The translations under genes were made by a program, and so were the position numbers. Below, one piece after another: positions 1 through 64,000 of a stretch of 64,000 bases of DNA. The notes under the pieces are model-generated. The model saw nothing but the letters and a program-made list of their open reading frames with translations, did no database searches and was not told where the DNA came from. The stretch is from positions 1 through 64,000 of the forward strand of contig JAUNIS010000001.1 of assembly GCA_030523325.1 (NCBI GenBank). The letters are read 5' to 3'. The number at the start of each line of letters is the position of its first letter. Position 1 is the stretch's first letter. Source of the DNA: Phascolarctobacterium sp. (GTDB lineage Bacteria; Bacillota; Negativicutes; Acidaminococcales; Acidaminococcaceae).

Positions 1-151
1 AATAAAAAGAATTATATCAAAGATAGAAATAAAATTCCACGGCGTATCCTAAAGTATCTCCACAAACATCACCGGTTAAGTAGCCTCTGAATTTATCAAG
101 TTTATTTCACTCTTTACAGCGAGAGAACTTCTTTGATATAAATATACCATT

Positions 152-396
152 TTGGCTAAAAAAGAACTCAACCTTATGCAGTTTCCTAAGTATAACGAAA
201 ACAACGAGGTATGTCCTGTTACTACTGTAATCACCCACTGCAGCTGCCAAATGCTTATTTCTACTATGGTTGTAACTGTTGCAGCAAATCCCAAAGTGAA
301 TGATACCCAAACTTATGGTAGAACAATCACCTATGCACGTCGCAACACCATAAAGCAAAGATACTTCTTGTAGTAGAAGCTGATGACTGTACTTAA
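152..396 (+). pseudogene. Remnant of an ERF-family single-strand annealing protein
   Basis: The translated fragment has the order typical of ERF recombinases: a Thr/His-containing strand (TTVITHCS), a strand ending ISTMVV, then NDTQTYGRTITYARR, which resembles the family's G-x-x-I-T-Y-A-R-R-Y-x-L block. The frame stops at 371-373, but the next frame continues with VVEADD, the acidic stretch that normally follows the YARR block, and then stops at 394. A single frameshift in a decayed gene explains both pieces. There is no plausible ribosome binding site and no companion phage gene. ERF proteins are phage recombination functions, so this is probably a prophage scar. The assignment rests on remembered family motifs and is moderate to low confidence. 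Confidence 0.45.
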
Positions 397-550
397 GGTA
401 ACTTATGTCTTCTTTCACAAGGGTTTCAGCACTTCTCAGTATAAAGATAAATTTGAAAAATGTACCAAGGTCTCTTAGTGACTATTTTAACGGTGAAATT
501 TGCCAAATTACGCCGCTTTTAACAATGTCTTCATTTCAAATACAAATGGA
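397..550. other. No recognisable gene
   Basis: The flank between the ERF remnant and the terminator at 551-580, like bases 1-151, is AT-rich. I see no gene with a start, a ribosome binding site and family resemblance in it. Confidence 0.5.
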
Positions 551-580
551 AAAGCCGCTGTGAATAATCACAGCGGCTGG
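551..580 (-). terminator. Intrinsic terminator of the YbjN-like gene
   Basis: A perfect 10-bp stem (arms 553-562 and 569-578, agccgctgtg) has a 6-base loop and is followed on the minus strand by a short T run. It lies about 20 bp after the stop codon of the gene at 600-1031. Confidence 0.8.
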
Positions 581-599
581 TAGTTTTAAAATAAAACAA

Positions 600-1031
600 T
601 TATTCTGCCCAAACAGCTTTCATGGTTTCTGCATTGTGCTCGTTGAGATGTTTAACAACAACGTCGATTACTGCGTGAACCAAGCCCGGTACGAATTCAG
701 TATCGGTGGTGGGAATGCAGCTTTCAAGAACGATGCTACCTTCACCATCTACATAGTATTTGAATACTTTGTATTGACCATTCATTTGGTTCAGAAGGTC
801 CATAACTTTCTTTTGGTTATTTTCTTTAACTACGCCTGCAGCCACACGAACTTGGAGCATTACATAGATGCTGTCGTCAATTACGAGCATAGTAGGAAGG
901 TTTTGACCGCCAACTTCCATAAAAGTACGGTATACAACGGGATGCATGTCACCTTCAACTTCTTGCTGTTGGAACATTTGCAGGTTGTTCTCTTGCAAGA
1001 ATTGGGAGAATTTTTCGGCTTTAGTGTTCAT
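600..1031 (-). CDS. YbjN-domain-like cytoplasmic protein
   Basis: A 143-residue soluble protein with no signal peptide or membrane segment. The start at 1031 has a GAGGCG-type ribosome binding site just upstream, and a well-formed promoter lies at 1126-1154. The pattern of short alternating strands, a central LVIDDSIYVMLQVRV strand pair, and a C-terminal helix after EFVPGLVHAVIDVVVKHL resembles the YbjN/type-III-secretion-chaperone-like fold. The role of such proteins is poorly defined. The gene is monocistronic, with its own promoter and terminator. The family call is by resemblance only; calling it hypothetical would also be fair. Confidence 0.5.
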   Translation of the reverse strand: MNTKAEKFSQFLQENNLQMFQQQEVEGDMHPVVYRTFMEVGGQNLPTMLVIDDSIYVMLQVRVAAGVVKENNQKKVMDLLNQMNGQYKVFKYYVDGEGSIVLESCIPTTDTEFVPGLVHAVIDVVVKHLNEHNAETMKAVWAE

Positions 1032-1125
1032 TGGAAACGCCTCGCTTTCAGTAATTTACTTTAGTATGTAGGGTCGTCAAGACCCCCAATAACATAATAA
1101 GAAATTTCCTCATTATTACATAACT

Positions 1126-1154
1126 ATTATACAACAAATATTTTCTTTTGTAAA
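1126..1154 (-). promoter_or_regulatory. Sigma-70 promoter for the YbjN-like gene
   Basis: On the minus strand a TTTACA -35 (1149-1154) is separated by exactly 17 bp from a TATAAT -10 (1126-1131). This predicts a transcript starting near 1119 with a leader of about 90 nt. Confidence 0.7.
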
Positions 1155-1219
1155 ACTAAACTCGTTTAAATTTATGTAAATAAATAGTAAAAAAATTTAG
1201 ATAAAGTTTTCTTTTCGTT

Positions 1220-2950
1220 TTATTTTGTTAACATTTCAAAATCTACTGTTTTGCGCTCCTTATTGATGCGTAAAATTTTGTCGTGATAAGCATTCAATGT
1301 GCTGCGGTGACCAACACTGACGAGCGTTGTCCCCGCAAGCTTCGTTTTAAGCAGTTCGTACATCGCTTTTTCTGTTTCTTCATCTAGCGCAGATGTTGCT
1401 TCGTCCAAGAATAACCAAAGAGGTTTTTGAATATGCGCACGACAAAAAGCAAGTCTTTGTTGCTCGCCAATACTAAGCACATGGGACCAGTCAGCTACTA
1501 CGTCCAGCTTGTCCTTTAAATAACCAATATGGCAGAGTTCAAGATAAACAATTGTTTCTTCATCAGTAAGTCCCTTATTCCCTGGATAGTGCAAGGCTTC
1601 GCGTAAAGTTCCAAGAGGAATATAAGGGCGCTGCGGAACAAACATTAAATTTTTCGCCTCAGGAAGATTAATCTTGCCTTCGACGTAGGGCCAGATTCCG
1701 GCAATTGCTCTCAAGAGTGTACTTTTACCAGACCCAGATACACCTTTTACCAAAACATTGGTGCCAGGTTCCAGATTAAAGTTTATGTGATCAAGAAGAA
1801 TCGTGCCGTCAGGCAAGCTTACTGTCATATTCTCGGCACTAACCTTCTCTGCTGTTGCAAATCTATCCAGATGGAACGATTCTGTTGCGTTATCAACCTC
1901 TTGCATATGATGTCCAAAGAGAGTTAGACGCATTACAACTGCTTGCCATTGCGCTAAGCTTGAATATGTATCAGCGAAATATGACAGCGAGTCCTGTACG
2001 CGTCCAAAAGCAGATGCGACCTGCATTAATCCTCCCAAAGTAAATTCTTTGGCAAGATAGCGACTCATAGCAGCAACAAATGGAAAGATGATGGCGATTT
2101 GTGAATAGGAAGAGTTAAGCCAAACCATTTGTTTCTGCTTGTTAACAAGTCTCCAAAAGTTTTCTAGCAAAGCTTTAAAACGGTTTTGTAAAACCTTTTG
2201 TTCCTGCTCTTCGCCCCTGTAAAAAGCGACACTCTCGCTACTTTCACGCAAACGAATCATGCTGAAACGAAAATCAGCCTCGTAGCGTTGTTGCACAAAG
2301 TTTAAATCTACAAGCTTGCGACCTACTAAATGAGTTACGTAGGTACCAAGGATGGAATAAATAAAGGACGCCCAGAATAAGTAACCGTTAATAGTTATTT
2401 GCTTACCCATCACGGTGAACTGTAGTGGTCCCGACATATTATAAAGGATCATAACAAAGGAACAAAAAGTTACGAAGGATTTTAATAAACCTATAGATAG
2501 ACTTAATGTCATCTCCACGAACATGCGCACGTCCTCAGAGATACGTTGGTCCGGGTTATCAGTATCCTTCCCAAACATTTGCAAATTATAGTAGGTTTTA
2601 TTTTTTAGCCAAATACTGATAAATTTCTCAGTTAACCACTTTCTCCAATTAAGAATTAACTTTTGTTGGAGATAATAGGAATAAACAGCCATAATAATAT
2701 AACCAAATGCAAGATAGGTAAATCGCCACAGCTCACTATAAATTTTCTCTGTCTGATATTTTTGCAGAGCATCGTAGAATGAGTTATTCCATTTATTTAA
2801 AAGTACAAGCATATAAACGATGCCCAAAGTTAAGGCGATTATAGAAATTAAAAGCAGGAAGGCTTTCCCTTTTTCCTCGGACTGCCAATAGCTTTTTGTT
2901 AAATACCACACGTCTTTAAAAAACTGTTTGGAAAGTGTAAATTTTTTCAT
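1220..2950 (-). CDS. BacA/YddA-type ABC transporter, fused permease and ATPase
   Basis: A half-transporter of 576 residues. The N-terminal half (about 1-340) is an SbmA/BacA-like membrane domain with several hydrophobic helices. The C-terminal half is an ABC ATPase with Walker A GVSGSGKSTLL, the variant signature LSIGEQQRLAFCRA and Walker B LWLFLDEATSALD. In other bacteria the family (YddA, Rv1819c) is linked to import or export of peptides, cobalamin or long-chain acyl chains; the substrate here is unknown. I prefer the start at 2950, preceded by a GAGGT ribosome binding site, over the in-frame ATG at 2989, which overlaps the promoter. A promoter lies directly upstream and no partner gene is nearby. 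Confidence 0.85.
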   Translation of the reverse strand: MKKFTLSKQFFKDVWYLTKSYWQSEEKGKAFLLLISIIALTLGIVYMLVLLNKWNNSFYDALQKYQTEKIYSELWRFTYLAFGYIIMAVYSYYLQQKLILNWRKWLTEKFISIWLKNKTYYNLQMFGKDTDNPDQRISEDVRMFVEMTLSLSIGLLKSFVTFCSFVMILYNMSGPLQFTVMGKQITINGYLFWASFIYSILGTYVTHLVGRKLVDLNFVQQRYEADFRFSMIRLRESSESVAFYRGEEQEQKVLQNRFKALLENFWRLVNKQKQMVWLNSSYSQIAIIFPFVAAMSRYLAKEFTLGGLMQVASAFGRVQDSLSYFADTYSSLAQWQAVVMRLTLFGHHMQEVDNATESFHLDRFATAEKVSAENMTVSLPDGTILLDHINFNLEPGTNVLVKGVSGSGKSTLLRAIAGIWPYVEGKINLPEAKNLMFVPQRPYIPLGTLREALHYPGNKGLTDEETIVYLELCHIGYLKDKLDVVADWSHVLSIGEQQRLAFCRAHIQKPLWLFLDEATSALDEETEKAMYELLKTKLAGTTLVSVGHRSTLNAYHDKILRINKERKTVDFEMLTK

Positions 2951-2980
2951 AATTACCTCTTTTATTTTTCTTATGATTAT

Positions 2981-3009
2981 ATTATACACTTGTGGTTTTA
3001 ATATGACAA
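2981..3009 (-). promoter_or_regulatory. Promoter of the ABC transporter gene
   Basis: TTGTCA (3004-3009), a 17-bp spacer and a consensus TATAAT (2981-2986) on the minus strand, about 30 bp before the chosen ATG. Confidence 0.7.
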
Positions 3010-3554
3010 ATTTAAAACAAAACTAAATATTAAATTTTTTCTTCTCGTGCACATAGATTTTTGAAATATATATTTTTAAAATCTGAATTAAAACCTTTGT
3101 TTAAAGTTTTTTAAATTACTAAAATGTATTTCAATCCTACTTACATACTTTTATAGTCATACATATTACTATAAAAAGGTATTGTTTTTCTTCGGTCCTG
3201 TTTCCTCAGTCTATTTTTAAAAATTTCTTCTTTATTTAACCATGCATTGTATGCTCTTTTATTTTTGAACTCGACAAAAATTAAGACAAACAATTACCAT
3301 TGTTAAGATTAAAGTGCAAAATTACTCTACTAAATTGTTGATTATACTTTATCTATTTTTCTTTTAATAAGTCTACTTTTGTATATAGTCTTCATAAATA
3401 ATCCTTATTCTATCTTAATCTAAAATCCAAAAGTATTTATTTTAACTCCATTACCCTATTCCTGTTTTATATAAGCGAATTCAAAATCTTTTTTATTACT
3501 GCAATACTAAAAATTACTAATTAACATACTTTATATTTAACAAAAATGATAATA
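3010..3554. other. AT-rich intergenic stretch, nothing recognised
   Basis: About 545 bp of very AT-rich DNA between the ABC transporter promoter and the mmd operon terminator. I found no open frame with a ribosome binding site, no RNA gene and no convincing repeat. Confidence 0.5.
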
Positions 3555-3592
3555 ATTAAAAAGCCCCACACTATTTCTAGTGCGGGGCTTTA
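3555..3592 (-). terminator. Terminator of the methylmalonyl-CoA decarboxylase operon
   Basis: A 12-bp GC-rich stem with one mismatch (arms 3561-3572 and 3579-3590) is followed on the minus strand by a run of five T. It lies about 35 bp past the mmdB stop codon. Confidence 0.85.
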
Positions 3593-3625
3593 GCGCTTTT
3601 GATTAAGCTACGTTGTCAAATAGAA

Positions 3626-4756
3626 TTATTTGCCAACAGGGCCGATCATAGCGAGCATGGTGCCTGCAGCAACTGCAGTACCGATAACGCCAGCTACGTT
3701 AGGACCCATAGCATGCATCAGCAAGAAGTTAGCAGGGTTAGCTGCTTGACCAACTTTTTGAGATACACGAGCAGCCATAGGTACAGCGGATACGCCTGCG
3801 GAACCAATCAACGGGTTGGTAGCGCCACCATCAACCATGCACATGAGTTTGCCGAAGATAACGCCCAATGCAGTACCAGCAACGAATGCTACGAGACCCA
3901 TGAAAATGATTTTGATGGTTTCGAAGTTCAGGAATGCATCAGCGGACATGGTCAAACCGGTACCAGTAGCAAGCATGATGGTTACGGTGTTCATCAAAGC
4001 GTTTTGTGCGGTGTCGGACAAACGATCCAAGCAACCAGCTTCTTTGAACAGGTTACCAAGCATGAGCATACCAATCAATGCAGTTACGGAAGGTAACAGC
4101 AAGGAGATAACGATGGTGCACATAATCGGGAATGCAATCTTTTCGAACTTGGAAACAGGACGAAGTTGTTTCATAACGATCTTACGGTCAGCTTCGGTGG
4201 TGAACAACTTCATGATAGGAGGTTGAATCAGCGGAACCAAAGACATGTAAGAGTAAGCAGCTACGGCGATAGCACCAAGAAGTTCCGGAGCCATCTTAGC
4301 AGCAAGATAAATAGAGGTAGGGCCGTCAGCACCACCGATGATGCCGATAGCAGCAGCTTGTTGTACGGTGAAACCAGAAAGCATAGCGCCAAGGAGAGCT
4401 ACGAATACGCCACCTTGAGCAGCAGCACCCAACAGCAAGGTTTTCGGGTTAGCCAGCAGAGGACCGAAGTCGGTCATAGCGCCTACGCCCAAGAAAATCA
4501 GCGGAGGGAATACTTCGTGGTGAATACCATACATAATAACGGACATAACACCAGGTTCTTCAAAACCATTTTTAGGGATGTTAGCCAAAATACAACCAAA
4601 TGCGATAGGGGATAACAGCAGGGGTTCGAAGCCTTTACCAATAGCCATGTAGAGAAGAATCAGACCTACTAAGATCATGATAGCATGGCCAGAGGTTAAA
4701 GCTTGGAAGCCAGAGTCAGCCCATACGGATGACAGTGCAACAATAAACGCTTCCAT
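3626..4756 (-). CDS. mmdB: Na+-translocating methylmalonyl-CoA decarboxylase, beta subunit
   Basis: A 376-residue polytopic membrane protein of the OadB/MmdB/GcdB family. It decarboxylates carboxybiotin on the BCCP subunit and couples this to Na+ export. It shows the conserved [12 protein letters not shown] segment, containing the Asp needed for Na+/H+ movement in characterised OadB, and the [18 protein letters not shown] segment near the C-terminus. The length is typical. The start has an AGGAGG site. It is the last gene of mmdA-mmdD-mmdC-mmdB, which identifies it as the decarboxylase pump of the succinate-to-propionate pathway and not an oxaloacetate pump. Confidence 0.95.
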
Positions 4757-4841
4757 TTAATTTCCTCCTGGATAGTAATTTTTTTTTGTGGGAGCCAATG
4801 GATAGGCTCCCTATGAAATTCAAATCCTTCGTAGGACGAAA

Positions 4842-5183
4842 TTACATTACGATCATAACGTCGCCAGTTGCAACGTTTTGGTTAGCGGAAACGCGAACTT
4901 CAGCGATGGTGCCGTCTTGCGGAGCCATGATTTCGTTTTGCATTTTCATAGCTTCGAGGATAAGGAGAACGTCGCCAGCTTTAACAGCGTCGCCAGCTTT
5001 TACGTTAACGGAGAGTACTTTACCAGGCATCGGAGCGGTAACGGTAGCAGCGCCTGCAGCAACAGGAGCAGCAGCAGCCGGAGCCGGAGCCGGAGCAGCT
5101 TTCGGAGCAGAAGCTACGGAACCAGCTTCTTCAACGCATACGTCATAAGCAGTGCCATTAACGGTGATGGTATATTGTTTCAT
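4842..5183 (-). CDS. mmdC: Methylmalonyl-CoA decarboxylase biotin carrier subunit
   Basis: A 113-residue biotin carboxyl carrier protein. An N-terminal strand region leads into an Ala/Pro-rich flexible linker (about 25-50), then a biotinyl domain with the hallmark EAMKMQNE; Lys80 should be biotinylated. It moves CO2 from the MmdA carboxyltransferase to MmdB in the membrane. The AGGAGG ribosome binding site lies about 10 bp before the ATG. Veillonella has a small epsilon gene, mmdE, between mmdD and mmdC; here that gap is only about 75 bp and holds no such gene. Confidence 0.95.
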   Translation of the reverse strand: MKQYTITVNGTAYDVCVEEAGSVASAPKAAPAPAPAAAAPVAAGAATVTAPMPGKVLSVNVKAGDAVKAGDVLLILEAMKMQNEIMAPQDGTIAEVRVSANQNVATGDVMIVM

Positions 5184-5257
5184 GGATATAATCCTCCTAA
5201 GATTTTAATTTTAATAAATTAATAAATAGTTAAGTACAAATATTGTACGATGTACTA

Positions 5258-5605
5258 TTAGTACATGTTGTGACGAACAGCTTGAACTTCGTTACGAGCC
5301 ATGGAGGTCCAAACAGGAGTACCAGCACGACGAACGCAAGCGATTTGGTCAACAGAACAACCGGATGCAGCTACAGCTGCAGCGATAACAGCGATGATTT
5401 CGGAATCATCTTTAACAGGAGCTGCTGCTACGGGAGCAGGAGCTGCTTTAGGAGCTGCTACAGGTGCAGGAGCGCTAGATTTTTTTTTAGTGGGATCGAT
5501 AACTTGGAGAAGGTTCATCAAAACACCAAGAGTGATAAGTACGCCAAATACGATGGTCATGTTGATGAGAGCAATCAACCAAGGATTAGTAGTAACAGGA
5601 CCCAT
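5258..5605 (-). CDS. mmdD: Methylmalonyl-CoA decarboxylase delta subunit (OadG-like)
   Basis: A 115-residue single-pass membrane protein. One N-terminal transmembrane helix (about residues 7-30) is followed by a Lys-rich cytoplasmic edge, an Ala/Pro-rich linker and a short C-terminal domain (IAAAVAASGCSVDQIACVRR). Delta/gamma subunits of this family tether the soluble carboxyltransferase to the membrane beta subunit and help assembly. It sits between mmdA and mmdC, with 50-75 bp gaps and a GAGGTG ribosome binding site. Confidence 0.9.
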   Translation of the reverse strand: MGPVTTNPWLIALINMTIVFGVLITLGVLMNLLQVIDPTKKKSSAPAPVAAPKAAPAPVAAAPVKDDSEIIAVIAAAVAASGCSVDQIACVRRAGTPVWTSMARNEVQAVRHNMY

Positions 5606-5656
5606 TATTTCACCTCAATATCTAACTAAATTAGTTCACAATGTATTCCTGACGGA

Positions 5657-7183
5657 TTACAGAGGAATGTTGCCGTGACGTTTAGCCGGACGAACTTCGC
5701 GTTTGCTTTCGAGCATTGCAAGAGCGTTGCATACTGCAGGACGAGAGTTCTTAGGTTCAATGATCAAGTCAACCATTTGATGTTGAGCTGCATAGTACGG
5801 GGAAGCAAAGTTGTCAATGTATTCTTGAGTACGAGCGTCTTTGTCAGGATCTTTCTTGAAGATGATGTTAGCTGCGCCAGCAGGACCCATAACTGCGATT
5901 TCTGCAGTCGGCCAAGCAATAACTTGGTCAGCGCCCAATTCTTGAGAGCACATTGCAAGGTAAGAACCGCCGTAAGCTTTACGGGTTACGAGGGTAACTT
6001 TAGGAACGGTTGCTTCAGAGTAAGCATACAGCATTTTAGCGCCATGACGAATGATGCCGCCGTATTCTTGATAGGTGCCAGGCAGGAAGCCAGGAACGTC
6101 AACAAGGTTCAACAGAGGAATGTTGAATGCGTCGCAGAAACGAATGAAACGAGCAGCTTTGTCGGATGCGTTAATATCCAAGCAGCCAGCCATAACTTTC
6201 GGTTGGTTAGCGATGATACCTACAGTGCTGCCATCCATACGTGCGAAGCAGGTGATGATGTTTTGAGCATAGAATTTTTGGGATTCATAGAATTCGCCAT
6301 TATCTACGATGGATTTGATAACATCATACATATCGTAAGGAGCATTGGAGTTATCCGGGAGAAGGGTATTGAGGCTTTCGTCAGTACGCATCGGATCGTC
6401 GCCAGTTTCAACTACCGGAGCGGGTTCCATGTTGTTGGAAGGCAGGAAGCTCAGGAGGTAACGAATTTGTTGGATGCAGTCTTCGTCGTTTTCAGCTGCG
6501 AAGTGAGCAACACCAGATTTGGAGTTGTGAGTCATAGCGCCGCCGAGAGCTTCTTTGGTTACAACTTCGCCGGTAACGGTCTTAACAACTTCAGGACCGG
6601 TAATGAACATTTGAGAAGTGTTCTTAACCATGTAGATGAAGTCGGTCAGAGCAGGGCTATAAACAGCGCCGCCAGCGGAAGGACCCATGATTGCGGAAAT
6701 TTGAGGAATAACGCCGGATGCGCCAGTGTTTTCGAAGAAGATCTTACCATAACCGCCGAGAGCGTCGGTAGCTTCTTGAATACGAGCGCCGCCAGAATCG
6801 TTCATGCCAATGCATGGAGCACCCATTTTGAGAGCCAAGCGTTGAACTTTAACGATTTTGTTAGCATGCATTTCGCCAAGAGAACCACCTTCAACGGTGA
6901 AATCTTGTGCGAATACATAAACGAGACGGCCGTCAACAGTGCCGTAACCAGTGGTTACACCTTCACCAGGGCAGTCTTTTTTGTCTTGACCGAAGTTGTA
7001 GCAACGATGTTTTACAAAACGGTCTAATTCAACGAAGGAACCTTCGTCGAGGAGAGCTGCGATTCTTTCGCGAGCAGTCATTTTGCCTTGTTCATGTTGT
7101 TTAGCGATACGTTTTTCGCCGCCAGCAGCAATGATAACTTCGGCTTTTTTTAGCATTTTCTCAATTCTTTCTTGAGTAGACAA
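5657..7183 (-). CDS. mmdA: Methylmalonyl-CoA decarboxylase alpha subunit (carboxyltransferase)
   Basis: A 508-residue acyl-CoA carboxyltransferase of the crotonase-related fold. It transfers the carboxyl group of (S)-methylmalonyl-CoA to the biotin of MmdC, releasing propionyl-CoA. Conserved segments include GGARIQE, IMGPSAGGAVYSPALTDF in the N-terminal lobe and GGSYLAMCSQELGADQ plus AVMGPAGA in the C-terminal lobe. The best start is a TTG at 7183, with GGAGGTG six bases upstream; no suitable ATG precedes the conserved N-terminus. It heads the mmdA-D-C-B block and is preceded by a 157-bp gap with hairpins. Confidence 0.95.
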   Translation of the reverse strand: MSTQERIEKMLKKAEVIIAAGGEKRIAKQHEQGKMTARERIAALLDEGSFVELDRFVKHRCYNFGQDKKDCPGEGVTTGYGTVDGRLVYVFAQDFTVEGGSLGEMHANKIVKVQRLALKMGAPCIGMNDSGGARIQEATDALGGYGKIFFENTGASGVIPQISAIMGPSAGGAVYSPALTDFIYMVKNTSQMFITGPEVVKTVTGEVVTKEALGGAMTHNSKSGVAHFAAENDEDCIQQIRYLLSFLPSNNMEPAPVVETGDDPMRTDESLNTLLPDNSNAPYDMYDVIKSIVDNGEFYESQKFYAQNIITCFARMDGSTVGIIANQPKVMAGCLDINASDKAARFIRFCDAFNIPLLNLVDVPGFLPGTYQEYGGIIRHGAKMLYAYSEATVPKVTLVTRKAYGGSYLAMCSQELGADQVIAWPTAEIAVMGPAGAANIIFKKDPDKDARTQEYIDNFASPYYAAQHQMVDLIIEPKNSRPAVCNALAMLESKREVRPAKRHGNIPL

Positions 7184-7340
7184 ATCTTACACCTCCATCA
7201 TGTTTGTGGGAGAATTTATTATACAAAAGTACTTAATTACATATCTCTTGTATGCACTAAGTACGTTGTATCAAATATCAAAGCTAGGAAGTGGAGAATC
7301 TCCACTCCCAGCTATAGACTTACAAGATTTTACCTATTGC
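7184..7340 (-). promoter_or_regulatory. Structured gap between mce and mmdA with a likely -10 element
   Basis: This gap holds a strong hairpin (about 7282-7313, core agtggaga/tctccact) just after mce, an imperfect inverted repeat around 7228-7264 (GTACTTA arms), and a TATAAT-like -10 on the minus strand near 7216-7221. The -35 is poor. Reading: partial termination or mRNA processing after mce and a possible internal start for mmdADCB. Confidence 0.4.
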
Positions 7341-7772
7341 TTATTCAACGTAGGTTGCAGCAGGTTGGCAAAGTTCAAGCAGCAGGCCAGCAGATTTCGG
7401 ATGAACGAAAGCAATCTTCATAGCGCCAGCGCCATTACGAGGAGCTTTGTCGATCATTCTAACACCAGCAGCGGTGCAATCAGCGATTGCAGCTTTGATG
7501 TCGTCAACGCGCAGAGCCATATGTTGGATGCCAGGGCCGTTTTTAGCGATGTATTTGCCGATAGGGCCATCGTTATTTTCGGTGATGTCAACTAGGAGTT
7601 CAATAAGAGTTTCGCCGCAGGGAACGAAAACGGTTGCAACACCTTGTTCTTTTACTTCTTCAGTGCCAGTTGCTTCCAAACCGAGAACCTCGGTATAGAT
7701 TTTAGCAGCGTCTTGGAGAGTGCCAGCGCAAGCTACGCCAACATGGTCAACACAAATAGTTTTGAATGCCAT
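7341..7772 (-). CDS. mce: Methylmalonyl-CoA epimerase
   Basis: A 143-residue glyoxalase/VOC-fold enzyme that interconverts (R)- and (S)-methylmalonyl-CoA, joining the mutase to the decarboxylase. The expected metal-binding pattern is visible: VDHVGVAC near the N-terminus, PGIQHMALRVDD in the middle and LLLELCQP at the end. Length is typical. The AGGAGG site precedes the ATG. It lies between meaB and mmdA, consistent with the pathway order. Confidence 0.93.
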   Translation of the reverse strand: MAFKTICVDHVGVACAGTLQDAAKIYTEVLGLEATGTEEVKEQGVATVFVPCGETLIELLVDITENNDGPIGKYIAKNGPGIQHMALRVDDIKAAIADCTAAGVRMIDKAPRNGAGAMKIAFVHPKSAGLLLELCQPAATYVE

Positions 7773-7811
7773 AATAATTTCCTCCTAAAAATAAAAGTTA
7801 TTTGGTGGGTT

Positions 7812-8750
7812 TTATTTTAAAACTTTACCAACGATGTCATCAACGACAGAATACGGCTCGATTTCGCGATTTTGCATCTTAACTACAAGTGCATCAAATT
7901 CAGCGGTTTCGATAACGTTGCTGTCGATGTAACGGTTAACACGGTCATTAAGCATTGCAGTAACTTCATTTTTAATGCGTTTCTTGCGAATGTCAGACAG
8001 TTTACCGCTATCGATCAAATATGCTTTGTGAGCTTCAATGGAGTCCACAACAGCCTCTATACCTTCCGACTTGCTAGCAATGGTCCTGTTAATAGGAGGA
8101 CGCCAGCCAACATGTTCCGGATTTAATTCGAGCATCATTTCAATCTCAATGTTGAGCTTGTCGGTACCATCACGGTCAGCTTTGTTAATAGTAAACAAGT
8201 CACCGATTTCAAGGATACCAGCTTTAATTGCTTGGATGTCATCACCCATGCCGGGGATTACTACTACCATAGTGGTATCTGCGGTTTTAACGATATCAAC
8301 CTCAGATTGACCAACACCTACGGTTTCGATGATAATTACATCCATGCCATATGCATCCATCAGTTTAACAGCGTCACCTGCTTTTTGAGACAGGCCGCCC
8401 AAGCTGCCACGAGTAGCCATAGAACGTACAAAAATGCCGTCATCGGCCATTAAGTCCATCATTCTGATACGGTCGCCTAAGATAGCGCCACCAGAATACG
8501 GGCTAGTCGGATCGATTGCTACGATGCCGACAGTTTTACCGCGTTTGCGGTATTCTTTTGCGAGCTTATCGGTTAAGGTAGATTTACCAGCACCCGGAGG
8601 GCCAGTGATACCAATTACATATGCATTACCAGTATGAGGATAGATTTCAGTCATAATTTTAACTGCATCATCATACTCATTTTCTACGGCAGTAATTGCC
8701 TTGGATAATGCCAGGGTGGAATGATTAAGTAGTTTTTCAACAATTTCCAT
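7812..8750 (-). CDS. meaB: MeaB/ArgK-type GTPase, methylmalonyl-CoA mutase chaperone
   Basis: A 312-residue SIMIBI-class G3E-like GTPase. MeaB protects and reloads the adenosylcobalamin cofactor of methylmalonyl-CoA mutase. The P-loop GITGPPGAGKSTL lies near residue 50, followed by VGIVAIDPTSP, RGSLGG and IIETVGVGQSE (switch and Walker B regions). The ATG at 8750 has an AGGCGG site eight bases upstream and is preferred to an in-frame GTG three codons earlier. The gene follows the mutase subunits directly, which supports MeaB over a transport role. Confidence 0.93.
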   Translation of the reverse strand: MEIVEKLLNHSTLALSKAITAVENEYDDAVKIMTEIYPHTGNAYVIGITGPPGAGKSTLTDKLAKEYRKRGKTVGIVAIDPTSPYSGGAILGDRIRMMDLMADDGIFVRSMATRGSLGGLSQKAGDAVKLMDAYGMDVIIIETVGVGQSEVDIVKTADTTMVVVIPGMGDDIQAIKAGILEIGDLFTINKADRDGTDKLNIEIEMMLELNPEHVGWRPPINRTIASKSEGIEAVVDSIEAHKAYLIDSGKLSDIRKKRIKNEVTAMLNDRVNRYIDSNVIETAEFDALVVKMQNREIEPYSVVDDIVGKVLK

Positions 8751-8789
8751 AATTGCCACCGCCTAATAATGAATTAAATAGTGGATAAA

Positions 8790-8815
8790 TGCAAGCCGAG
8801 TTTCCTCGGCTTGCA
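8790..8815 (-). other. Intergenic hairpin between mutase small subunit and meaB
   Basis: A perfect 11-bp stem with a 4-base loop (tgcaagccgag / ctcggcttgca). No proper T run follows on either strand, so an mRNA processing or stability element is more likely than a terminator. Confidence 0.5.
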
Positions 8816-8852
8816 CTTATACTATTTTAGATTTTTAAATTAGATTTAAAAA

Positions 8853-9239
8853 TTATACGTTAGCGTTGATGAAATCAACGATAGCAGAGGTCGGAGTGCC
8901 CGGGGTGAATACTTCTGCAATGCCAGCAGCTTTCAGGCCAGGGATGTCAGCGTCAGGAATAACGCCGCCGCCGATTACGAGAACGTTGTCAAGACCTTCA
9001 GCTTTGAGAAGTTCAACAACTTTCGGGAAAAGGGTGTTGTGAGCGCCGGAGAGCAGGGAAAGAGCTACTACTTGAACGTCGTCTTGCAGAGCTGCTTTAG
9101 CGATTTGTTCCGGGGTCAGACGGATACCGGTGTAAATAACTTCGAAACCAGCGTCGCGGAGTGCGCGAGCTACTACTTTAGCGCCACGATCATGACCATC
9201 GAGGCCGGGTTTTGCTACTAAAACTTTAACGTTAGCCAT
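8853..9239 (-). CDS. Methylmalonyl-CoA mutase, cobalamin-binding small subunit
   Basis: A 128-residue stand-alone B12-binding domain of Rossmann type. It carries the DxHxxG motif as DGHDRG near residue 14, whose His replaces dimethylbenzimidazole as lower ligand of cobalt, plus the SLLSG and GGG loops that bind the nucleotide tail. With the large subunit encoded just upstream it forms the split mutase, which converts succinyl-CoA to (R)-methylmalonyl-CoA. A GGAGG site lies nine bases before the ATG. Split mutases of this size are known in archaea and several anaerobes. Confidence 0.95.
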
Positions 9240-9277
9240 TGTATAATACCTCCGTATAATGGTAGTTAGATTTTAAA

Positions 9278-10927
9278 TTAGAGAGTGGTATGAGGTTGAT
9301 ATTCGCCGAATACTTTTCTCATAACGCCGCAGATTTCGCCTTCAGTTGCGTATGCACGAACTGCTTCGAGAATCAAAGGCATCAGGTTAACACTTTCATC
9401 AGCGCAGCCAGCTTCAAGAGCTTTCAGAGCAGCTTCAACAGCAGCATTGTCGCGGCGAGCTTTCAGAGCAGCAATCTTTTCAGCTTGGAGTTTGCCAACG
9501 GAACCATCTACGCGGAGTAAGCCTTTAGGAGGTTCTTCTTCTTGGGTGAATTTGTTAACGCCAACGATGATGCGGTCGCCTTTTTCAATATCCATTTGCC
9601 ATTTGTAAGCGGAGTCTTGAATTTCTTTTTGGATGTAGCCTTTAGCAATAGCTTCAGGAGCGCCACCGATTTCATCAATCTTCTTGATGTAATCCCAAGC
9701 TTCAGCTTCGATCTTGTCGGTCAAAGCTTCTACATAGTAGGAGCCGCCCAACGGGTCAACAGTGTCAGCCAGGCCGGATTCGTAAGCAACGATTTGTTGG
9801 GTACGAAGAGCGATGGTTACAGATTCAGTGGTAGGAAGTGCAAGAGCTTCGTCTTTGGAGTTGGTATGGAGGGATTGGGTACCGCCCATAACAGCTGCAG
9901 CAGTTTGCAGAGCAACACGAACGATGTTGTTGTTCGGTTGTTGAGCAGTCAGCATGGAGCCAGCAGTTTGAGTATGAACACGGAGCATCATGGATTTAGG
10001 TTTCTTAGCGCCGAATCTTTCTTTCATAACTTTAGCCCATACACGACGAGAAGCACGGAATTTAGCAACTTCTTCGAGTACGTTGTTGTGTGCATTCCAG
10101 AAGAAGGACAGGCGGCCAGCAAATGCGTCAACGTCCAAACCAGCTTTGATAGCAGCTTCTACATAAGCGATGCCGTCAGCGATGGTGAATGCGATTTCTT
10201 GAGAAGCGGTGGAACCAGCTTCACGAATATGGTAACCGGAAATGGAGATGGTGTTCCACAGCGGTACGTTCTTGGAGCAATATTCGAAGATATTGGTGAT
10301 CAAACGCATAGAGGGTTTCGGCGGGAAAATGTAGGTGCCGCGAGCTGCATATTCTTTAAGAATATCGTTTTGAATAGTGCCGCGGAGTTTGTCAGCAGAA
10401 ACGCCTTGTTTTTCAGCAACTGCGATGTACATGCAAAGAAGTACGGATGCAGGAGCATTGATGGTCATAGAGGTGGATACTTTATCGAGGGAGATTTGGT
10501 CGAACAGGATTTCCATATCAGCCAAGGAGTCGATAGCTACGCCTACTTTACCAACTTCGCCTTCGGACATCGGGTCAGTGGAGTCATAACCGATTTGGGT
10601 CGGAAGGTCAAATGCGCAGGATAAGCCGGAACCACCGTTAGCCAGCAGGTAACGATAACGTTTGTTGGATTCTTCTGCAGTGGAGAAGCCAGCATACATA
10701 CGCATGGTCCAGAAACGACCACGATACATAGTGGGTTGTACGCCACGGGTGTAAGGATATTCGCCAGGGAAACCTAATTTGGTTACATAGTCAAAATCTT
10801 CACCAAGATCCAACGGGGTGTAGAGTCTGTTCGGTGCCAAGTTTGCACGTTCGGGAGCTTTTGCAAGTTTTGCTTCAACGCCTGCCATGTAAGCGTCGAA
10901 ACCAGCTTTAATTTCTTCAAATGCCAT
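9278..10927 (-). CDS. Methylmalonyl-CoA mutase, large catalytic subunit
   Basis: A 549-residue TIM-barrel subunit. It contains the [20 protein letters not shown] segment near residue 75 (the substrate Tyr and CoA-contact region of methylmalonyl-CoA mutases), [28 protein letters not shown] and [19 protein letters not shown]. The Tyr-Thr-Arg-Gly block argues for methylmalonyl-CoA and not isobutyryl- or ethylmalonyl-CoA as substrate. The start at 10927 follows an AAGGAGG site; 17 in-frame codons upstream are not supported. It lacks the B12 domain, which is supplied by the next gene. Confidence 0.95.
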
Positions 10928-11060
10928 TCTGAAATCCTCCTTAAAATTTTGTTCACAACTCAGAGTGGACAGTTCCAAGTTATGGTGAGAGTGTCCGTCC
11001 TTTAGACGGTAAATAATCTATGGCAAAGCCGCTGCTTCGTCAACAATTTTTATCATACCC

Positions 11061-11085
11061 GCCTGCGTCTCTCACAGACGCAGGC
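11061..11085 (-). other. Strong hairpin between the CoA transferase and mutase genes
   Basis: A perfect 10-bp stem (gcctgcgtct / agacgcaggc) with a 5-base loop, without a T run on the minus strand. A second small hairpin (ccgtc/gacgg) lies near 10999-11013. It may set relative expression of the two genes by mRNA processing. Confidence 0.5.
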
Positions 11086-11149
11086 AGAGTACTTACATAG
11101 TTTAACCTATTTTTGGAAATTTCTCAAGTATTATTTTTAAATTCCAAAA

Positions 11150-12679
11150 TTAGTCTTTGATTTCCATGGTGCCAGTCTTTGCAAGGCGTTCATAGCAATC
11201 AAATGCTTCGCTGAGGATATGCGGAGTTTGGCTGTTGCCGCAAGCTTCGCATGCTCTCTTGAAGTAATCATAGAGCCAAGGTTGATATTTGGGGTTAGCG
11301 ATTTGGTCGATGATGATAGGAGCTTTTTCTTTCGGGGACAGGCCACGAAGGTCAGCTACGCCACGTTCAGAAACGATTACGTCAACGTCGAGAGTTGCAT
11401 GGTCGATATGAGAGCAGAACGGAACTACGGAGCTGATAGCACCTTTTTTAGCCAAGGAGTTGGTGAAGAATACGGTCAAGAAGCCATTACGTGCAAAGTC
11501 ACCAGAGCCGCCAACACCATTCATCAGTTTGGTACCGGTGGTATGGGTGGAGTTAACGTTGCCGTAAATATCAACTTCGATAGCGGTGTTCATTGCGATT
11601 ACGCCAATACGACGAGCAACTTCAGGGCTGTTGGAGATTTCTTGCGGACGCAGAATGATGTATTTTTTGTATTTTTCTACGTTTTCATAGAATTTCTTCA
11701 GGCATTCAGGAGACGGGCTCAGAGAAGTGCCGGAAGCAACACGGAGCTTGCCTACATCGATAAGGTCAAACATACCGTCTTGGATAACTTCGGTGTAAAC
11801 GGTGAGGTCTTCGAAGTCGGAATTAACAAGACCGTTGATAACTGCATTAGCTACAGAACCTACGCCAGATTGTAACGGAAGCAGGTTTTTCGGGAGACGA
11901 CCTTCTTTAACTTCGTTTTTCAGGAAGTTAACGAGGTTAGAGCCCATTGCTTTAGCTTCGTCATCGATTTCGCCGAGAGGACGAACTTTATCGGTGATGT
12001 CGGAAGGAACTACTGCAACGATTTTAGCGATTTCGCAAGGAATGTACGGAGTACCAATGCGATCTTCAGGAGCAGTGATAGGAATAGGTTGACGGCACGG
12101 AGGATCCAGAGGAACATAGGAGTCATGCATGCCTTCGAGAGCAACCGGTTGAGTTACGTTTACTTCAACGATAACTTTGTCAGCGCCTTGAACATAAGAG
12201 GAGCTGTTGCCCATAGAAGTAGTAGGAACGATACCAACTTTGCCTTCGCCAAGGTCAATAATTTTGCAAGCTTCAACGATTGCAACATCAACGCCTTTAC
12301 GGTTAGCCATGAAGCCATAACGAACCATTTGAGCCATATGAGACAGATGGATGTCAGCATATTTAACTTTGCCTGCGTTGATAGCATTACGCATATCTTT
12401 GTTGGTTTGGTAAGGGAGACGACGATTTACGATGCCAGCGTTGGTCATAGCGGAGTCCATTTCGGGGCCTACGGAAGCGCCGGTCCAAACGTTGATTTTC
12501 AGTTGTTCACCAGCAAGGCCTCTATCTGCCAATGCCAGGGGAACTGCTTTCGGATAACCGCAAGGGGTAAAGCCGGAAGTACCTACGTTGTCACCATCTT
12601 TTACGAATTTTGCAGCTTCAGCAGCTTCCATAACTAAGCCTTTAACTGCGTCGCAAATGCGATCTTGAATGTCGATCAT
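11150..12679 (-). CDS. Succinate/propionyl-CoA CoA-transferase (acetyl-CoA hydrolase family)
   Basis: A 509-residue class I CoA transferase of the Cat1/AarC/ScpC type. The likely catalytic Glu is Glu297 in VYTEVIQDGM, preceded by LQSGVGSVANAVING. Other family blocks are IEVDIYGNVNSTH and GVGGSGDFARNGF. In this setting it would activate succinate with the CoA of propionyl-CoA (or acetyl-CoA), feeding the mutase and releasing propionate without ATP cost. The strong AAGGAGG site fixes the start. It is the first gene of the succinate cluster and has a long leader. Succinate versus acetate specificity cannot be decided from sequence alone. Confidence 0.88.
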   Translation of the reverse strand: MIDIQDRICDAVKGLVMEAAEAAKFVKDGDNVGTSGFTPCGYPKAVPLALADRGLAGEQLKINVWTGASVGPEMDSAMTNAGIVNRRLPYQTNKDMRNAINAGKVKYADIHLSHMAQMVRYGFMANRKGVDVAIVEACKIIDLGEGKVGIVPTTSMGNSSSYVQGADKVIVEVNVTQPVALEGMHDSYVPLDPPCRQPIPITAPEDRIGTPYIPCEIAKIVAVVPSDITDKVRPLGEIDDEAKAMGSNLVNFLKNEVKEGRLPKNLLPLQSGVGSVANAVINGLVNSDFEDLTVYTEVIQDGMFDLIDVGKLRVASGTSLSPSPECLKKFYENVEKYKKYIILRPQEISNSPEVARRIGVIAMNTAIEVDIYGNVNSTHTTGTKLMNGVGGSGDFARNGFLTVFFTNSLAKKGAISSVVPFCSHIDHATLDVDVIVSERGVADLRGLSPKEKAPIIIDQIANPKYQPWLYDYFKRACEACGNSQTPHILSEAFDCYERLAKTGTMEIKD

Positions 12680-12889
12680 TTTTACCTTCCTCCTTAATTT
12701 GGGTTTGGACCATCGTCCAAAATATAATTTGCTTATCGGCTAAGCCCGATAAGAATATTACCAAAATCTTTCTAGTAACATACCCGTCACAAGGTTCAAT
12801 TCGACAAAAAGGCACAGATTTCCTGCATTAATCTGAGTCTATTTGTAAAATTTGTAGTTTGAAAAATTTTGCTTATACATATTATAACA
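12680..12889 (-). promoter_or_regulatory. Promoter and structured leader of the succinate cluster
   Basis: An extended -10 (TG-T-TATAAT, 12881-12889 on the minus strand) with a weak -35 predicts a leader of about 195 nt. The leader holds at least three hairpins: tttggac/gtccaaa (12704-12721), cttatcgg/ccgataag (12732-12753) and a weaker pair near 12819-12840. I do not recognise a cobalamin or other known riboswitch core. Confidence 0.45.
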
Positions 12890-13208
12890 CACAATGTAAA
12901 TTTCTTCATCATGTAATTAAAAAAATTTATGTATACAAAAATTTTCTCTCATCGCTCAAATATAATACTAAAAATTTTGTAACATGGCAAGTCCCTTGTT
13001 GTAAAGTTTTTTATACTTTTTCTTTTTGTCGACTATGAACAGTCTTTTTATGTAGTAAATTTTCAGCACTTTCTTTACACGTATGCATAAATCTCAGCCT
13101 TGCGTTAAACGTTTGCTTTTTCCGAATATACATTTAGTTTAAGATTACACTAAAATGCTGTTTTAAATTTGCAAATGAATTTTTAATGTAATTTATGCAT
13201 ATAAACAG
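12890..13208. other. AT-rich intergenic stretch, no gene seen
   Basis: About 320 bp between the succinate cluster promoter and the next terminator. No supported gene or repeat was seen. Confidence 0.5.
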
Positions 13209-13251
13209 AAAAAAAGAAGAAATTCTGCGTGCTTTTTGCAGAACTTCTTCT
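13209..13251 (-). terminator. Terminator of the valS-folC-ligase unit
   Basis: A 14-bp stem with one mismatch (arms 13215-13228 and 13238-13251) is followed on the minus strand by a T-rich stretch, immediately after the ligase stop codon. Confidence 0.8.
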
Positions 13252-13264
13252 AAAAAGATTTAAT

Positions 13265-14584
13265 TTATAAAATTGTTTCGTGATTATTTTGATTAATCTT
13301 ATTTAGTCGATAGCAAATCATAGTAAGAATTCCTGTAAGCCAAAATAAGCAGCCCATTTGCGTATTGAAATAAACATGGTCTGTTAAACCTCCAACGGCA
13401 ATGCCGACAGAAGCAATCACGTAACTCATCCCCATAGCTTTAAACCAAGGAGCCGTTCCTTCATGAGCCAATTTATATCCAGCTTTGATGAACATACCCC
13501 ACACCAATAAAAAAACAATTAAGCCGTGAAGTCCGAGCTCTGACCAAACGTTGAGGAACATATTGTGACAGTGATACATAATGACGCTTGTATCATCCAA
13601 ATAAAAATTATAATCGGGATATACAAAACGATAACCATACCAGCCTACGCCAAAAGGAAAATCCTCAATGATTGCTACCGTGCTTTCAAGATAAGCGATG
13701 CGGAGAGCTGCGGATGTGTCTTCGCCACTTGTAATCGAAGTCAGACGTTGAATGACCGCCCTGCCTCCCATGGCTAGGCCGATAAGTCCGGCAATAGTTA
13801 CAGGAAGCGCTGCTCGTTTGCAAAACAAAATTGTAAAAGCAAAAAGCATCACTACTGCCGCAATCCAATTACCTCTTGAATAAGTGTAAAGCAAGCAAAC
13901 GAGCGCTAACAAGCCTGTTGCTGCAATAAGCTTCTTCAACTTGCGATAGTCGTGGTAAAAATTATAGAACCAGCCAACAGCATAGGCTACTACTAGAACT
14001 AAGTAACCACCTAAAATATTTGGATTAACTAATGTAGAATAAACTCGCACCTTTAAGTCCGGGAATTGGTCTGGATCTACCCAGATTCCCTCGCCAGTGA
14101 TACCTAAAATTTTTTGCGCTATACCAATCAAGCTAACAAAAATGGAAACGATGAGCATGACGGTAATCATTTGCAAGGGCCTTGGCATTGCGAAAAATTT
14201 TTCTTTGATGCCTTCAGTTCCCTGTTCCCTAACCTTATCATATGTTTCCGCATCAAGTAAACCGTACCTTAGCAAAACAAATACGAGACCGAGATATTGA
14301 CCACCAACGTATAAATAATTCCACCCAGATAGAAATCTATCTTTTGAAAAATAAATGCTGATAATGCCAATGGTAAAAAGCAAATAAAGTGCATATTGCT
14401 GCCAATCCTCTAAAATTTTCGGCGTGGTTTTCTTCTTAAAGCAGGCTACAAAAAGAGCCAATAAAAAATTAACCGCTATAAGTCCTGCCATCAGCTCTTG
14501 CTTTAAAGGAATCACTGCTACAGTCAAAAGCAAAATATAATATATGTACTTGTCTATTTTTACTGCTAATTTTTGAAGATTCAT
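13265..14584 (-). CDS. O-antigen ligase/polymerase-like membrane protein (Wzy_C family)
   Basis: A 439-residue polytopic protein with about ten to twelve hydrophobic segments. The Wzy_C region has LLYTYSRGNWIAAVVML followed by a large external loop and CHNMFLNVWSELGLHGLIV, whose His-Asn and Glu pattern is typical of WaaL ligases and Wzy polymerases. It would join or polymerise surface glycan on the outer face of the inner membrane. It starts four bases after the folC stop and shares the valS-folC transcript. Ligase and polymerase cannot be separated here. Confidence 0.8.
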   Translation of the reverse strand: MNLQKLAVKIDKYIYYILLLTVAVIPLKQELMAGLIAVNFLLALFVACFKKKTTPKILEDWQQYALYLLFTIGIISIYFSKDRFLSGWNYLYVGGQYLGLVFVLLRYGLLDAETYDKVREQGTEGIKEKFFAMPRPLQMITVMLIVSIFVSLIGIAQKILGITGEGIWVDPDQFPDLKVRVYSTLVNPNILGGYLVLVVAYAVGWFYNFYHDYRKLKKLIAATGLLALVCLLYTYSRGNWIAAVVMLFAFTILFCKRAALPVTIAGLIGLAMGGRAVIQRLTSITSGEDTSAALRIAYLESTVAIIEDFPFGVGWYGYRFVYPDYNFYLDDTSVIMYHCHNMFLNVWSELGLHGLIVFLLVWGMFIKAGYKLAHEGTAPWFKAMGMSYVIASVGIAVGGLTDHVYFNTQMGCLFWLTGILTMICYRLNKINQNNHETIL

Positions 14585-14587
14585 AAA

Positions 14588-15892
14588 TTAATTAAGTTGT
14601 TCTCTTGCCTCTAAAAGCATTTTTTTAAATTCACCAACGAGATAAAGAGAACCACAAACACAAACCACGCCGCTTTTTCCTGCTTCAGCGAGAGCCTTGC
14701 TATACGCTTCACCTAAAGATTCTACGGGGATCGCATTGGTGCCAATAAGTTTTGCCAGATCTTGAGCTTCAGCGGCACGAGCACCGCTGTCTGCACGTAC
14801 AGCATAAACCTTGTCGTTAGTTTTAATAAGTGTGTTAATGACGCCACTCATGTCTTTATCACCCATCATGCCAAAAACAAAGTGGATACGTTGCTCGGGG
14901 TAATATTTATCTAGTGCCTTACGCAAAGCTTCCGCGCCATTAGGATTGTGCGCTCCATCTAAAATAATATCGGGTTTTTGATGAATGCGTTCCAAACGTC
15001 CAGGCCAAAATGTATTAGCTACACCAATGTGAAGAGCGAGCTCGTTAATACGAGCGTCTTGCTTGGAAACAAGTTTGGCCGCGACAATTGCGAGACTCGT
15101 ATTTTTTATTTGATGTTCGCCAGGCAATTTTATTTCGTATTCACTTTGATAAATATCGCCGGCATGAAGCAAAAATTTTTGCCCGTCCATGGAGCTTGTA
15201 ACTTCCTCGCCCCAAAAAGCTTTACCATACAAATACACGGGCGCTTCCTTAAACATAGCCATAGTAACGATGGGTCCGAGAGCATTGTCTCCTTCGGCAG
15301 CAGTTACAAGAGGAACCTTGTCTTTAATGATGCCTGCCTTTTGCATAGCAATGCGTTCGATGGATTTACCAAGTCGTTCGTCGTGGTCCATAGCAACATT
15401 AGTGATAACGCTAACTACAGGAGTAATAACGTTAGTGGAATCCCACAGACCTCCCATGCCAACTTCTATTACCGCGTAATCCACCTTTTGCAAATAAAAA
15501 TGCAAGAAGGCAGCCGCCGTTAAAATTTCAAATTGCGTTGGCTGCTCGCATACACCTTTTCTTACTACACTATCGGCGGCAACCTTTACTGCAGTAATTG
15601 TTAGAGCAAAATCTTCGTCAGAAATATCTGCTCCGTTAATGGCGATGCGTTCATTATATTTTACAAGATGAGGCGAAGTGAATTTGCCTACCTTGAGATT
15701 GGCTGCTAATAATATATTCGTAATCATACTGGCAACGGAGCCTTTACCATTGGTGCCCGTTACATGCACAGTTTTAATTTTTTGTTCTGGATTATCTAAC
15801 TCACGCAGCAAACCTTCAATGCGTTCCATCCCCAGACGGATGCCAAACTTACCTAGACTATCTAAATATTCCAGACTTTCTGTGTAATTCAT
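14588..15892 (-). CDS. folC: Bifunctional folylpolyglutamate/dihydrofolate synthase
   Basis: A 434-residue Mur-ligase-fold enzyme that adds glutamate to (dihydro)pteroate and folates. The P-loop TGTNGKGSVA lies near residue 46, the ISDEDFAL and MGGLWDSTN segments follow, and the C-terminal Mur-ligase domain starts around ILDGAHNPNG. Length is normal. The GGAGGCAAGT site precedes the ATG. It follows valS by about 60 bp, a valS-folC order common in Firmicutes. Confidence 0.93.
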   Translation of the reverse strand: MNYTESLEYLDSLGKFGIRLGMERIEGLLRELDNPEQKIKTVHVTGTNGKGSVASMITNILLAANLKVGKFTSPHLVKYNERIAINGADISDEDFALTITAVKVAADSVVRKGVCEQPTQFEILTAAAFLHFYLQKVDYAVIEVGMGGLWDSTNVITPVVSVITNVAMDHDERLGKSIERIAMQKAGIIKDKVPLVTAAEGDNALGPIVTMAMFKEAPVYLYGKAFWGEEVTSSMDGQKFLLHAGDIYQSEYEIKLPGEHQIKNTSLAIVAAKLVSKQDARINELALHIGVANTFWPGRLERIHQKPDIILDGAHNPNGAEALRKALDKYYPEQRIHFVFGMMGDKDMSGVINTLIKTNDKVYAVRADSGARAAEAQDLAKLIGTNAIPVESLGEAYSKALAEAGKSGVVCVCGSLYLVGEFKKMLLEAREQLN

Positions 15893-15951
15893 ACTTGCCT
15901 CCGTAAATAGATGTGGGGGCTATCAAGATAGATAGCCCCTATAAGTTTTAA

Positions 15952-18606
15952 TTAAAGAGTTTTCAGATATTCAAGACGTTCGAGAATAGCTGCTTTCTTT
16001 TGGTTGAGTTCTTCAGCTTTAGCTTTTTCTTTTTCGATAACTGCTTCAGGAGCTTTTGCTAAGAAGCCTGCGTTACCCAATTTGCCTTCGACACGAGCAA
16101 GTTCTTTGTCAATGGTAGCAAGTTCTTTAGAAAGGCGAGCGTTTTCTTTTTCAACATCAATGAGACCTGCAAGCGGAAGATAAACTTCCACACCGCTTAC
16201 AACAGTTGCCATTGCATTTTCTGGTTTAGCTGCGTCTGCATCAAGAACAGTAAGATCGCTGATAGCACCCATAAGGTGAATGTAGTTTTCATTAGCTTCG
16301 ATGCCAGCTTTTAAGTCAGCTGCTACAAGAAGAATTGCCGGAACCTTCTTTCCAGGAGGTACGTTTACTTCTGCACGCATGTTACGAATAGCTTTAATGC
16401 TATCCATTATTGCGTTCATCAAACGTTCAGCTTCGTCGTCCATAAGTTCTTCTTTAGCAAAGGGCCATGCGGATACCATAATGCTTTGATCCTTGTGAGG
16501 CAAGCATTGATAAATTTCCTCGGTGATAAAGGGCATATAAGGATGAAGGAGTTGCATTGCACTTACAAGTACAGTAGAAAGTACGTGTTGAGCGGTTGCA
16601 CGTTCAGCAGCATTTTCTTTATTGTACAGACGTGGCTTTGCAAGTTCGATATACCAGTCACAAACTTCGCCCCAAATAAAGTCGTAAATCATGCGACCAG
16701 CTTCGCCAAGCTCAAATTTTTCCAGCATATTTGTAACACCTTGGGATGTGTGTTGCAAACGGGAAAGAATCCATTTATCTGCAAGAGTAAGAGGAGCTTG
16801 CTCGGCATTTTCATCGTAACCTTCCATATTCATGAGGGCAAAACGAGATGCATTCCAAATTTTATTGGCAAAATTACGGGTTGCTTCGACACGTTCCCAG
16901 TAGAAACGCATATCGTTACCAGGAGTATTACCGGTGATAAGCATGAAACGCAGAGTATCTGCACCATATTGTTGAATAACCTCGAGAGGATCGATACCAT
17001 TGCCAAGAGATTTAGACATCTTACGTCCTTGGCTATCGCGTACGAGGCCATGAATAAATACTTTGTCGAAGGGTTGTTCATGAATGAATTCTTCAGTCAT
17101 GAAAATCATACGTGCAACCCAGAAGAAAATAATATCGTAACCGGTTACAAGTACGCTGGTCGGATGGAATTGCTTCATCAAATCGGTCTTTTCAGGCCAA
17201 CCCATGGTGCTGAAGGTCCACAGTGCGCTACTGAACCAAGTATCAAGAGCATCCTCGTCTTGATGAATGTTTGTGCTGCCGCATTTGCTGCACTTGCAAA
17301 GGTCGGTGCGAGAACACATTACTTCGCCGCAATCGTCACAGTACCATACCGGAATACGGTGACCCCACCAAATTTGACGAGAAATGCACCAATCGCGAAT
17401 ATTTTCCATCCAGCCAAGATAAGTCTTGGTGAAACGTTCAGGAACGAATTGAGTATGACCTTCTTCAACACAATCAACAGCCGCTTTTACGAGGGGTTGC
17501 ATTTTTACGAACCATTGAGTAGAAACGAGAGGTTCGATAACATGACCACAACGTTGGCAATGACCTACGGCATGGGGTGCGTTTTCAATGCGCAGGAAAA
17601 GTCCCATTTCCGTTAAATCTTTGATGACATTGTCGCGAGCTTCGTAACGATCCTGTCCTTCGTATCTGCCAGATTCAGCAGTCATCTTGCCGTCCATACC
17701 GATAACTACAACGGTGTCTAAATGCTGACGAAGACCCATTTCATAGTCGTTGGGGTCGTGTGCCGGAGTAATTTTTACAGCACCAGTACCGAATTCGATA
17801 TCTACATAACTATCTGCAATAATAGGAATTTCGCATTCGCGCAGGGGATGCCAAACAGTTTTACCAACAAGGTGACCATAACGAGGATCTTCCGGATTAA
17901 CAGCAATAGCAGTATCGCCGGGGATGGTTTCAGGACGAGAGGTTGCAAATTCCAAATACATATCCTCTTCGCCCATTACTTTATACTTGCAGTACCAAAG
18001 ATAACCTTCGTCATCCTTATGTTCTACTTCGATATCGGATAAAGCAGTATTACAATTTACGCACCAGTTAGTGATACGAGTGCCTTTGTAAATGAGGCCC
18101 TTTTCGTACAAGGAGCAGAAAACCTCACGTACTGCACGGCTGCAGCCCTCATCCAAGGTAAAACGTTTGCGATCCCAGTCGCAGGATACACCTAAATTTT
18201 TTAATTGGTTAATAATGCGGTCGCCGTATTGGTCCTTCCAAGCCCAAACGCGTTTCAAAAATTCTTCACGACCAAGATCGTAACGAGTCTTGTTCTCTTC
18301 TTTTTTCAAAACCTCTTCTACTTTGATTTGGGTAGCAAGACCTGCATGGTCATAACCGGGCATCCAAAGAGTATTGTCGCCCATCATACGGTGCCAACGA
18401 ATAAGAATATCTTGCAGAGTATTATCCAGAGCATGGCCCATATGTAATTGACCAGTGATATTCGGAGGAGGAATAACGATGGAGAAAGGCTTCTTGCCTT
18501 CTTCTACTTCTGCGTGGAAGAGCTTATTGTCTTCCCAGAATTTGTACCATTTCTTTTCTACGGACGCAGGGTCGTAAACCTTAGGAATGTTGTGTTCTTC
18601 AGACAT
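15952..18606 (-). CDS. valS: Valyl-tRNA synthetase
   Basis: An 884-residue class Ia synthetase that charges tRNA-Val. The HIGH signature appears as HMGH in PPNITGQLHMGHALDNT, and the KMSKS loop as KMSKSLGNG. A zinc-knuckle insertion with CDDCGEVMC and CKCSKCG is present, and the C-terminal 60 or so residues form the coiled-coil tRNA arm. The ATG at 18606 has a GAGGT site; an in-frame start ten codons upstream lacks one. Expression is controlled by the T-box leader directly upstream. Confidence 0.97.
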   Translation of the reverse strand: MSEEHNIPKVYDPASVEKKWYKFWEDNKLFHAEVEEGKKPFSIVIPPPNITGQLHMGHALDNTLQDILIRWHRMMGDNTLWMPGYDHAGLATQIKVEEVLKKEENKTRYDLGREEFLKRVWAWKDQYGDRIINQLKNLGVSCDWDRKRFTLDEGCSRAVREVFCSLYEKGLIYKGTRITNWCVNCNTALSDIEVEHKDDEGYLWYCKYKVMGEEDMYLEFATSRPETIPGDTAIAVNPEDPRYGHLVGKTVWHPLRECEIPIIADSYVDIEFGTGAVKITPAHDPNDYEMGLRQHLDTVVVIGMDGKMTAESGRYEGQDRYEARDNVIKDLTEMGLFLRIENAPHAVGHCQRCGHVIEPLVSTQWFVKMQPLVKAAVDCVEEGHTQFVPERFTKTYLGWMENIRDWCISRQIWWGHRIPVWYCDDCGEVMCSRTDLCKCSKCGSTNIHQDEDALDTWFSSALWTFSTMGWPEKTDLMKQFHPTSVLVTGYDIIFFWVARMIFMTEEFIHEQPFDKVFIHGLVRDSQGRKMSKSLGNGIDPLEVIQQYGADTLRFMLITGNTPGNDMRFYWERVEATRNFANKIWNASRFALMNMEGYDENAEQAPLTLADKWILSRLQHTSQGVTNMLEKFELGEAGRMIYDFIWGEVCDWYIELAKPRLYNKENAAERATAQHVLSTVLVSAMQLLHPYMPFITEEIYQCLPHKDQSIMVSAWPFAKEELMDDEAERLMNAIMDSIKAIRNMRAEVNVPPGKKVPAILLVAADLKAGIEANENYIHLMGAISDLTVLDADAAKPENAMATVVSGVEVYLPLAGLIDVEKENARLSKELATIDKELARVEGKLGNAGFLAKAPEAVIEKEKAKAEELNQKKAAILERLEYLKTL

Positions 18607-18751
18607 TAATATATACCTCTTTTCAAATATTAACAAAACAGCAAATTAACAATCAACAAATAATTAAGTATAAACTTCGATTTTATATCTGCAAATTTTC
18701 GATTATAAAACCGCAGGATTCCTCAATTATTAATTATCAATTATAAATTAA

Positions 18752-18991
18752 AAAAACGTCCCATCGTGTTTTACACGACAGGACGTAGTTAACGCGGTAC
18801 CACCTATCTTCTCCAGCAAAAACTGAAGCTCTCAAACATTTAACGCATGTCTGCGCACTTCCCTACTATTAGTTCAGGCAGCGAGCTCCCGGACTACAAC
18901 CTAAATATCTTCGTAGCAGCTTGCACCAAACGCTACCTCTCTAAAACAAATCCAAATAGGTCCTTCCGTTCCTAGCCTGTAAATATATTAC
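18752..18991 (-). promoter_or_regulatory. T-box leader of valS
   Basis: On the minus strand the conserved T-box GGTGGTACCGCG occupies 18804-18793. It is followed by a terminator stem (arms around 18756-18768 and 18774-18786) with a run of six T. The specifier region reads GTTGTAGTC at 18900-18892; all three triplets in that frame are valine codons, matching the regulated gene. Uncharged tRNA-Val is expected to stabilise the antiterminator. Confidence 0.93.
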
Positions 18992-18997
18992 CGCAAT

Positions 18998-19027
18998 ATA
19001 TTAACAAATGTTTTATAAGTTTGTCAA
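18998..19027 (-). promoter_or_regulatory. Promoter of the valS T-box transcript
   Basis: Consensus TTGACA (19022-19027), an 18-bp spacer and TAATAT (18998-19003), placing the start of transcription near 18991, at the 5' edge of the T-box. Confidence 0.7.
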
Positions 19028-19158
19028 TACAAATTTAATTTTGTACTAAAAGGAATGGGAAGATTAAGAATTAAGAGTTATGATTTGGTGAATGGGAATG
19101 CAGAATTCCAAATGTCCTAAATCCGAAGGTATCGAGCCCGCGGCTCAATGAATTAAAT

Positions 19159-20280
19159 TTAGACGAGTTTGGAGCCACATTCGATGCAGAACTTGGGTGC
19201 ATTGCTCGGGTCTTTGGGAACCCAGCCACAAGCAGGACATTGAACGATATGGGCAAGCTTGGGTGCGGCTTGTTCAGGCACCGGCTCGGACTTCGGCTCA
19301 GGTTGTACAGAAGTAACTGGTTCGGGTATCGGCTCGGGTTTTTGTTCTGGCTTTGCCTCAGAAACGACTGATTCGACAGGTTTAGTCTCAGCCTTAACTT
19401 CAGGTTTTGCAAATTCTACAGGTTTTACTTCTACTTGAGCTTCTGCAGGTTGCTTCATGCCACAGGTTACGCAGAATTTTGTTGTATTTATTTCGCCACA
19501 CGCAGGACAAGTCCAACCCCCTTCGATTGGTTGAGCAGAAACTTCTTGCACGGGTTCAGCCTTAACTTCAGGTTGTACAGAAGCAACTGGTTCGGGTATC
19601 GGCTCGGGTTTTTGTTCTGGCTTTGCCTCAGAAACGACTGATTCTACATGTTTTTGCTCAGGCTTAACTTCAGACATTGCAGTTGCAACGGATTGAGGTT
19701 CAGGTTTTACCTCGGGGATTGCAGGTGCAACGGGCTCGTGCTTTACATCGCGAGGAGCATCTTTCGGTTGCCCACATTCATTGCAAAACTTGCCGGTATT
19801 TTTTGTTCCGCAAGCGCAAACCCATTCTTCTGGTTTTGGCTTGCCGCATTCGTTACAGAATTTACCAATATTTTTAACACCGCAAGAGCAGGTCCATTCT
19901 TCGGGCTTTGCTTTGCCGCATTCATTACAGAATTTGCCAGTGTTTTTTACACCACATGAACAAGTCCAGGTGTTTTGTGCCTCAGGAGTATTGTAATAGT
20001 TTTGTCCTGCTACATAAACGCCTTGGGGCTGACTTTGAGCATCAACATAACCAACACCTGCCACATAAACCTTGCCAGGACCAGGAACACCGCCAACATA
20101 ACCGATACCATCTTTAGTATAAGACATAGATAACTCCTCCTTGTGATATTGTTTATAAGCCTCGCTGTCAAAAAATATTAAATTACGATAGAAAAAGGAC
20201 CAAGGCAACCAAGTTAAACCGAAAAAATTATTTTGCGAATTATCCAAGTTGAGAAAATTTTCATTTTCAGCTTTTTCCAT
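19159..20280 (-). CDS. Zinc-ribbon repeat protein with Pro/Glu/Lys-rich linker
   Basis: Up to 373 residues. Three tandem zinc ribbons of the form W-x-C-x-CG...GKFCNECG are followed by a long low-complexity region built from PEVKPEP/EAKPEQK units, then a fourth ribbon (WTCPACG...FCVTCG) and a C-terminal fifth (CPACG...FCIECG). There is no signal peptide or membrane helix in the ribbon part. Two starts have good ribosome binding sites: ATG at 20280 (AAAGGAG) and ATG at 20127 (AAGGAGGAG). The 51 extra residues are rich in Trp/Phe and unlike the rest, so 20127 may be the main start. Its function is unknown; similar ribbon arrays are often protein- or nucleic-acid-binding scaffolds. Confidence 0.75.
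   Translation of the reverse strand: MEKAENENFLNLDNSQNNFFGLTWLPWSFFYRNLIFFDSEAYKQYHKEELSMSYTKDGIGYVGGVPGPGKVYVAGVGYVDAQSQPQGVYVAGQNYYNTPEAQNTWTCSCGVKNTGKFCNECGKAKPEEWTCSCGVKNIGKFCNECGKPKPEEWVCACGTKNTGKFCNECGQPKDAPRDVKHEPVAPAIPEVKPEPQSVATAMSEVKPEQKHVESVVSEAKPEQKPEPIPEPVASVQPEVKAEPVQEVSAQPIEGGWTCPACGEINTTKFCVTCGMKQPAEAQVEVKPVEFAKPEVKAETKPVESVVSEAKPEQKPEPIPEPVTSVQPEPKSEPVPEQAAPKLAHIVQCPACGWVPKDPSNAPKFCIECGSKLV
19298..19374. repeat. 77-bp direct repeat inside the zinc-ribbon gene, copy 1
   Basis: Bases 19298-19374 match 19568-19644 at 76 of 77 positions, encoding the repeated SEAKPEQKPEPIPEPV segment. The near identity at synonymous sites points to recent duplication or gene conversion. Confidence 0.9.
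19568..19644. repeat. 77-bp direct repeat inside the zinc-ribbon gene, copy 2
   Basis: The partner of 19298-19374, one mismatch in 77 bp, same orientation, 270 bp apart (a multiple of three, so the reading frame is kept). Confidence 0.9.
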
Positions 20281-20391
20281 GTATAGCTCCTTTACTAACG
20301 AATGAACATATGTAAAGCATCAAGACAATCGTCATTATACTTATTGTATCATAATTAAGGAAGAATTGGTGTTGAAAATTTGTCAGTGCAT

Positions 20392-20433
20392 AAAAAATAC
20401 CATGCGCATCACAAAGGAACACGCATGGTATTA
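20392..20433 (-). terminator. Terminator of the feo operon
   Basis: Arms 20397-20406 and 20422-20432 (aataccatgcg / cgcatggtatt) form a stable stem, followed on the minus strand by six T. It lies 9 bp after the stop codon of the small Feo gene. Confidence 0.85.
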
Positions 20434-20441
20434 ATTATTAT

Positions 20442-20594
20442 TTATTTTTTATCTTTCTCGGTCTCGCAATTGCACCCACAATGATCACAAGTCCCACAAC
20501 CCATGCAACCACCATGCTTGACGGTTTTCAACACCGAACGAAGCGCAAAATAAAGCGCGAGCAAGATAATAAAACCAATAACCCAATTAATCAT
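20442..20594 (-). CDS. FeoB-associated Cys-rich membrane protein
   Basis: A 50-residue protein. One N-terminal transmembrane helix (about 3-19, WVIGFIILLALYFALRS) is followed by a basic segment and a short cytoplasmic tail with six Cys and two His (GGCMGCGTCDHCGCNC). This is the pattern of the small Cys-rich proteins that follow feoB in many Firmicutes and Negativicutes and are thought to help ferrous iron uptake or handling. It starts 12 bp after feoB and ends just before the operon terminator. Its reading frame was found by direct translation. Confidence 0.9.
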   Translation of the reverse strand: MINWVIGFIILLALYFALRSVLKTVKHGGCMGCGTCDHCGCNCETEKDKK

Positions 20595-20605
20595 GGAAGC
20601 CTCCA

Positions 20606-22774
20606 TTAATTTTTAACAACAGCTGTGCTCTTTGCCTTTAACTCCATGGGTTCGGACGCAGGACGCAGTACCAGATAGATTGCAAATACTACGATAACAG
20701 CAGCCACACCAGTCATGGCATTGAAAGCTTCGCCTTCAACAAAGACACGACCAAATTGATAGATTACGGTGCAAAGGAGATAAGCATAGATATTTTGGAA
20801 AGCAATGGCACGGAAGGTCCATTTTTTGGAGTTCATTTCGCGATTAATTGCTGCAATAGCTGCAAAGCAAGGGGAATCCATCAGGTTAAATACCAAGAAG
20901 GAAAAAGCTGCACTAACACTCGGGAAAAGCGCACGAGTCGCGTCGAACAATTCTTTAGCTTCTTCAACCTCTTCAGGTTCTTCTAAGCCAGATACAATAG
21001 CGATAGTAGATACAATACCTTCCTTGGCAACAAAGCCAGTGATGGATGCGGCAACAGCTTGCCAAGTATCAAAACCGAGGGGAGCAAAAATAGGAGCAAT
21101 AGCACCACCGATAACACCGATAAAGCTATTTGCATTGTCTTCAACCATAGCAAGAGCACCTTCTTCGAAACCAAAAGAAGAAAGGAACCACATAGCTGCG
21201 CAGCATACGAAGATAATGGTGCCGGCTTTTTTCAGGAAGTCGCTAACACGTTCCCAAGTATGCATGAACAAGTTTTTCAAGGTCGGCATATGATACGGAG
21301 GCAATTCCATTACGAAAGGAGCTGGATCGCCAGCAAACATTGCACATTTTTTCAGAATGAGGCAAGCCAAAATTACGGAAGCGATACCGATGAAATACAT
21401 AGCGGTAGCCATCCAGCCTTCACCACCCATAATTACACCAGAGAAAAGTGCAATTACAGGAAGCTTTGCACCACAAGGAATAAAGGTGGTAGTCATGATA
21501 GTCATACGGCGATCACGTTCATTTTCAATGGTACGAGTAGCCATAATACCAGGAACACCGCAACCGGAAGAAACGATTAAAGGAATAAAGCTCTTACCGG
21601 ACAAACCAAAGAATCTGAAGATTTTATCCATGATGAAAGCAATACGGGACATGTAGCCGCAGTCTTCTAAGAAGCTAAGCATGAAAAAGAGCACTGCCAT
21701 TTGCGGAGCAAATCCAAGAGGTGCACCTACGCCTGCGATGATACCATCTACTACAAGACTCGTAAGCCATTCCTCGCAGCCGGCTCCTTCCATCCACTCT
21801 TGAACGCCCGGTTGAATAATCTCGCCGAAGAGCACGTCGTTTACCCAGTCAGTCATATCAGCGCCAATGGAATCCATAGCAATATAATAAACAAGGAACA
21901 TAACGCCGAGGAAAATCGGCAGAGCGAAAATGCGAGAGGTAACAAGCTTATCGATTTTGTCAGAAATTGTGTTCACGCTATCATTTTTCACAACAGCGTC
22001 TTTAATAATTGCTTCGATAAAATTATAACGTTCGTTAGAGATAATGCTTTCTGCATCGTCGCCCAATTTATCTTCGCAAGCATTTACGATTGCGTTTAAC
22101 TTTTTGTTTTCTTCAGAAGAAAGAGCCAAGCCTTCTAAAACTTTTTTATCTCTTTCAAAAAGTTTTACCAAGTACCAACGTTTAGTTTGTTTAGGAAGCT
22201 TTGCACCAAGAAGCTCGTCAATTCCTTGAATAGCTTTTTCTACGGGAGCAGCAAATTTAATAACCGCTTGTTTAGAAACATCGCCACCAACTGCCTTAAC
22301 AGCTGCTTGAGCTGCTTCTTTAACACCCTTGCCGTCAATACCGCAAGTCTCTATGATCTCACAGCCTAAAAGCTGGGACAATCTTTTTACGTCAATCTTA
22401 TCTCCGCGACTCTTAACGATATCCATCATGTTCAGAGCAATGGCAACAGGCTTACCCATTTCCATGACTTGAGTAGTCAAGTAAAGATTACGTTCGATGT
22501 TGGATGCATCAACTAAATTTAAAATGCTATCAACATCTTCACCCAAAGCATAGTTACGAGAAATAATTTCTTCTGGGCTATAAGGAGACAAGGAATAGAT
22601 ACCAGGCAAGTCGGCAATCTTAACATTGTCAGAGCCTTTTAAATGACCTTCCTTTTTTTCGACAGTTACACCAGGCCAGTTACCAACATATTGATTGGCA
22701 CCAGTTAAATCGTTGAACAGTGTGGTTTTGCCACAGTTTTGGTTGCCGACAAGGGCAATAATTGTTTCTTTCAT
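20606..22774 (-). CDS. feoB: Ferrous iron transporter FeoB
   Basis: A 722-residue inner membrane Fe2+ transporter. The N-terminal G domain shows G1 GNQNCGKTTLF, G3 DLPGIYS and G4 NMMD. A GDI-like helical spacer follows, then two Gate/nucleoside-recognition membrane halves, including SGCGVPGIMATR and ACIP-like FIPCGAKLPVIAL. The ATG at 22774 has an AGAAGG site seven bases upstream; a GTG two codons earlier overlaps that site. It lies between feoA and the Cys-rich partner. Confidence 0.96.
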   Translation of the reverse strand: MKETIIALVGNQNCGKTTLFNDLTGANQYVGNWPGVTVEKKEGHLKGSDNVKIADLPGIYSLSPYSPEEIISRNYALGEDVDSILNLVDASNIERNLYLTTQVMEMGKPVAIALNMMDIVKSRGDKIDVKRLSQLLGCEIIETCGIDGKGVKEAAQAAVKAVGGDVSKQAVIKFAAPVEKAIQGIDELLGAKLPKQTKRWYLVKLFERDKKVLEGLALSSEENKKLNAIVNACEDKLGDDAESIISNERYNFIEAIIKDAVVKNDSVNTISDKIDKLVTSRIFALPIFLGVMFLVYYIAMDSIGADMTDWVNDVLFGEIIQPGVQEWMEGAGCEEWLTSLVVDGIIAGVGAPLGFAPQMAVLFFMLSFLEDCGYMSRIAFIMDKIFRFFGLSGKSFIPLIVSSGCGVPGIMATRTIENERDRRMTIMTTTFIPCGAKLPVIALFSGVIMGGEGWMATAMYFIGIASVILACLILKKCAMFAGDPAPFVMELPPYHMPTLKNLFMHTWERVSDFLKKAGTIIFVCCAAMWFLSSFGFEEGALAMVEDNANSFIGVIGGAIAPIFAPLGFDTWQAVAASITGFVAKEGIVSTIAIVSGLEEPEEVEEAKELFDATRALFPSVSAAFSFLVFNLMDSPCFAAIAAINREMNSKKWTFRAIAFQNIYAYLLCTVIYQFGRVFVEGEAFNAMTGVAAVIVVFAIYLVLRPASEPMELKAKSTAVVKN

Positions 22775-22785
22775 CTTCACACCTT

Positions 22786-23007
22786 CTATTCGACAACAAT
22801 ACGTTCAGCTTCAGCTTGACGCAGGCTCAATTCATAGCCACGCACATGAATTTGCATAGGATCACCCAAGGGTGCAAGCTTGCGAACGAGAATGCTAACG
22901 CCTTTTGTAATACCCATGTCCAAGAGGCGTCTTCTTAAAGCGCCTTCGCCTAAAATTTTTACTACGACCCCAGTCTCACCGACTGGAATATCTTTTAAAG
23001 ATTTCAT
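22786..23007 (-). CDS. feoA: FeoA SH3-like partner of FeoB
   Basis: A 73-residue SH3-fold protein typical of FeoA (VGETGVVVKILGEGALRRRLLDMGITKGVSI...). It is cytoplasmic and probably modulates FeoB. The ATGGAGG region gives a good ribosome binding site. It is the first gene of the three-gene feo operon, 5-12 bp from feoB, with a promoter at 23119-23147. Confidence 0.95.
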   Translation of the reverse strand: MKSLKDIPVGETGVVVKILGEGALRRRLLDMGITKGVSILVRKLAPLGDPMQIHVRGYELSLRQAEAERIVVE

Positions 23008-23118
23008 TGCTTGCCTCCATTACTCTCGGCCTTGCCCTAAGGCAAAAAAATATTTAAAAATAGAAGCCTATTTACATAACGAAATAGTCGCGGTTGCTAC
23101 TTGCTAACCATAATCGAT

Positions 23119-23147
23119 AGTTTACCATCACATTTTTCGTTTGTCAA
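23119..23147 (-). promoter_or_regulatory. Promoter of the feo operon
   Basis: TTGACA (23142-23147), a 17-bp spacer and TAAACT (23119-23124). I could not identify a convincing Fur box. Confidence 0.7.
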
Positions 23148-23183
23148 TGCTAACTGTGGAGAATTTTCCAGAAAATTAAAAGA

Positions 23184-23220
23184 CACCACTTCGTATGAAG
23201 TGATGCCTTAAAAATTTTTT
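23184..23220 (+). terminator. Hairpin with T-rich tail between divergent units
   Basis: A stem with one internal mismatch (cacttc / gaagtg core) and a gtat loop is followed on the plus strand by a T-rich run. No gene ends here, so it may be a relic or a transcription insulator. Confidence 0.35.
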
Positions 23221-23337
23221 TATTGTTTTTAGGATTATAACAAGTTTACCTTAATTTAAAATCCCTATTGAGAAATTTTTATAATCACTCGCCAAGCTGT
23301 TTCACTCGTTAGTTAAACTAAAAATTTACTTATTAGA

Positions 23338-23485
23338 TTTGCAAATTTGCTTGTCAAACTTTGGCAAGCAGTTGCTAAAATTTTCATTTCTTATGTCAAA
23401 CTTGCCAAAATTTGCAAAGTTTTGAGCAAATTTTACGTTTTAGTTTGCAAACTTTACAATTTCGCTTTCAAACTTTGCATTTTAG
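23338..23485. repeat. Loosely phased CAAACTTTGC-like repeats upstream of the AlbA_2 gene
   Basis: CAAACT or CAAATT-like words recur at about 23355, 23397, 23448 and 23469, with weaker copies in between, mostly near multiples of 21 bp. They lie directly upstream of the promoter at 23486-23514 and could be a regulator-binding array or a curved AT-rich region. Confidence 0.45.
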
Positions 23486-23514
23486 TTGACAAATTTTTGG
23501 CAAGTTGCTATGAT
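23486..23514 (+). promoter_or_regulatory. Promoter of the AlbA_2 gene
   Basis: TTGACA (23486-23491), a 17-bp spacer and TATGAT (23509-23514). The predicted transcript begins near 23521, which excludes in-frame starts upstream of 23546. Confidence 0.75.
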
Positions 23515-23545
23515 TTTAACAAGTGGAATCATCGAGGTGATTAAA

Positions 23546-24985
23546 TTGGATTCAAATGCATTATTATCATTAATAACTGAGCTGCAGGAACAAAAAAGTG
23601 AACGACAAAACGTAGAACTTAAATCCTGCGCTTTGGGATTTCCCAAAAAAATATATGACGCCCTCTCGTCTTTTTCTAATCAAGACAACGGAGGAATAAT
23701 AATCTTCGGCATTCAAGAAAAACCTGATTTTGAAATAGTCGGCGTCTATGATGCGGATGACGTACAGAAAAAAATCATGGAAAACTGTAATCAGATGGAA
23801 CCTAAAGTTCGTCCGTTAATAAATATTTGCACAATTAACGAAAAAATTATTGTAGCCGCCGAAATACCTGGCGTAGAAATTAATAAGAGACCAGTTTTTT
23901 ATGCTGGAGTCGGACGCATTAAAGGATCCTATATTCGTGTCGGCGATGCTGATGAACCTATGAGCGAATATGAAATTTACAGTTACGAAGCTTTTCGCAA
24001 AAGAATTAGAGAAGACCAACGCCTTGTGGACAGAGTCCAAATCGAATTATTCGACCAACAATTGTTAGAAAAATATTTGCAAGCCGTTAAGCACGAGCGT
24101 AAAAATTTATCAAAAAATCTTAGCGACGAACAAATTCTAGAATTAATGGGCGTAACCTTCTCAAACAAACCGACTTTAGCCGGAGTTCTTGTTTTCTCGA
24201 GATACCCACAAACATTTTTCTCACAGCTCTGCATAACTTGCGTTTCTGTTCCAGGAACTGAAATCGGTTCCATCGGTGACGAAGGAGAAAGATTTATTGA
24301 TAACAAACGATACACAGGTCCTATTACAGATATGCTCGAAGGTGCTGTGGAATTTATCCGTAGGAACAGCAGAACTAAAACAGTAATAGATGAAAACGGT
24401 CACAGGAAGGATAAACCTGAATATCCCATGCTAGCTGTCCGCGAAGCTGTTTTAAACGCACTAGTGCACCGTGATTACAGCATGTATACTGAAAATATTC
24501 CCATTAGCATCGAAATGTATCGCGATAGATTAGAAATTAAAAATAGCGGTGGGCTTTACGGAAACACACCCGTACAGGCCTTAGGCAGTGTGCGACCCGA
24601 AACAAGAAACGCCATCCTAGCAAACATCCTCGAACTCTTAAAAATAACAGAGAATAGATACTCCGGTATTCCTACCATTCAAAACGAATTGCGCAAAGCA
24701 GGACTTCCACCTGCTGAATTTAGCGTGAGACGTGGAGAATTCACCGTAGTATTTAGAAATAATATTTTTCCTCAAGAGCTTGCCGTTGACAAAAACAGTT
24801 TAGAGCATCTTATACTTACTTTTTGTAAAGAACCTAAGAGCCGCCAAGAAATTGTCGCCCTAGTCGGTAAATCTCGTTATTACGTTATGAAGGAATTAGT
24901 TCAACCGTTAATCCAAAAAGGTTTGCTAGCAATGACCATGCCGGAAAAACCTCAAAGTTCCAAACAAAAATTCTATAGCGTATAA
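23546..24985 (+). CDS. AlbA_2/Schlafen-domain ATP-binding protein (putative regulator)
   Basis: About 479 residues. The N-terminal AlbA_2 domain has ERQNVELKSC and a later GGIIIFGIQEKPDFEIVGV, the acidic-Lys and glycine pattern of Schlafen-type nucleic-acid-binding or nuclease-like domains. The middle has a GHKL-type ATP-binding domain (REAVLNALVHRDYS, IPISIEMYRDRLEIKNSGGL), followed by a winged-helix-like C-terminus (SRQEIVALVGKSRYYVMKELV). This is the usual build of proteins called transcriptional regulators or divergent AAA-4 proteins. The start is a TTG with GAGGTG six bases upstream, just inside the promoter. It stands alone, opposite in direction to most neighbours. Confidence 0.8.
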   Translation: MDSNALLSLITELQEQKSERQNVELKSCALGFPKKIYDALSSFSNQDNGGIIIFGIQEKPDFEIVGVYDADDVQKKIMENCNQMEPKVRPLINICTINEKIIVAAEIPGVEINKRPVFYAGVGRIKGSYIRVGDADEPMSEYEIYSYEAFRKRIREDQRLVDRVQIELFDQQLLEKYLQAVKHERKNLSKNLSDEQILELMGVTFSNKPTLAGVLVFSRYPQTFFSQLCITCVSVPGTEIGSIGDEGERFIDNKRYTGPITDMLEGAVEFIRRNSRTKTVIDENGHRKDKPEYPMLAVREAVLNALVHRDYSMYTENIPISIEMYRDRLEIKNSGGLYGNTPVQALGSVRPETRNAILANILELLKITENRYSGIPTIQNELRKAGLPPAEFSVRRGEFTVVFRNNIFPQELAVDKNSLEHLILTFCKEPKSRQEIVALVGKSRYYVMKELVQPLIQKGLLAMTMPEKPQSSKQKFYSV

Positions 24986-24990
24986 AAAAT

Positions 24991-25030
24991 CAAAAAAGCT
25001 CCTGCGTGTTATCATGCAGGAGCTTTGTTA
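24991..25030 (+). terminator. Terminator of the AlbA_2 gene
   Basis: Stem arms aaagctcctgc and gcaggagcttt (about 24996-25006 and 25016-25026) lie just past the stop codon. T-rich sequence follows on the plus strand and an A run precedes the stem, so it may act in both directions. Confidence 0.7.
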
Positions 25031-25043
25031 ATTTAAGGATTAT

Positions 25044-25286
25044 AAAGCGTACGTCGACTGAGCCCGACAAAGCAGTTCAAGTGCTAAATAAATTTTATCC
25101 AAAACTCATAGAGTGCGTGAGATGCGAGGAAGCCCGAGACGGCGTACTAAATAAAGCGTACGTCTAGGAGGGCTGCGAAAAAATATCGCGTACTTTTTCC
25201 CCAAAACGCAGAGAGTGCGTAAGATGCGAGGAGGACGAGGGAGTCGTACTAAAAGAAGCGTACGTCGACCGAGTCCGACGAAGCAG
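25044..25286. repeat. Imperfect tandem repeat, unit about 103-108 bp, about 2.3 copies
   Basis: Two alternating modules. Module A begins AAGCGTACGTC (25044, 25152, 25255) and in copies 1 and 3 continues to a CCGAC-aAAGCAG end. Module B begins CCAAAAC and contains GAGTGCGT-AGATGCGAGGA (25099, 25201). CGTAC...GTACG inverted pairs can form small stems at each B-A junction. GC content is higher than in other intergenic DNA here. It lies between the AlbA_2 terminator and the purF-like stop and encodes no supported gene. Confidence 0.75.
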
Positions 25287-25325
25287 ATTGCGTGCTATCT
25301 GCGTATTCTTCGATTAAACGTCGAA

Positions 25326-26741
25326 CTATTCTTTACCGTTCCAACAATAAGTACACAGCCTATCCTTGTCGATGCCAACGGACTCGAGCAAATCGTCGAG
25401 ACGATGGTAACGGAGAGAAGTGAAATTCATTTTCTTACGAATGCCCTCGACCATTGCCGCATATTTTTCGGTGTCCGGGTCAGCATATTCTGCAAGAAGC
25501 TCGGGGTCTGTGACGGGAGCCCCTTCAAGTTCAGCAATAACTTGACGAGCGATGAGTTCCATCTCGGAATTGCTACGAGAGAAGTTCAAATATTTGCAGC
25601 CATACATGATGGGCGGGCAAGCAGGACGAATGTGCAGTTCTTTAACGCCAGCTTCATATAAATATTCGCCGGTCTCACGCAGTTGTGTTCCACGTACGAT
25701 GGAGTCGTCAATGAGAATCATCTTCTTGTCCTTGATTAAATCGGGAACAGGAATTAATTTCATGTGGGCAACTTGATTTCTCATGCTTTGAATAGTCGGC
25801 ATAAAGGAACGAGACCAAGTCGGGGTATATTTAATGAAAGGTCTGGAGAAAGGAATGCCACTTGCATTAGCATAACCAACTGCATGAGCCGTGCCAGAGT
25901 CAGGAACACCTGCAACAATGTCAGCCTCAACGCCTGCGTCACGACCAGCCAAAAGCTTGCCGCAATTATAACGCATTTGCTCTACGCTTACGCCCTCGTA
26001 GGATGCAGAAGGATAACCATAATATACCCAGAGGAAGGTGCAGATACGCGTAGGACAATTGGAACCAGCGCATAAAGTTTTCACGCCGTTCTCATCAAAG
26101 ACAACAATTTCGCCAGGCTTAAGTTCACGCAAGGTTTCGTAGCCAAGATTAATGAAAGCAAAGCTTTCGAAGCTTGCGCAATAGCCTTCAGCTTTTTTGC
26201 CGATGACGATAGGAGTACGACCGTGATTATCGCGAGCTGCGTAAATTCCTTTCGGAGTCAGGATTAACATGGAAAGAGAGCCATCAACTTTATCAAGAGC
26301 ATATTTAATGCCATCGATTAAATTTTCCTTTGTGTTAATCATAGCAGCAACTAGCTCGGTAGAACTAATCTCGCCATTGCCCATCTCATTGAAGAACCCG
26401 CCCTTGGACATAAATTCTTCAACGATTTCTTTTGTATTGTTAATTTTACTTACGGTAGAAATTGCGAAGGTTCCATGTTGAGAACGAACTACGATAGGTT
26501 GACCTTCATAGTCGGATATACAACCGATACCCATGTTGCCGGTAAAATTGTTAATTTCTTTGCCAAATTTTGCACGGAAGGGAGTTGTCAAAACATCATG
26601 GATGGCTCTTTCAAAACCATCTTTTTTATCGTAGGTAGCCATGCCAGCACGTCTTGTTCCCAAATGGGAATGATAGTCAGTACCAAAAAATAAATCGCCG
26701 ATACATTGTTCTTTTAAAGCTACACCAAAAAATCCACTCAT
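25326..26741 (-). CDS. PurF homologue with Ser in place of the N-terminal glutaminase Cys
   Basis: A 471-residue class II amidotransferase/PRTase protein. The PRPP-binding loop is intact (MILIDDSIVRGTQ), and Cys residues that could hold a Bacillus-type Fe-S cluster remain (RICTF, PACPPIMYGC and the C-terminal LCTYC). The protein begins MSGFFGVA where active PurF has Met-Cys-Gly: the N-terminal nucleophile is Ser2. The ATG has an AGGAG site and no other start offers a Cys. HSHLGTRRAG and the lid region are otherwise PurF-like. It may use free ammonia, have another partner, or be regulatory. It follows purO and the IMP dehydrogenase gene at the end of the purine cluster. Confidence 0.85.
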   Translation of the reverse strand: MSGFFGVALKEQCIGDLFFGTDYHSHLGTRRAGMATYDKKDGFERAIHDVLTTPFRAKFGKEINNFTGNMGIGCISDYEGQPIVVRSQHGTFAISTVSKINNTKEIVEEFMSKGGFFNEMGNGEISSTELVAAMINTKENLIDGIKYALDKVDGSLSMLILTPKGIYAARDNHGRTPIVIGKKAEGYCASFESFAFINLGYETLRELKPGEIVVFDENGVKTLCAGSNCPTRICTFLWVYYGYPSASYEGVSVEQMRYNCGKLLAGRDAGVEADIVAGVPDSGTAHAVGYANASGIPFSRPFIKYTPTWSRSFMPTIQSMRNQVAHMKLIPVPDLIKDKKMILIDDSIVRGTQLRETGEYLYEAGVKELHIRPACPPIMYGCKYLNFSRSNSEMELIARQVIAELEGAPVTDPELLAEYADPDTEKYAAMVEGIRKKMNFTSLRYHRLDDLLESVGIDKDRLCTYCWNGKE

Positions 26742-26811
26742 AATATTTCTCTCCTAATCTCTCTGCTTAAAAAATAAAACCCTCGAAAATAAATCAAATC
26801 TTCTTTACGAA

Positions 26812-27525
26812 TTAAGCATGCTTGTTGACAATGCGGGTTTCGTAGGAACCATCTTCGATGTTGATATAACGAACGAATAAGGAAACCTTATTTGCTTCGT
26901 TAAGATTTTCCCAAAGAAGTTTAGTATAAGCGTCGATATCGTCAAGGATATCAACTAATTCCGGCTCACCTTCAAAGCTAGGCAGCGGATTAGCATCGTT
27001 CATATAGGTATGAATGAAACGAGCTTCGCCGGCAATAGGAGTAGCATAAGCAAAGGTATAACGGTTACAAGCTTCCGGATTACCATTATTGCTCTTTAAA
27101 ATGCTCATAGCATAGCTGTATTTACCGCTTTCGAGATGCATGATGCCAGAAATACGCGGGGTGTAGTTAGGACCATCGGGTTCGAACTCGCGGCAACGCA
27201 AGGATTGCTCAAAGGTCATTTGCTTATCCATTTGATCGAAAATAGTATCGGTTTGGTCACCGTTAGTAACGATGGTTTTGTTGCCGAGTACACGCACGGG
27301 TGCATAAATGATAAGAGAAGGGTCTTCTAATTTAGAAGGATCATAAGCCTCGGTGCGAATACCTTCACCATCTTCAACGAAAACGCGGTTACGGCTGTTT
27401 TCACTGCGGCCCATAATGAAATAAGCAGTTGCAGCTTTCTTGCCGTCCGGAGTTTTGCCGATAATAATGCCACGTCCAGGATAAGAATTGTTTTTTAAGG
27501 TTTCAGCAATGGATTGCATTTTCAT
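26812..27525 (-). CDS. PurO-type IMP cyclohydrolase
   Basis: A 237-residue protein resembling the stand-alone IMP cyclohydrolase family first described in archaea and also found in anaerobic bacteria. It closes FAICAR to IMP, the last step of purine synthesis, which PurH performs in most bacteria. Family-like blocks are YPGRGIIIGKTPDGKKA, YFIMGRSENSRNR and GPNYTPRISGI. The ATG at 27525 has a GAGGAG site; a TTG seven codons upstream lies inside that site. No purH is in this window. It sits between the IMP dehydrogenase and PurF-like genes. Confidence 0.85.
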   Translation of the reverse strand: MKMQSIAETLKNNSYPGRGIIIGKTPDGKKAATAYFIMGRSENSRNRVFVEDGEGIRTEAYDPSKLEDPSLIIYAPVRVLGNKTIVTNGDQTDTIFDQMDKQMTFEQSLRCREFEPDGPNYTPRISGIMHLESGKYSYAMSILKSNNGNPEACNRYTFAYATPIAGEARFIHTYMNDANPLPSFEGEPELVDILDDIDAYTKLLWENLNEANKVSLFVRYINIEDGSYETRIVNKHA

Positions 27526-27632
27526 TTGTATCTTCTCCTCTAACAAGTTTTTATTTTATAGCACCAAATGCTCAAGGAAAACCTTGAGCATTTAGAAAAT
27601 TTTACGCTATTTTAAGCGCAATTACTCAAGAA

Positions 27633-29144
27633 TTATTTAGGATAGCTGGAGCTTGCGTTTTCTTTTAAGAGAACGTCATGAGCACCGCCTTCAACAAGAG
27701 ATGTTGCGGAAATCAGAGTAATCTTAGCTTTTGCTTGTAGTTCGGGAATATTTAAAGCACCACAGTTGCACATGGTGGAACGAACCTTAGAGAGAGACAA
27801 GTTTACATTGTCCTTTAAGGAACCTGCATAAGGAACATAGGAGTCAACGCCTTCTTCAAATGACAATTTTGCTGCACCACCCATATCATAACGTTGCCAG
27901 TTACGAGCACGTGCAGAGCCCTCGCCCCAATATTCTTTCATATATGTGCCATTTACATTAATTTTATTAGTCGGAGATTCGTCAAAGCGAGCGAAATAAC
28001 GACCGAGCATCATGAAATCTGCTCCCATAGCCAGAGCCAAAGTCATATGATAATCGTATACGATACCACCGTCAGAGCATACAGGTACATAAATACCGGT
28101 TTCTTTATAATATTGGTCACGAGCTTGGCATACGTCGATAAGTGCAGTTGCTTGACCACGACCAATGCCTTTTTGTTCACGAGTAATGCAGATAGAACCG
28201 CCGCCGATACCAACTTTAATAAAATCAGCACCAGCTTCTGCTAAGAAACGGAAGCCTTCAGCATCAACAACGTTACCAGCACCAACCTTTACAGAATCGC
28301 CGTAACGTTCGCGAATCCAATCGAGGGTAATTTTTTGCCAAGCAGAATAACCTTCGGAAGAGTCAATGCATAATACATCGGCACCAGCCTCGATCAAAGC
28401 TGGTACACGTTCAGCATAGTCACGGGTGTTAATACCAGCGCCAACGATATGACGTTTTTGATCGTCGAGAAGTTCTAACGGATATTCTTTATGAGCAACA
28501 TAGTCTTTGCGGAATACGAAATACATCAGACGACCTTCATCGTCGATAATGGGCAGGGTGTTAATTTTGTTTTCCCAAATAATATCGTTAGCTTGTTGCA
28601 AAGTGGTTTCCTTACCAGCAGTAACAAGTTTAGAAAGCGGAGTCATGAATTCAGAAACTTTTTGATCAAGGCTCATACGGCTCGGACGATAATCGCGGCT
28701 AGTAACAATGCCTTCTAATTTACCAAGAGCTGTACCATCAGATGTTACAGCGACAGTGCTATGACCAGTTTGTTCCTTAAGAGCAAGAACATCGGCCAAG
28801 GTTGCGTCGGGGCTAATATTAGAGTCGGAAGGTACGAAGCCTGCGCGATGATTTTTAACGCGAGCTACCATAGCAGCTTCATCGGCTACAGATTGGGAAC
28901 CATAAATAAAGGATACGCCACCTTCTTTAGAAAGAGCGATAGCAAGCTTTTCACCGGATACGGATTGCATGATTGCAGAAACCATGGGAATATTCATGGT
29001 AATAGCACTCTTCTCACCTTTTTTAAATTTAACAAGCGGGGTGCTTAAATCTACATTAGCAGGAATGCATTTTTCAGAAGAATAACCAGGAACTAAAAGA
29101 TATTCACTAAAAGTATGAGCTGGTTCAGAATAATAGAATGCCAT
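27633..29144 (-). CDS. guaB: IMP dehydrogenase, Tritrichomonas-like clade
   Basis: A 503-residue enzyme that oxidises IMP to XMP with NAD+. The catalytic loop reads [19 protein letters not shown], with Cys319 as nucleophile; the mobile flap carries the Arg418-Tyr419 pair in NWQRYDMGG, and Arg382 is in GRYFARF. Two CBS domains lie at about 95-220. From memory, length, residue numbers and long stretches match the Tritrichomonas foetus enzyme rather than the usual bacterial GuaB, whose loop is GIGPGSICTTR. The GGAAG site and ATG are clear. It lies between purD and purO. Confidence 0.93.
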
Positions 29145-29247
29145 GTCGAAACTTCCTTTCTATAAATAAAACAAATTGATAATTTAGGAATAAATCCTTC
29201 GGATTTATAATTAAAACTGATGCGTTTAGGCAAATTTTTAATATGAA

Positions 29248-29302
29248 GATTTCCGTAGGAAATCATCCTCAATTGCTAATTGCTCATTACTAATTGCTAA
29301 TT
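29248..29302 (+). repeat. Solo end of the dispersed hairpin-plus-tail repeat (copy 3)
   Basis: A hairpin gatttcc/ggaaatc (29248-29264) and ATCC spacer are followed by a 31-nt tail of ATTGCTA-type units (29272-29302). The tail matches the terminal repeats of the element in the his operon. The last bases overlap the purD stop codon. Confidence 0.75.
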
Positions 29303-30575
29303 ATCTATTGAGTGCTCTCCAAGCGATGTCCCTTCTCGAGAATGCTTTCTCAAAAGAAATTTTATCTACTGCTGTGTAAGCTTTGTCGCGAGCAGCCTTA
29401 ATATTATCGTCCACTGCCGTTACGCCAAGTACACGTCCGCCACTTGTAACAATTTTATCGCCAGCAAGCTTCGTGCCTGCGTGGAATACAACAGCACCGA
29501 GCTCGCTTGCTGCGTCAAGCCCGGAAATTTCTTTGCCTTTTTCGTAGCTTTCAGGATAACCACCAGATGCTACGACTACACAAACAGCAGCCTTGTCGGA
29601 CCATTTGATTTCAATCTGATCCAATTTACCAGTTGCACAAGCAAGCATAATCTCAGCTAAATCGCTATCGAGCAAGGGAAGAACCACTTGGGTTTCGGGA
29701 TCGCCAAAACGACAATTGAATTCTACAACCTTGACACTGTCACCTTTAACCATGAGACCTGCATACAAGCATCCCTTATAAGGAGTGCCTTCTTTTTGCA
29801 TAGCACTAATCATGGGTTTTAAAATTTCTTCAGTTGCTTTATCTCTAAGAGCAGGAGTCAATACGGGAGCCGGAGCATATGTGCCCATACCACCTGTATT
29901 AGGTCCTTTGTCACCATCGAATGCTCGCTTATGATCTTGAGAAGCAATCATGGGAACAATAATTTTACCGTCAGTAAATGCTAAGAGAGAGGCTTCTTCG
30001 CCGTCCATAAACTCTTCTAAGACTACGCGAGCACCCGCGCTGCCAAATTTATGGTCGCCCATCATCTCATCGAGAGCGGACAAAGCTTCCTCTTTTGTGA
30101 AAGCAACAACTACGCCCTTGCCTGCTGCTAAGCCATCAGCCTTAACAACAATAGGGGCACCTTTTGCTTCTACATAAGCTTTGGCATCTTCAAGATTATC
30201 GCAAATTTTGAAGAATGCCGTGGGAACATTATATTTTGCCATAATGTTCTTAGAAAACGCTTTGGAGCCTTCCAATTGCGCTGCAGCCTTTGAAGGACCA
30301 AATACCGTTAAGCCTCTTGCCTCGAAAACATCGGCAAGACCAGCTACCAATGGAGCTTCAGGACCAACAACCGTCAAATCGATTTTATTTTCTTGAGCGA
30401 AATCTGCAACCAGGTCGAGATTCTCCACGTCAAGAGAAATGCATTCACATTTGTCTAAAAGACCGATACCAGGATTACCAGGAGCCACCAAAAGTTTTTC
30501 GACCTTGGGGCTTTGGGCCAGCTTCCATGCCAGAGCATGTTCGCGACCACCACTACCGATTAATAATACGTTCAT
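29301..30575 (-). CDS. purD: Phosphoribosylamine-glycine ligase
   Basis: A 424-residue ATP-grasp enzyme that makes glycinamide ribonucleotide. The N-terminal [31 protein letters not shown], and ATP-grasp blocks [14 protein letters not shown] and [12 protein letters not shown] are all present. The ATG at 30575 has an AAAGGT site; a GTG eight codons upstream overlaps the end of purN and is less likely. It is transcribed with purE-M-N. Confidence 0.95.
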
Positions 30576-30595
30576 GGATGTTACCTTTCTTTCGC

Positions 30596-31201
30596 TCACT
30601 TTTTAATTCTAACCTTGCGTCCCACAATTTCCAATTTATTTTCTGCCCAAAGCTTGAGTGCCTCTGGCATGGCGATATGTTCTTGCACAAGAATGCGATC
30701 GGAAAGAGAATCTTCCGTATCGTCATCCATAACAGGAACAACCTTTTGCAAAATGATAGGACCGGAGTCAGTACCTGCATCAACAAAATGCACCGTACAG
30801 CCCGCAACCTTCACGCCATAATCGAGAGCTTGCTTTTGGCCGTGTAAGCCCGGGAAGGAAGGAAGAATTGCCGGATGGATGTTGATGATTTTATGTTCCC
30901 AAGTGTTGACGAAGTCCGCACTTAAGATTCTCATAAAGCCTGCGAGAACAACAAGCTCACAACCAGCTGCTTTGAGTTCCGCAGTAATTTTAGCTTCGAA
31001 GTCTTCTTTACTCGCATAATCCTTACGCGGGATGGCAATATTTTTAATACCGGCCATGCTCGCTCTCTCTAGAGCAAAAGCATCAGCCTTGTCGCTGATA
31101 ACGACTGCGATTTCAAGAGGCAGGTAATTATCTTGAATACGATCCATAATCGCTTGCAGATTACTACCTCGACCGCTGACTAATACACCGATCTTACGCA
31201 C
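30596..31201 (-). CDS. purN: Phosphoribosylglycinamide formyltransferase
   Basis: A 201-residue enzyme that transfers formate from 10-formyl-THF to GAR. It has GVLVSGRGSNLQAI at the N-terminus, the catalytic region NIHPAILPSFPGLHG (Asn-His pair) and VHFVDAGTDSGPII (Asp). The start is a GTG that overlaps the purM end by 8 bp, suggesting translational coupling. Confidence 0.95.
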   Translation of the reverse strand: MRKIGVLVSGRGSNLQAIMDRIQDNYLPLEIAVVISDKADAFALERASMAGIKNIAIPRKDYASKEDFEAKITAELKAAGCELVVLAGFMRILSADFVNTWEHKIINIHPAILPSFPGLHGQKQALDYGVKVAGCTVHFVDAGTDSGPIILQKVVPVMDDDTEDSLSDRILVQEHIAMPEALKLWAENKLEIVGRKVRIKK

Positions 31202-32255
31202 CGAAAACGCCGCCCTTCATAATAGTTTTTTGTTCGCCACTAATAACTTCACCAAGTTCATAGAAGGTTTCGCCTGCTTCTGTAAGATGAGCGCGAACTG
31301 CCTCAGCCTCGGAAGGATCAACAACGATGACCATGCCTACGCCCATGTTGAAGGTGCGATACATTTCTTTCCAATCGACGTTGCCCCATTCTTGTAATTT
31401 TTTGAAAACAACAGGAACTTCCCATGCTTCAGCATTTACAAGAGCGTCACAACCCTCAGGAAGAATACGAGGAATATTATCGTAGAAACCACCACCGGTA
31501 ATATGAACCATACCGTGGAGATCAAATTTGTCGATTAAAGGCAAGCATGTCTTGGGATAAAGACGAGTCGGAGTGATTAATTTTTCTCCAAGAGTGCAGC
31601 CAAATTCAGGAATAAAGGTGTTCATGTCAAAGCCCATGTGTTCGAAGCAAATCTTACGAACAAGAGAAAAGCCGTTAGAATGAACACCGCTAGAAGGAAG
31701 CCCTAACAGAATATCGCCGACCTTTACCTTTTCGCCGGTAATCATTTTAGATTTATCTACGCAGCCAACACAGAAGCCTGCGATATCATATTCACCTTTG
31801 GAATAGAAGCCAGCCATCTCAGCTGTTTCGCCACCAATAAGTGCGCAGCCAGATTCTTTGCAAGCATTGGCAACACCTTTAACGATGTTAGCAACCTTTT
31901 GAGAGTCAACCTTATCTACAGCAATATAGTCAAGAAAGAAGAGAGGCTCTGCTCCTTGTACGAGAATATCATTGACGCACATAGCTACGGCATCTTGACC
32001 GATAGTGTCGTGCTTATCAGCCATGAAAGCGAGTTTTAATTTTGTGCCAACTCCGTCCGTGCCAGAAACAAGCACGGGTTCTTTATATTTTGCGATGTTC
32101 AGTGCGAACAGACCGCCAAAACCACCTAAGTCGCCAATTACCTCGGGACGATAGGAAGCGCGTACGCTGTCTTTCATAAGTTCAACCGCTTTATTACCAG
32201 CATCAATATCTACGCCAGCATCTGCGTAAGTGATGGATTTTTTTTCTTCTGCCAT
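31194..32255 (-). CDS. purM: Phosphoribosylformylglycinamidine cyclo-ligase (AIR synthetase)
   Basis: A 353-residue enzyme. It contains the N-terminal YADAGVDIDAGN, the glycine-rich LVSGTDGVGTKLKLA, and IGGETAEMAGFY blocks of AIR synthetase. ATP-dependent ring closure yields AIR. The AGGAG site precedes the ATG, 37 bp downstream of purE. Confidence 0.96.
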   Translation of the reverse strand: MAEEKKSITYADAGVDIDAGNKAVELMKDSVRASYRPEVIGDLGGFGGLFALNIAKYKEPVLVSGTDGVGTKLKLAFMADKHDTIGQDAVAMCVNDILVQGAEPLFFLDYIAVDKVDSQKVANIVKGVANACKESGCALIGGETAEMAGFYSKGEYDIAGFCVGCVDKSKMITGEKVKVGDILLGLPSSGVHSNGFSLVRKICFEHMGFDMNTFIPEFGCTLGEKLITPTRLYPKTCLPLIDKFDLHGMVHITGGGFYDNIPRILPEGCDALVNAEAWEVPVVFKKLQEWGNVDWKEMYRTFNMGVGMVIVVDPSEAEAVRAHLTEAGETFYELGEVISGEQKTIMKGGVFGA

Positions 32256-32291
32256 TTGTCAGTCTCCTATCTCACTGATGATTGAAAAAGA

Positions 32292-32789
32292 TTAATTGTT
32301 TTCGGCTCTGAGTTTGGCTAACTTTTCTCCCTTAGCAAGAACCTCTGCTTGCATCTTTTTGCGATCATCAGCCATTTTCTCAACTAATTCAGGATATTTG
32401 GTGGAAAGAATTTGCACAGCGAATAAAGCTGCATTCTTCGCACCATTGATTGCCATAGTAGCTACAGGAATACCAGAAGGCATTTGCACAAAGCTCAATA
32501 GAGCATCCATGCCTTGCAGGGATGTGGCATTAATGGGAACGCCGATAACAGGAAGAGTTGTAAAAGCAGCAATGACTCCGCCTAAATGCGCGGCTGCCCC
32601 AGCAGCTGCGATAATTACTTCGACCCCGCGCTCACGAGCACCAGATGCAAATTCGTGCACAAGTTCAGGAGTTCTATGTGCACTTGCTACAACAACTTCA
32701 ACTTCAACCCCAAAAGACTTCAAGGTTTTTTCTGCAGGCTCCAGGATGGGCCAGTCACTATTTGAGCCCATAATAATTGCTACTTTCAT
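32292..32789 (-). CDS. purE: N5-carboxyaminoimidazole ribonucleotide mutase
   Basis: A 165-residue class I PurE with the N-terminal GSNSDWPILEPA, ASAHRTPE and AAGAAAHLGGVIAAFTTLPVIGVP signatures. It moves the carboxylate from N5 to C4 of the imidazole. It is the first gene of the purine operon, with a clear promoter about 45 bp upstream and a GAGGAGG site. No purK or purC is nearby. Confidence 0.96.
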   Translation of the reverse strand: MKVAIIMGSNSDWPILEPAEKTLKSFGVEVEVVVASAHRTPELVHEFASGARERGVEVIIAAAGAAAHLGGVIAAFTTLPVIGVPINATSLQGMDALLSFVQMPSGIPVATMAINGAKNAALFAVQILSTKYPELVEKMADDRKKMQAEVLAKGEKLAKLRAENN

Positions 32790-32834
32790 TGCAATTAATC
32801 CTCCTCAAAAAACGCAAATTAAAATTGTCTAAAT

Positions 32835-32863
32835 TGTATATACTATATTTACAAAAAAGACAA
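32835..32863 (-). promoter_or_regulatory. Promoter of the purine operon
   Basis: TTGTCT (32858-32863), a 17-bp spacer and TATACA (32835-32840). I see no purine riboswitch or PurR-type palindrome in the short leader. Confidence 0.65.
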
Positions 32864-33067
32864 TAAAATAGTGAATTTTAAAAGAAAAAACTCATATTTC
32901 ATTCTATAACATTTCAAGGAGAAAAGTCAATAAAAACTGTCTCATTTTTAACAGTTTTTCTTTATCGAGCTACACGCAAATAATGTTCTGAAATTTTTTC
33001 CTAAACCTTTTTCAGGCCATGAAGAAAAAATCTTGAGACCTTCAAATGACTCAGCAAATTGATTGCA
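32864..33067. other. Intergenic, no gene seen
   Basis: About 200 bp between the purE promoter and the clpB terminator. A weak aaaaactg/cagttttt inverted repeat occurs near 32933-32960 and nothing else could be supported. Confidence 0.45.
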
Positions 33068-33112
33068 AAAGAAAATGACCGCAGAGTTCGTTGCTCCACG
33101 GTCATTTTCTGG
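33068..33112 (-). terminator. Terminator of clpB
   Basis: A 12-bp stem (agaaaatgaccg / cggtcattttct) with a long loop, about 55 bp after the clpB stop codon; the minus-strand side ends in a T-rich run. Confidence 0.65.
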
Positions 33113-33164
33113 AAAGGAGGGTGTATGAAAAAGTCTATCTAAAAAAGGATGTATTTTAAATGAA

Positions 33165-35702
33165 TTATTTTAATTGAACGTCAATCTTACCGTCCGTGAG
33201 CACAACAAGGGCTTCGTCCCCCGCCTTAATCTCGCCAGCAACGATTTTGCGGCCCAAAATATTTTCCACGCTATGTACGATTAATCTCTTCAAAGGTCTA
33301 GCCCCAAAGGCTGGGTCGAAGCCTTCTTTAGCCAAGAACTCAACTGCTTCGTCAGATGCACTGAGTTTGAGTTCAAGCTGTCTATCAAGACGGTTGGACA
33401 ATTCCTTAAGGATAAGCTTAACGATGCCTTGAATTTCTTTTACGCCCAAAGCCTTAAAGGTTACGATATCATCCACACGGTTTAAAAATTCCGGTCGGAA
33501 GAAATTGAGTAGCATTTGTTGGATTTGGTCGCGGTCCATAGCACCTGCGTTCTTCATGATTTCGGCTGAGCCAAGATTACTCGTCATGATGATAAGCGTG
33601 TTCTTGAAATCAACTACTCTGCCTTGACCATCCGTCAAACGACCGTCGTCTAAAACCTGAAGCAAAACGTTAAAGACATCTTGGTGAGCCTTCTCGATTT
33701 CGTCCAATAAAATTACGCAGTAGGGATGACGACGCACGGCTTCGGTTAATTGACCGCCTTCATCATAGCCAACGTATCCCGGAGGAGCACCAATAAGACG
33801 AGTTACGGAGAATTTCTCCATGTATTCACTCATGTCGATGCGGACCATATTTTTTTCGTCATCAAAAAGAACCTCAGCAAGAGTTTTTGCAAGCTCAGTC
33901 TTACCTACACCAGTAGGTCCAAGGAAAATAAAGCTGCCAATCGGTTTATCAGGATCCTTAATACCTGCTCTTGCGCGAATAACGGCTTCGCTTACAGCTG
34001 TAACGGCTTCATCTTGACCAACAACGCGTTCGTGCAAAATATCTTCCAGGTGGATGAGTTTTTCGCGCTCGCCACTGCCAAGTCTTGCCACAGGAATACC
34101 TGTCCAGGTAGAAACAACTTTAGCAATATCTTCTTCGTCAACTTCTTCCTTGAGCATGGATTTTTCTTCCTCGCTCTTACTAGAAAGTTCGGCTAATTCT
34201 TTTTGGAGTTCTGGCAGACGACCGTATTTAAGCTGAGCCATCTTGTTGAGATCGTAATCTCTTTCGGCTTGCTCCATCTCAGTTTGGACACGGTCAATTT
34301 CTTCCTTGACCTCGCGAATGCGTGCGATACCGGCTTTAGCTGCTTCCCACTTAGCAACAAGCTCGTCGTTGTCAGCTTTCAGCTTAGCTAAATCTTCTTT
34401 TAATTTTTCCAGTCGCTCTTTAGATTGTTCGTCTTCTTCTTTGGCTAATGCTTGTTCTTCGATTTCCAGCTGTAGAATGCGGCGCTTGCTTTCGTCAAGC
34501 TCTGTAGGCAAGCTATCGATTTCCGTTCGGAGGCGTGCAGCTGCCTCATCAACTAAATCGATAGCTTTGTCGGGCAGGAAACGATCATTAATATAACGAT
34601 TACTCATCACTGCTGCAGCTACAAGCGCCGCATCTTTAATACGAACGCCATGATGAACCTCGTAACGTTCGCGCAAGCCACGCAAAATGGAAATAGTATC
34701 CTCTACGCCCGGCTCTTGAACCATAACAGGTTGGAAACGACGTTCGAGGGCAGAATCTTTTTCGATATATTTACGATACTCGTTCAAGGTTGTTGCGCCA
34801 ATGCAACGCAGCTCTCCGCGGGCAAGCATGGGTTTTAAAATATTACCTGCGTCCATAGAACCTTCAGCCGCACCAGCACCTACAACAGTATGGAGTTCGT
34901 CGATAAACATAATAATTTGTCCGTTAGAATCGGAAACAGCCTTGAGAACTTTTTTCAGACGCTCTTCGAATTCCCCACGGAATTTCGCACCAGCTACAAG
35001 AGACGCCAGGTCGAGAGCGTACAAAATTTTATTTTGCAAGCCCTCAGGTACGTCACCTGCCACAATACGGCGAGCAAGACCTTCGGCAATTGCCGTCTTG
35101 CCTACACCAGGTTCACCGATAAGTACCGGGTTATTTTTCTTACGACGAGAAAGTATTTCGATAACACGACGAATTTCTTCATCACGACCGATAACAGGAT
35201 CGAGTTTGCCGTCTTTAGCCTTGGCAGTTAAATCTTGACCAAATTTTTCCAGAGTTTTCTTAGTCTCATCGTCCTGTGCTTCCGTTTGATAGCTTTGATA
35301 AGCTGCTTCAATTTTTGCTTTCGTCATACCGTATTTGTTCAGCAAGTCCTTAGCTTCGCTATCACCGTCCGAGGCAATCCGTGCAAGCAATGCACCAATA
35401 GTAATTTCACCGGTTACGTCTTGTTTAGCCATAGCAGCTGCTCTGCCAAGACCCATGCTCATCATCAGGCCACGGTCTTGACCTTTTACGGAAGGCAGCT
35501 TCTTTAAAAGAGCTGCCGTTTCATTTTTAAATTGTTTTTGATTAGCACCAACTTGTGCTAAAAGAAAAGGAAAGAAGCCGTCACTTTCTGCCAAAGCATC
35601 GAGAACATGAGCGCAGCTGAGCTCTTGATGATAGCTTGTCATGGCTTTGGATTGCGCTGCTTCTAAAATATTTAAAACTTCTTGCGTGTAGCGTTCGGAC
35701 AT
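33165..35702 (-). CDS. clpB: ClpB disaggregase
   Basis: An 845-residue Hsp100 ATPase that resolves protein aggregates with DnaK. It shows an N-terminal Clp_N repeat domain (about 1-140), NBD1 with [15 protein letters not shown] near 200, the coiled-coil middle domain (about 400-510) that marks ClpB from ClpA/C, NBD2 with [15 protein letters not shown] near 600, and a C-terminal small domain. The ATG at 35702 has AAAGGAG nine bases upstream; the ATG three codons earlier is too close. The promoter is buried in AGTCAAA repeats. Confidence 0.97.
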
Positions 35703-35768
35703 AGAGAACATCTCCTTTGTTGTTGCGAAATAAATTCAATTTGCAATGTGGAATGCAGGAGTGTGGAG

Positions 35769-35826
35769 GAAATTTGCTACGCAAATTCATCCGTGATTGC
35801 TAATTGGTCATTCTTAATTGTTCATT
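35769..35826 (+). repeat. Solo end of the dispersed hairpin-plus-tail repeat (copy 4)
   Basis: A hairpin aatttgc/gcaaatt (35771-35787), ATCC spacer and a 31-nt diverged ATTGCTA tail (35796-35826). It lies between the clpB start and its promoter, so it is part of the clpB leader. Confidence 0.65.
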
Positions 35827-35844
35827 GTTTTGTTCTTTACATAT

Positions 35845-35911
35845 ATTATAAGTCAAAAAGTCAAAAAGTCAATACATAAATTTGACTTTTAAAAAAATTT
35901 TTTTGACTTTT
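35845..35911 (-). promoter_or_regulatory. clpB promoter embedded in AGTCAAA heptads
   Basis: On the minus strand TTGACT (35867-35872), a 16-bp spacer and TATAAT (35845-35850). On the plus strand, three AGTCAAA heptads repeat every 8 bp across the promoter (35851-35872), and two inverted copies (TTGACTTTT) lie at 35882-35890 and 35903-35911, 21 bp apart. The half-site equals the CtsR heptad, but CtsR sites usually repeat every 10 bp. Confidence 0.7.
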
Positions 35912-36032
35912 AAAAAATTAATTAGAAGTGTGGCAGAATTTTTTACTGGTCCAGACATTATGTAAGTAATAAGTCCGTTGAGCAAAGCAACAAACACTAC
36001 AAACGGTATCGAGTCTACAGCTTCATGACTAA
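35912..36032. other. Intergenic, no gene seen
   Basis: A short AT-rich gap between the clpB control region and the hisI terminator. Confidence 0.45.
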
Positions 36033-36065
36033 AACAAAAAACTTGGAGAGCAACTCCCCAAGTTC
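36033..36065 (-). terminator. Terminator of the his operon
   Basis: Stem aacttgg(a)gag / ctc(c)ccaagtt (36040-36064) followed by a run of six T on the minus strand, about 35 bp past the hisI stop. Confidence 0.75.
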
Positions 36066-36097
36066 AAATTCGAACAATATATTTTGAAATCATCGAC

Positions 36098-36427
36098 TTA
36101 TTTTATTTTTATCTTATTAAAAAAGCACGAATAAGCTCCAGTATGACATGCTGGTCCATTAAGTTTTGCTTTGACAAGGATTGCGTCTGCATCACAGTCG
36201 TAATACATCTCCACAATTTTTTGCATATTCCCACTAGTTGCCCCCTTGTTCCATAGCTCTTGACGACTACGAGACCAAAACCAGGTGAAACCAGTTTCGA
36301 GGCAGAGCTTGAGAGATTCCGCGTTCATATAAGCAAGCATGACGACTGCATTAGTCTCTACGTCTTGCACCACTGCCGGAACGAGACCCTTGGAGTCAAA
36401 TTTAATTGTGTTTACATCAAAAGCCAT
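36098..36427 (-). CDS. hisI: Phosphoribosyl-AMP cyclohydrolase
   Basis: A 109-residue enzyme that opens the adenine ring of PR-AMP. It shows [32 protein letters not shown] and the metal-binding [12 protein letters not shown] with a later Cys (PACHTG). It lacks a fused HisE domain, and no hisE is in the window. Its ATG overlaps the hisF stop by one base. It is the last gene of the operon. Confidence 0.96.
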
Positions 36428-37185
36428 CAGAGTCTCACCTCAATCCCTCGGGAACGCAAATATTCTTTTACTTCACGAATGGTGAAGGTTTTGTAATGGA
36501 AAACCGAGGCTGCAAGAACTGCGTCAGCACCGCCTTCAGTTAAAACGTCGTAAAAATCTTCCAACTTACCTGCTCCGCCAGAGGCGATGACCGGAACATT
36601 TACCGCCGAAGAGATTGCTTTCGTTAAAGGAATATCGTAGCCGTTTTTTGTTCCATCCGCATCCATACTTGTTAAAAGTATTTCCCCGGCCCCAAGAGCA
36701 ACAGCCTTCTTAGCCCATTCAACTGCATCAAGTCCTGTGGGCTTACGTCCGCCAGCTACGTAAACCTCCCACTTGCCTTCGGCAACTTTTTTGGCGTCGA
36801 TAGCAAGGACGATGCATTGACTACCAAAAAGCTTGGCTCCGTCAGCGATGAGTTGGGGATTTCTTACGGCTGCCGAGTTCAGGGAAGTTTTGTCGGCGCC
36901 AGCTCTGAGCGTGTTACGAATATCTTCGACAGAATTTAAACCGCCACCAACAGTTAAAGGCATAAAAACTTTAGCCGCAGTCTTACGAATAACATCGAGC
37001 ATGGTCTTGCGTTCTTCAAAGGTCGCAGTGATATCAAGGAAAACCAACTCGTCAGCTTCTTCTAAATCGTAGGCAGCTGCTCGCTCCACAGGATCTCCCG
37101 CGTCGCGTAGTCCTACAAAATTTGTTCCCTTAACCACGCGTCCTTCTTTCACGTCAAGGCAAGGAATAATTCTTTTTGTCAGCAT
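36427..37185 (-). CDS. hisF: Imidazole glycerol phosphate synthase, cyclase subunit
   Basis: A 252-residue (beta/alpha)8 barrel. Catalytic Asp residues are in [16 protein letters not shown] and [14 protein letters not shown]; phosphate-binding loops are GGG and ASGGAG. It uses ammonia from HisH to form IGP and AICAR. The ATG at 37185 has an AAGGAGG site inside the hisA end. Confidence 0.97.
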
Positions 37186-37186
37186 C

Positions 37187-37915
37187 TTAGTCCTCCTTCG
37201 CAAGAGCAAGTGCCACTTTTAGATCCACTGCGCCAGTATAAATTGCCTTCCCGATAATGCAACCGGTTACGCCATCCTTTTCGTATGGCTTTAAACGGCG
37301 AATATCATCGAGGGATGCAACCCCGCCCGAAGCAATAATTTCAATACCACAGGCACGCGCAAGCTCACCTGTTGCCTCTGCATTAACGCCTGAGAGCATG
37401 CCATCACGAGAAATATCTGTAAAAATAATTTTGTCAACGCCAACATCAGCCATACGTTTAGCAAGCTCTGTGTAACCAATACCCGAGCCCTCTCCCCAGC
37501 CTTCAATGGCAACATCACCATTTTTTGCATCAATACCACAAGCGATGTGACCCGGATAGTTTTTGCAGGCTTCAGCAACAAGGGACGGATTCTTTACGGC
37601 TGCAGAGCCTAAGATAAGACGAGCGATTCCTAAATCTAAAAGCTTTTCGATTTGCTCCATAGAACGAATACCGCCACCAAGCTCCACAGGAATCCTGATA
37701 GTTTCTAAAATTTTTTGAATTGCAGGCAAATTTTTGCTTTCCCCAGCTAGCGCGCCGTCTAAATCCACAAGATGAAGCCATTCGGCTCCAAGACTTGCCC
37801 ACTTAACGGCCATTTCACTTGGATCGTCCGCAAAAACTGTTTCTTTATCAAAGCGTCCTTCGGTAAGACGCACGCAGCGTCCACCACGCATATCAATTGC
37901 AGGATAAATAATCAT
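37187..37915 (-). CDS. hisA: ProFAR isomerase
   Basis: A 242-residue (beta/alpha)8 barrel related to HisF, with catalytic Asp residues in [17 protein letters not shown] and [12 protein letters not shown]. The ATG at 37915 has AAGGAG eight bases upstream; a GTG three codons earlier is less likely. It overlaps the hisH stop and lies two bases from the hisF start. Confidence 0.96.
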
Positions 37916-38523
37916 GGTTGCCACTCCTTAAATGCTCGTAAAAGAGCAAGACCTACCTTGCTGCTTTTTTCCGGATGAAATTGGAAGGCCTGTACGCTGC
38001 CTTTACCAACGGATGCAGTTACCTCTGTTCCGTAATCCGTCACAGCTGTAATAATGCTTTTGTCTTCGGAATCGCAAAAATAACTGTGCACGAAATAAAC
38101 GTACTTGCCATCAGCATCCTTCAGCAAAGGAGAAACTGTTTTTAATTCTAAAGAGTTCCAGCCCATATGAGGAATTTTTAAATCCGTCTGAATTTTTTTC
38201 ACCTGGCCCTTAAAATAACCCAGGCCTTTGACTCCCGGGTCTTCCTCGCTGCCTTCAAAGAGGACTTGCATACCGAGGCAAATTCCTAAAAACGGCTTGC
38301 CGCTATTTAAAGCTTCCTTTATAACAGGAATCAAACCAGACTTTTCTAGGTTCGACATGCAATCCCCAAAGGCTCCCACGCCCGGTAGCAAAATTTTCTC
38401 GGCACGTCTAATCTCTTGTGCGTCGCTGGTCACAACCGGTTCAGCACCCAAATTTTTCAGCGCGTTCACAACGCTATAGAGATTACCCATTCCGTAATCG
38501 ATAATTGTAATCTTACTTTTCAT
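37912..38523 (-). CDS. hisH: Imidazole glycerol phosphate synthase, glutaminase subunit
   Basis: A 203-residue class I glutamine amidotransferase with nucleophile Cys in FLGICLGMQVLFEGSEE and the His-Glu pair in FQFHPEKS. It supplies ammonia to HisF. The ribosome binding site is weak (AGGT), and the gene lies just downstream of the inserted element at 38543-39148, which may affect its expression. Confidence 0.96.
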   Translation of the reverse strand: MKSKITIIDYGMGNLYSVVNALKNLGAEPVVTSDAQEIRRAEKILLPGVGAFGDCMSNLEKSGLIPVIKEALNSGKPFLGICLGMQVLFEGSEEDPGVKGLGYFKGQVKKIQTDLKIPHMGWNSLELKTVSPLLKDADGKYVYFVHSYFCDSEDKSIITAVTDYGTEVTASVGKGSVQAFQFHPEKSSKVGLALLRAFKEWQP

Positions 38524-38542
38524 CTGTTGACCTACTTAATCA

Positions 38543-39148
38543 AATTAGCAATTAGCAAAGTGCAATGAGCAATTGTGGATGATTTGCCCCGCAAATCTTT
38601 TTATTTAATCTAATTGCTTTTTTCTTTCAATGTTTTTGTAATCGACATAAGAATTCTTAATATCTCTTTACAATCCACATAAATACTATTGAAAGCTTCT
38701 TCATCTATATATCCGCTTTCATATAACAATTCAAGCCAATATTCTGTTTCACTAGCTTCTTTTAACGCAACATACATTTTAGTATTAAAGTCGGCTTTGC
38801 TTTGGGCGTATATTCCTTCTTTTACATTTGCACCAATACTAGTTCCACTTCTTAGAACTTGTTTTGACATAACATATTCTTTCTTTTCATTGCACAAAAA
38901 TCTATTGAGTTTTACAATTCGCAATGCAAAACTTTTACTTTTTTGCACAATGACATTATTTTCTTCCATACTTTATCCTTTTCAAAAATTTTTATAATTA
39001 TCAAAGTATACAATTCGCAAAGCAGCTCTTGAGTTTTTTCACAACGAAATTATTTGCTTCTGTCTTTCAACATTTGCGACATATTTTTAATCATAATCGC
39101 GCAGCGATTATTCCTTCATTGCTCATCGCTCTTTGCTAATTACTAATT
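38543..39148. mobile_element. 606-bp inverted-repeat element carrying a four-helix-bundle gene
   Basis: The ends form 31-bp terminal inverted repeats (38543-38573 and 39118-39148; 28 of 31 match when one is reversed), each made of AATTAGC/AATGAGC-type words. Just inside each end is a hairpin with a different stem: gatttgc/gcaaatc (38581-38597) and ataatcgc/gcgattat (39093-39111). The only gene inside is the four-helix-bundle protein. It separates hisH from hisB. No clear target duplication was seen, and there is no transposase. Confidence 0.75.
38610..38969 (-). CDS. Four-helix-bundle protein of the 23S rRNA intervening-sequence (S23/IVP) type
   Basis: A 119-residue all-helical protein. It has the family core: SFALRIVKLNRFL, then LRSGTSIGANVKEG, then ALKEASETEYWLELLYESGYI, and a C-terminal helix. 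Relatives are encoded in intervening sequences of 23S rRNA genes and in many small genomic inserts; the Avd protein of diversity-generating retroelements has the same fold. AAAAGGA precedes the ATG. It has no role in histidine synthesis and lies wholly within the inverted-repeat element, in the same direction as the his genes. Confidence 0.9.
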   Translation of the reverse strand: MEENNVIVQKSKSFALRIVKLNRFLCNEKKEYVMSKQVLRSGTSIGANVKEGIYAQSKADFNTKMYVALKEASETEYWLELLYESGYIDEEAFNSIYVDCKEILRILMSITKTLKEKSN

Positions 39149-39150
39149 TT

Positions 39151-39735
39151 TTAAAGACTGCCCTTTGAGCTCATCACTCCATGCACCTTTGGGTCAATAG
39201 CGATAGCCTCCGCAAGTGCTCTAGCAAAACCTTTAAAAATAGCCTCGATAATGTGATGAATATTTTTGCCAGAGAGCACGCGAATATGCAAGGTCAGTCC
39301 TGCATTCATTGCAACTGCACGGAAAAACTCTTCTGTCATTTCGGCATCGTAAATGCCCAATTGCACTTTAGGAATATCTGCATCAAAAACAAGATAGGGA
39401 CGACCACTAAAGTCAAGGCAAACTTGTACCAAGGCCTCGTCCATCGGCAGAAAGCAATTGCCATAACGATGAATGCCAGCTTTATCCCCGATAGCTTCTT
39501 TTAAAGCTTGGCCCAAGACAATGCCGCAATCTTCAATGGTATGATGGCTGTCAACATCTAGGTCACCATTAGCTGTGATACTTAAATCGGTAAAGCTATG
39601 CTTAGCAAGAAGAGTCAACATATGGTCCAAGAAACCAATGCCCGTGTCAATATCACATAAACCAGTGCCGTCAAGCTCCCATTCACAACTGACGCCAGTT
39701 TCTAAAGTTTTACGTTCTATATTGGCAATTCTCAT
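39151..39735 (-). CDS. hisB: Imidazoleglycerol-phosphate dehydratase
   Basis: A 194-residue single-domain IGPD with the metal-binding repeats FLDHMLTLLAKHS, DSHHTIEDCGI, and the later HIRVLSGKNIHHIIEAIFK. It lacks a histidinol phosphatase domain, so that step is encoded elsewhere. Two adjacent ATG codons follow AAGGAGG; the second gives the better spacing. The stop lies two bases from the end of the inserted element. Confidence 0.96.
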   Translation of the reverse strand: MRIANIERKTLETGVSCEWELDGTGLCDIDTGIGFLDHMLTLLAKHSFTDLSITANGDLDVDSHHTIEDCGIVLGQALKEAIGDKAGIHRYGNCFLPMDEALVQVCLDFSGRPYLVFDADIPKVQLGIYDAEMTEEFFRAVAMNAGLTLHIRVLSGKNIHHIIEAIFKGFARALAEAIAIDPKVHGVMSSKGSL

Positions 39736-39749
39736 CATAGTCCTCCTTA

Positions 39750-40934
39750 TCAGGCAAGAGCATTCTTAATTGCTTCCATAATTTTTATATTTTCTTCGGG
39801 TGTCCCCACAGTAATACGCAGGCAGCCAGTGAGTACCGGGTGACCGGTAAAATCACGGGGCAAAATACTTTGGCTCAATAATTCTTTGAAAAGATATTTG
39901 CCCGCAGCCTCGAGACCTTGTTTATCCTTACCATATTTCGTTTGATAAGCTTGTGCCATTTTCTTTGCCAACTCGCCTTCAGGGCGGAAGCAAACAAAAT
40001 TGGTTGCTGTATCATAAACATAGAAGCCTAAATCCTTTAAAGCAGCTGCCATGTTATCACGTTCTGCGCGAATGAGTTTGATTTGCTCTTTGTAAGCCAA
40101 TTTATTTTTGTAGACACATTCCGCAACGATAAGAGAAAAAGCATTAACGCAATAGGGCAAAATAACCTTAGATAGCTCTCGCATAAGTTTATGAGAGCCA
40201 AGACCATAGCCGCAGCGCATACCCGCAAGACCGTAAGCCTTGGAGAAGGTACGAAAGACCATGAAGTTATTGTATTTGTTTAAGAGTGACAAGGTCGAAC
40301 CAGCAACAAGCCATAATTTATTCAAGGGACGCATATCGTTAGGTGCCACAGCTTTGCCGTCGGCAAATTCCATGTACGCTTCGTCCATCACAACAGGGCA
40401 ATCCACATTAGCAATAATTTTTTCCATGTCGGCAAGTTCGTTATAATTGCCAGTGGGATTATTGGGGTTGCAAATGATGAGCAATGCAGGTTTTTCTTTC
40501 TTGCACATATCAATCACTGCGTCTGGATCCACGTAACCTTCTTTGGTTAAGTTATAACGAAGCGGTTCGCTGTCTGCAAGAGCTGCGTACTCACCGTACA
40601 TAGAAAAAGAAGGCCAGGGCACAGCAATTTTTTTGCCTGCACCACCAAAAGCGTAGCAAACTTTTTCTAAGAGTTCGGAGGAACCGTTGCCAATTTGGAT
40701 ACAGCTCATATCTACGTCCAACTCTTTAGCAATAACCTCACGTAAATTTTCGGAATTCATAGGCGGGTAACGATTGAAAGGAAATTGGGGTACAACTGCA
40801 CTAACTGCATCGCGTACTACTTGAGGAGTAGGATAATTATTTTCGTTAGCATTGACAATGATATCGGCGTCGATTGTTTCAACCTCATACACCTCCATAT
40901 CAGCAATGCTTTCTCTTACTGAATATTCCAGCAT
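39750..40934 (-). CDS. hisC: Histidinol-phosphate aminotransferase
   Basis: A 394-residue class I/II PLP aminotransferase. The PLP Lys is in FRTFSKAYGLAGMRCGYG; NPNNPTGNY and VMDEAYMEF hold cofactor contacts. Its ATG overlaps the hisD stop (TAATG), indicating coupling. The hisC-type N-terminal NANENNYPTP fits substrate recognition. Confidence 0.95.
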   Translation of the reverse strand: MLEYSVRESIADMEVYEVETIDADIIVNANENNYPTPQVVRDAVSAVVPQFPFNRYPPMNSENLREVIAKELDVDMSCIQIGNGSSELLEKVCYAFGGAGKKIAVPWPSFSMYGEYAALADSEPLRYNLTKEGYVDPDAVIDMCKKEKPALLIICNPNNPTGNYNELADMEKIIANVDCPVVMDEAYMEFADGKAVAPNDMRPLNKLWLVAGSTLSLLNKYNNFMVFRTFSKAYGLAGMRCGYGLGSHKLMRELSKVILPYCVNAFSLIVAECVYKNKLAYKEQIKLIRAERDNMAAALKDLGFYVYDTATNFVCFRPEGELAKKMAQAYQTKYGKDKQGLEAAGKYLFKELLSQSILPRDFTGHPVLTGCLRITVGTPEENIKIMEAIKNALA

Positions 40935-42286
40935 TATTTGCCCTCCTTTGCTACACGTTTGCGAATCGCATTAGCATGAGCTTGCAAGCCTTCGGCTTCC
41001 GCCAAGGTAATGATGTCGTCGGCAACAGCTAAAAGTGCGGAAGCCGTATAAGAAATAATGCTTGTTTTCTTCATAAAGGTTTCTACGTTTAAAACACTGT
41101 AGAATTTGGCAGTGCCACCGGTCGGGAGAACATGGTTCGGACCTGCGTAATAATCGCCCAATGGTTCGGGAGAATTTTTACCAAGGAAGATGGCTCCTGC
41201 GTTACGAATAGACGGAAGAATTGCAAAGGGATCCTTCGTCATGACTTCAAGATGCTCGGGAGCAGACATATTACTCATTTCTATAACGGATTCCAAATCT
41301 TTTGCGAGCACAATCTTGCCTGCTTGAGCAAGGGAAGTGCCAGCAATTTCTTTCCGAGGCAGCTTGTCGAGCTGAATTTCTACTTCTTTCGCAACTTCAT
41401 TAGCCACGCGTTCACTATCTGTAAGAAGAATTGCACAAGCAAGTGGATCATGTTCAGCTTGAGAGAGCATATCTGCAGCCAAATATTCTGGGTCTGCACT
41501 GTCATCAGCAACGATTAAGATTTCACTAGGGCCGGCTAGCATGTCAATATCCGCGTGACCAATGATAGCTTTTTTCGCTAGTGTTACGAAAATGTTGCCA
41601 GGCCCAGTAATTTTTTCTACCTTGGGAACTGTTTCCGTACCGAAAGCAAGAGCTGCAATAGCTTGGGCACCGCCCATCTTATAAATTTCGGTGACACCGA
41701 TAAGTTTTGCAGTTACAAGCACATTAGCATTAACCTTGCCGTCCTTTCCAGGAGGAACAGCCATGACGATGCGAGGCACACCAGCAACCTTAGCCGGGCA
41801 AGCATTCATCATTACAGAAGACGGATAAGCAGCTGTACCACCGGGCACGTAAATGCCTACACTATCAACAGGCGTAATTTTTTGACCCAGCATGGAACCA
41901 TAAGGACGGTTGGTGAGCCAAGTCTTAGGCATCTGTTCTTCGTGAAATTTAGTTACGTTAGCAATCGCACGCGTAAGAGCAGCCTTAACCTCAGGGCTGA
42001 CAATTGCCTCTGCTTCGGCAAATTCTTCTTCCGTAACCTTAATATTTTCTGGAGTAAGTTCTACGCGGTCGATTAATTTTGTATAGTAAAATAATTTTTC
42101 GTCTCCATCGCTTCTAACATCGGCGACGATTTGGTCTACAACCTGAGCAGCAGTCATGTGACGACCAAACATTGCGTCCGTTCCTGCTTGAATACGGGGA
42201 GAAAGTTCTACCTCATCAAAAGCTTTCTTTTTCATTAAAGCAGTCATTTCTTTGACTGTCATCTTACGAGCGTCGGTAACGAGCAT
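40934..42286 (-). CDS. hisD: Histidinol dehydrogenase
   Basis: A 450-residue Zn-dependent enzyme that oxidises histidinol to histidine in two NAD+ steps. It shows VDSVGIYVPGGTAAYPSSVMM, AGPSEILIVAD, SQAEHDP and GPNHVLPTGGTAKF, with the metal-binding Gln/His pairs. AAGGAA precedes the ATG. The ends of a deleted mobile element lie in the gap between hisD and hisG. Confidence 0.96.
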   Translation of the reverse strand: MLVTDARKMTVKEMTALMKKKAFDEVELSPRIQAGTDAMFGRHMTAAQVVDQIVADVRSDGDEKLFYYTKLIDRVELTPENIKVTEEEFAEAEAIVSPEVKAALTRAIANVTKFHEEQMPKTWLTNRPYGSMLGQKITPVDSVGIYVPGGTAAYPSSVMMNACPAKVAGVPRIVMAVPPGKDGKVNANVLVTAKLIGVTEIYKMGGAQAIAALAFGTETVPKVEKITGPGNIFVTLAKKAIIGHADIDMLAGPSEILIVADDSADPEYLAADMLSQAEHDPLACAILLTDSERVANEVAKEVEIQLDKLPRKEIAGTSLAQAGKIVLAKDLESVIEMSNMSAPEHLEVMTKDPFAILPSIRNAGAIFLGKNSPEPLGDYYAGPNHVLPTGGTAKFYSVLNVETFMKKTSIISYTASALLAVADDIITLAEAEGLQAHANAIRKRVAKEGK

Positions 42287-42324
42287 CTTTAGGTTCCTTC
42301 TTTCTATCGTTAGTACGGCATGTC

Positions 42325-42441
42325 AAATTAGCAATTAAGGATGTTTTTGCTTCTGTCTTTCGACCTTTGCAACATATTTTAAATCATAATCGCACAGCGA
42401 TTATTCCTTCATTGCTAATTGCTCATTGCTAGTTGCTAATT
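42325..42441. mobile_element. 117-bp internally deleted copy of the his-operon element (MITE-like)
   Basis: The left edge has only the first 12 bp of the element end (AATTAGCAATTA, 42325-42336). The right 95-100 bp closely follow 39056-39148, including the GCTTCTGTCTTTC stretch, the hairpin with one loop change, and the 31-nt tail (42411-42441). The gene and most of the interior are missing. It lies between hisD and hisG. Confidence 0.75.
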
Positions 42442-42444
42442 TAT

Positions 42445-43098
42445 TTACTTCTTTCCTTCATCTTCCAAGACCTGTCTTAAGTCTTCCACCAGCTTGTGCA
42501 AACGGTCGAACTTGAGTTTAAAGCTTGCACGGTTAGCGATGAGACGAGCTGTGGCAGTGAATACGGAATCAACCTCCACAAGCTTGTTTTCTTTTAAGGT
42601 GCGACCTGTTTCCACGATATCGACAATCATTTCGGAAATACCCACGATGGGTCCAAGCTCGATGGAGCCGTTGAGCTTAACAATTTCTACTTGAATGCCC
42701 AGCTCATTAAAATATTTTTTTGCACAATTGGGATATTTTGTAGCAGCTCTGAGATGAGCATAATTTTTTAAATCGCCACGCAGCTTTGCTTCGGGTACAG
42801 CCATCATAAGACGACATTTGCCAAAGCCTAAATCTAAAAGCTCTACAACATCCTTTTCTTGTTCTAAAAGCACGTCCTTACCGATGATGCCGATATCAGC
42901 CGCACCGTATTCAACATAAGTAGGCACGTCGACTGTTTTGGCAATGATGAAACGCACCTTGGTCTCTTCATTACTAATGATGAGCTTACGGGAATCTTCT
43001 ACAACATTCTCCGCACTGTAACCAACTTTTTCTAGGAGAGCCACAGATTTTTTAAATAACTTGCCCTTGGGAAGAGCAATTGTAATATATTCTTCCAT
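42445..43098 (-). CDS. hisG: ATP phosphoribosyltransferase, short form
   Basis: A 217-residue catalytic subunit (HisG-S), which lacks the C-terminal regulatory domain and needs HisZ; hisZ is adjacent. Family blocks: IALPKGKLFKKS, VEYGAADIGIIGKDVL, ATKYPNCAKKYF and GLSEMIVDIVETGRTL-like VGISEMIVDIVETG. The ATG at 43098 has AAGGAG upstream; an earlier in-frame start is not supported. Confidence 0.95.
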   Translation of the reverse strand: MEEYITIALPKGKLFKKSVALLEKVGYSAENVVEDSRKLIISNEETKVRFIIAKTVDVPTYVEYGAADIGIIGKDVLLEQEKDVVELLDLGFGKCRLMMAVPEAKLRGDLKNYAHLRAATKYPNCAKKYFNELGIQVEIVKLNGSIELGPIVGISEMIVDIVETGRTLKENKLVEVDSVFTATARLIANRASFKLKFDRLHKLVEDLRQVLEDEGKK

Positions 43099-43108
43099 CT
43101 CTATCTCC

Positions 43109-44275
43109 TTAAGCAATGTAAACTAAGCTTGTGCAGCATAAAGCTTGGGATTCTTTCGCAGCCTCTTCAAGAGTCATGGCTTCCGTCGCAAGCTTGACGG
43201 ATTTTCCCTCGGCCCGAAGAGCTGTTGCTTTTTGAATGGCTGCTTGTAATTTTCCTTCTGGGAAAGCAACCAGCGCGTCCCAACTGCGATTATTTTTTTG
43301 ACCCAGACGCGAGAGAGCCAGCATTAAACGGTCAACACCTAGAGCAAAGCCAGTTGCCGGACAATCCATGCCAAAGCCCTTCATCATCTTGTCATAACGA
43401 CCGCCACCTGCAACGGGATAGCCCATCTCCGGCAAATACATTTCAAAAAGCATGCCCGTATAATAATTAAAGGAGCGATAAAGCCCTAGATCAAAGCTAA
43501 TGTATTTGCTTGCGCCATAAGCTTCTAAAAGTTCGTAGATTTTGCGTAAATTTTCGAGAGCTGCGAGAGACCTTTCGTCTTTAACAATTTTGGCAACGCG
43601 GTCGATTAATTCGATGCCGCCTTGCAAAAAGACGAAGTCGGCGAAAAGCTTTTGGATTTCTTGGCTAATATTTTGCATACGTCTTGCCATTTCATAAATT
43701 GCAACAGCGTCATGTCTACGCAGGCAAGCTTTTAATTCTTGCGTCTCGTCTTCATTAAAGCCTGCCTCACGAGCAAGGCCGTTAACGAAATCCACATGAC
43801 CAATACTAATGGCAAAATTTTCGATGCCCGCAGCCTTAAAAGCTTCAGCCGCAAGAACAATAATCTCAGCATCGGCCGCCGGACCCGAAGCGCCAAGCAG
43901 TTCTACACCAGCCTGCTCGAACTCGCATTGACGACCTGCTTGAATCTCTTCGTAGCGATAAAGATTTGCCAAATAACAAAGGCGTTTAATTTTTTCTCCG
44001 CTTTCCAGTCTCGTTGCTGCAAGTCTTGCGATAGGTGCAGTCATGTCGGTGCGTAGCATCAAAAGTTTGTTAGCTTTGTCAAAGAAACGGAAATTGCTTT
44101 CGTCGCCAGTTGAACCAAAGGTCTCGACATATTCAAAGTCAGGAGTTTGTACTTCGTCATAGCCCCATTTATCAAAAACATTGATAATGGAATTTTCTAT
44201 TTTGCGGCGAGCTTTCATCTCGCCCGGCAAAATATCTTTTGTTCCGTAAGGAACCTGATAAACTTTATTTGCCAT
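43109..44275 (-). CDS. hisZ: ATP phosphoribosyltransferase regulatory subunit
   Basis: A 388-residue HisRS paralogue without aminoacylation function. It has class II synthetase motifs (TAPIARLAATR, YRYEEIQAGRQCEFEQAGVE, GGRYDKMMKGFG) but no anticodon-binding domain. It activates short HisG and gives histidine feedback. It overlaps the yerC end by 11 bp. Confidence 0.94.
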   Translation of the reverse strand: MANKVYQVPYGTKDILPGEMKARRKIENSIINVFDKWGYDEVQTPDFEYVETFGSTGDESNFRFFDKANKLLMLRTDMTAPIARLAATRLESGEKIKRLCYLANLYRYEEIQAGRQCEFEQAGVELLGASGPAADAEIIVLAAEAFKAAGIENFAISIGHVDFVNGLAREAGFNEDETQELKACLRRHDAVAIYEMARRMQNISQEIQKLFADFVFLQGGIELIDRVAKIVKDERSLAALENLRKIYELLEAYGASKYISFDLGLYRSFNYYTGMLFEMYLPEMGYPVAGGGRYDKMMKGFGMDCPATGFALGVDRLMLALSRLGQKNNRSWDALVAFPEGKLQAAIQKATALRAEGKSVKLATEAMTLEEAAKESQALCCTSLVYIA

Positions 44276-44570
44276 CTTTCTCTACCTTTCTTAAATCCTT
44301 CATAATGGAATTGTAACCGTCAGCTCCATAAACAAGGCAACGTTTTACGCGAGAAATTGTCGCCGTGCTTGCACCTGTAATCTCTACGATTGCTTCGTAA
44401 CGCTCGCCCTTGTCTAAAAGTCTTGCCACTTCTAAGCGTTGAGCCATGGCTTTGATTTCGCTAATGGTACAAATATCTTCGAAAAATCTATAGCATTGAT
44501 CTTCATCCTGAAGAGATACGATTGTTTTCATCAATTGATCGGTCAAACGGTCGTGAAAATTAGCAGACAT
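44265..44570 (-). CDS. YerC/YecD family TrpR-like regulator
   Basis: A 101-residue TrpR-superfamily helix-turn-helix protein. The DNA-binding part is EIVEITGASTATISRVKRCL, and the N-terminal region has ICTISEIKAMAQRLEVARLL. It is the first gene of the his operon, behind a good promoter and a GGAGG site. Such genes often head his operons in Firmicutes and may repress them in response to a ligand not known to me. Confidence 0.92.
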   Translation of the reverse strand: MSANFHDRLTDQLMKTIVSLQDEDQCYRFFEDICTISEIKAMAQRLEVARLLDKGERYEAIVEITGASTATISRVKRCLVYGADGYNSIMKDLRKVEKDGK

Positions 44571-44638
44571 TTTACTACCTCCAAATTTATTTTTTCTGAG
44601 AAAAATTTTTCATCGAGAAATTTTTGATTGTGCTCTCT

Positions 44639-44667
44639 ACTTTAACACTTTATCGCGTGAAAGTCAA
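44639..44667 (-). promoter_or_regulatory. Promoter of the yerC-his operon
   Basis: TTGACT (44662-44667), a 17-bp spacer and TAAAGT (44639-44644). Downstream, tttttc/gaaaaa-rich inverted repeats around 44590-44625 could be operator sequence. Confidence 0.7.
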
Positions 44668-44737
44668 TAATTTTAAAATTTTCTTCTTGAAAATTATTTG
44701 AAAAATTTTTCAGTTACAATAATTTTTTTAATAACAA

Positions 44738-44768
44738 AAAATGGCTGAAGCAAAACAGCTTCAGCCAA
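44738..44768 (-). terminator. Terminator of metNI
   Basis: A perfect 10-bp stem (tggctgaagc / gcttcagcca) followed by six T on the minus strand, about 50 bp beyond the metI stop. Confidence 0.9.
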
Positions 44769-44814
44769 ATTAATTTTGCGAAAAATTTTCTGATGAAAAG
44801 CATCATTCTTTTTC

Positions 44815-45474
44815 TTAGAGTTTGTTTTTATTAAGCTTCTTAGAAAGATTGTCGCCCAATGATTGCATAACTTGAACCATGACGATGAGGACGATTACGG
44901 TTGCAATCATGACATCCATTTGGAAACGTTGATAACCATAACGAATCGCTAAGTCACCAAGACCACCACCACCTAAGGTGCCAGCCATTGCCGAATAACC
45001 GATTAAGGAAATGATTGCGAGAGTTACGCCAAGCACGATAGAATGCAATGACTCGGGAACAAGCACCTTAGTGATAATTTGCATAGGGCTTGCACCCATA
45101 GCTTGAGCTGCTTCGATAATGCCAGGATTAATTTCGAGCAATGATGATTCGATGATACGCGCAATAAAAGGAGCAGCAGAAATTGTCAGAGGTACAATTG
45201 CCGCAGTGGTGCCGATGGACGAACCAACGATCATGCGGGTCAAAGGAATAATTGCTACCATTAAAATAATGAACGGTGTAGAACGAGTTGCATTAACAAT
45301 AGCGCCAAGCACTGCGTTCAGTGTCGGGTTGGGCAAAATATGTTCCTTACGAGTTACGCATAAGATGATGCCCAGAGGTAAACCGATTAGTGTGGACAAA
45401 ACGGTAGACGAGAAAACCATGTAACAGGTTTCCCAGAAGGATTTCATTAAAAGGTTAAGCATTTCAGGACTCAT
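44815..45474 (-). CDS. metI: Methionine ABC transporter permease
   Basis: A 219-residue inner-membrane permease with five predicted helices and the EAA loop (EAAQAMGASPMQIITKVLVPES) that contacts MetN. It imports methionine. The ATG at 45474 has GGAGGTG seven bases upstream; a TTG two codons earlier is too close to that site. It overlaps the metN end. No metQ lipoprotein follows. Confidence 0.95.
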   Translation of the reverse strand: MSPEMLNLLMKSFWETCYMVFSSTVLSTLIGLPLGIILCVTRKEHILPNPTLNAVLGAIVNATRSTPFIILMVAIIPLTRMIVGSSIGTTAAIVPLTISAAPFIARIIESSLLEINPGIIEAAQAMGASPMQIITKVLVPESLHSIVLGVTLAIISLIGYSAMAGTLGGGGLGDLAIRYGYQRFQMDVMIATVIVLIVMVQVMQSLGDNLSKKLNKNKL

Positions 45475-46501
45475 AGCCAAGCACCTCCACCTTTAAATTT
45501 TGGTCGTGCAAATATTTAAGGGCAGACTCAATATTTTCACGGCTGCCAGACACCTCGATTAAAAGGACGCCGAAGGGCATATCTTTTAATTGGTCGATAT
45601 TAGCACTGATGATGGAAATATCTACGTCATGATGCTTAACCATGCCGCTAACAACTGGTTCACCTGCGCTATCACCGATAAAGGTCAGACGTACGAAAAG
45701 CTTGGAGCCTCCCACATAAACAGGAGAAAGATTTTCTTGTTTAATCATCTCCGGCAAATTAACATTGATAACTGATTTAGTAAACTCCTTGGTAGTTTCT
45801 GTTTGCGGGTTGGTGAAAACATCAACCATGTTACCTTCTTCGATGATGACACCGTTTTCGATAACGGCTACACGGTCGCAAATAGTTTTGACAACTTCCA
45901 TTTGGTGCGTAATAAGGACGATGGTAAGATTCATCTTCTTATTAATATCTAAGAGCAGTTGTAAAATTGATTTAGTTGTTTGCGGATCGAGAGCAGAGGT
46001 GGCTTCGTCGCAAAGCAAAACTTTAGGATTGGAAGCGAGTGCGCGAGCAATGCCTACACGTTGCTTTTGACCGCCCGATAATTGGCTGGGATAATAATCG
46101 CCACGAGTTTCGAGACCAACGAGTTCTAGCAGAGGACGCACGCGTTTTTCAATTTCATCTTTGCCCATGCCTTGAATTTCCAAGGGGAAAGCAATGTTAT
46201 CATAAACAGTACGGCTAGTCAAAAGATTAAAATGTTGGAAAATCATGCCGATATTTTGACGAGCCTTTCTCAGCTCGGAATCATTCATTTTTGTAAGCTC
46301 AGCTCCGTCAACAAAAACTTGACCATTTGTAGGACGTTCGAGCATATTAATGCAACGTACCAGGGTGGACTTACCAGCACCGGACAAACCGATAATGCCG
46401 AAGATTTCACCTTCGTTGATGGTCAGATTAGTTTTTTTCAAAGCGTGGATATCGCCTGCTTTTGAAAAGTACGTCTTTTCCACATTGATTAAATCAATCA
46501 T
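45464..46501 (-). CDS. metN: Methionine ABC transporter ATP-binding protein
   Basis: A 345-residue ATPase with Walker A GLSGAGKSTLVRC, signature LSGGQKQRVGIARAL and Walker B VLLCDEATSALDPQT. The C-terminal 80 or so residues form the NIL (ACT-like) domain that binds methionine and gives trans-inhibition. It is the first gene after a SAM-I riboswitch, confirming methionine as substrate. Confidence 0.96.
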   Translation of the reverse strand: MIDLINVEKTYFSKAGDIHALKKTNLTINEGEIFGIIGLSGAGKSTLVRCINMLERPTNGQVFVDGAELTKMNDSELRKARQNIGMIFQHFNLLTSRTVYDNIAFPLEIQGMGKDEIEKRVRPLLELVGLETRGDYYPSQLSGGQKQRVGIARALASNPKVLLCDEATSALDPQTTKSILQLLLDINKKMNLTIVLITHQMEVVKTICDRVAVIENGVIIEEGNMVDVFTNPQTETTKEFTKSVINVNLPEMIKQENLSPVYVGGSKLFVRLTFIGDSAGEPVVSGMVKHHDVDISIISANIDQLKDMPFGVLLIEVSGSRENIESALKYLHDQNLKVEVLGYES

Positions 46502-46579
46502 CTTGTCTTTCCTTTCTTGTATGAATTGTATTCTATGTCAAAAATTTCGAAAGTACTGTATTGCAGTTTTCTTTGGTAA

Positions 46580-46748
46580 AGATTTGGCAAAAAGAAAATT
46601 CCCTCACGCAGTGAAGGAACAACATCTAAGAATTTCTTCATCTGCCGGTTTCTTAACCGATGGAATTGGCACCGTTCACTTGTGTGTGGTTGCCGTAGCT
46701 TCATAGGGCCAGTCCCTCAGCTACTCTGGATGAATACGATGTACAGTT
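46580..46748 (-). promoter_or_regulatory. SAM-I (S-box) riboswitch controlling metNI
   Basis: The aptamer spans about 46736-46636 on the minus strand, with the core CAGAGTAGCTGAGGGACTGG, GCTACGGCAACC, GGTGCCAATTCC and closing AGATGAA. A terminator stem (ttccttcac / gtgagggaa, about 46599-46617) with a T-rich tail follows, so high SAM should stop transcription before metN. Confidence 0.96.
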
Positions 46749-46754
46749 CTTACG

Positions 46755-46783
46755 ATAATATATCAAGAGTTAATTTTTGTCAA
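46755..46783 (-). promoter_or_regulatory. Promoter of the SAM-I/metNI transcript
   Basis: Consensus TTGACA (46778-46783), a 17-bp spacer and TATTAT (46755-46760), just upstream of the riboswitch. Confidence 0.75.
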
Positions 46784-46827
46784 GCGAAAACCCAAAACTT
46801 ATCTGATAATTTTCTTAGCAAAGCAAA

Positions 46828-46866
46828 AGAAAACTGACTCGAAGCTTTTCAGTCCGAGTCAGTTGT
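46828..46866 (-). terminator. Terminator of ilvNB
   Basis: Stem aactgactcg / cgagtcagtt (46832-46841, 46855-46864) with a T-rich minus-strand tail, about 55 bp after the ilvB stop. Confidence 0.75.
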
Positions 46867-46919
46867 AATTTTTAACACTTGCTAATCTTTTTTTTAGCGA
46901 TTATCCCCTCAATTGGCTT

Positions 46920-48578
46920 TTATTTTTTGAAATTTACGTAAGAGTTGATGAACTTATCGCTACCAGAAGCTACCATGGGTTCAACCATGTTATCGCGACC
47001 AATATTTACTTCGATTAGATAAGGTGCATTCATCTCCATGGCTTTTTCAACAGCACTAGCAAGAGCTTCAGGAGTGCTTACATGTTCACCTGCAATACCA
47101 AAGGCACCTGCATATTTAACAAAGTCGGTACAAGGAGACAGCTCGCAAGCCATAAATCTTTCTTCAAAGAAAACAGTTTGCAGTTGACGAATCATGCCGA
47201 GGCCTGTGTTATTGATAACGATGGCGATAACAGGAATATTATATTGAGCAAGGGTAAAAAGCTCGGAGCCAGTCATCTTAAAACCGCCATCACCCGAAAT
47301 ACTCATAACCTTTGCCTCGGGGCGAGCTAGCTTAGCGCCAATCGCAGCCGGCAAACCAAAGCCCATGGTTCCTAAGCCGCCGCTGGAAATAAATTGGCGA
47401 GCAAATTGAATGCGCAAATTTTGTGCTGCCCACATTTGATGTTGACCGACATCAGTAGTGATAACATAGTCTTTATCTTTAATGACAGGATTCAAGGCCT
47501 TAAAGAAAGCAGGTGCTTCTGCACTGCCACAATCTTCGTCATTAGAGGGCCAACTTTCGATTAAGTTCCACCATTCGTCAAGATTGTGTTCCTTTGTGCC
47601 TTTCTCTAAAAGGTTCAAGGTAATATTCATATTGCCTGTGATACCAAGACCCGTGCTAACATTTTTGTCAACTTCAGCCGGATCGATATCGAGATGGATG
47701 ATGTGTTTACCTTGGGTATAATTTTTGGCATCACCAGTTACGCGGTCGTTAAAACGGGTGCCCACTGCCAAAATTACATCGGCTTCGCGAATTGCATTAT
47801 TTGCTTTTTCGTGACCGTGCAAGCCTGTCAGTCCTAAGAACAGAGAACGATAGGCTGAGATAGCTCCAAGCCCCATAAGAGTGCTGACAACTGGGATATG
47901 TAATTTTTCGCACAGATGCATGGCATCGTATTCGCCATTAGCATTAATAACCCCACCACCGATAATCATTACAGGACGCTTAGCATTGTTAATTACTTCG
48001 CATGCCTTGTCAACTAATTTTTGGTCGGGCATTACCTCACGCACGGGTCTTAATTTATCTACAGTATATTCGATGGTTGCAGTTTGAACGTCACGAGGCA
48101 CGTCGATAAGCACTGGACCTGGGCGACCTGACTTAGCGATTTGAATTGCCAGGCGAATTGTCTGCGCTAAGTGAGCGGGATCCTTAACTAAAAAATTGTG
48201 TTTTGTAATAGGCATAGTGATAGAAGTAATATCAACCTCTTGGAAAGCATCATGCCCGATTAATGATTTATTTACTTGTCCCGTGAAAGCAATAACAGGA
48301 ATGGAATCGAGAAAGGCAGTTGCAAGACCTGTTACTAAATTGGTTGCGCCCGGGCCTGACGTAGCAACGCATACGCCAATCTTACCTGTTGCTCGAGCAT
48401 AGCCATCGGCTGCATGAGTTGCGCCCTGCTCGTGAGCTGTTAAAATATGTTGAATAGTTCCAGATGCACGAATTGCATCGTAAAAAGGAAGTATCGCTCC
48501 GCCTGGATAACCAAATATTGTATCAACGCCTTCTTCGGCTAAACATTTTACCATAATCTCTGCGCCAGTTAATTTCAT
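46920..48578 (-). CDS. ilvB: Acetolactate synthase, large subunit
   Basis: A 552-residue ThDP/FAD enzyme that condenses pyruvate with pyruvate or 2-ketobutyrate for branched-chain amino acids. The catalytic Glu lies in LTAHEQGATHAADGYARATG; the ThDP motif is SGDGGFKMTGSELFTLAQ ending with NN; GGLGTMGFGLPAAIGA precedes it. AAAGGA lies before the ATG. It follows ilvN, so the T-box regulates both. Confidence 0.95.
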   Translation of the reverse strand: MKLTGAEIMVKCLAEEGVDTIFGYPGGAILPFYDAIRASGTIQHILTAHEQGATHAADGYARATGKIGVCVATSGPGATNLVTGLATAFLDSIPVIAFTGQVNKSLIGHDAFQEVDITSITMPITKHNFLVKDPAHLAQTIRLAIQIAKSGRPGPVLIDVPRDVQTATIEYTVDKLRPVREVMPDQKLVDKACEVINNAKRPVMIIGGGVINANGEYDAMHLCEKLHIPVVSTLMGLGAISAYRSLFLGLTGLHGHEKANNAIREADVILAVGTRFNDRVTGDAKNYTQGKHIIHLDIDPAEVDKNVSTGLGITGNMNITLNLLEKGTKEHNLDEWWNLIESWPSNDEDCGSAEAPAFFKALNPVIKDKDYVITTDVGQHQMWAAQNLRIQFARQFISSGGLGTMGFGLPAAIGAKLARPEAKVMSISGDGGFKMTGSELFTLAQYNIPVIAIVINNTGLGMIRQLQTVFFEERFMACELSPCTDFVKYAGAFGIAGEHVSTPEALASAVEKAMEMNAPYLIEVNIGRDNMVEPMVASGSDKFINSYVNFKK

Positions 48579-48597
48579 GAGCTCACGTCCTTTCTAA

Positions 48598-49134
48598 TTA
48601 AACAGCTTTGTTTTCTTCAAAAACGGGCCATTCGTAACGAGATTCTTCAACACCAAGATGCTCGTCCCCTCTTTCAAGAGCAACAAGACCTGTTTGTACC
48701 ATTTCACTGATACCGTAATCTCTCATTACATTTACGAAGGCTGCAAGCTTTGCATCGTCGCCGGTTACTAAAAAGATTAAGGATTCGCCGGTTACATCAA
48801 CTGCATGAGCACGGAAAACTTCGGCAAGGCGAAGAATTTCGATACGTTTTTCTCCTGCGTGAACCTTAACCATAGCCATGCTACGTTTAGCGCTGGACGC
48901 GGGAGGAAGAACCTTTACTTTTTCAACCTCGGGAAGCTTGGCGATTTGTTTTACAACTTGGATAATTGTGGGCTCGTCCGCTTCCATAGTTACTGTCATA
49001 CGAGATAATTCGGGAGTTTGAGTTGTACCAACAGCCAAGCTGTCGATATTGTAACCACGACGAGAGAATAAACCAGCAACGCGCATCAATACGCCCGGTT
49101 GGTTTTGTACAACGATAGAAATAATTTGTTCCAT
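48598..49134 (-). CDS. ilvN: Acetolactate synthase, regulatory small subunit
   Basis: A 178-residue protein. An N-terminal ACT domain (QNQPGVLMRVAGLFSRRGYNIDSL) binds valine for feedback inhibition, and a C-terminal domain follows. The order small-then-large subunit is less common than ilvB-ilvN. AGGAGG precedes the ATG, directly after the T-box terminator. Confidence 0.95.
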   Translation of the reverse strand: MEQIISIVVQNQPGVLMRVAGLFSRRGYNIDSLAVGTTQTPELSRMTVTMEADEPTIIQVVKQIAKLPEVEKVKVLPPASSAKRSMAMVKVHAGEKRIEILRLAEVFRAHAVDVTGESLIFLVTGDDAKLAAFVNVMRDYGISEMVQTGLVALERGDEHLGVEESRYEWPVFEENKAV

Positions 49135-49149
49135 GTTTTTCCTCCTAAA

Positions 49150-49405
49150 AACAACTTCGCCCCCATCTGGCTTGCAGACAGGGGCGAATATTTTCGCGGT
49201 ACCACCCTTATTTTAACTTCATTTTATGGAGGCGTTTACTCCACACGTAACGCTGTGCCTGCGTCAACCCCTACTACTGGTTCAGGATTGCGGCTCCGGG
49301 ACTACAACTCAAGGACTTTTCGTAACGACTTGCACCAAAATATCGTCTCTCTTACCAATATCTCCTAGGTCCTCCCCATCGTGGCCTTTATTTAATTTGA
49401 ATCTA
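49150..49405 (-). promoter_or_regulatory. T-box leader of ilvNB
   Basis: The T-box GGTGGTACCGCG lies at 49206-49195 on the minus strand, followed by a GC-rich terminator stem (cgcccc...ggggcg, 49155-49189) and a T run. The specifier region is GTTGTAGTC (49308-49300), the same valine-codon string as in the valS leader, so the unit should respond to valine starvation. Confidence 0.93.
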
Positions 49406-49411
49406 GGCAAT

Positions 49412-49440
49412 ATTATGCAAAATTTTAGAAATTTCGTCAA
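49412..49440 (-). promoter_or_regulatory. Promoter of the ilvNB T-box transcript
   Basis: TTGACG (49435-49440), a 17-bp spacer and CATAAT (49412-49417). The remaining 90 bp up to the nitrilase stop contain nothing else I can support. Confidence 0.65.
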
Positions 49441-49531
49441 GAAAATATTTTTAATTCTTTTTTTATGTACAAGTTCAACCCTTCCTCAAAAAAAAAGTGT
49501 AACTTGTATAACAAAATTAAATGTTAGCGAG

Positions 49532-50452
49532 TTATTTCTCCACCACGTTTAACTGCAAAACATCGGTTCTAGCGTAATGACCGCATACATCATGCTCCAT
49601 CTTACTAGCCGGAACCATTTGCATATCCAGGGTAGCAAAGATAATTTCTTCCTTGTCCCAAATCGTTTCGGAAACTGCGTGACCCTTAGGATCGATTACG
49701 CAGCTACCACCTCGACAAACAATTTCTGGCAATGCAGCAATTTCTGCAGCTGCACTAAAGGTTTCAGGATAATCCTTCTTCGTGAAATACATGTCGCAGT
49801 TGATAAAGTAACAATGTCCCTCAATGGCAATATGCCTGATAGTATCCTGCCATTCTTTGTTATCGTTAGTATTAGGAGAAATATAAATAGAAATACCTTT
49901 TTGATAAAGTGCAACGCGTGCCAAAGGCATATAACTTTCCCAGCAAATAAGATTGCCCATAGGCCCCCAGGGAGTATTCATCACCGGGAAAAATTCTTTA
50001 TCGGCGTCACCCCACACAACACGTTCAGAACCGGTTGGTTTTAATTTTCTATGGTTCAATGCCTCCCCCGTAGGAGAAATCATCATATTGGAATTATAAA
50101 GAGTTCCTGTAACAGCATCTCTCTCGGAATAACCGATACTTACATAGACGCCATAGCGAACAGCAGCCTCGATAATTTTTTTCATTTCAGGTCCGTCTTT
50201 AAGGATAGAATTATCGTAATAAGTTTTCCAATCCTTACGACCAATTTCATTGCGAGAGCCAACAGTGAAACCAAAGGTCATACCATAGGGATAACCAGGA
50301 ACAAATAATTCCGGAAAAACTATGAGCTCAGCTCCTTGCTCTGCACATTCAGTAATATATTTTAAAACTTTTTCTACGCATTTATCGGCGTCAAACATGA
50401 CGGGAGTAGCTTGAACAAGTGCTAGCTTACAGGTATCCTTTAAATTTTTCAT
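49532..50452 (-). CDS. Nitrilase-superfamily carbon-nitrogen hydrolase
   Basis: A 306-residue cytoplasmic enzyme. The Glu-Lys-Cys triad is visible: PELFVPGYPYG, HRKLKPTGSERVVWGDAD and NLICWESYMPLAR. The GSERVVWG and CWE segments are those of true nitrilases (branch 1), so nitrile hydrolysis to an acid is the first guess; amidase activity is possible. The ATG at 50452 has GAGGTG upstream, while the 43 in-frame codons before it run into the tRNA terminator and tRNA and are not coding. It is monocistronic. Confidence 0.85.
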   Translation of the reverse strand: MKNLKDTCKLALVQATPVMFDADKCVEKVLKYITECAEQGAELIVFPELFVPGYPYGMTFGFTVGSRNEIGRKDWKTYYDNSILKDGPEMKKIIEAAVRYGVYVSIGYSERDAVTGTLYNSNMMISPTGEALNHRKLKPTGSERVVWGDADKEFFPVMNTPWGPMGNLICWESYMPLARVALYQKGISIYISPNTNDNKEWQDTIRHIAIEGHCYFINCDMYFTKKDYPETFSAAAEIAALPEIVCRGGSCVIDPKGHAVSETIWDKEEIIFATLDMQMVPASKMEHDVCGHYARTDVLQLNVVEK

Positions 50453-50515
50453 ACACTCACCTCTAAAGAAATTTTTTAATGAAATCTTATCACAAATCAA
50501 ATACGTCGTAAACAA

Positions 50516-50543
50516 AAAAGAACTTGCTGAGCAAGTTCTTTTG
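50516..50543 (-). terminator. Terminator of tRNA-Leu
   Basis: Stem aaagaacttgct / (a)gcaagttcttt (50517-50541) with a T-rich minus-strand tail, about 10 bp after the encoded CCA. Confidence 0.85.
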
Positions 50544-50551
50544 AGACAATT

Positions 50552-50636
50552 TGGTGCGAGTGACAGGAATCGAACCTGCACGCCGAAAGGCGCTAGATCC
50601 TAAGTCTAGTGCGTCTGCCAGTTCCGCCACACTCGC
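50552..50636 (-). tRNA. tRNA-Leu(UAG)
   Basis: 85 nt including an encoded CCA (50552-50554). The acceptor stem is GCGAGTG/CACTCGC, the anticodon stem is CTAGA/TCTAG with loop CTTAGGA giving anticodon UAG, a long variable arm (GCGCC TTTC GGCGT) is present as expected for tRNA-Leu, and the T loop reads GGTTCGATTCC. Confidence 0.97.
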
Positions 50637-50650
50637 ACGTAACAGAAAAT

Positions 50651-50679
50651 ATTATATCTTAAAAAATAAAATATTTCAA
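50651..50679 (-). promoter_or_regulatory. Promoter of tRNA-Leu
   Basis: TTGAAA (50674-50679), a 17-bp spacer and TATAAT (50651-50656), 15 bp upstream of the mature 5' end. Confidence 0.8.
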
Positions 50680-50737
50680 GAAAAAATTACAAGAGACGCA
50701 CTGATGTTCCTCGCCCACCGCGAAAAAAATTTTTCGA

Positions 50738-51901
50738 TTACTTGCCACTATTAATATCGGCGTTAATGCGAGCCTTCATATCTTCCCAAACGATAATCTT
50801 GGCTTTGCTAAAACCATTAAAATTCGTAGCAGATGCCGATGTATACGCGCCGCAGGCTGGTACCAAAAGCTTGTCACCCATCTCTAGGGTAGCTGTCATA
50901 CTGCCACGAAACATAACGTCTAAGGAGTCACAGCTAGGCCCAGCAAAGGTTGCTACAATTTTTTTAACTCCTTTTTTAAAGCTTAATAACTGAAAGTCCC
51001 ATTGATCGAAAAGCACACCTGAAAAGGTTCCGTATAGTCCTTCGTCCAAAAAATACCAGGGCATCCCCCCGCGCTTGGTAACACCGATAACACTAGTAAT
51101 CAAGTTAACAGCCGTACCACAGATAAAACGACCAGGCTCACACCAAATTTCTGCGTCCGGAAAATCTTCATCCAAACGAGCAGAGATTTGCTTGAGCATT
51201 TCCGGCAGGTTGAACTTTACTTTTTGTTCAGGAATGGGCATGCCACCACCAATATCTAGAATATGTAAATCGAGACCAACCTCTTTGGCCTCGGCAAATA
51301 ATTCACGAGAAATGTCAAGCGCCTGTAAGTAAGGATCAGCTACCACCGTTTGACTACCTACATGGAAAGCAATGCCAGCCATATCTAAACCAGCTTCCTT
51401 AGCTTGGAGCATTAAATTGAGTGCGTCCTCGCGTGACGCGCCAAATTTTGAGTTTAAATCTACATGAGCAGAAGAATTATCGACACGTAGACGCAGCAGT
51501 ACAGTCGCACCAGGACACACCGCCTGTATTTTTCCAATCTCTGTAACACTATCAAAGGTCATACGGTGTACGCCGCAATCACTGCATGCTAAAAGACCCA
51601 CGTGAGTCTTTACAGGATTTGCATAGATAAGTCGACTGCCATCTACACCCATATCATACAAAGTCTTAATTTCACCGTCGGATGCAACGTCAAAGCAAGA
51701 ACCCAGCTTTGACATTAACCGCAAAATTTCTGGATGGGGATTCGCCTTGATGGCGTAATGCACCTTCGCACGTGGCAAATGCTTTCGTAAAACTTCGTAG
51801 TTCTTCTTTACCTGGTCTAATGATAATACTAGTAAAGGAGAGCCAAAACGTGCCACTAATTTTTCCACAGCTACTTGACTAAGTTGAAAACCTTTGTTCA
51901 T
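50738..51901 (-). CDS. Lysine/ornithine decarboxylase, alanine-racemase fold
   Basis: A 387-residue PLP enzyme. The PLP Lys is in HYAIKANPHPEIL; HVGSQ, DIGGGMP and CEPGRF line the barrel; the catalytic Cys is in GPSCDSLD and the dimer-interface CGAYTSASATNFNGF follows. It is the eukaryotic-ODC-like type. In Selenomonas such an enzyme decarboxylates both lysine and ornithine, and its cadaverine is linked to peptidoglycan to anchor the outer membrane; the same role is plausible here. The AAGGAGG site fixes the ATG at 51901. Upstream is a short promoter-hairpin unit. Confidence 0.9.
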   Translation of the reverse strand: MNKGFQLSQVAVEKLVARFGSPLLVLSLDQVKKNYEVLRKHLPRAKVHYAIKANPHPEILRLMSKLGSCFDVASDGEIKTLYDMGVDGSRLIYANPVKTHVGLLACSDCGVHRMTFDSVTEIGKIQAVCPGATVLLRLRVDNSSAHVDLNSKFGASREDALNLMLQAKEAGLDMAGIAFHVGSQTVVADPYLQALDISRELFAEAKEVGLDLHILDIGGGMPIPEQKVKFNLPEMLKQISARLDEDFPDAEIWCEPGRFICGTAVNLITSVIGVTKRGGMPWYFLDEGLYGTFSGVLFDQWDFQLLSFKKGVKKIVATFAGPSCDSLDVMFRGSMTATLEMGDKLLVPACGAYTSASATNFNGFSKAKIIVWEDMKARINADINSGK

Positions 51902-52064
51902 GTAACAATCCTCCTTAGAATAATATTTATCGTATAGAAGAATACAATAAGTTTTGCAGAAAACGCATAAAGAAAGATTAAGGAAATGCGTCAAAACCTG
52001 TTTTTTCCTCCCTGATTATCTTCCATACTTTATTTGTCCGATGTTTTGACTTGAGCATTTAAAA

Positions 52065-52130
52065 TTTAATAAAAATAAAGCGACTCACAAGTTGAAAGAT
52101 TTTCTCCAACCAACTCCTTCGTCGCTTTAC
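52065..52130 (-). ncRNA. Candidate short hairpin RNA or leader attenuator
   Basis: On the minus strand a promoter at 52137-52165 should start a transcript near 52130. It immediately folds into an 8-bp outer stem (aaagcgac / gtcgcttt, 52077-52128) with an inner agttg/caact stem, then runs into a T-rich tail (TTTATTTTTATT). This gives an RNA of about 60 nt, ending about 165 nt before the decarboxylase start. No open frame of note and no known RNA family were recognised. Confidence 0.5.
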
Positions 52131-52136
52131 GGACAC

Positions 52137-52165
52137 ATTATAAACCTGCTTTTTTTGATTGTAAA
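52137..52165 (-). promoter_or_regulatory. Promoter of the candidate RNA/decarboxylase leader
   Basis: TTTACA (52160-52165), a 17-bp spacer and consensus TATAAT (52137-52142). Confidence 0.7.
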
Positions 52166-52235
52166 GTAGTTTTTTTATGAAAAATTAAGTATTCTCTGTG
52201 TCCACTAATCTTGACAAGTTTCTAAAGCAAAAATA

Positions 52236-52258
52236 ACTACGCCTAACTCAGGCGTAGT
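52236..52258 (-). terminator. Ancestral terminator of the glycyl-radical-activase gene
   Basis: A perfect 9-bp stem (actacgcct / aggcgtagt) with a 5-base loop and T-rich tails on both sides. It lies 20 bp beyond the stop codon of the orphan activase 3' end at 52278-52396, so it is probably the original terminator of that gene before the island was inserted. Confidence 0.75.
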
Positions 52259-52277
52259 CATTTTGTATTTCATGTTT

Positions 52278-52396
52278 TTATCTAAAATCCGCAACGCCGA
52301 CGCCTTCAGAACGTACTATGTCACGCAGATGCTCCAAGGCAGCAGCATCAGGGCGATAAAAATCATCTGTTGGCTTCTCAAGACCCAAGGCTTCGT
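52278..52396 (-). pseudogene. Orphan 3' end of a glycyl-radical-enzyme activase gene
   Basis: Bases 52284-52396 match 55363-55475, the 3' end of the intact activase gene, at about 104 of 113 positions. The fragment stays open and encodes ALGLEKPTDDFYRPDAAALE and onward to ADFR, then TAA, where the intact gene ends in TAG. Most differences are synonymous. The match stops abruptly at 52396. It is a gene end displaced by the island at 52397-55356. Confidence 0.85.
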
Positions 52397-52544
52397 GAGC
52401 AGGACGATATAACTATGCCCTGGGTGTTTTTGATTATTGCGCTTATTAAAATATTAATAAACTTCTCGTACGTGATAGGTTATTATAGACTCTTCTAAAA
52501 AGAAATGGTCTAACAAACAATATGAAATAGATTAAAAAATCCAC

Positions 52545-52611
52545 TTGACTTTGTCATTGACATATATTAGAATATACCAAGAAATAAATTATTAACCTAA
52601 TTGGTTAATAA
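52545..52611 (+). promoter_or_regulatory. Island promoter with palindromic operator
   Basis: TTGACT (52545-52550), a 17-bp spacer and TAGAAT (52568-52573) are followed at 52589-52611 by a 23-bp palindrome (ttattaacc, 5-base centre, ggttaataa). The palindrome lies just after the predicted start site, where the HTH protein encoded next could bind and repress itself. Confidence 0.7.
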
Positions 52612-52636
52612 TAACTGCTTCGAAAGGTTGACTACA

Positions 52637-53713
52637 ATGGATAATATTACTTCTCCAATAAACCCTAGTATTATTCTGAAGAATTTACTACAAGTTAGCG
52701 GAATGTCCCAAAAAGAATTAGCCATACGTACAGGTGTAACAGAAAAACATATCTGCAACATTATAAAAGGAGAAAAGGAGATTTCTGATGCTTTTGCGCG
52801 CAAGTTGAGTTACGCCTTGCCTCATAGCGAAGACTGGGCTGTTTTACAAGCTAAATACAAGGCCTATCAGTTAAAATTAGAAGACGAAAACTCCATTTCA
52901 GAAGAAGAAATAAATGTTTTAAAACAACTTAAAGAAATTATAGGTTACTGTATAGAGAAGAAATTTATGCATAATCATTGCAGTGATGCTGAAAAAGTTC
53001 TTCAGTTGCGAGAATTACTTAAGATAAGCGACCTGACATCTATTCCTAAAATCACTTATAACGCAGCCTATCGGGCACAAATCTCAAGTAATGCCAAAGT
53101 TAACGCTTATGTTCTCTTTGCATGGCAAATGCTCTGCGAAAAGGAAACAGAATCAGAAAATGTTGTTACAGTATTAAATAAATCTTTATTGAAAGATAAA
53201 CTAAATGAAATTCGCAGTCTAATGTTTGATAAAATCAGTGATAGTTGTAATGCATTACAACAAATACTTGCTGAATGTGGCATCATTTTTCATATCGCTC
53301 ACAATTTTCGCGGTGCTCCGGTACAGGGTTTTATCAAACCTACTAGCGATAATAAGTTATTGCTTTGTCTAACTATAAGACGCAACCGTGCAGATATCTT
53401 TTGGTTTACGTTATTTCACGAAATTGCTCATGTCCTACATGGTGATTTCGCAACAAGATTTGTGGACTTCGAGTCCGTAGAAACGGATATAGAAGCTAAA
53501 GCCAACAAATTTGCACGTGATATACTTATTTCTCCCATAGTCTATAGGGATTTTGTTCAAAGTACTACTAATTTCAATTGGTCCGCTGTGCTAGAACTTG
53601 CTAGAAGAGCAAATGTAACACCTACGATTGCCCTAGGGCGCTTGCAAAAAGATGAACTCGTAGAATGGAATTTGTATTCCGACAAAGTTGAAAGGTATCA
53701 GTGGGTACAATAA
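52637..53713 (+). CDS. HigA-like XRE regulator fused to an ImmA/IrrE metallopeptidase domain
   Basis: About 358 residues. An N-terminal XRE helix-turn-helix (NLLQVSGMSQKELAIRTGVTEKHICNI) is followed by a helical linker and a C-terminal ImmA/IrrE domain with the zinc motif FHEIAHVLHGD and a later Glu-rich helix (DIEAKANKFARDIL). Such fusions act as antitoxins, or as repressors cleaved to release mobile-element genes. The ATG at 52637 has AAAGG upstream. No HigB-type toxin gene is adjacent. It is probably the island's master regulator. Confidence 0.85.
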   Translation: MDNITSPINPSIILKNLLQVSGMSQKELAIRTGVTEKHICNIIKGEKEISDAFARKLSYALPHSEDWAVLQAKYKAYQLKLEDENSISEEEINVLKQLKEIIGYCIEKKFMHNHCSDAEKVLQLRELLKISDLTSIPKITYNAAYRAQISSNAKVNAYVLFAWQMLCEKETESENVVTVLNKSLLKDKLNEIRSLMFDKISDSCNALQQILAECGIIFHIAHNFRGAPVQGFIKPTSDNKLLLCLTIRRNRADIFWFTLFHEIAHVLHGDFATRFVDFESVETDIEAKANKFARDILISPIVYRDFVQSTTNFNWSAVLELARRANVTPTIALGRLQKDELVEWNLYSDKVERYQWVQ

Positions 53714-53740
53714 AACATTTTTTCATCGGAGGTGAGGCCT

Positions 53741-53906
53741 ATGACTGAAAAAAACAAAACGCATTGAAAAACTGTTGGCGCAGTTAATCAATACGTTTCA
53801 TTATCCGGAGATGATAAATCATAACCAGAGTAGTTGCTATTTATGGTATCATCTCCACATATGGTTGTCAATTGAAATTTATATTATTTTAGAAATGGCA
53901 AACTAG
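53741..53906 (+). pseudogene. Small ORF broken (or slipped) at an A7 run
   Basis: A near-perfect GGAGGTGAGG site precedes ATG at 53741, but the frame stops after eight codons (MTEKNKTH). If one A of the seven-A run at 53748-53754 is skipped, the frame opens to a 54-residue protein (MTEKTKRIEKLLAQLINTFH... ending EMAN) with its stop at 53904. The strong ribosome binding site on a dead frame suggests either a recent frameshift or slippage at the A run. No family was recognised. It sits between the HigA-like gene and the DUF4417-like gene. Confidence 0.5.
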
Positions 53907-53926
53907 TCTGTAAAGGAGTTGATCTT

Positions 53927-54547
53927 ATGACTAGCAAAGAAATGCGCGAAAACCCATTATTTATGCGTAACAATTTTAATTCTGTAGGCAAATGGGGTTT
54001 TGCGCTTAATAAGAAGCAAAATATCGATTTAAACAACATCCAACTCATCGCATCTTCAAACATAAAAACTAATGACACTGAGGAAAATAAACAAAAAGGT
54101 GTCCATCATTATGTGGATGATTATAGATTCAACAGTTTATATGATCATCCAGAAAAAAGTCTTAAACGCTATTCCCAGTACAAATTCTTAATTTTACCAG
54201 AGTATTCCACTTTCGCCGACATGGACCTTTGGCGACAAATAGAAAGCACTGGCAAAAATCGTTGGGTCGGTGCCTATTGGCAATCTCATGGACTTCTCGT
54301 AGTACCAGCTATTTGTTGGAGCACACCACGTAGTTATGAATTTTGTTTCGATGCTGTCGAACGTGGTTCTGTCGTAGCAGTAGGTATGATTGAATGCAAA
54401 AAACAAAAAAAATTATTTCTATATGGATACGATGCTATGTTAGAACGCATAAATCCATCTGCTATTATCATACTCGGCTCACCCTTCACAGAAATGCGTG
54501 GTAATATCATTCCTGTAAAATACAGTTATAACGGAGGGAATTGCTAG
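53927..54547 (+). CDS. DUF4417-like protein
   Basis: A 206-residue cytoplasmic protein. The layout HHYVDDYRFNSLYDHPEKSLKRY, FLILPEYSTFADMDLWRQIES, NRWVGAYWQSHGLLVVPAICW, then FCFDAVERGSVVAVGM matches the DUF4417 pattern as I remember it, a family of unknown function common in phages and integrative elements. AAGGAG precedes the ATG. It is followed by two small genes with 1-2 bp gaps, so the three form one translational unit. Confidence 0.75.
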   Translation: MTSKEMRENPLFMRNNFNSVGKWGFALNKKQNIDLNNIQLIASSNIKTNDTEENKQKGVHHYVDDYRFNSLYDHPEKSLKRYSQYKFLILPEYSTFADMDLWRQIESTGKNRWVGAYWQSHGLLVVPAICWSTPRSYEFCFDAVERGSVVAVGMIECKKQKKLFLYGYDAMLERINPSAIIILGSPFTEMRGNIIPVKYSYNGGNC

Positions 54548-54548
54548 A

Positions 54549-54938
54549 ATGGGAGGAAAAGGCACTTACTCATCAGGAAAATCACCCTCTTTCACCTATA
54601 AAAAAATTGGTGAAATTTCAGGTATTAAAATATTAGCTCCTATTGATGAAACAAAAGCTCTCAAACTTCCTGAGGAATCTCATAGTCCCAAAACAAGTTA
54701 CGTTGTTCTTGATAAAAATGGAATTTTTCATCAATTTAGAGAGTATAACGAAAACCACGAAGTTGTGCTGGAAATAGGATATCACCACGAGCCAAGGTTA
54801 GGCACTGGGGATGTTCTACACGTACATATTCACAGCACTCCAGGTGTAATACATCATCGTGAAGCTGAAAAACGAGTCATAAAATCTGGCGATCCCATCT
54901 ACGAAAAATATAAATTTCTATTTAAGGGGGTAAATTAA
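54549..54938 (+). CDS. Small His-rich protein of the DUF4417 cassette, unknown function
   Basis: A 129-residue soluble protein starting MGGKGTYSSGKSPSF, with a Gly/Ser-rich lead, a central strand-rich part (SYVVLDKNGIFHQFREY) and a His cluster (GYHHEPRLGTGDVLHVHIHS, later HHRE) that could bind metal. It ends in KYKFLFKGVN. The ATG lies one base after the DUF4417-like stop, with GGAGG inside that gene. I do not recognise a named family. Confidence 0.75.
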   Translation: MGGKGTYSSGKSPSFTYKKIGEISGIKILAPIDETKALKLPEESHSPKTSYVVLDKNGIFHQFREYNENHEVVLEIGYHHEPRLGTGDVLHVHIHSTPGVIHHREAEKRVIKSGDPIYEKYKFLFKGVN

Positions 54939-54940
54939 AA

Positions 54941-55228
54941 ATGAAAGGTAATTCGCTTCCCGAGTTCATAGATGACTTGTTGACCGCAGGGGGTCCTGAA
55001 AAAGAGTTTATTTTCCACGACAAACGTTATTTTCTCGAGACAATTTGGCACGAAGATTTACAAGAAAACGAAATGTACATTTTTGAAATTACTGACAATG
55101 ACAAAATCGTGTTCAGTTGTTTCGGAAAAAATCTTGAAGAATGTGTAAGACAATTTGAAAAAGCGCCTATCTTTGACGGCCTAAATATCTATCAAGTTGA
55201 ACAAGAAATTTCTGTTTTATTTGGATAA
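54941..55228 (+). CDS. Small acidic protein of the DUF4417 cassette, unknown function
   Basis: A 95-residue acidic protein beginning MKGNSLPEFIDDLLTAGGPEKEF, with alternating strands and a C-terminal helix. It has no Cys pattern, signal or membrane segment. The ribosome binding site (AAGGGGG) is in the end of the previous gene, two bases away. It is small and acidic and the last gene of the cassette, so an immunity or partner role is conceivable but unsupported. Confidence 0.7.
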   Translation: MKGNSLPEFIDDLLTAGGPEKEFIFHDKRYFLETIWHEDLQENEMYIFEITDNDKIVFSCFGKNLEECVRQFEKAPIFDGLNIYQVEQEISVLFG

Positions 55229-55255
55229 GTAGTAAAAAACTATGCTGAATTTCAA

Positions 55256-55287
55256 GGGAGTCACAAATTGTGACTCCCCATTTTTTT
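55256..55287 (+). terminator. Terminator of the island operon
   Basis: A perfect 10-bp stem (gggagtcaca / tgtgactccc), 3-base loop and seven T on the plus strand. It marks the right end of the island genes. Confidence 0.9.
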
Positions 55288-55356
55288 ACATAATATAATT
55301 TTCGAAAAAATATCCTTATTAGATTCAAGATTTTCTTCTATATCTAACTCTCCTGC

Positions 55357-56253
55357 CTAGCGAAAATCCGCAACGTCGACGCCTTCAGAACGTACTATGT
55401 CACGCAGATGCTCCAAGGCAGCAGCATCCGGGCGGTAAAAATCAGTTGTCGGTTGCTCAAGACCTAAGGCTTCGTATTTTATAGTACCGTACTTATGATA
55501 AGGAAGAAGCTCGATTCGTGCCTTAGGCAAATGCTCGTGTACATAGCAAGCCGTCGCACGAATATTTTCTTCGTCATCGTTAACTCCGCCAATGGTCGGA
55601 ATACGAATGACAACTCTCGCATCAACCTCGTTAAGACGACTAACATTCGCCAAGGTTTGCTCGTTGCCAAGTCCCGTATAAAAGCGATGCTTCTCGTCAT
55701 CCATGTGCTTAATATCCATAAAGATTAAGTCCATACGAGCCAAAATATGCTTAACCTTGTCAAAATTAAAATAACCACAGGTTTCAATGTCCAAGCTATA
55801 GCCCAAATCGTAAAGCTTTTGACTTAAATAATCAAGAAGCTCCGTCTGATAAGTAGCCTCGCCGCCTGAAAAAGTTACCCCGCCATTACTACCTCGTAAA
55901 AATGTAGCATCCTTTTCCACAGCCTTAATTAAATCATCCGCATCGTGATAGCTCACCAAAAATGAACGAGCTCCCTTAGGACAAGCAGCGACACAGGCAC
56001 CGCAACTAATGCAATGCTCTCGCTGTAAATTTAAATTGATGCCGATATGTTGAGGACAAACCTTCGCGCAAGCCCCACAGCCAATACAATTACGCTCGTA
56101 CCAGCCAACCTTTTGAGTTGCTTGCATGCCCTCGGGGTTGGAACACCATTTACAATGCATAGGACAGCCAGCTAAAAATAAAATTGTGCGAATACCATCC
56201 CCATCATTAACCGAAAATGGCTGAGCCTGCATGACATAGCCTTTTACACCCAT
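55357..56253 (-). CDS. Glycyl-radical-enzyme activating protein (radical SAM)
   Basis: A 298-residue activase with the radical SAM motif CPMHCKWC (CxxxCxxC) near residue 30, a two-cluster ferredoxin insert (CIGCGACAKVCP and CISCGACVAACP), and the SAM-binding GGVTFSGGEAT. It installs the glycyl radical on the enzyme encoded upstream. The ATG at 56253 has GGAGGAG upstream. The last 36 or so codons appear to have come with the island, because an older version of the same end lies at 52278. Confidence 0.93.
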   Translation of the reverse strand: MGVKGYVMQAQPFSVNDGDGIRTILFLAGCPMHCKWCSNPEGMQATQKVGWYERNCIGCGACAKVCPQHIGINLNLQREHCISCGACVAACPKGARSFLVSYHDADDLIKAVEKDATFLRGSNGGVTFSGGEATYQTELLDYLSQKLYDLGYSLDIETCGYFNFDKVKHILARMDLIFMDIKHMDDEKHRFYTGLGNEQTLANVSRLNEVDARVVIRIPTIGGVNDDEENIRATACYVHEHLPKARIELLPYHKYGTIKYEALGLEQPTTDFYRPDAAALEHLRDIVRSEGVDVADFR

Positions 56254-56291
56254 CTTCTCCTCCAAAAAAATTTCCACAAAACTTATAAAAG

Positions 56292-56320
56292 GACGCAGCC
56301 CTTTTTTCAAAAGGCTGCGG
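56292..56320 (-). terminator. Attenuating hairpin between glycyl radical enzyme and activase
   Basis: Stem cgcagcc/ggctgcg (56294-56300, 56313-56319) followed on the minus strand by TCCTTTTAT. The weak tail fits partial termination, giving less activase than enzyme. Confidence 0.5.
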
Positions 56321-56344
56321 CTCCTCATAATTTATAAATACTTT

Positions 56345-58729
56345 TTAGTACATTCCGTGTGCAGATCTAGCCATGATGGAGTCTTGCATTTCACGAGAAA
56401 GATTTACCCAATGAGCAGAATAACCAGCAACACGAACAAGCAAATCTTTATAATTTTCCGGATGAGCTTGCGCGTCCTTCAATACCTCGTTATCGATAGT
56501 ATTGAATTGAACGTGGAAAGCCCCCAGGCTAAAGTAAGATTGCAGCATATTGCCAAAATTAGCCTTGCCTCTCGGAGTAGCCAAAAGCTCGGGGCTAAGT
56601 CTTTGGTTAAGAAGAATGCCACCAGAATGAATGTCGTGATTCATTTTTGCTGCAGATTTCATGGCTGCAAGACAAGTACCTTTATCCGTGCCGGTGTAAG
56701 GGGATACACCTTCGCTGATGGGTTCCATTGCCTTACGTCCATCAGGAGTTGCACCAAGAACTTTACCAGTAGGCATATAGTTAGAGATACCCATGAAGGC
56801 AGTGATATAGTTATGGCCGTAGGTATCTTTGTATTTGATAACCTCTTGATGATAGAAATCAGCCAATTTTTTCGCGATGCCATCAACATAATCGTTATCA
56901 TTACCATATTTAGGAACTGCTTGAGCTTTGGCACGCAGCTCTTCGTAGCCTTCCCAGTTGGCATTCAATGCATCGATAATCTCTGACAAAGTCGTAACCT
57001 TGTCTTCGTAAACAAGCTTTTTAATTACAGCAAGACAATTAGCAGTTACAGACAGACCAACACCAGTGAATACAGGACCGATATTATATTTAGCGCCACC
57101 TTCAACAAGGTCCTTGCCGTTAATCATGCAATATTCGTTGCAAGCAGAAAGGAAAGGACGATAACCTTGCTCACGGTGAATTTGCTGAGCAGTGTTCAAG
57201 GAAATTACCCCATGCTTAACCATATAAGCAAATTGTTTCTTCCAAGCAGCGATGATTTCTTCGTAAGATGTAAAGGTCTTAGGATCTTTTTCCTCCAGTG
57301 CAACTCTTACACCTGAGAGACGGGACTTGCCTTCGTTAAGAGCAAATTCCAAAGCAGCAGTAAAGCTGATATTACAAGAAGAGGTCCATTCGTAGGTTTT
57401 TCTGGAGTGAGGTACTACGCAGCCACAGTTATTCCAATCCTTGGAGTCTTGTGGGTCATAGCCCAGGTTAGCCAGCATTTGATAACCAGTTCTATCGCTA
57501 TGAATTGCCGGGAAGCCGCAGCCAGTAGAAACAAGGTCGGCAACAGCCATGAGAAATTCTTGCGGACAATCCGCAGGAACACGACAAGACAAAGTCGGTT
57601 GATGGCTCTTAAGATTTTTGGTAGCTTTGATACACATATAAGTTACATCGTTAATAGCACAGCTGCCGTCAACCTTGGTACCGCCAATGGTAAGGTTTTC
57701 GAAATTGGTGTAACCAGCGAAGAAACCTGTAGTGTTCTTGGAAATAGTCCAAGCCCATTCGGAATATTTGAGCCACAAGAGTTCGATAAGTTCTTGAGCA
57801 GCAGCCTCGTCAATTTTTCCTGCTTCCAAATCTTTCTTGTAGTAAGGATATACAAATTGGTCGAAGCGACCTACGTTGAGAGCCAAACCATTTTCGGAGA
57901 AAATTGCGCACATTTGGGTGAACCAAATCAATTGGATTGCTTCTCTGAAATTAGTGGGCGGGTTTTCGGGAACTACAGCCAGTACCGCAGCAATTTCTTC
58001 AAGTTCTGCCTTGCGAACAGGGTCCTTTTCTACAGCAGCCATTTCTAAAGCTTTGTCTGCATAACGTTTACCCCAAAGAATAACGCCTTCACAAACGAGG
58101 ACGATTGCTTTATAATAATTAATTTTTTGAGTATTGGTGCCATCGGTCTCATCCAAAACAGCCAGATGCTCTTCGGCTTCCTTCTTAATACCGCCAAAGC
58201 CTTTCGGTAAAATTACGTCGATATAGTCCGGAGACATTTCGCCGATACCATTACGCCATTTAGAGTCCGTATCAATAAAACCAGTGTCGACGCCAATTAA
58301 TTTAGTAGCTTCAGATGTACGTGCTAAGAAAATTTCCTCGATGGATTTACCTTTCCAATAGGGGAAAATTTCCTCGCGCAATTCTTTGATTTGTTCTTCA
58401 GAAATATCGTAAGGATCTTGAGGACGAGTGGGGAAAGTATCCATCTCGTCATTAATCCATTTCCAGCCAAATTCCGGAGTAACAATACCACATTTACGGT
58501 ACTCACCGGTTGTGCCTACGATTAATTCGCCGTCCCAAATTGTTACAGTTACTTCGCTGCAAGCATCCTTAAATGCTTGTGCTGTACGGATAATTTGCGG
58601 GAGACCCTCAGTTCTCTTAAAAGAGTTGGTCCAGCTACGTGCTCTCTCTGTAGAGATGTGAGGCATGTTGTCCACATAATATTGTCTAATTTTTTCAACT
58701 CTTGCGGTACTACCTTGTGCTGTTTTCAT
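56345..58729 (-). CDS. Glycyl radical enzyme, PFL2-like, substrate unassigned
   Basis: A 794-residue glycyl radical enzyme. The C-terminal radical site is VRVAGYSAHW with Gly769. The active-site loop reads DWNNCGCVVPHSRK: the thiyl Cys is probably Cys437, but position +2 is Val439, where glycerol dehydratase, CutC, HypD, isethionate lyase and arylacetate decarboxylases have Glu. Gly/His/Arg-rich substrate regions such as SDRTGYQML precede it. AAGGAG precedes the ATG. It lies between the GntR gene and the activase in one operon. No microcompartment genes or small subunit accompany it, so the substrate is open. Confidence 0.88.
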   Translation of the reverse strand: MKTAQGSTARVEKIRQYYVDNMPHISTERARSWTNSFKRTEGLPQIIRTAQAFKDACSEVTVTIWDGELIVGTTGEYRKCGIVTPEFGWKWINDEMDTFPTRPQDPYDISEEQIKELREEIFPYWKGKSIEEIFLARTSEATKLIGVDTGFIDTDSKWRNGIGEMSPDYIDVILPKGFGGIKKEAEEHLAVLDETDGTNTQKINYYKAIVLVCEGVILWGKRYADKALEMAAVEKDPVRKAELEEIAAVLAVVPENPPTNFREAIQLIWFTQMCAIFSENGLALNVGRFDQFVYPYYKKDLEAGKIDEAAAQELIELLWLKYSEWAWTISKNTTGFFAGYTNFENLTIGGTKVDGSCAINDVTYMCIKATKNLKSHQPTLSCRVPADCPQEFLMAVADLVSTGCGFPAIHSDRTGYQMLANLGYDPQDSKDWNNCGCVVPHSRKTYEWTSSCNISFTAALEFALNEGKSRLSGVRVALEEKDPKTFTSYEEIIAAWKKQFAYMVKHGVISLNTAQQIHREQGYRPFLSACNEYCMINGKDLVEGGAKYNIGPVFTGVGLSVTANCLAVIKKLVYEDKVTTLSEIIDALNANWEGYEELRAKAQAVPKYGNDNDYVDGIAKKLADFYHQEVIKYKDTYGHNYITAFMGISNYMPTGKVLGATPDGRKAMEPISEGVSPYTGTDKGTCLAAMKSAAKMNHDIHSGGILLNQRLSPELLATPRGKANFGNMLQSYFSLGAFHVQFNTIDNEVLKDAQAHPENYKDLLVRVAGYSAHWVNLSREMQDSIMARSAHGMY

Positions 58730-58828
58730 TTTAGCTCCTTACCTTTCTGAAAAATATTGTAAAAAACCAAGTACCCAACGGTTTATAATTTTCTTTTGAA
58801 AATGGGACTTGTTCACAGTAACTAAATT

Positions 58829-59500
58829 TTAAAGTTCGGGATGCTGAGCAAGATACTCGGAAAGACGTTGGCCTGCGTTCAGCAAATGCTTGCGTAAAAT
58901 AGTCTTGGCCAATCTTTTATCACCCTTACGACAAGCCTCGAGCAGATTCCTGTGTTCTGCGTGTGAATCATCCTTGTGCAACATTCCGTCTAAGTACAGT
59001 GTCGTATAGCGACTCACATGGCTGTGCAGCTTAGCGATAAGCTTTAACAAAGTCTCGTTGCCACAACGTTCGTAAAGTTTGTTGTGAAACTGCTGATTGA
59101 TTTTACTGTAAAGTACAGGCTCCGTGCAAAACTCTTCTTCATCGAGCAAACCTTCCAGGATAAAAAAATCTTCTTCTGTGAGGTTGGGCATAGAACGAGC
59201 AAGCGCTTCACATTCTGTTATCTGACGGACGTCAAAAATTTCTAAAGCCTCCTCAAGAGTCATGCGTTTAACATTGGCTCCCTTGTTAGCCGTAAACTCG
59301 ATAAGGCCCTCTCCCTCTAGCGCCTTCATGGCCTCGCGCAGGGTACTTATACTAACGCCATAGCGCTGAGCTAGTGTGTCCTGCTTAAGCACCATTCCTC
59401 CCTTTAGCGTGCCGTCAAGAATCTCCTGTCTGAGCTTGATAATAATCATTCCAGCCATTGATAAATGGTTTCTTAAATCGTATGCGAATAACTTTTCCAT
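58829..59500 (-). CDS. GntR-family regulator with FCD domain
   Basis: A 223-residue protein. It has a winged helix N-terminus (IIKLRQEILDGTLKGG, then YGVSISTLREAMKALEGEGLIEF) and an all-helical FCD ligand domain with likely metal-binding His residues (INQQFHNKLY, SHAEHRNLLEAC, LRKHLL). It is divided from the glycyl radical gene by 99 bp and shares its direction, so it probably controls the operon. The ribosome binding site is poor, and the predicted transcript starts only a few bases before the ATG, so translation may be nearly leaderless. Confidence 0.88.
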   Translation of the reverse strand: MEKLFAYDLRNHLSMAGMIIIKLRQEILDGTLKGGMVLKQDTLAQRYGVSISTLREAMKALEGEGLIEFTANKGANVKRMTLEEALEIFDVRQITECEALARSMPNLTEEDFFILEGLLDEEEFCTEPVLYSKINQQFHNKLYERCGNETLLKLIAKLHSHVSRYTTLYLDGMLHKDDSHAEHRNLLEACRKGDKRLAKTILRKHLLNAGQRLSEYLAQHPEL

Positions 59501-59509
59501 AACATCTCA

Positions 59510-59539
59510 AGTATAACATACTTACTAATAAAAGAACAA
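59510..59539 (-). promoter_or_regulatory. Promoter of the gntR-glycyl radical enzyme operon
   Basis: TTGTTC (59534-59539), an 18-bp spacer and extended -10 TG-T-TATACT (-10 at 59510-59515). The start site would be about 59503. Confidence 0.55.
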
Positions 59540-59547
59540 CAAGTTTA

Positions 59548-59590
59548 AGAAAATTTTCTAATGTATACAATATACATTAGAAAATTTTCT
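59548..59590. promoter_or_regulatory. Perfect 43-bp palindrome, likely GntR operator
   Basis: Two exact 20-bp arms (59548-59567 and 59571-59590) flank a 3-base centre. The core ATGTATAC-AATATACAT resembles the TGTATACA words bound by FCD-type GntR proteins. It lies just upstream of the gntR promoter. A terminator is less likely because it is AT-rich and no T run follows. Confidence 0.65.
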
Positions 59591-59701
59591 GTTTTGTGAA
59601 AAATTAAAAAATTTATTCTGCCTTCACAAAAAAAATTTTATGAAGCATTAATCCAACAACTTTTAAATTTTTTTCATTCCAACTGATTACTCCCAAAAAA
59701 C

Positions 59702-59728
59702 AAAAAATGCACCCTTAAAGTGCATTTC
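59702..59728 (-). terminator. Terminator of the small Cys-tail gene
   Basis: Stem aaatgcac/gtgcattt with a 7-base loop and a long T run on the minus strand, about 18 bp after the stop. Confidence 0.8.
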
Positions 59729-59744
59729 CTGTTCATAATATCAT

Positions 59745-60080
59745 TTACTTGTTGGCTAACAGTTTAGCACATGCCGCACAAGCCGGACAGTCGCAATAAT
59801 CCGCTCCCTTGGCTTCAAGTTCAGCGGCGTGAGCTCCTATAGCAGCGGCAGTATCTTTACCTAAAGCAGCAATTACAGGTTCTAACTTCATTGCAGCAGC
59901 AACCTGTGCCGGTGTCATAATATCAACTTTAGCTTCTGCAATTAAATTTTCCCTAGCTACATCTTCGTCATCTTTGCCGATTGATTCTAAATATTTTTTA
60001 GCAGCACTTTTAAGTTCTGCACAAGCAGAGGGCGCGTTGTAAGCTTCTTGGGCAGCTTCTACAAAAACAGACTTGTTCAT
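59745..60080 (-). CDS. Small helical protein with C-terminal Cys cluster, unknown
   Basis: A 111-residue, Ala-rich, probably helical protein whose C-terminus carries a CDCPACAAC cluster, a likely metal site. AAGGAGG precedes the ATG. It has its own terminator. I recognise no family with confidence; such small proteins are sometimes annotated loosely as heat-shock or chaperone-like. Nothing here supports that name. Confidence 0.65.
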   Translation of the reverse strand: MNKSVFVEAAQEAYNAPSACAELKSAAKKYLESIGKDDEDVARENLIAEAKVDIMTPAQVAAAMKLEPVIAALGKDTAAAIGAHAAELEAKGADYCDCPACAACAKLLANK

Positions 60081-60213
60081 GATGAATCCTCCTTATATTA
60101 AACTCGAACTGAGTATAGCATACCCCATTCGCAAAATCAATAATTAACTCCAAATGCAAAACATCATGCTCTCTGCGAGCCAAATTTTTTTTTAGCAGGA
60201 CTTACATATATCG

Positions 60214-61113
60214 CTAACGTATTATCTTGCCAATTCTATTAAAGATTTGTAAAGCATTTTTATAGTAAAAATCTTCATGGTATTTTTCTGGAATAACGTT
60301 CCCGAGAATTTCAATATAGGCAGGAATGTTAACTAAGGGCCAGTCGCTACCATACATTACTTTGCTGTAATCACCCATATATTGCAGCCAGGTACGCAAA
60401 TTATCGAAAACACCTTGATACTTTTTTAATGCATCCGCAACATTTGGCTTGCCGGATATTATGCCTGATAAATCCAACGCCACATTTTTATTCTTGGCAG
60501 CTACCTCGCAAGCATCAATAAACCAAGGACAACCACAATGCGCAAGAACAAATTTTGTGTCAGGAAAATCTGCAGCTGCATCATCTACCGTCAGAGGATG
60601 GCTATATTTTAAATGAGCCCTAGGCCAAGCAGTATCTCCTGTATGTATCACGATAGGCACGTCATAAGCTTTTGCCAATTCGAATAAAGGCCAATGTATT
60701 CTATCATTTACGTAGACAGAATTATATCCAGGATATAGTTTAATTCCCATTACATGGCTTTTTTCTATCGGAAGCTTCAGGTAATACTCAAATTCGAGAG
60801 CAGTTTTTTCAGCAAGAGATTCGTTAATAAGGTCGCTCTGTACTCCTAAACAATAACCTATGTTATCTCCTTGATTAAAATTTTCTTCGTCAAATGGACC
60901 ACTTAGATCTATAAAACGAGGCTGAATTCCACCATAACGCACACTGCCATCATAAGTATTACCCATGGCTATACTAAAGATAATATTATTCTCCTTGGCA
61001 ATTTCTTGCCAACAATCAGAAGTGTTCTCATGTCCGGCCGCCTTAGCCAAAATATCGAAGCCATCTACATTAAAATAATGAAAATGCGCATCTATTATCG
61101 GTCCGTTATACAT
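60214..61113 (-). CDS. Amidohydrolase family 2 metal-dependent hydrolase/decarboxylase
   Basis: A 299-residue TIM-barrel enzyme. It has the metal-binding DAHFHYF near residue 8, VIHTGDT with a following His, LAHCGCPWF, and YGSDWP near the C-terminus, the usual set for amidohydrolase-2 proteins (hydrolases and non-oxidative decarboxylases). The ATG at 61113 has AAAGGAG upstream. It follows the thioesterase gene by 60 bp and is probably co-transcribed. The substrate is unknown. Confidence 0.8.
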   Translation of the reverse strand: MYNGPIIDAHFHYFNVDGFDILAKAAGHENTSDCWQEIAKENNIIFSIAMGNTYDGSVRYGGIQPRFIDLSGPFDEENFNQGDNIGYCLGVQSDLINESLAEKTALEFEYYLKLPIEKSHVMGIKLYPGYNSVYVNDRIHWPLFELAKAYDVPIVIHTGDTAWPRAHLKYSHPLTVDDAAADFPDTKFVLAHCGCPWFIDACEVAAKNKNVALDLSGIISGKPNVADALKKYQGVFDNLRTWLQYMGDYSKVMYGSDWPLVNIPAYIEILGNVIPEKYHEDFYYKNALQIFNRIGKIIR

Positions 61114-61172
61114 TTCTTGCTCCTTTAACATTTAATACAGCGATAAGCTCTTTGTAAACTTCTTTTAAGCAC

Positions 61173-61592
61173 TTAATGCTGTTCTCTATTTCTTAAAACG
61201 TAAAACGTTCCGGTCGCGGTAGCGTAAAGAGTTTCTTTGTCATCAAAGCATTTTGCCTCGGTTATTATGGATGTTCTACCTACGTGAATTATATCAGCGG
61301 TTGCATAAACCAAAGTATTTGTTTTCGCTCCACGAATGAAGTTAATATTAAGGTTCATTGTGACAACGTTTTTTCCTTGAATCATACAACTAAGTCCCAT
61401 TACTGTATCTAAAAGACCGCTAATCGCACCGCCATGTGCTATGGCATGAGCATTGCTAATGTCTTCCGTTATTAACATGGATAAAGTTAATTTCTTGTCC
61501 TTTATCCCTGCAACTTTAATGCCGCAAAGCTTACGCCAACCAGTTTGTTCGCAGCGATTATGAAGGATTTCTAATATTTCTTGTTCGTTCAT
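61173..61592 (-). CDS. PaaI-type hotdog thioesterase
   Basis: A 139-residue hotdog protein with the PaaI core AHAIAHGGAISGLLDTVMGLSC and the following VTMNLNINFIRGAKTNTLVYATADIIHVGRTSIITEA. It is expected to hydrolyse an acyl-CoA, often an aromatic one. The ribosome binding site is weak (GGGAAAA). It pairs with the amidohydrolase gene. Confidence 0.85.
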   Translation of the reverse strand: MNEQEILEILHNRCEQTGWRKLCGIKVAGIKDKKLTLSMLITEDISNAHAIAHGGAISGLLDTVMGLSCMIQGKNVVTMNLNINFIRGAKTNTLVYATADIIHVGRTSIITEAKCFDDKETLYATATGTFYVLRNREQH

Positions 61593-61885
61593 AATTAAAA
61601 AATTTTCCCTTTTTCTATATGCTTAGGATTAAATCACATATAATATTATAATTTTGTCTACGAAAATGTCAACATTACTTAAGATTACAACTGCAAGAGT
61701 AAAAACTGCGTTGGCGTTTTAGATGCTTAAAGTTTTTGATTATTGAAATGTATTTTAAAAAATTCCTCCCCAAGAAATCCTGGGATCACTGCAAAATTTT
61801 CGAAAACTGTGTTACGCCTCAGTACTGTTTTATCCCTTGCTCGTATATAATGATGACAAGAATATTTTTAAGGAGGCACGGAGCA

Positions 61886-62698
61886 ATGAAAAAAGTACTT
61901 CGTTATGCTTGCCTTGCTGCAGGTATAACTTTGTTTGGCGCCACCGCCTATTTGTACACTAGTTTTTATCACATGCCCAAATTTGTACGGGTCACGGATA
62001 ACAACTATCACAAGGACAACGACAATAATCTGCTCCTACTTCAAGGCAAAATCGCTGCCAAGGAAGAGGTAACTGATAAGAAGCTAAAGGTATCCTTTAA
62101 AACACCCATCATGCAACGCAAGGTGGAGATGCTCCAGTATTACCTAGAAGATGACAAGGTAAAGGCGGGCTGGAAAGATAAGGCTGTGCCCAGCTTTAAG
62201 GATAAGACGGGCAAGGAATGGAGCAATCCTCCTTTTTATAAAACACATACCACCAACACATTCTTCCATGATTTTTATCTGGATAAAGGCGATTTGCCTA
62301 TTAGCAGCGTTTATCTGAAGGATGACTTTGATATGACAAAGTACGCCGATAAGTTTGGAGTCATTGCTAGACTGCCAAAAGAAAGCACCCCTGCTGGCTT
62401 TGAATATAAGCGGAATTTTTATGTGCAGCGTACTACGGCCCCTAATAACATTGGCAGTGTACGTATATATTATAAGGTACTAAATCTTGCCAAGCCAATG
62501 CCTGAGTTTACCATTGTGGGCAGCCAGTATAATAAAAAGGTCAACAAGTCCAATCATTATGCCCGCTTCTATGATAAGCGTATGGAACCGGAGGAAATGC
62601 GCAGTTCATATACTGAGGACCGCTTTGATGCAGCACTGGGCACCTTCCTTTTGGGAATATGCTTTACGCTGGTTGGCTTGTTTAAAGCTAAGGAATAA
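61886..62698 (+). CDS. TMEM43-like membrane protein
   Basis: About 270 residues. One N-terminal transmembrane helix (about 5-25), a large extracytoplasmic domain and a C-terminal membrane segment (ALGTFLLGICFTLVGLF). The block PIMQRKVEMLQYY, followed by KEWSNPPF and a His-rich turn, resembles the LRR-x-VEMYQW and W-S-x-x-P pattern of TMEM43/DUF1625 proteins. AAGGAGG precedes the ATG at 61886; the 50 codons before it lack support. It is followed 12 bp later by a zinc-ribbon membrane gene. Confidence 0.6.
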   Translation: MKKVLRYACLAAGITLFGATAYLYTSFYHMPKFVRVTDNNYHKDNDNNLLLLQGKIAAKEEVTDKKLKVSFKTPIMQRKVEMLQYYLEDDKVKAGWKDKAVPSFKDKTGKEWSNPPFYKTHTTNTFFHDFYLDKGDLPISSVYLKDDFDMTKYADKFGVIARLPKESTPAGFEYKRNFYVQRTTAPNNIGSVRIYYKVLNLAKPMPEFTIVGSQYNKKVNKSNHYARFYDKRMEPEEMRSSYTEDRFDAALGTFLLGICFTLVGLFKAKE

Positions 62699-62710
62699 GG
62701 AGGGACGCAA

Positions 62711-64000
62711 ATGGACGCAAAGGAAAATTTTGACGAAATGCAGGAAACATTTACTAATCCTCTCCAAATTCGTTGTGAGGGCTGCGGTGCCCCAGCTGAA
62801 TACGATATTATCCACGAAAATTATCATTGCCAAAGCTGTGGTGCTACTACAGATATTCATGCACCTATTAGAGCCCTCGAGCGCTATCGTAAAAAACACG
62901 CCGAAAATTTGCAAGCTGGACATCACAGAGAGAAGCTGCACAGATATAATTGTCCTAACTGTGGTGCCATTGTAGTTATTGACAAAACCGAGGCTACAGG
63001 CAAATGTGATTTCTGCGGCACGAAAATGGTTAACTCAGAGTTTGTCACCAGCGACTCCTTTCCCGAGCTGATTATCCCCTTTAAGCTGACGCTTGAAGAG
63101 GCAAAGGTAGAGCTGCGCAAGTGGCTTGATGCTAACAAAAACACTCAGGAGGCCAAGGAGCTGGCGAGTCACGTTGATGACCTCAAGGGCTACTACTTGC
63201 CCTATCAGGTTATCAAGGGACCAGTGCGAGGCAAGGTTACTAGAGCACGCAGCTCTATGAACTACACCTATGGCAGCTTTGTAGAGGAGGTTGCCGTTAA
63301 CACATCGAAGCAGCTGAACAACATGCTACTAGACAATATGGAACCCTTTGACTGGCGCGAGGTGCAGCCCTTTCAATATGGCTACATAGCAGGTCAGCAC
63401 ACGAAGCTCCAGGACGCCACGGATAAGCAAATTGACGCAAGAATTGCTGAAGAAATGAAAAACACCTACGAGCCTGTAGTAGAAGAAGCACTAATGAGCC
63501 AGGATCTGTTAAATGTGGTGAATGTGCAAAACGTACTAAAAATACCTGCATTGATGCCAGTGTATATTTTTAACGTAGGCAAAATCAACTGCGCCGTCAA
63601 CGGCCAAACAGGCAGAGTTGCTGTTAGTCCCCATGGGCCTACCACTACTCAGTACGCTTGGCTGGAGCCTGTTGTCATAACTCTCTTTGTTATGGCTCTG
63701 TGTCAATTGGTGCCTATCTTCATCTTTGATAGCAGTTCTAATGTACTCATGTCCCTCATGTTTGGTGGTACAACCGCACTTATCACCGGAATTGCCTACA
63801 GCCATACGGAAAACGTAAAAAAATATATTTATCTGCAGAGTGCTAAGCAGCTGGCCAAGCGCGTCAATAATCAGCTGACCTTTACTGATGGCAAGGAGCT
63901 GCCTGATAACCCTGCCCTCAAGCCTGTGTTCTTTGCAGACCTAGGCAAGGGCGAAGAGGCTGTCGACATCGCCTTCTATACTCCGGATAGAATTGCCATG
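62711..64000 (+). CDS. Zinc-ribbon membrane protein, partial (runs off the window)
   Basis: At least 430 residues with no stop before the window ends. The N-terminus has paired Cys of a first ribbon (IRCEGCGAPAEYD...YHCQSCGA), then a second (YNCPNCGAIVVID...KCDFCGTKM). A soluble middle domain follows, and two transmembrane helices occur near 317-355 (WLEPVVITLFVMALCQLVPIF and LMSLMFGGTTALITGIAY). The AAGGAGG site fixes the start. It is co-directional with the TMEM43-like gene, so the two may form a membrane assembly. The function is unknown; the 3' end is missing. Confidence 0.75.
   Translation, partial: MDAKENFDEMQETFTNPLQIRCEGCGAPAEYDIIHENYHCQSCGATTDIHAPIRALERYRKKHAENLQAGHHREKLHRYNCPNCGAIVVIDKTEATGKCDFCGTKMVNSEFVTSDSFPELIIPFKLTLEEAKVELRKWLDANKNTQEAKELASHVDDLKGYYLPYQVIKGPVRGKVTRARSSMNYTYGSFVEEVAVNTSKQLNNMLLDNMEPFDWREVQPFQYGYIAGQHTKLQDATDKQIDARIAEEMKNTYEPVVEEALMSQDLLNVVNVQNVLKIPALMPVYIFNVGKINCAVNGQTGRVAVSPHGPTTTQYAWLEPVVITLFVMALCQLVPIFIFDSSSNVLMSLMFGGTTALITGIAYSHTENVKKYIYLQSAKQLAKRVNNQLTFTDGKELPDNPALKPVFFADLGKGEEAVDIAFYTPDRIAM

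Follow-up and report, generated by a model that had tools for sequence, protein, structure and literature searches.

Here we show that the 606-bp insert separating hisB from hisH in a Phascolarctobacterium sp. genome consists of a bIVP gene enclosed by inverted arms of degenerate 7-bp repeats, an anatomy that is secure. The insert is probably an element that moves, or did so until recently, one of a widespread family in which inverted arms of about five degenerate heptads frame a bIVP gene. Its recent mobility is likely, and the reading that we favour is a DNA-level mobile element, putatively moving and expressed from the host operon. The intervening sequences (IVSs) of 23S rRNA look like one clade of this larger family of insertion elements, since the same architecture recurs between operon genes, in rRNA and in RNase P RNA.

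IVSs have been described from 16S and 23S rRNA genes and are cut by RNase III; the available part of the same account (PMC4990558) gives the function of their protein, S23p, as unknown, calls the function and origin of IVSs unclear over 25 years, and describes the Xanthomonas S23p as a homopentamer.

Results

Anatomy of the insert between hisB and hisH

The window analysed here is the whole stretch of 64,000 nucleotides. The element, its neighbours and two gene-less copies are located in it as follows.

38543..39148, minus strand: whole element, bIVP gene with inverted heptad arms (sequence comparison)
38542-39149, minus strand: span of the element with one extra matching base per side
39118..39148, minus strand: 5' arm with respect to the gene's strand, built of degenerate heptads, 28/31 against the other arm
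38543..38573, minus strand: 3' arm, inverted copy, plus strand AATTAGC-AATTAGC-AAAGTGC-AATGAGC-AAT
39093..39111, minus strand: hairpin inside the 5' arm, ATAATCGCGCAGCGATTAT (sequence reading and RNA fold)
38581..38597, minus strand: hairpin inside the 3' arm, GATTTGCCCCGCAAATC (sequence reading and RNA fold)
38610..38969, minus strand: bIVP gene, 119-aa four-helix-bundle protein, PF05635 / TIGR02436 (profile match)
37912..38523, minus strand: hisH, downstream neighbour (NCBIfam TIGR01855)
39151..39738, minus strand: hisB, upstream neighbour (NCBIfam)
42325..42442, minus strand: gene-less copy between hisD and hisG, 106/118 aligned bases identical to the his element
29237..29302, no strand assigned: gene-less copy of arm and hairpin, 82% to positions 1-66 of the query

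The bIVP gene thus shares the minus strand with both hisB and hisH. Its product matches PF05635 with 106.1 bits (curated cut-off 33.8, E 1.4e-30) and TIGR02436 with 112.3 bits (cut-off 24, E 1.2e-32), and its solved relative is 2rld (E 8.4e-37), a structure of five chains. A first-pass annotation of this DNA had placed the two ends at 38543-38573 and 39118-39148 with an inverted match of 28/31, and both the coordinates and the match proved right; other alignments of the arms gave 90% identity, or 81% over 26. It had also described a hairpin inside each end and a single gene of the 23S-IVS four-helix family between hisH and hisB, which the RNA fold, the profile matches and the NCBIfam neighbours respectively bear out.

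Beyond that description, the ends are 7-bp tandem repeats, widely repeated in their own genome. Four to five degenerate heptads make up the his arms, with the period-7 array of the 5' arm starting at about 39114, and with inverted 7-bp-repeat arms flanking its gene on both sides the his insert falls within our definition of a heptad-armed bIVP element. When the minus-strand RNA is folded, the arms become the closing stem of the whole element and both inner hairpins form, at a minimum free energy of -157.3 kcal/mol against a mean of -114.6 (sd 7.2) for 20 shuffles (z -5.96). An Rfam scan of the window at the gathering score found no rRNA. Within the insert, a 31-nt direct repeat (38913-38943 against 39009-39039, 74%) suggests a decayed second bIVP start upstream of the intact one.

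Gene-less copies in the same genome and empty sites in congeners

Searching its own genome with the 606-bp query returned 77 matches, with the element and its two arms among them, the majority of which consist of an arm and hairpin without the gene. The hairpins had been called covarying in the first-pass annotation, and their sequence does vary among genome copies with complementarity kept, as judged by eye in L005, L007, L008 and L011. Compared with the his element, the 118-bp hisD-hisG copy is short of 21 bp (three heptads' length) in one arm and of 469 bp of gene-holding interior; a separate match listing gives it as 42346-42441 at 90%. Judged by its alignment, this copy is an internal-deletion derivative of the his element.

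A search for further full copies, which had been proposed as a check, found two more PF05635 genes in the genome, one of them fully armed. The latter (L011) is flanked by inverted arms of another heptad, AATTCGG, of which a gene-less array (L235) occurs elsewhere on the same contig, and next to the other (L010) a short array of yet another heptad type can be made out by eye, on a single side (inverted-repeat score 20). The empty hisH-hisB junctions that were likewise sought were found in both congeners with a readable junction, G001 and G003, where the flank matches lie 27 and 32 bp apart against more than 600 in the window; of the six congeners compared, G006 matched on one side only and three gave no match. 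The insert is therefore not fixed in relatives and its ends vary yet stay complementary, points on which the earlier interpretation had been allowed to stand or fall.

Within G001, a search with its own arm gave 17 matches, two of them its own; the window's genome (G000) gave one, and five congeners that have no PF05635 match, three of which are 60-84% complete, gave none. This distribution points to a lineage-specific spread of the arms. The gene-less copies were placed in tandem at 14, between divergent genes at 4, between convergent genes at 2, within a spanning ORF at 2 and unclearly at 1 of the 23 listed loci, which include a few duplicates; with so mixed a pattern, their placement was rejected as a sign of RNA life.

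Heptad arms across the PF05635 family

We gathered 129 PF05635 loci from the window's own genome, its genus, class and phylum, and a scan of genome contigs, and kept 116 after removing mis-located (L101, L103), flank-cut (L047, L130) and nine near-duplicate loci. Each was scored by the best inverted repeat between its 200-bp flanks, a score of at least 30 being taken as a strong arm. Strong inverted arms flanked 82/116 genes against 0/157 shifted pseudo-genes and 18/461 mismatched flank pairs (81/115 once the identical same-genome pair L084/L087, a second rRNA copy, was counted as one), and they were found in 67/101 of the genes not known to be RNA-hosted. Among lags 4-12, with ties shared out, the best lag was 7 in 82.3/116 left and 77/116 right flanks, and in 34.5/314 control flanks. 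The heptad sequence itself varies by locus (GTTAACA, AATGCGT, AAATGAG, GTATGAA, GGAAGTT and others), and the heptad-armed architecture appears to be general.

Among the 34/116 genes that score below 30, five pass when the flanks are extended to 300 bp; six are weak or atypical matches and several belong to a related, mostly arm-less group. This bIVP group (L106, L107, L143, L146, L151, L138, L145, L148 and L161) has no arms within 200 bp and often a divergent upstream neighbour, and is perhaps a domesticated form; the score of L106 rises to 48 with 300-bp flanks. Two other bIVP genes (L046, L051) stand beside arrays of period 8, not 7, and in L255 (G497 contig 150) a stretch of a few kb has several bIVP genes, all diverged, on one strand and with other genes in between.

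Relatives were found in 28 named plasmid records, 11 of them from Nostoc, and in 2/50,697 phage records. All ten plasmid loci that were fetched, from Nostoc (6), Anabaena, Treponema, Bernardetia and Chlorohelix, have inverted arms with scores of 39-87, and nine of the ten have a best lag of 7 on both sides, the exception being L205. The left flank of L208 contains a long, near-perfect run of GTGATTA, a strongly expanded array. Arm length has its mode at 35-38 bp (20/87) and the 7-periodic run its mode at five units (54/136; both counts leave out L202, L205 and L204, a duplicate of L203), peaks that are only suggestive because the detection thresholds favour arms of some length.

Structured RNAs and operon gaps as hosts

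Rfam was applied to 57 of the 129 loci, most of them chosen because ORF neighbours were missing or the flanks looked odd and the others picked freely, and because this choice was non-random the following are counts and not rates: the bIVP gene lay within 23S rRNA in 14 loci (11 genomes) and within RNase P RNA in 3 (L137, L142 and L139, from two bacterial families), on the sense strand of the RNA in 17/17. All 13 listed 23S elements are inserted at a single site, between CGAAG and GGTAGGGGAGCG, taken here to be helix 45. In L137 (G249), L142 (G322) and L139 (G497), a helix of RNase P RNA carries the bIVP gene together with heptad arms; alignments place the L137 and L142 insertions in one helix, presumably P12, and the flanks of L139 are identical. 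In G287, a congener of G249 from a genus other than the window's and the sole other genome of that family compared (three searched), rnpB is empty, with 339 nt and a short hairpin, against an armed bIVP insert of about 430 bp in G249 and G322, and outside the insert the sequences are nearly identical.

All non-RNA-hosted elements seen lie between protein genes. With neighbouring ORFs called by length only, the upstream gene is co-directional in 66/70 and the downstream gene in 56/69 armed loci, RNA-hosted ones included; when the RNA-hosted loci were left out because their ORF calls are spurious, these counts became 63/66 and 54/62. At arm-less loci the upstream gene is co-directional in 18/30 (Fisher p 3e-5 against the armed 63/66). 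The first-pass annotation had regarded the his insert as the same kind of element as a 23S IVS, which is upheld by the common protein family, the complementary arms and the heptad make-up, and the insert is placed among co-directional operon genes. In the Anabaena cylindrica plasmid pANACY.01, an armed bIVP gene (L207, 2489-2836) separates cas2 from cas1 and is oriented opposite to the two. The very long frames surrounding two PF05635 matches, which had the look of in-frame insertions into big genes, were artefacts of masked N runs and were rejected.

Pairing of the arms at the DNA or RNA level

Where pairing of the sense-strand RNA is kept, G.U should exceed A.C mismatches between the arms, and a DNA-level process should leave the two equal. 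The 15 RNA-hosted elements have 40 G.U and 21 A.C mismatches (p 0.020), nine leaning to G.U and one to A.C; dropping the second rRNA copies of one genome leaves 13 elements with 35:19 (p 0.040), of which seven lean to G.U against one to A.C (p 0.070). No such excess was found in 74 intergenic elements, with 150 G.U against 153 A.C (p 0.91) and 31 against 26 elements by lean. The RNA-hosted and intergenic counts differ at p 0.025, or at p 0.040 without the second rRNA copies; L204 is left out throughout, and before L139 was re-assigned the counts stood at 35:20 and 155:154. On this modest signal, RNA pairing of the arms seems to be under selection in 23S and RNase P hosts, and selection at the RNA level on intergenic arms was rejected, the same comparison giving no sign of it between genes.

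These counts bear directly on the explanation that keeps most weight beside a DNA-level element, namely an intervening sequence of the mRNA: the arms would pair in the his transcript, RNase III would cut there and the mRNA would persist as two pieces, hence the sense orientation. A strong predicted stem, arms like those of the 23S and RNase P elements with their uniformly sense-strand genes, and the near-constant direction of the upstream gene are what it would lead one to expect, and 23S IVSs are known to be excised by RNase III, according to the available text of PMC4990558. We nevertheless consider it unlikely, given the even intergenic mismatch counts, the gene-less copies that also occur between divergent genes, and the fact that excision is not required in an intergenic gap. 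The first-pass annotation had supposed that the his transcript folds its ends together and could be processed there; the predicted stem is as strong as supposed, but the even strand counts speak against processing, as does the position of the his protein in the tree below.

Arm likeness, selection and phylogeny of the proteins

In a comparison that took in no plasmid loci, arms tended to be alike where the proteins are alike: an arm score of at least 30 was reached by 11/14 pairs at or above 70% protein identity, by about 10/43 at 60-70%, by 12% of 215 pairs at 50-60% and by about 1% or less below 50%, part of this correlation coming from orthologous sites or from rRNA copies of one genome. 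The left arm of L059 is unlike (scores 10 and 12) those of two loci whose proteins share 93-95% identity with its own; by eye its heptads are the reverse complement of those of the two relatives. Also by eye, L041 and L042/L043 have like heptads in unlike places, ahead of a dnaE-like gene in one case and between a carA- and a carB-like gene in the other. The arms of L112 (23S-hosted) and L137 (RNase P-hosted) are alike (score 54) at a protein identity of 55%. Purifying selection acts on the bIVP protein, dN/dS staying at or below 0.20 in all unsaturated pairs of the 60 shown out of 158.

A quick protein tree (117 rows and a small number of columns, 123) was built without Leptospira and Coxiella sequences; it omits the weak or atypical L013, L074-L077 and L093 (L078 having gone as a duplicate), and also L204, L202 and L205. 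All 15 RNA-hosted proteins, from 13 genomes, fall into a single clade with an SH-aLRT of 99 and one host-class change, the RNA host having been checked for part of the rows, and the RNase P-hosted proteins occupy two places inside this clade. The his protein belongs to a different deep clade, which also holds proteins of Bacteroidetes, Selenomonadaceae and cyanobacterial records.

Heptad arrays beyond the bIVP loci

At a threshold of 20 of 28, ten bIVP-bearing genomes yielded 7 period-7 arrays in 400 kb and seven bIVP-less genomes yielded 1 in 260 kb, but in the bIVP-bearing set the arrays of periods 6 and 9 numbered 9 and 8, no fewer than those of period 7. Two bIVP-less congeners yielded one period-7 array in 388 kb (a 20-kb stretch, L199, is counted in both bIVP-less sets), and the window five, the his finding itself included. 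Other stretches of G000 held 28 arrays in 369 kb, with 4 and 1 at periods 6 and 9, a count biased by the choice of some stretches on contigs with known matches; an AGTGCTG array lies in one stretch with known matches (L250), and G000 stretches without them held 2 arrays in 200 kb. A higher heptad density in bIVP-bearing genomes is suggestive only. One period-7 array of the window, at about 18716-18759 (AATTATTAATTATCAATTATAAATT), adjoins a T-box leader at 18776-18982.

Such arrays could also be taken to mean that there is no mobile element, polymerase slippage and inverted template switching having made the 7-bp arrays and the bIVP gene merely lying in unstable places. Heptanucleotide repeats are over-represented in bacteria and are ascribed to slippage in the part of PMC4692102 available, and arrays do change by whole heptads, as in the hisD-hisG copy with its 21 bp and the long arrays of L201 and L208. 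Slippage, however, does not set matching inverted arrays around one gene family in many species. Nor does it account for the likeness of some arms between 23S and RNase P hosts, or for a second copy in the his operon that is 90% identical and cleanly deleted in its interior, and we regard this explanation as very unlikely.

A putative DNA-level mechanism

On the favoured reading, a DNA-level element would have inserted into the co-transcribed gap between hisB and hisH after the split from the congeners. Read-through of the his operon would express the bIVP gene, so that no promoter of its own would be needed. The bIVP protein, a pentamer by homology, may recognise the arms and promote their copying or joining, and gene-less copies could use the same bIVP in trans. 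The clade of 23S and RNase P IVSs would have settled in structured RNAs, with RNA pairing of the arms selected thereafter; host RNase III may cut the his stem too. The modal arm of about five heptads and the pentameric bIVP together prompt a more specific proposal, which we offer tentatively: S23/bIVP proteins might be the trans-acting partner of the heptanucleotide repeats strewn through many bacterial genomes, and a homopentameric bIVP ring might read a five-heptad arm with about one subunit per heptad and mobilise armed and gene-less elements alike at the DNA level, the 23S and RNase P IVSs being the branch that turned to life in structured RNA.

Results from the flanks and the genome tell against the favoured reading, as do the low-scoring 34/116 genes, the share of orthologous sites and rRNA copies in the arm correlation, and the unlike left arm of L059. 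The longest string common to the two flanks averaged 3.42 in 72 elements (L204 left out) and 3.27 (sd 0.11) in shuffled pairs, and with no clear excess of flanking direct repeats target-site duplications were rejected, which sets the element apart from a classical DDE transposon or MITE. No transposase or other enzyme lies within the element, and the 92.55%-complete host genome has no match to the Y1 transposase PF01797 or the reverse transcriptase PF00078, on which grounds a RAYT or a reverse transcriptase as mover was rejected.

RNA-templated mobility, through an RNA copy and a reverse transcriptase supplied in trans, as with the Avd protein of diversity-generating retroelements, would suit the nearly strict sense orientation and a protein family that resembles Avd (PMC10053308, available part), but the window's genome has no such enzyme by PF00078, gene-less copies lack strict placement and intergenic arms lack a strand signal, all of which makes it very unlikely.

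Discussion

The analysis joins two questions, the function of the S23/IVS protein and the excess of 7-bp repeats in bacteria. If the arms are recognition sites of bIVP, the protein gains a defined substrate and the repeats a source, and the IVSs of 23S and RNase P RNA can be seen as an offshoot of a larger family living between ordinary genes. The RNase P RNA insertions are a natural case of an essential ribozyme with a protein gene in a helix.

That a known protein family occurs here in a new setting is real. As far as searched, the heptad-armed anatomy is undescribed, a claim to novelty that is weak because the literature covered was that of open-licence PMC papers. Those papers, including PMC2858038 and PMC5524665, contained in the parts available nothing linking heptad arrays to PF05635 generally, and nothing linking IVSs to mRNA; subscription papers and preprints lay mostly outside this scope.

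Among known systems, REP/REPIN sequences with their RAYT combine short dispersed palindromic copies with one possibly trans-acting gene, as the armed elements do, although the 7-bp arrays are not REP-like. The RAYT is also a different protein from bIVP, and the host genome is devoid of Y1_Tnp matches, just as its lack of PF00078 matches sets the element apart from a diversity-generating retroelement. Short tandemly repeated repetitive sequences (STRR) reportedly occur inside rnpB of heterocyst cyanobacteria (according to Vioque in 1997). The cyanobacterial STRR, the Xanthomonas GGGAATC and the Beggiatoaceae TAACTGA repeats are intergenic 7-bp tandem arrays, with inverted cases mentioned in the parts available of PMC4692102 and PMC4679880, the main texts of which are free of the words S23 and helix bundle. 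Dispersed heptanucleotide repeats are generally not associated with mobile elements according to the former (PMC4692102, in part), unlike the arms of the putatively mobile his element.

The closest likeness is to the 23S IVSs of Leptospira, Coxiella and others. These are located in rRNA, as set out in the available part of PMC4990558, and the his element occupies an operon gap; unlike theirs, its protein stands outside the 23S/rnpB clade and intergenic arms carry no RNA-strand signal. The his insert thus has the long-stem ends of a 23S IVS, with neither the 23S/16S location nor a grouping with 23S bIVPs. The two have in common the protein family and mutually complementary ends that take the place of a loop or occupy a gap, and the 23S IVS of Coxiella, in the same partly available source (PMC4990558), has a few tandem heptamers before its ORF that resemble the his arms.

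Follow-up and report, generated by a model that had tools for sequence, protein, structure and literature searches.

Within a stretch of 64,000 nucleotides of Phascolarctobacterium sp. DNA, hereafter the window, one open reading frame encodes a glycyl radical enzyme (GRE) whose Cys loop lacks the glutamate expected two residues past the thiyl cysteine. The CxE motif is conserved among GRE eliminases (PMC7077986, PMC8473560), and the Glu-to-Gln mutants HypD E436Q (PMC7077986) and IslA E470Q (PMC8473560) are dead. It is by this glutamate that GRE eliminases and decarboxylases are recognized and that their mechanism is explained. A large conserved clade with the eliminase fold that has dropped it would mean either new radical chemistry or a movable catalytic base. 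We asked what the enzyme is, how widely the replacement is conserved, and which reaction it could serve.

The window ORF is an intact GRE of a conserved subfamily, here called CVV, in which valine replaces the CxE glutamate within an eliminase fold (Table 1). It starts at an ATG with an AAGGAG Shine-Dalgarno sequence on its 5' side, and its product matches the Pfam families PF02901 (PFL-like, 700 bits) and PF01228 (Gly_radical, 108 bits). The hallmarks of the superfamily, namely, the barrel domain, the C-terminal RVxGY glycine and the loop cysteine, are all present by Pfam and by the fold, with Cys437 and Gly769 kept in 93 of 93 loci, and the gene for a cognate radical SAM activase adjoins that of the GRE. 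The AlphaFold2 model has a mean pLDDT of 93.2 and a pTM of 0.92.

Table 1. Features of the GRE locus, in window coordinates
Feature	Position	Strand	Basis
Glycyl radical enzyme, CVV subfamily, 794 aa	56345-58729	-	ORF, Pfam and AlphaFold model
Substrate-site segment, K157-W158-R159 to E164	58238-58261	-	Alignment; residue roles from PMC8473560
Cys loop C435-G-C437-V438-V439-P440-H441, thiyl Cys437	57407-57427	-	Alignment; 93/93 loci
Val439 codon, in place of the CxE glutamate	57413-57415	-	CutC alignment; 93/93 loci
Radical glycine Gly769 in RVAGYS	56423-56425	-	Pfam Gly_radical match; 93/93 loci
Putative hairpin between GRE and activase, 11-bp stem, weak T tail	56294-56319	-	Consensus match only
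Radical SAM activating enzyme, 298 aa from the ATG at 56253	55357-56253	-	TIGR02494, 300 bits (cutoff 174); Shine-Dalgarno sequence and start read
GntR/FCD regulator, 223 aa, upstream of GRE on the same strand	58829-59500	-	Pfam GntR and FCD
Predicted GntR operator, inverted repeat with 20-bp arms, core TAATGTATATTGTATACATTA, overlapping its own promoter region	59548-59590	.	Repeat and shared GTATAC

From the thiyl cysteine to the next proline, the loop aligns without gaps with those of the CutC structures (GCVVP versus GCVEP), and Val439 therefore occupies the position of CutC Glu491. The loop is preceded by W432-N-N, and Val439, together with the entire CGCVVPH loop, recurs in all 93 orthologous loci of our conservation set (54 to 88% identity to the window GRE), each reading Cys-Val-Val where eliminases have CxE. 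The sequence-only reading, which placed valine at the general-base site, thus stands, and a one-off mutation, chance or a sequencing error is ruled out by these 93 loci and by the monophyly of the clade. Indeed, in a tree of 49 GREs (built by a quick method and containing long branches), the CVV proteins form a single clade with a support of 100, beside CutC and the N-methyl-hydroxyproline dehydratases with a support of 94. An identity gap sets them apart: in a sample of 398 genomes of the phylum, clade members are at least 55% identical and the next GREs at most 41%, and the latter carry a glutamate two residues past the cysteine in 25 of the 25 loops read. The best 80 loci from a scan of genome contigs share 56 to 88% identity; plasmid-collection records added the orthologues of Peptoclostridium acidaminophilum (WP_025437039.1) and Acetoanaerobium noterae. 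Within the GTDB family to which the window belongs, orthologues are about 49 to 61% identical, and every loop that is covered reads CGCVVPH.

Besides Val439, more than 20 tested positions of the active-site region, residue 442 being left out of the test, are invariant in the 93 loci, which come from several phyla. They lie before the loop (D155, S156, K157, W158, R159, E164, L282, N285, W325, I329, N332, F337, F343, and H376) and from the loop onward (C435 to H441, R443, T449, A644-F645-M646-G647, E673, and G769). A GRE that has lost catalysis, kept as a radical spare part or as a regulatory protein, would fit the missing family catalytic residue. The thiyl cysteine, the radical glycine and the pocket are nonetheless invariant and the activase is kept, which points to an active enzyme under strong purifying selection; we consider loss of function the least probable of the explanations weighed here.

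By record titles, the clade extends over Bacillota, Alphaproteobacteria, Synergistota (Synergistaceae) and one metagenome-assembled genome of Spirochaetota (Spirochaetia). Human and animal gut bacteria (Intestinibacter, Evtepia, Anaerotignum, and one Clostridioides difficile strain) carry members of the clade, as do the classic amino acid fermenters Peptoclostridium and Acetoanaerobium; several clade hosts are Stickland-type amino acid fermenters (PMC3091704, PMC4056300). Given this distribution, the reaction may fill a gap in anaerobic amino acid metabolism. Two copies are interrupted: that of L066 has one TAA, and that of Terrisporobacter petrolearius (L108:10001-12352) is broken by one in-frame TGA near codon 380, beside a position where other copies have Cys, which may reflect sequencing error, decay or recoding. 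In another genome, a second GRE adjoins the CVV GRE (L104:13565-16285); it is arylacetate-decarboxylase-like, with a GGCLET loop and its own activase.

Structural comparison ranks the eliminases first. With VIA-align, the model matches CutC (Z 56), glycerol dehydratase (54.9), propanediol dehydratase (54.3), HypD (53.4) and the N-methyl-cis-4-hydroxyproline dehydratases 8iof (52.9) and 8id1 (51.1) ahead of BSS (42.1) and PFL (37); the fold is therefore of the eliminase type, in line with the placement by sequence. The nearest solved loops returned by PDB fragment searches all contain the glutamate (CGCVET in 8id1, GCVEP in Klebsiella pneumoniae CutC and in 9rco, and CGCIEP in HplG). None of the NCBIfam models reaches its cutoff: CutC, the best, scores 724 bits against 1050, HypD 558 against 1100, with the CxE absent, and PFL 165 against 994, with CGC in place of an adjacent Cys pair, while HpsG, HpfG, IAD and HPAD all fall far below. 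Clustering with a characterized enzyme that also has a CGCVVP loop had been named as the result that would overturn the sequence-only reading; a search across every PDB chain and NCBIfam equivalog turned up no such enzyme, and no paper on the clade was found in the open-licence literature searched. The CVV clade is a new GRE subfamily, covered by no solved structure or NCBIfam equivalog, and it probably carries out a so far unassigned reaction.

PFL and the X-succinate synthases are likewise GREs without the CxE glutamate, and the chemistries of both were weighed. In a PFL-type thiolysis or transfer at a C-C bond, Cys435 and Cys437 would jointly attack a 2-oxo acid. PFL indeed uses two loop cysteines (CCVS in L018), and branched-chain amino acid genes adjoin the GRE in Mogibacterium-type genomes. 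However, Cys435 and Cys437 are not adjacent, and the CGC arrangement is also present in HplG and in N-methyl-hydroxyproline dehydratases that bear CxE, which weakens Cys435 as a marker of a PFL-like pair. Together with the weak similarity to PFL and its distance in the tree, this makes a PFL-type reaction improbable. Radical C-C bond formation, by addition to fumarate or another alkene as in the X-succinate synthases, would agree with a pocket that looks hydrophobic, but BSS and MAS rank far below the eliminases (Z 40 to 43 versus 56), and no X-succinate-type small accessory subunit was recognized at about 90 loci by clustering and selected Pfam scans of ORFs of at least 80 aa; we regard this chemistry as very improbable. 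The earlier view that the protein is neither a PFL nor a succinate synthase agrees with both the PFL score and the structural ranking.

The substrate site offers further clues. Glu164 aligns with CutC Asp216, HypD His160 and IslA Gln193, a common substrate-interacting site, and an arginine just upstream (IslA 189, HypD 156) contacts the substrate's anionic group, with no intermediary in IslA and via water in HypD (PMC8473560); in the alignment, Arg159 falls within one residue of this arginine. Lys157, Glu164 and Asn285 are common to the L128-type proteins and absent from CutC. The L128-type proteins are orthologues of 8id1 (1253 bits) and act on an N-methylated cyclic amino acid; Lys157 and Glu164 also occur in 8id1 and 8iof themselves. 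W158, F645, M646, V439 and H441, which are found only in the CVV clade, would on balance make the site more hydrophobic; Arg159 is a further invariant addition of the clade. As judged from the alignments, the active-site residues suggest a zwitterionic, amino-acid-like ligand without a hydroxyl to deprotonate.

The main rival is a 1,2-eliminase of ordinary mechanism, either a dehydratase or a C-N lyase, with Glu164 as its catalytic carboxylate in place of the lost CxE glutamate. The nearest relatives are all eliminases, the equivalents of CutC Phe395 and Thr502 (F343 and T449) are kept, and Glu164 is invariant, one methylene longer than the Asp216 of CutC at the same site, and aligned with a HypD residue, His160, that sits 2.5 Å from the CxE glutamate (PMC7077986). 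Yet the N-methyl-hydroxyproline dehydratases have a glutamate at this site and keep that of CxE too, the Glu-to-Gln mutants of known eliminases are inactive, and the replacing residue is hydrophobic, with no polar stand-in. A moved base is thus a serious contender that we nevertheless hold to be rather unlikely.

Our best guess, tentative and given somewhat less than an even chance, is a base-free radical lyase or isomerase that acts on a zwitterionic, amino-acid-like substrate and starts its reaction at a carbon that bears no hydroxyl. The activase would install the radical on Gly769, from which it would pass to Cys437, and the Cys437 thiyl would then abstract a hydrogen from a carbon of the substrate, whose carboxylate may be held by Lys157 and Arg159 and whose amine may be held by Glu164. 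The hydrophobic Val439, along with Phe645, Met646 and Leu282, would occupy the usual base position; we propose that valine is tolerated there because no ketyl radical is needed. The substrate radical would fragment or rearrange, as in a C-C lyase, a C-N lyase or an isomerase, and the product radical would take the hydrogen back from Cys437. The product could feed straight into central amino acid metabolism, and this would account for an operon without dedicated downstream enzymes. In its broader form, to which we give a slightly lower chance, the proposal is that of a new GRE reaction type, a base-free, thiyl-initiated cleavage or rearrangement of a nonhydroxylated amino-acid-like zwitterion inside the eliminase fold, which would constitute a new anaerobic route by which gut and sediment bacteria degrade amino acids.

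At most loci, the module consists of a regulator, the GRE and the activase, with nothing else in common. GntR homologues (36 to 42% identity) lie directly upstream of the orthologous GREs of P. acidaminophilum (L142), L154 and L155, at gaps of about 8 to 26 bp compared with 99 bp in the window, so that the gntR-GRE-activase order is shared by four distant loci, the window included. A GTATAC sequence occurs 54 to 68 bp upstream of gntR in four of four GntR-type loci, inside the inverted repeat in the case of the window; a first-order Markov model puts its chance of occurring in 100 nucleotides at 1.6 to 3.1% per locus. L154 and L155 also have TGTATACTTTCGAAAA in common upstream of gntR. The GRE had been proposed to be under the control of its own GntR regulator, and this synteny and the shared predicted operator support the proposal; in the window, the upstream GntR probably controls its own operon. 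Most of the clade has an XRE-cupin regulator instead (35 of the 65 loci whose flanks are complete). At almost every locus, the activase gene lies downstream of the GRE gene. The window's activase carries CxxxCxxC and two ferredoxin-type 4Fe-4S motifs, and the ORF-finder start at 56328 would add 25 aa. The activase ORFs of L033 to L112 and L143 fall into two length groups, about 246 to 283 and about 298 to 312 aa; the L143 activase (267 aa) has on reading no ferredoxin-type 4Fe-4S motifs, unlike that of the window.

Several neighbors relate to amino acids: aspartokinase 28 to 42 bp upstream of the GRE (L041/L042), IlvE 40 to 130 bp upstream, with LeuB-IlvA-IlvE in L044-type genomes, diaminopropionate ammonia-lyase (L041 and L084), an AgcS carrier (L040), an M20 hydrolase with DUF5058 (L160 and several Clostridia) and, in P. 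acidaminophilum, a cysteate-type racemase. These are only hints, since the neighbors differ between lineages. A link to aromatic biosynthesis, considered from the aro operon of L033, was dropped because a tRNA gene separates this operon from the GRE, making the association probably accidental. No T-box or other Rfam element that could hint at the substrate was found upstream of the GRE in the window and the 19 loci searched. The GntR-GRE unit has on its upstream side a gene pair for an Amidohydro_2 enzyme and a PaaI-like hotdog thioesterase (60214-61592, minus strand), and the genes at 59745-61592 (hypothetical protein, amidohydrolase, and thioesterase) were rejected as module parts, being absent from the clusters that recur at other loci. 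Elsewhere in the window, on the minus strand, are a T-box leader (49177-49391) upstream of ilvN-ilvB (48598-49134 and 46920-48578), a SAM riboswitch just beyond ilvB (46635-46736) and a second T-box near 18.8 kb (18776-18982).

The closest GRE, that of L033, is 88% identical, while the chorismate synthase of the L033 genome is just 51% identical to that of the window genome, which points to acquisition of the GRE by horizontal transfer. No GRE match was found in six congeneric genomes, several of them incomplete; L092 (Acidaminococcaceae bacterium) belongs to the same GTDB family as the window assembly. tRNA genes are found near the module (L033:7355-7438, L034:7321-7404, and L084:3091-3172) and at 50552-50636 of the window, and, with the patchy distribution, they suggest that the module spread by tRNA-associated integration. 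A second glycine-radical domain (72 bits) is encoded elsewhere in the window's genome (G000), on contig C22 (62654-62962), in a 722-aa frame without a PFL-like domain, possibly an anaerobic ribonucleotide reductase.

Among known systems, PFL, with its CCVS loop, and the X-succinate synthases share the missing glutamate with the CVV clade but are distant from it in both sequence and fold score. CutC is the best sequence match in the PDB and NCBIfam (about 38 to 41% identity) and the closest fold (rmsd of 1.8 over 792 residues). In the window GRE, however, CutC Tyr208, Asp216 and Glu491 are replaced by Ser156, Glu164 and Val439, so that only the Thr502 equivalent remains of this set; Tyr506 is replaced by Asn453, a position held by Ser or Thr in 17 of 93 loci, and no microcompartment genes were seen at CVV loci. 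HypD resembles the window GRE in its fold, its amino acid substrate, the arginine near the same site and its frequent occurrence as a standalone GRE, but it keeps and needs Cys434-Val-Glu436 and has His160 in place of Glu164. The N-methyl-cis-4-hydroxyproline dehydratases (8id1 and 8iof) lie on the same branch of the tree (about 34 to 38% identity) and share the D/N-x-K...G-E motif that includes Lys157 and Glu164, and the L128-type orthologues also have Asn285, Trp432 and the CGC of the loop. Unlike the CVV clade, these dehydratases lack the Trp158-Arg159 pair and keep the glutamate, reading CGCVET where the window GRE reads CGCVVP.
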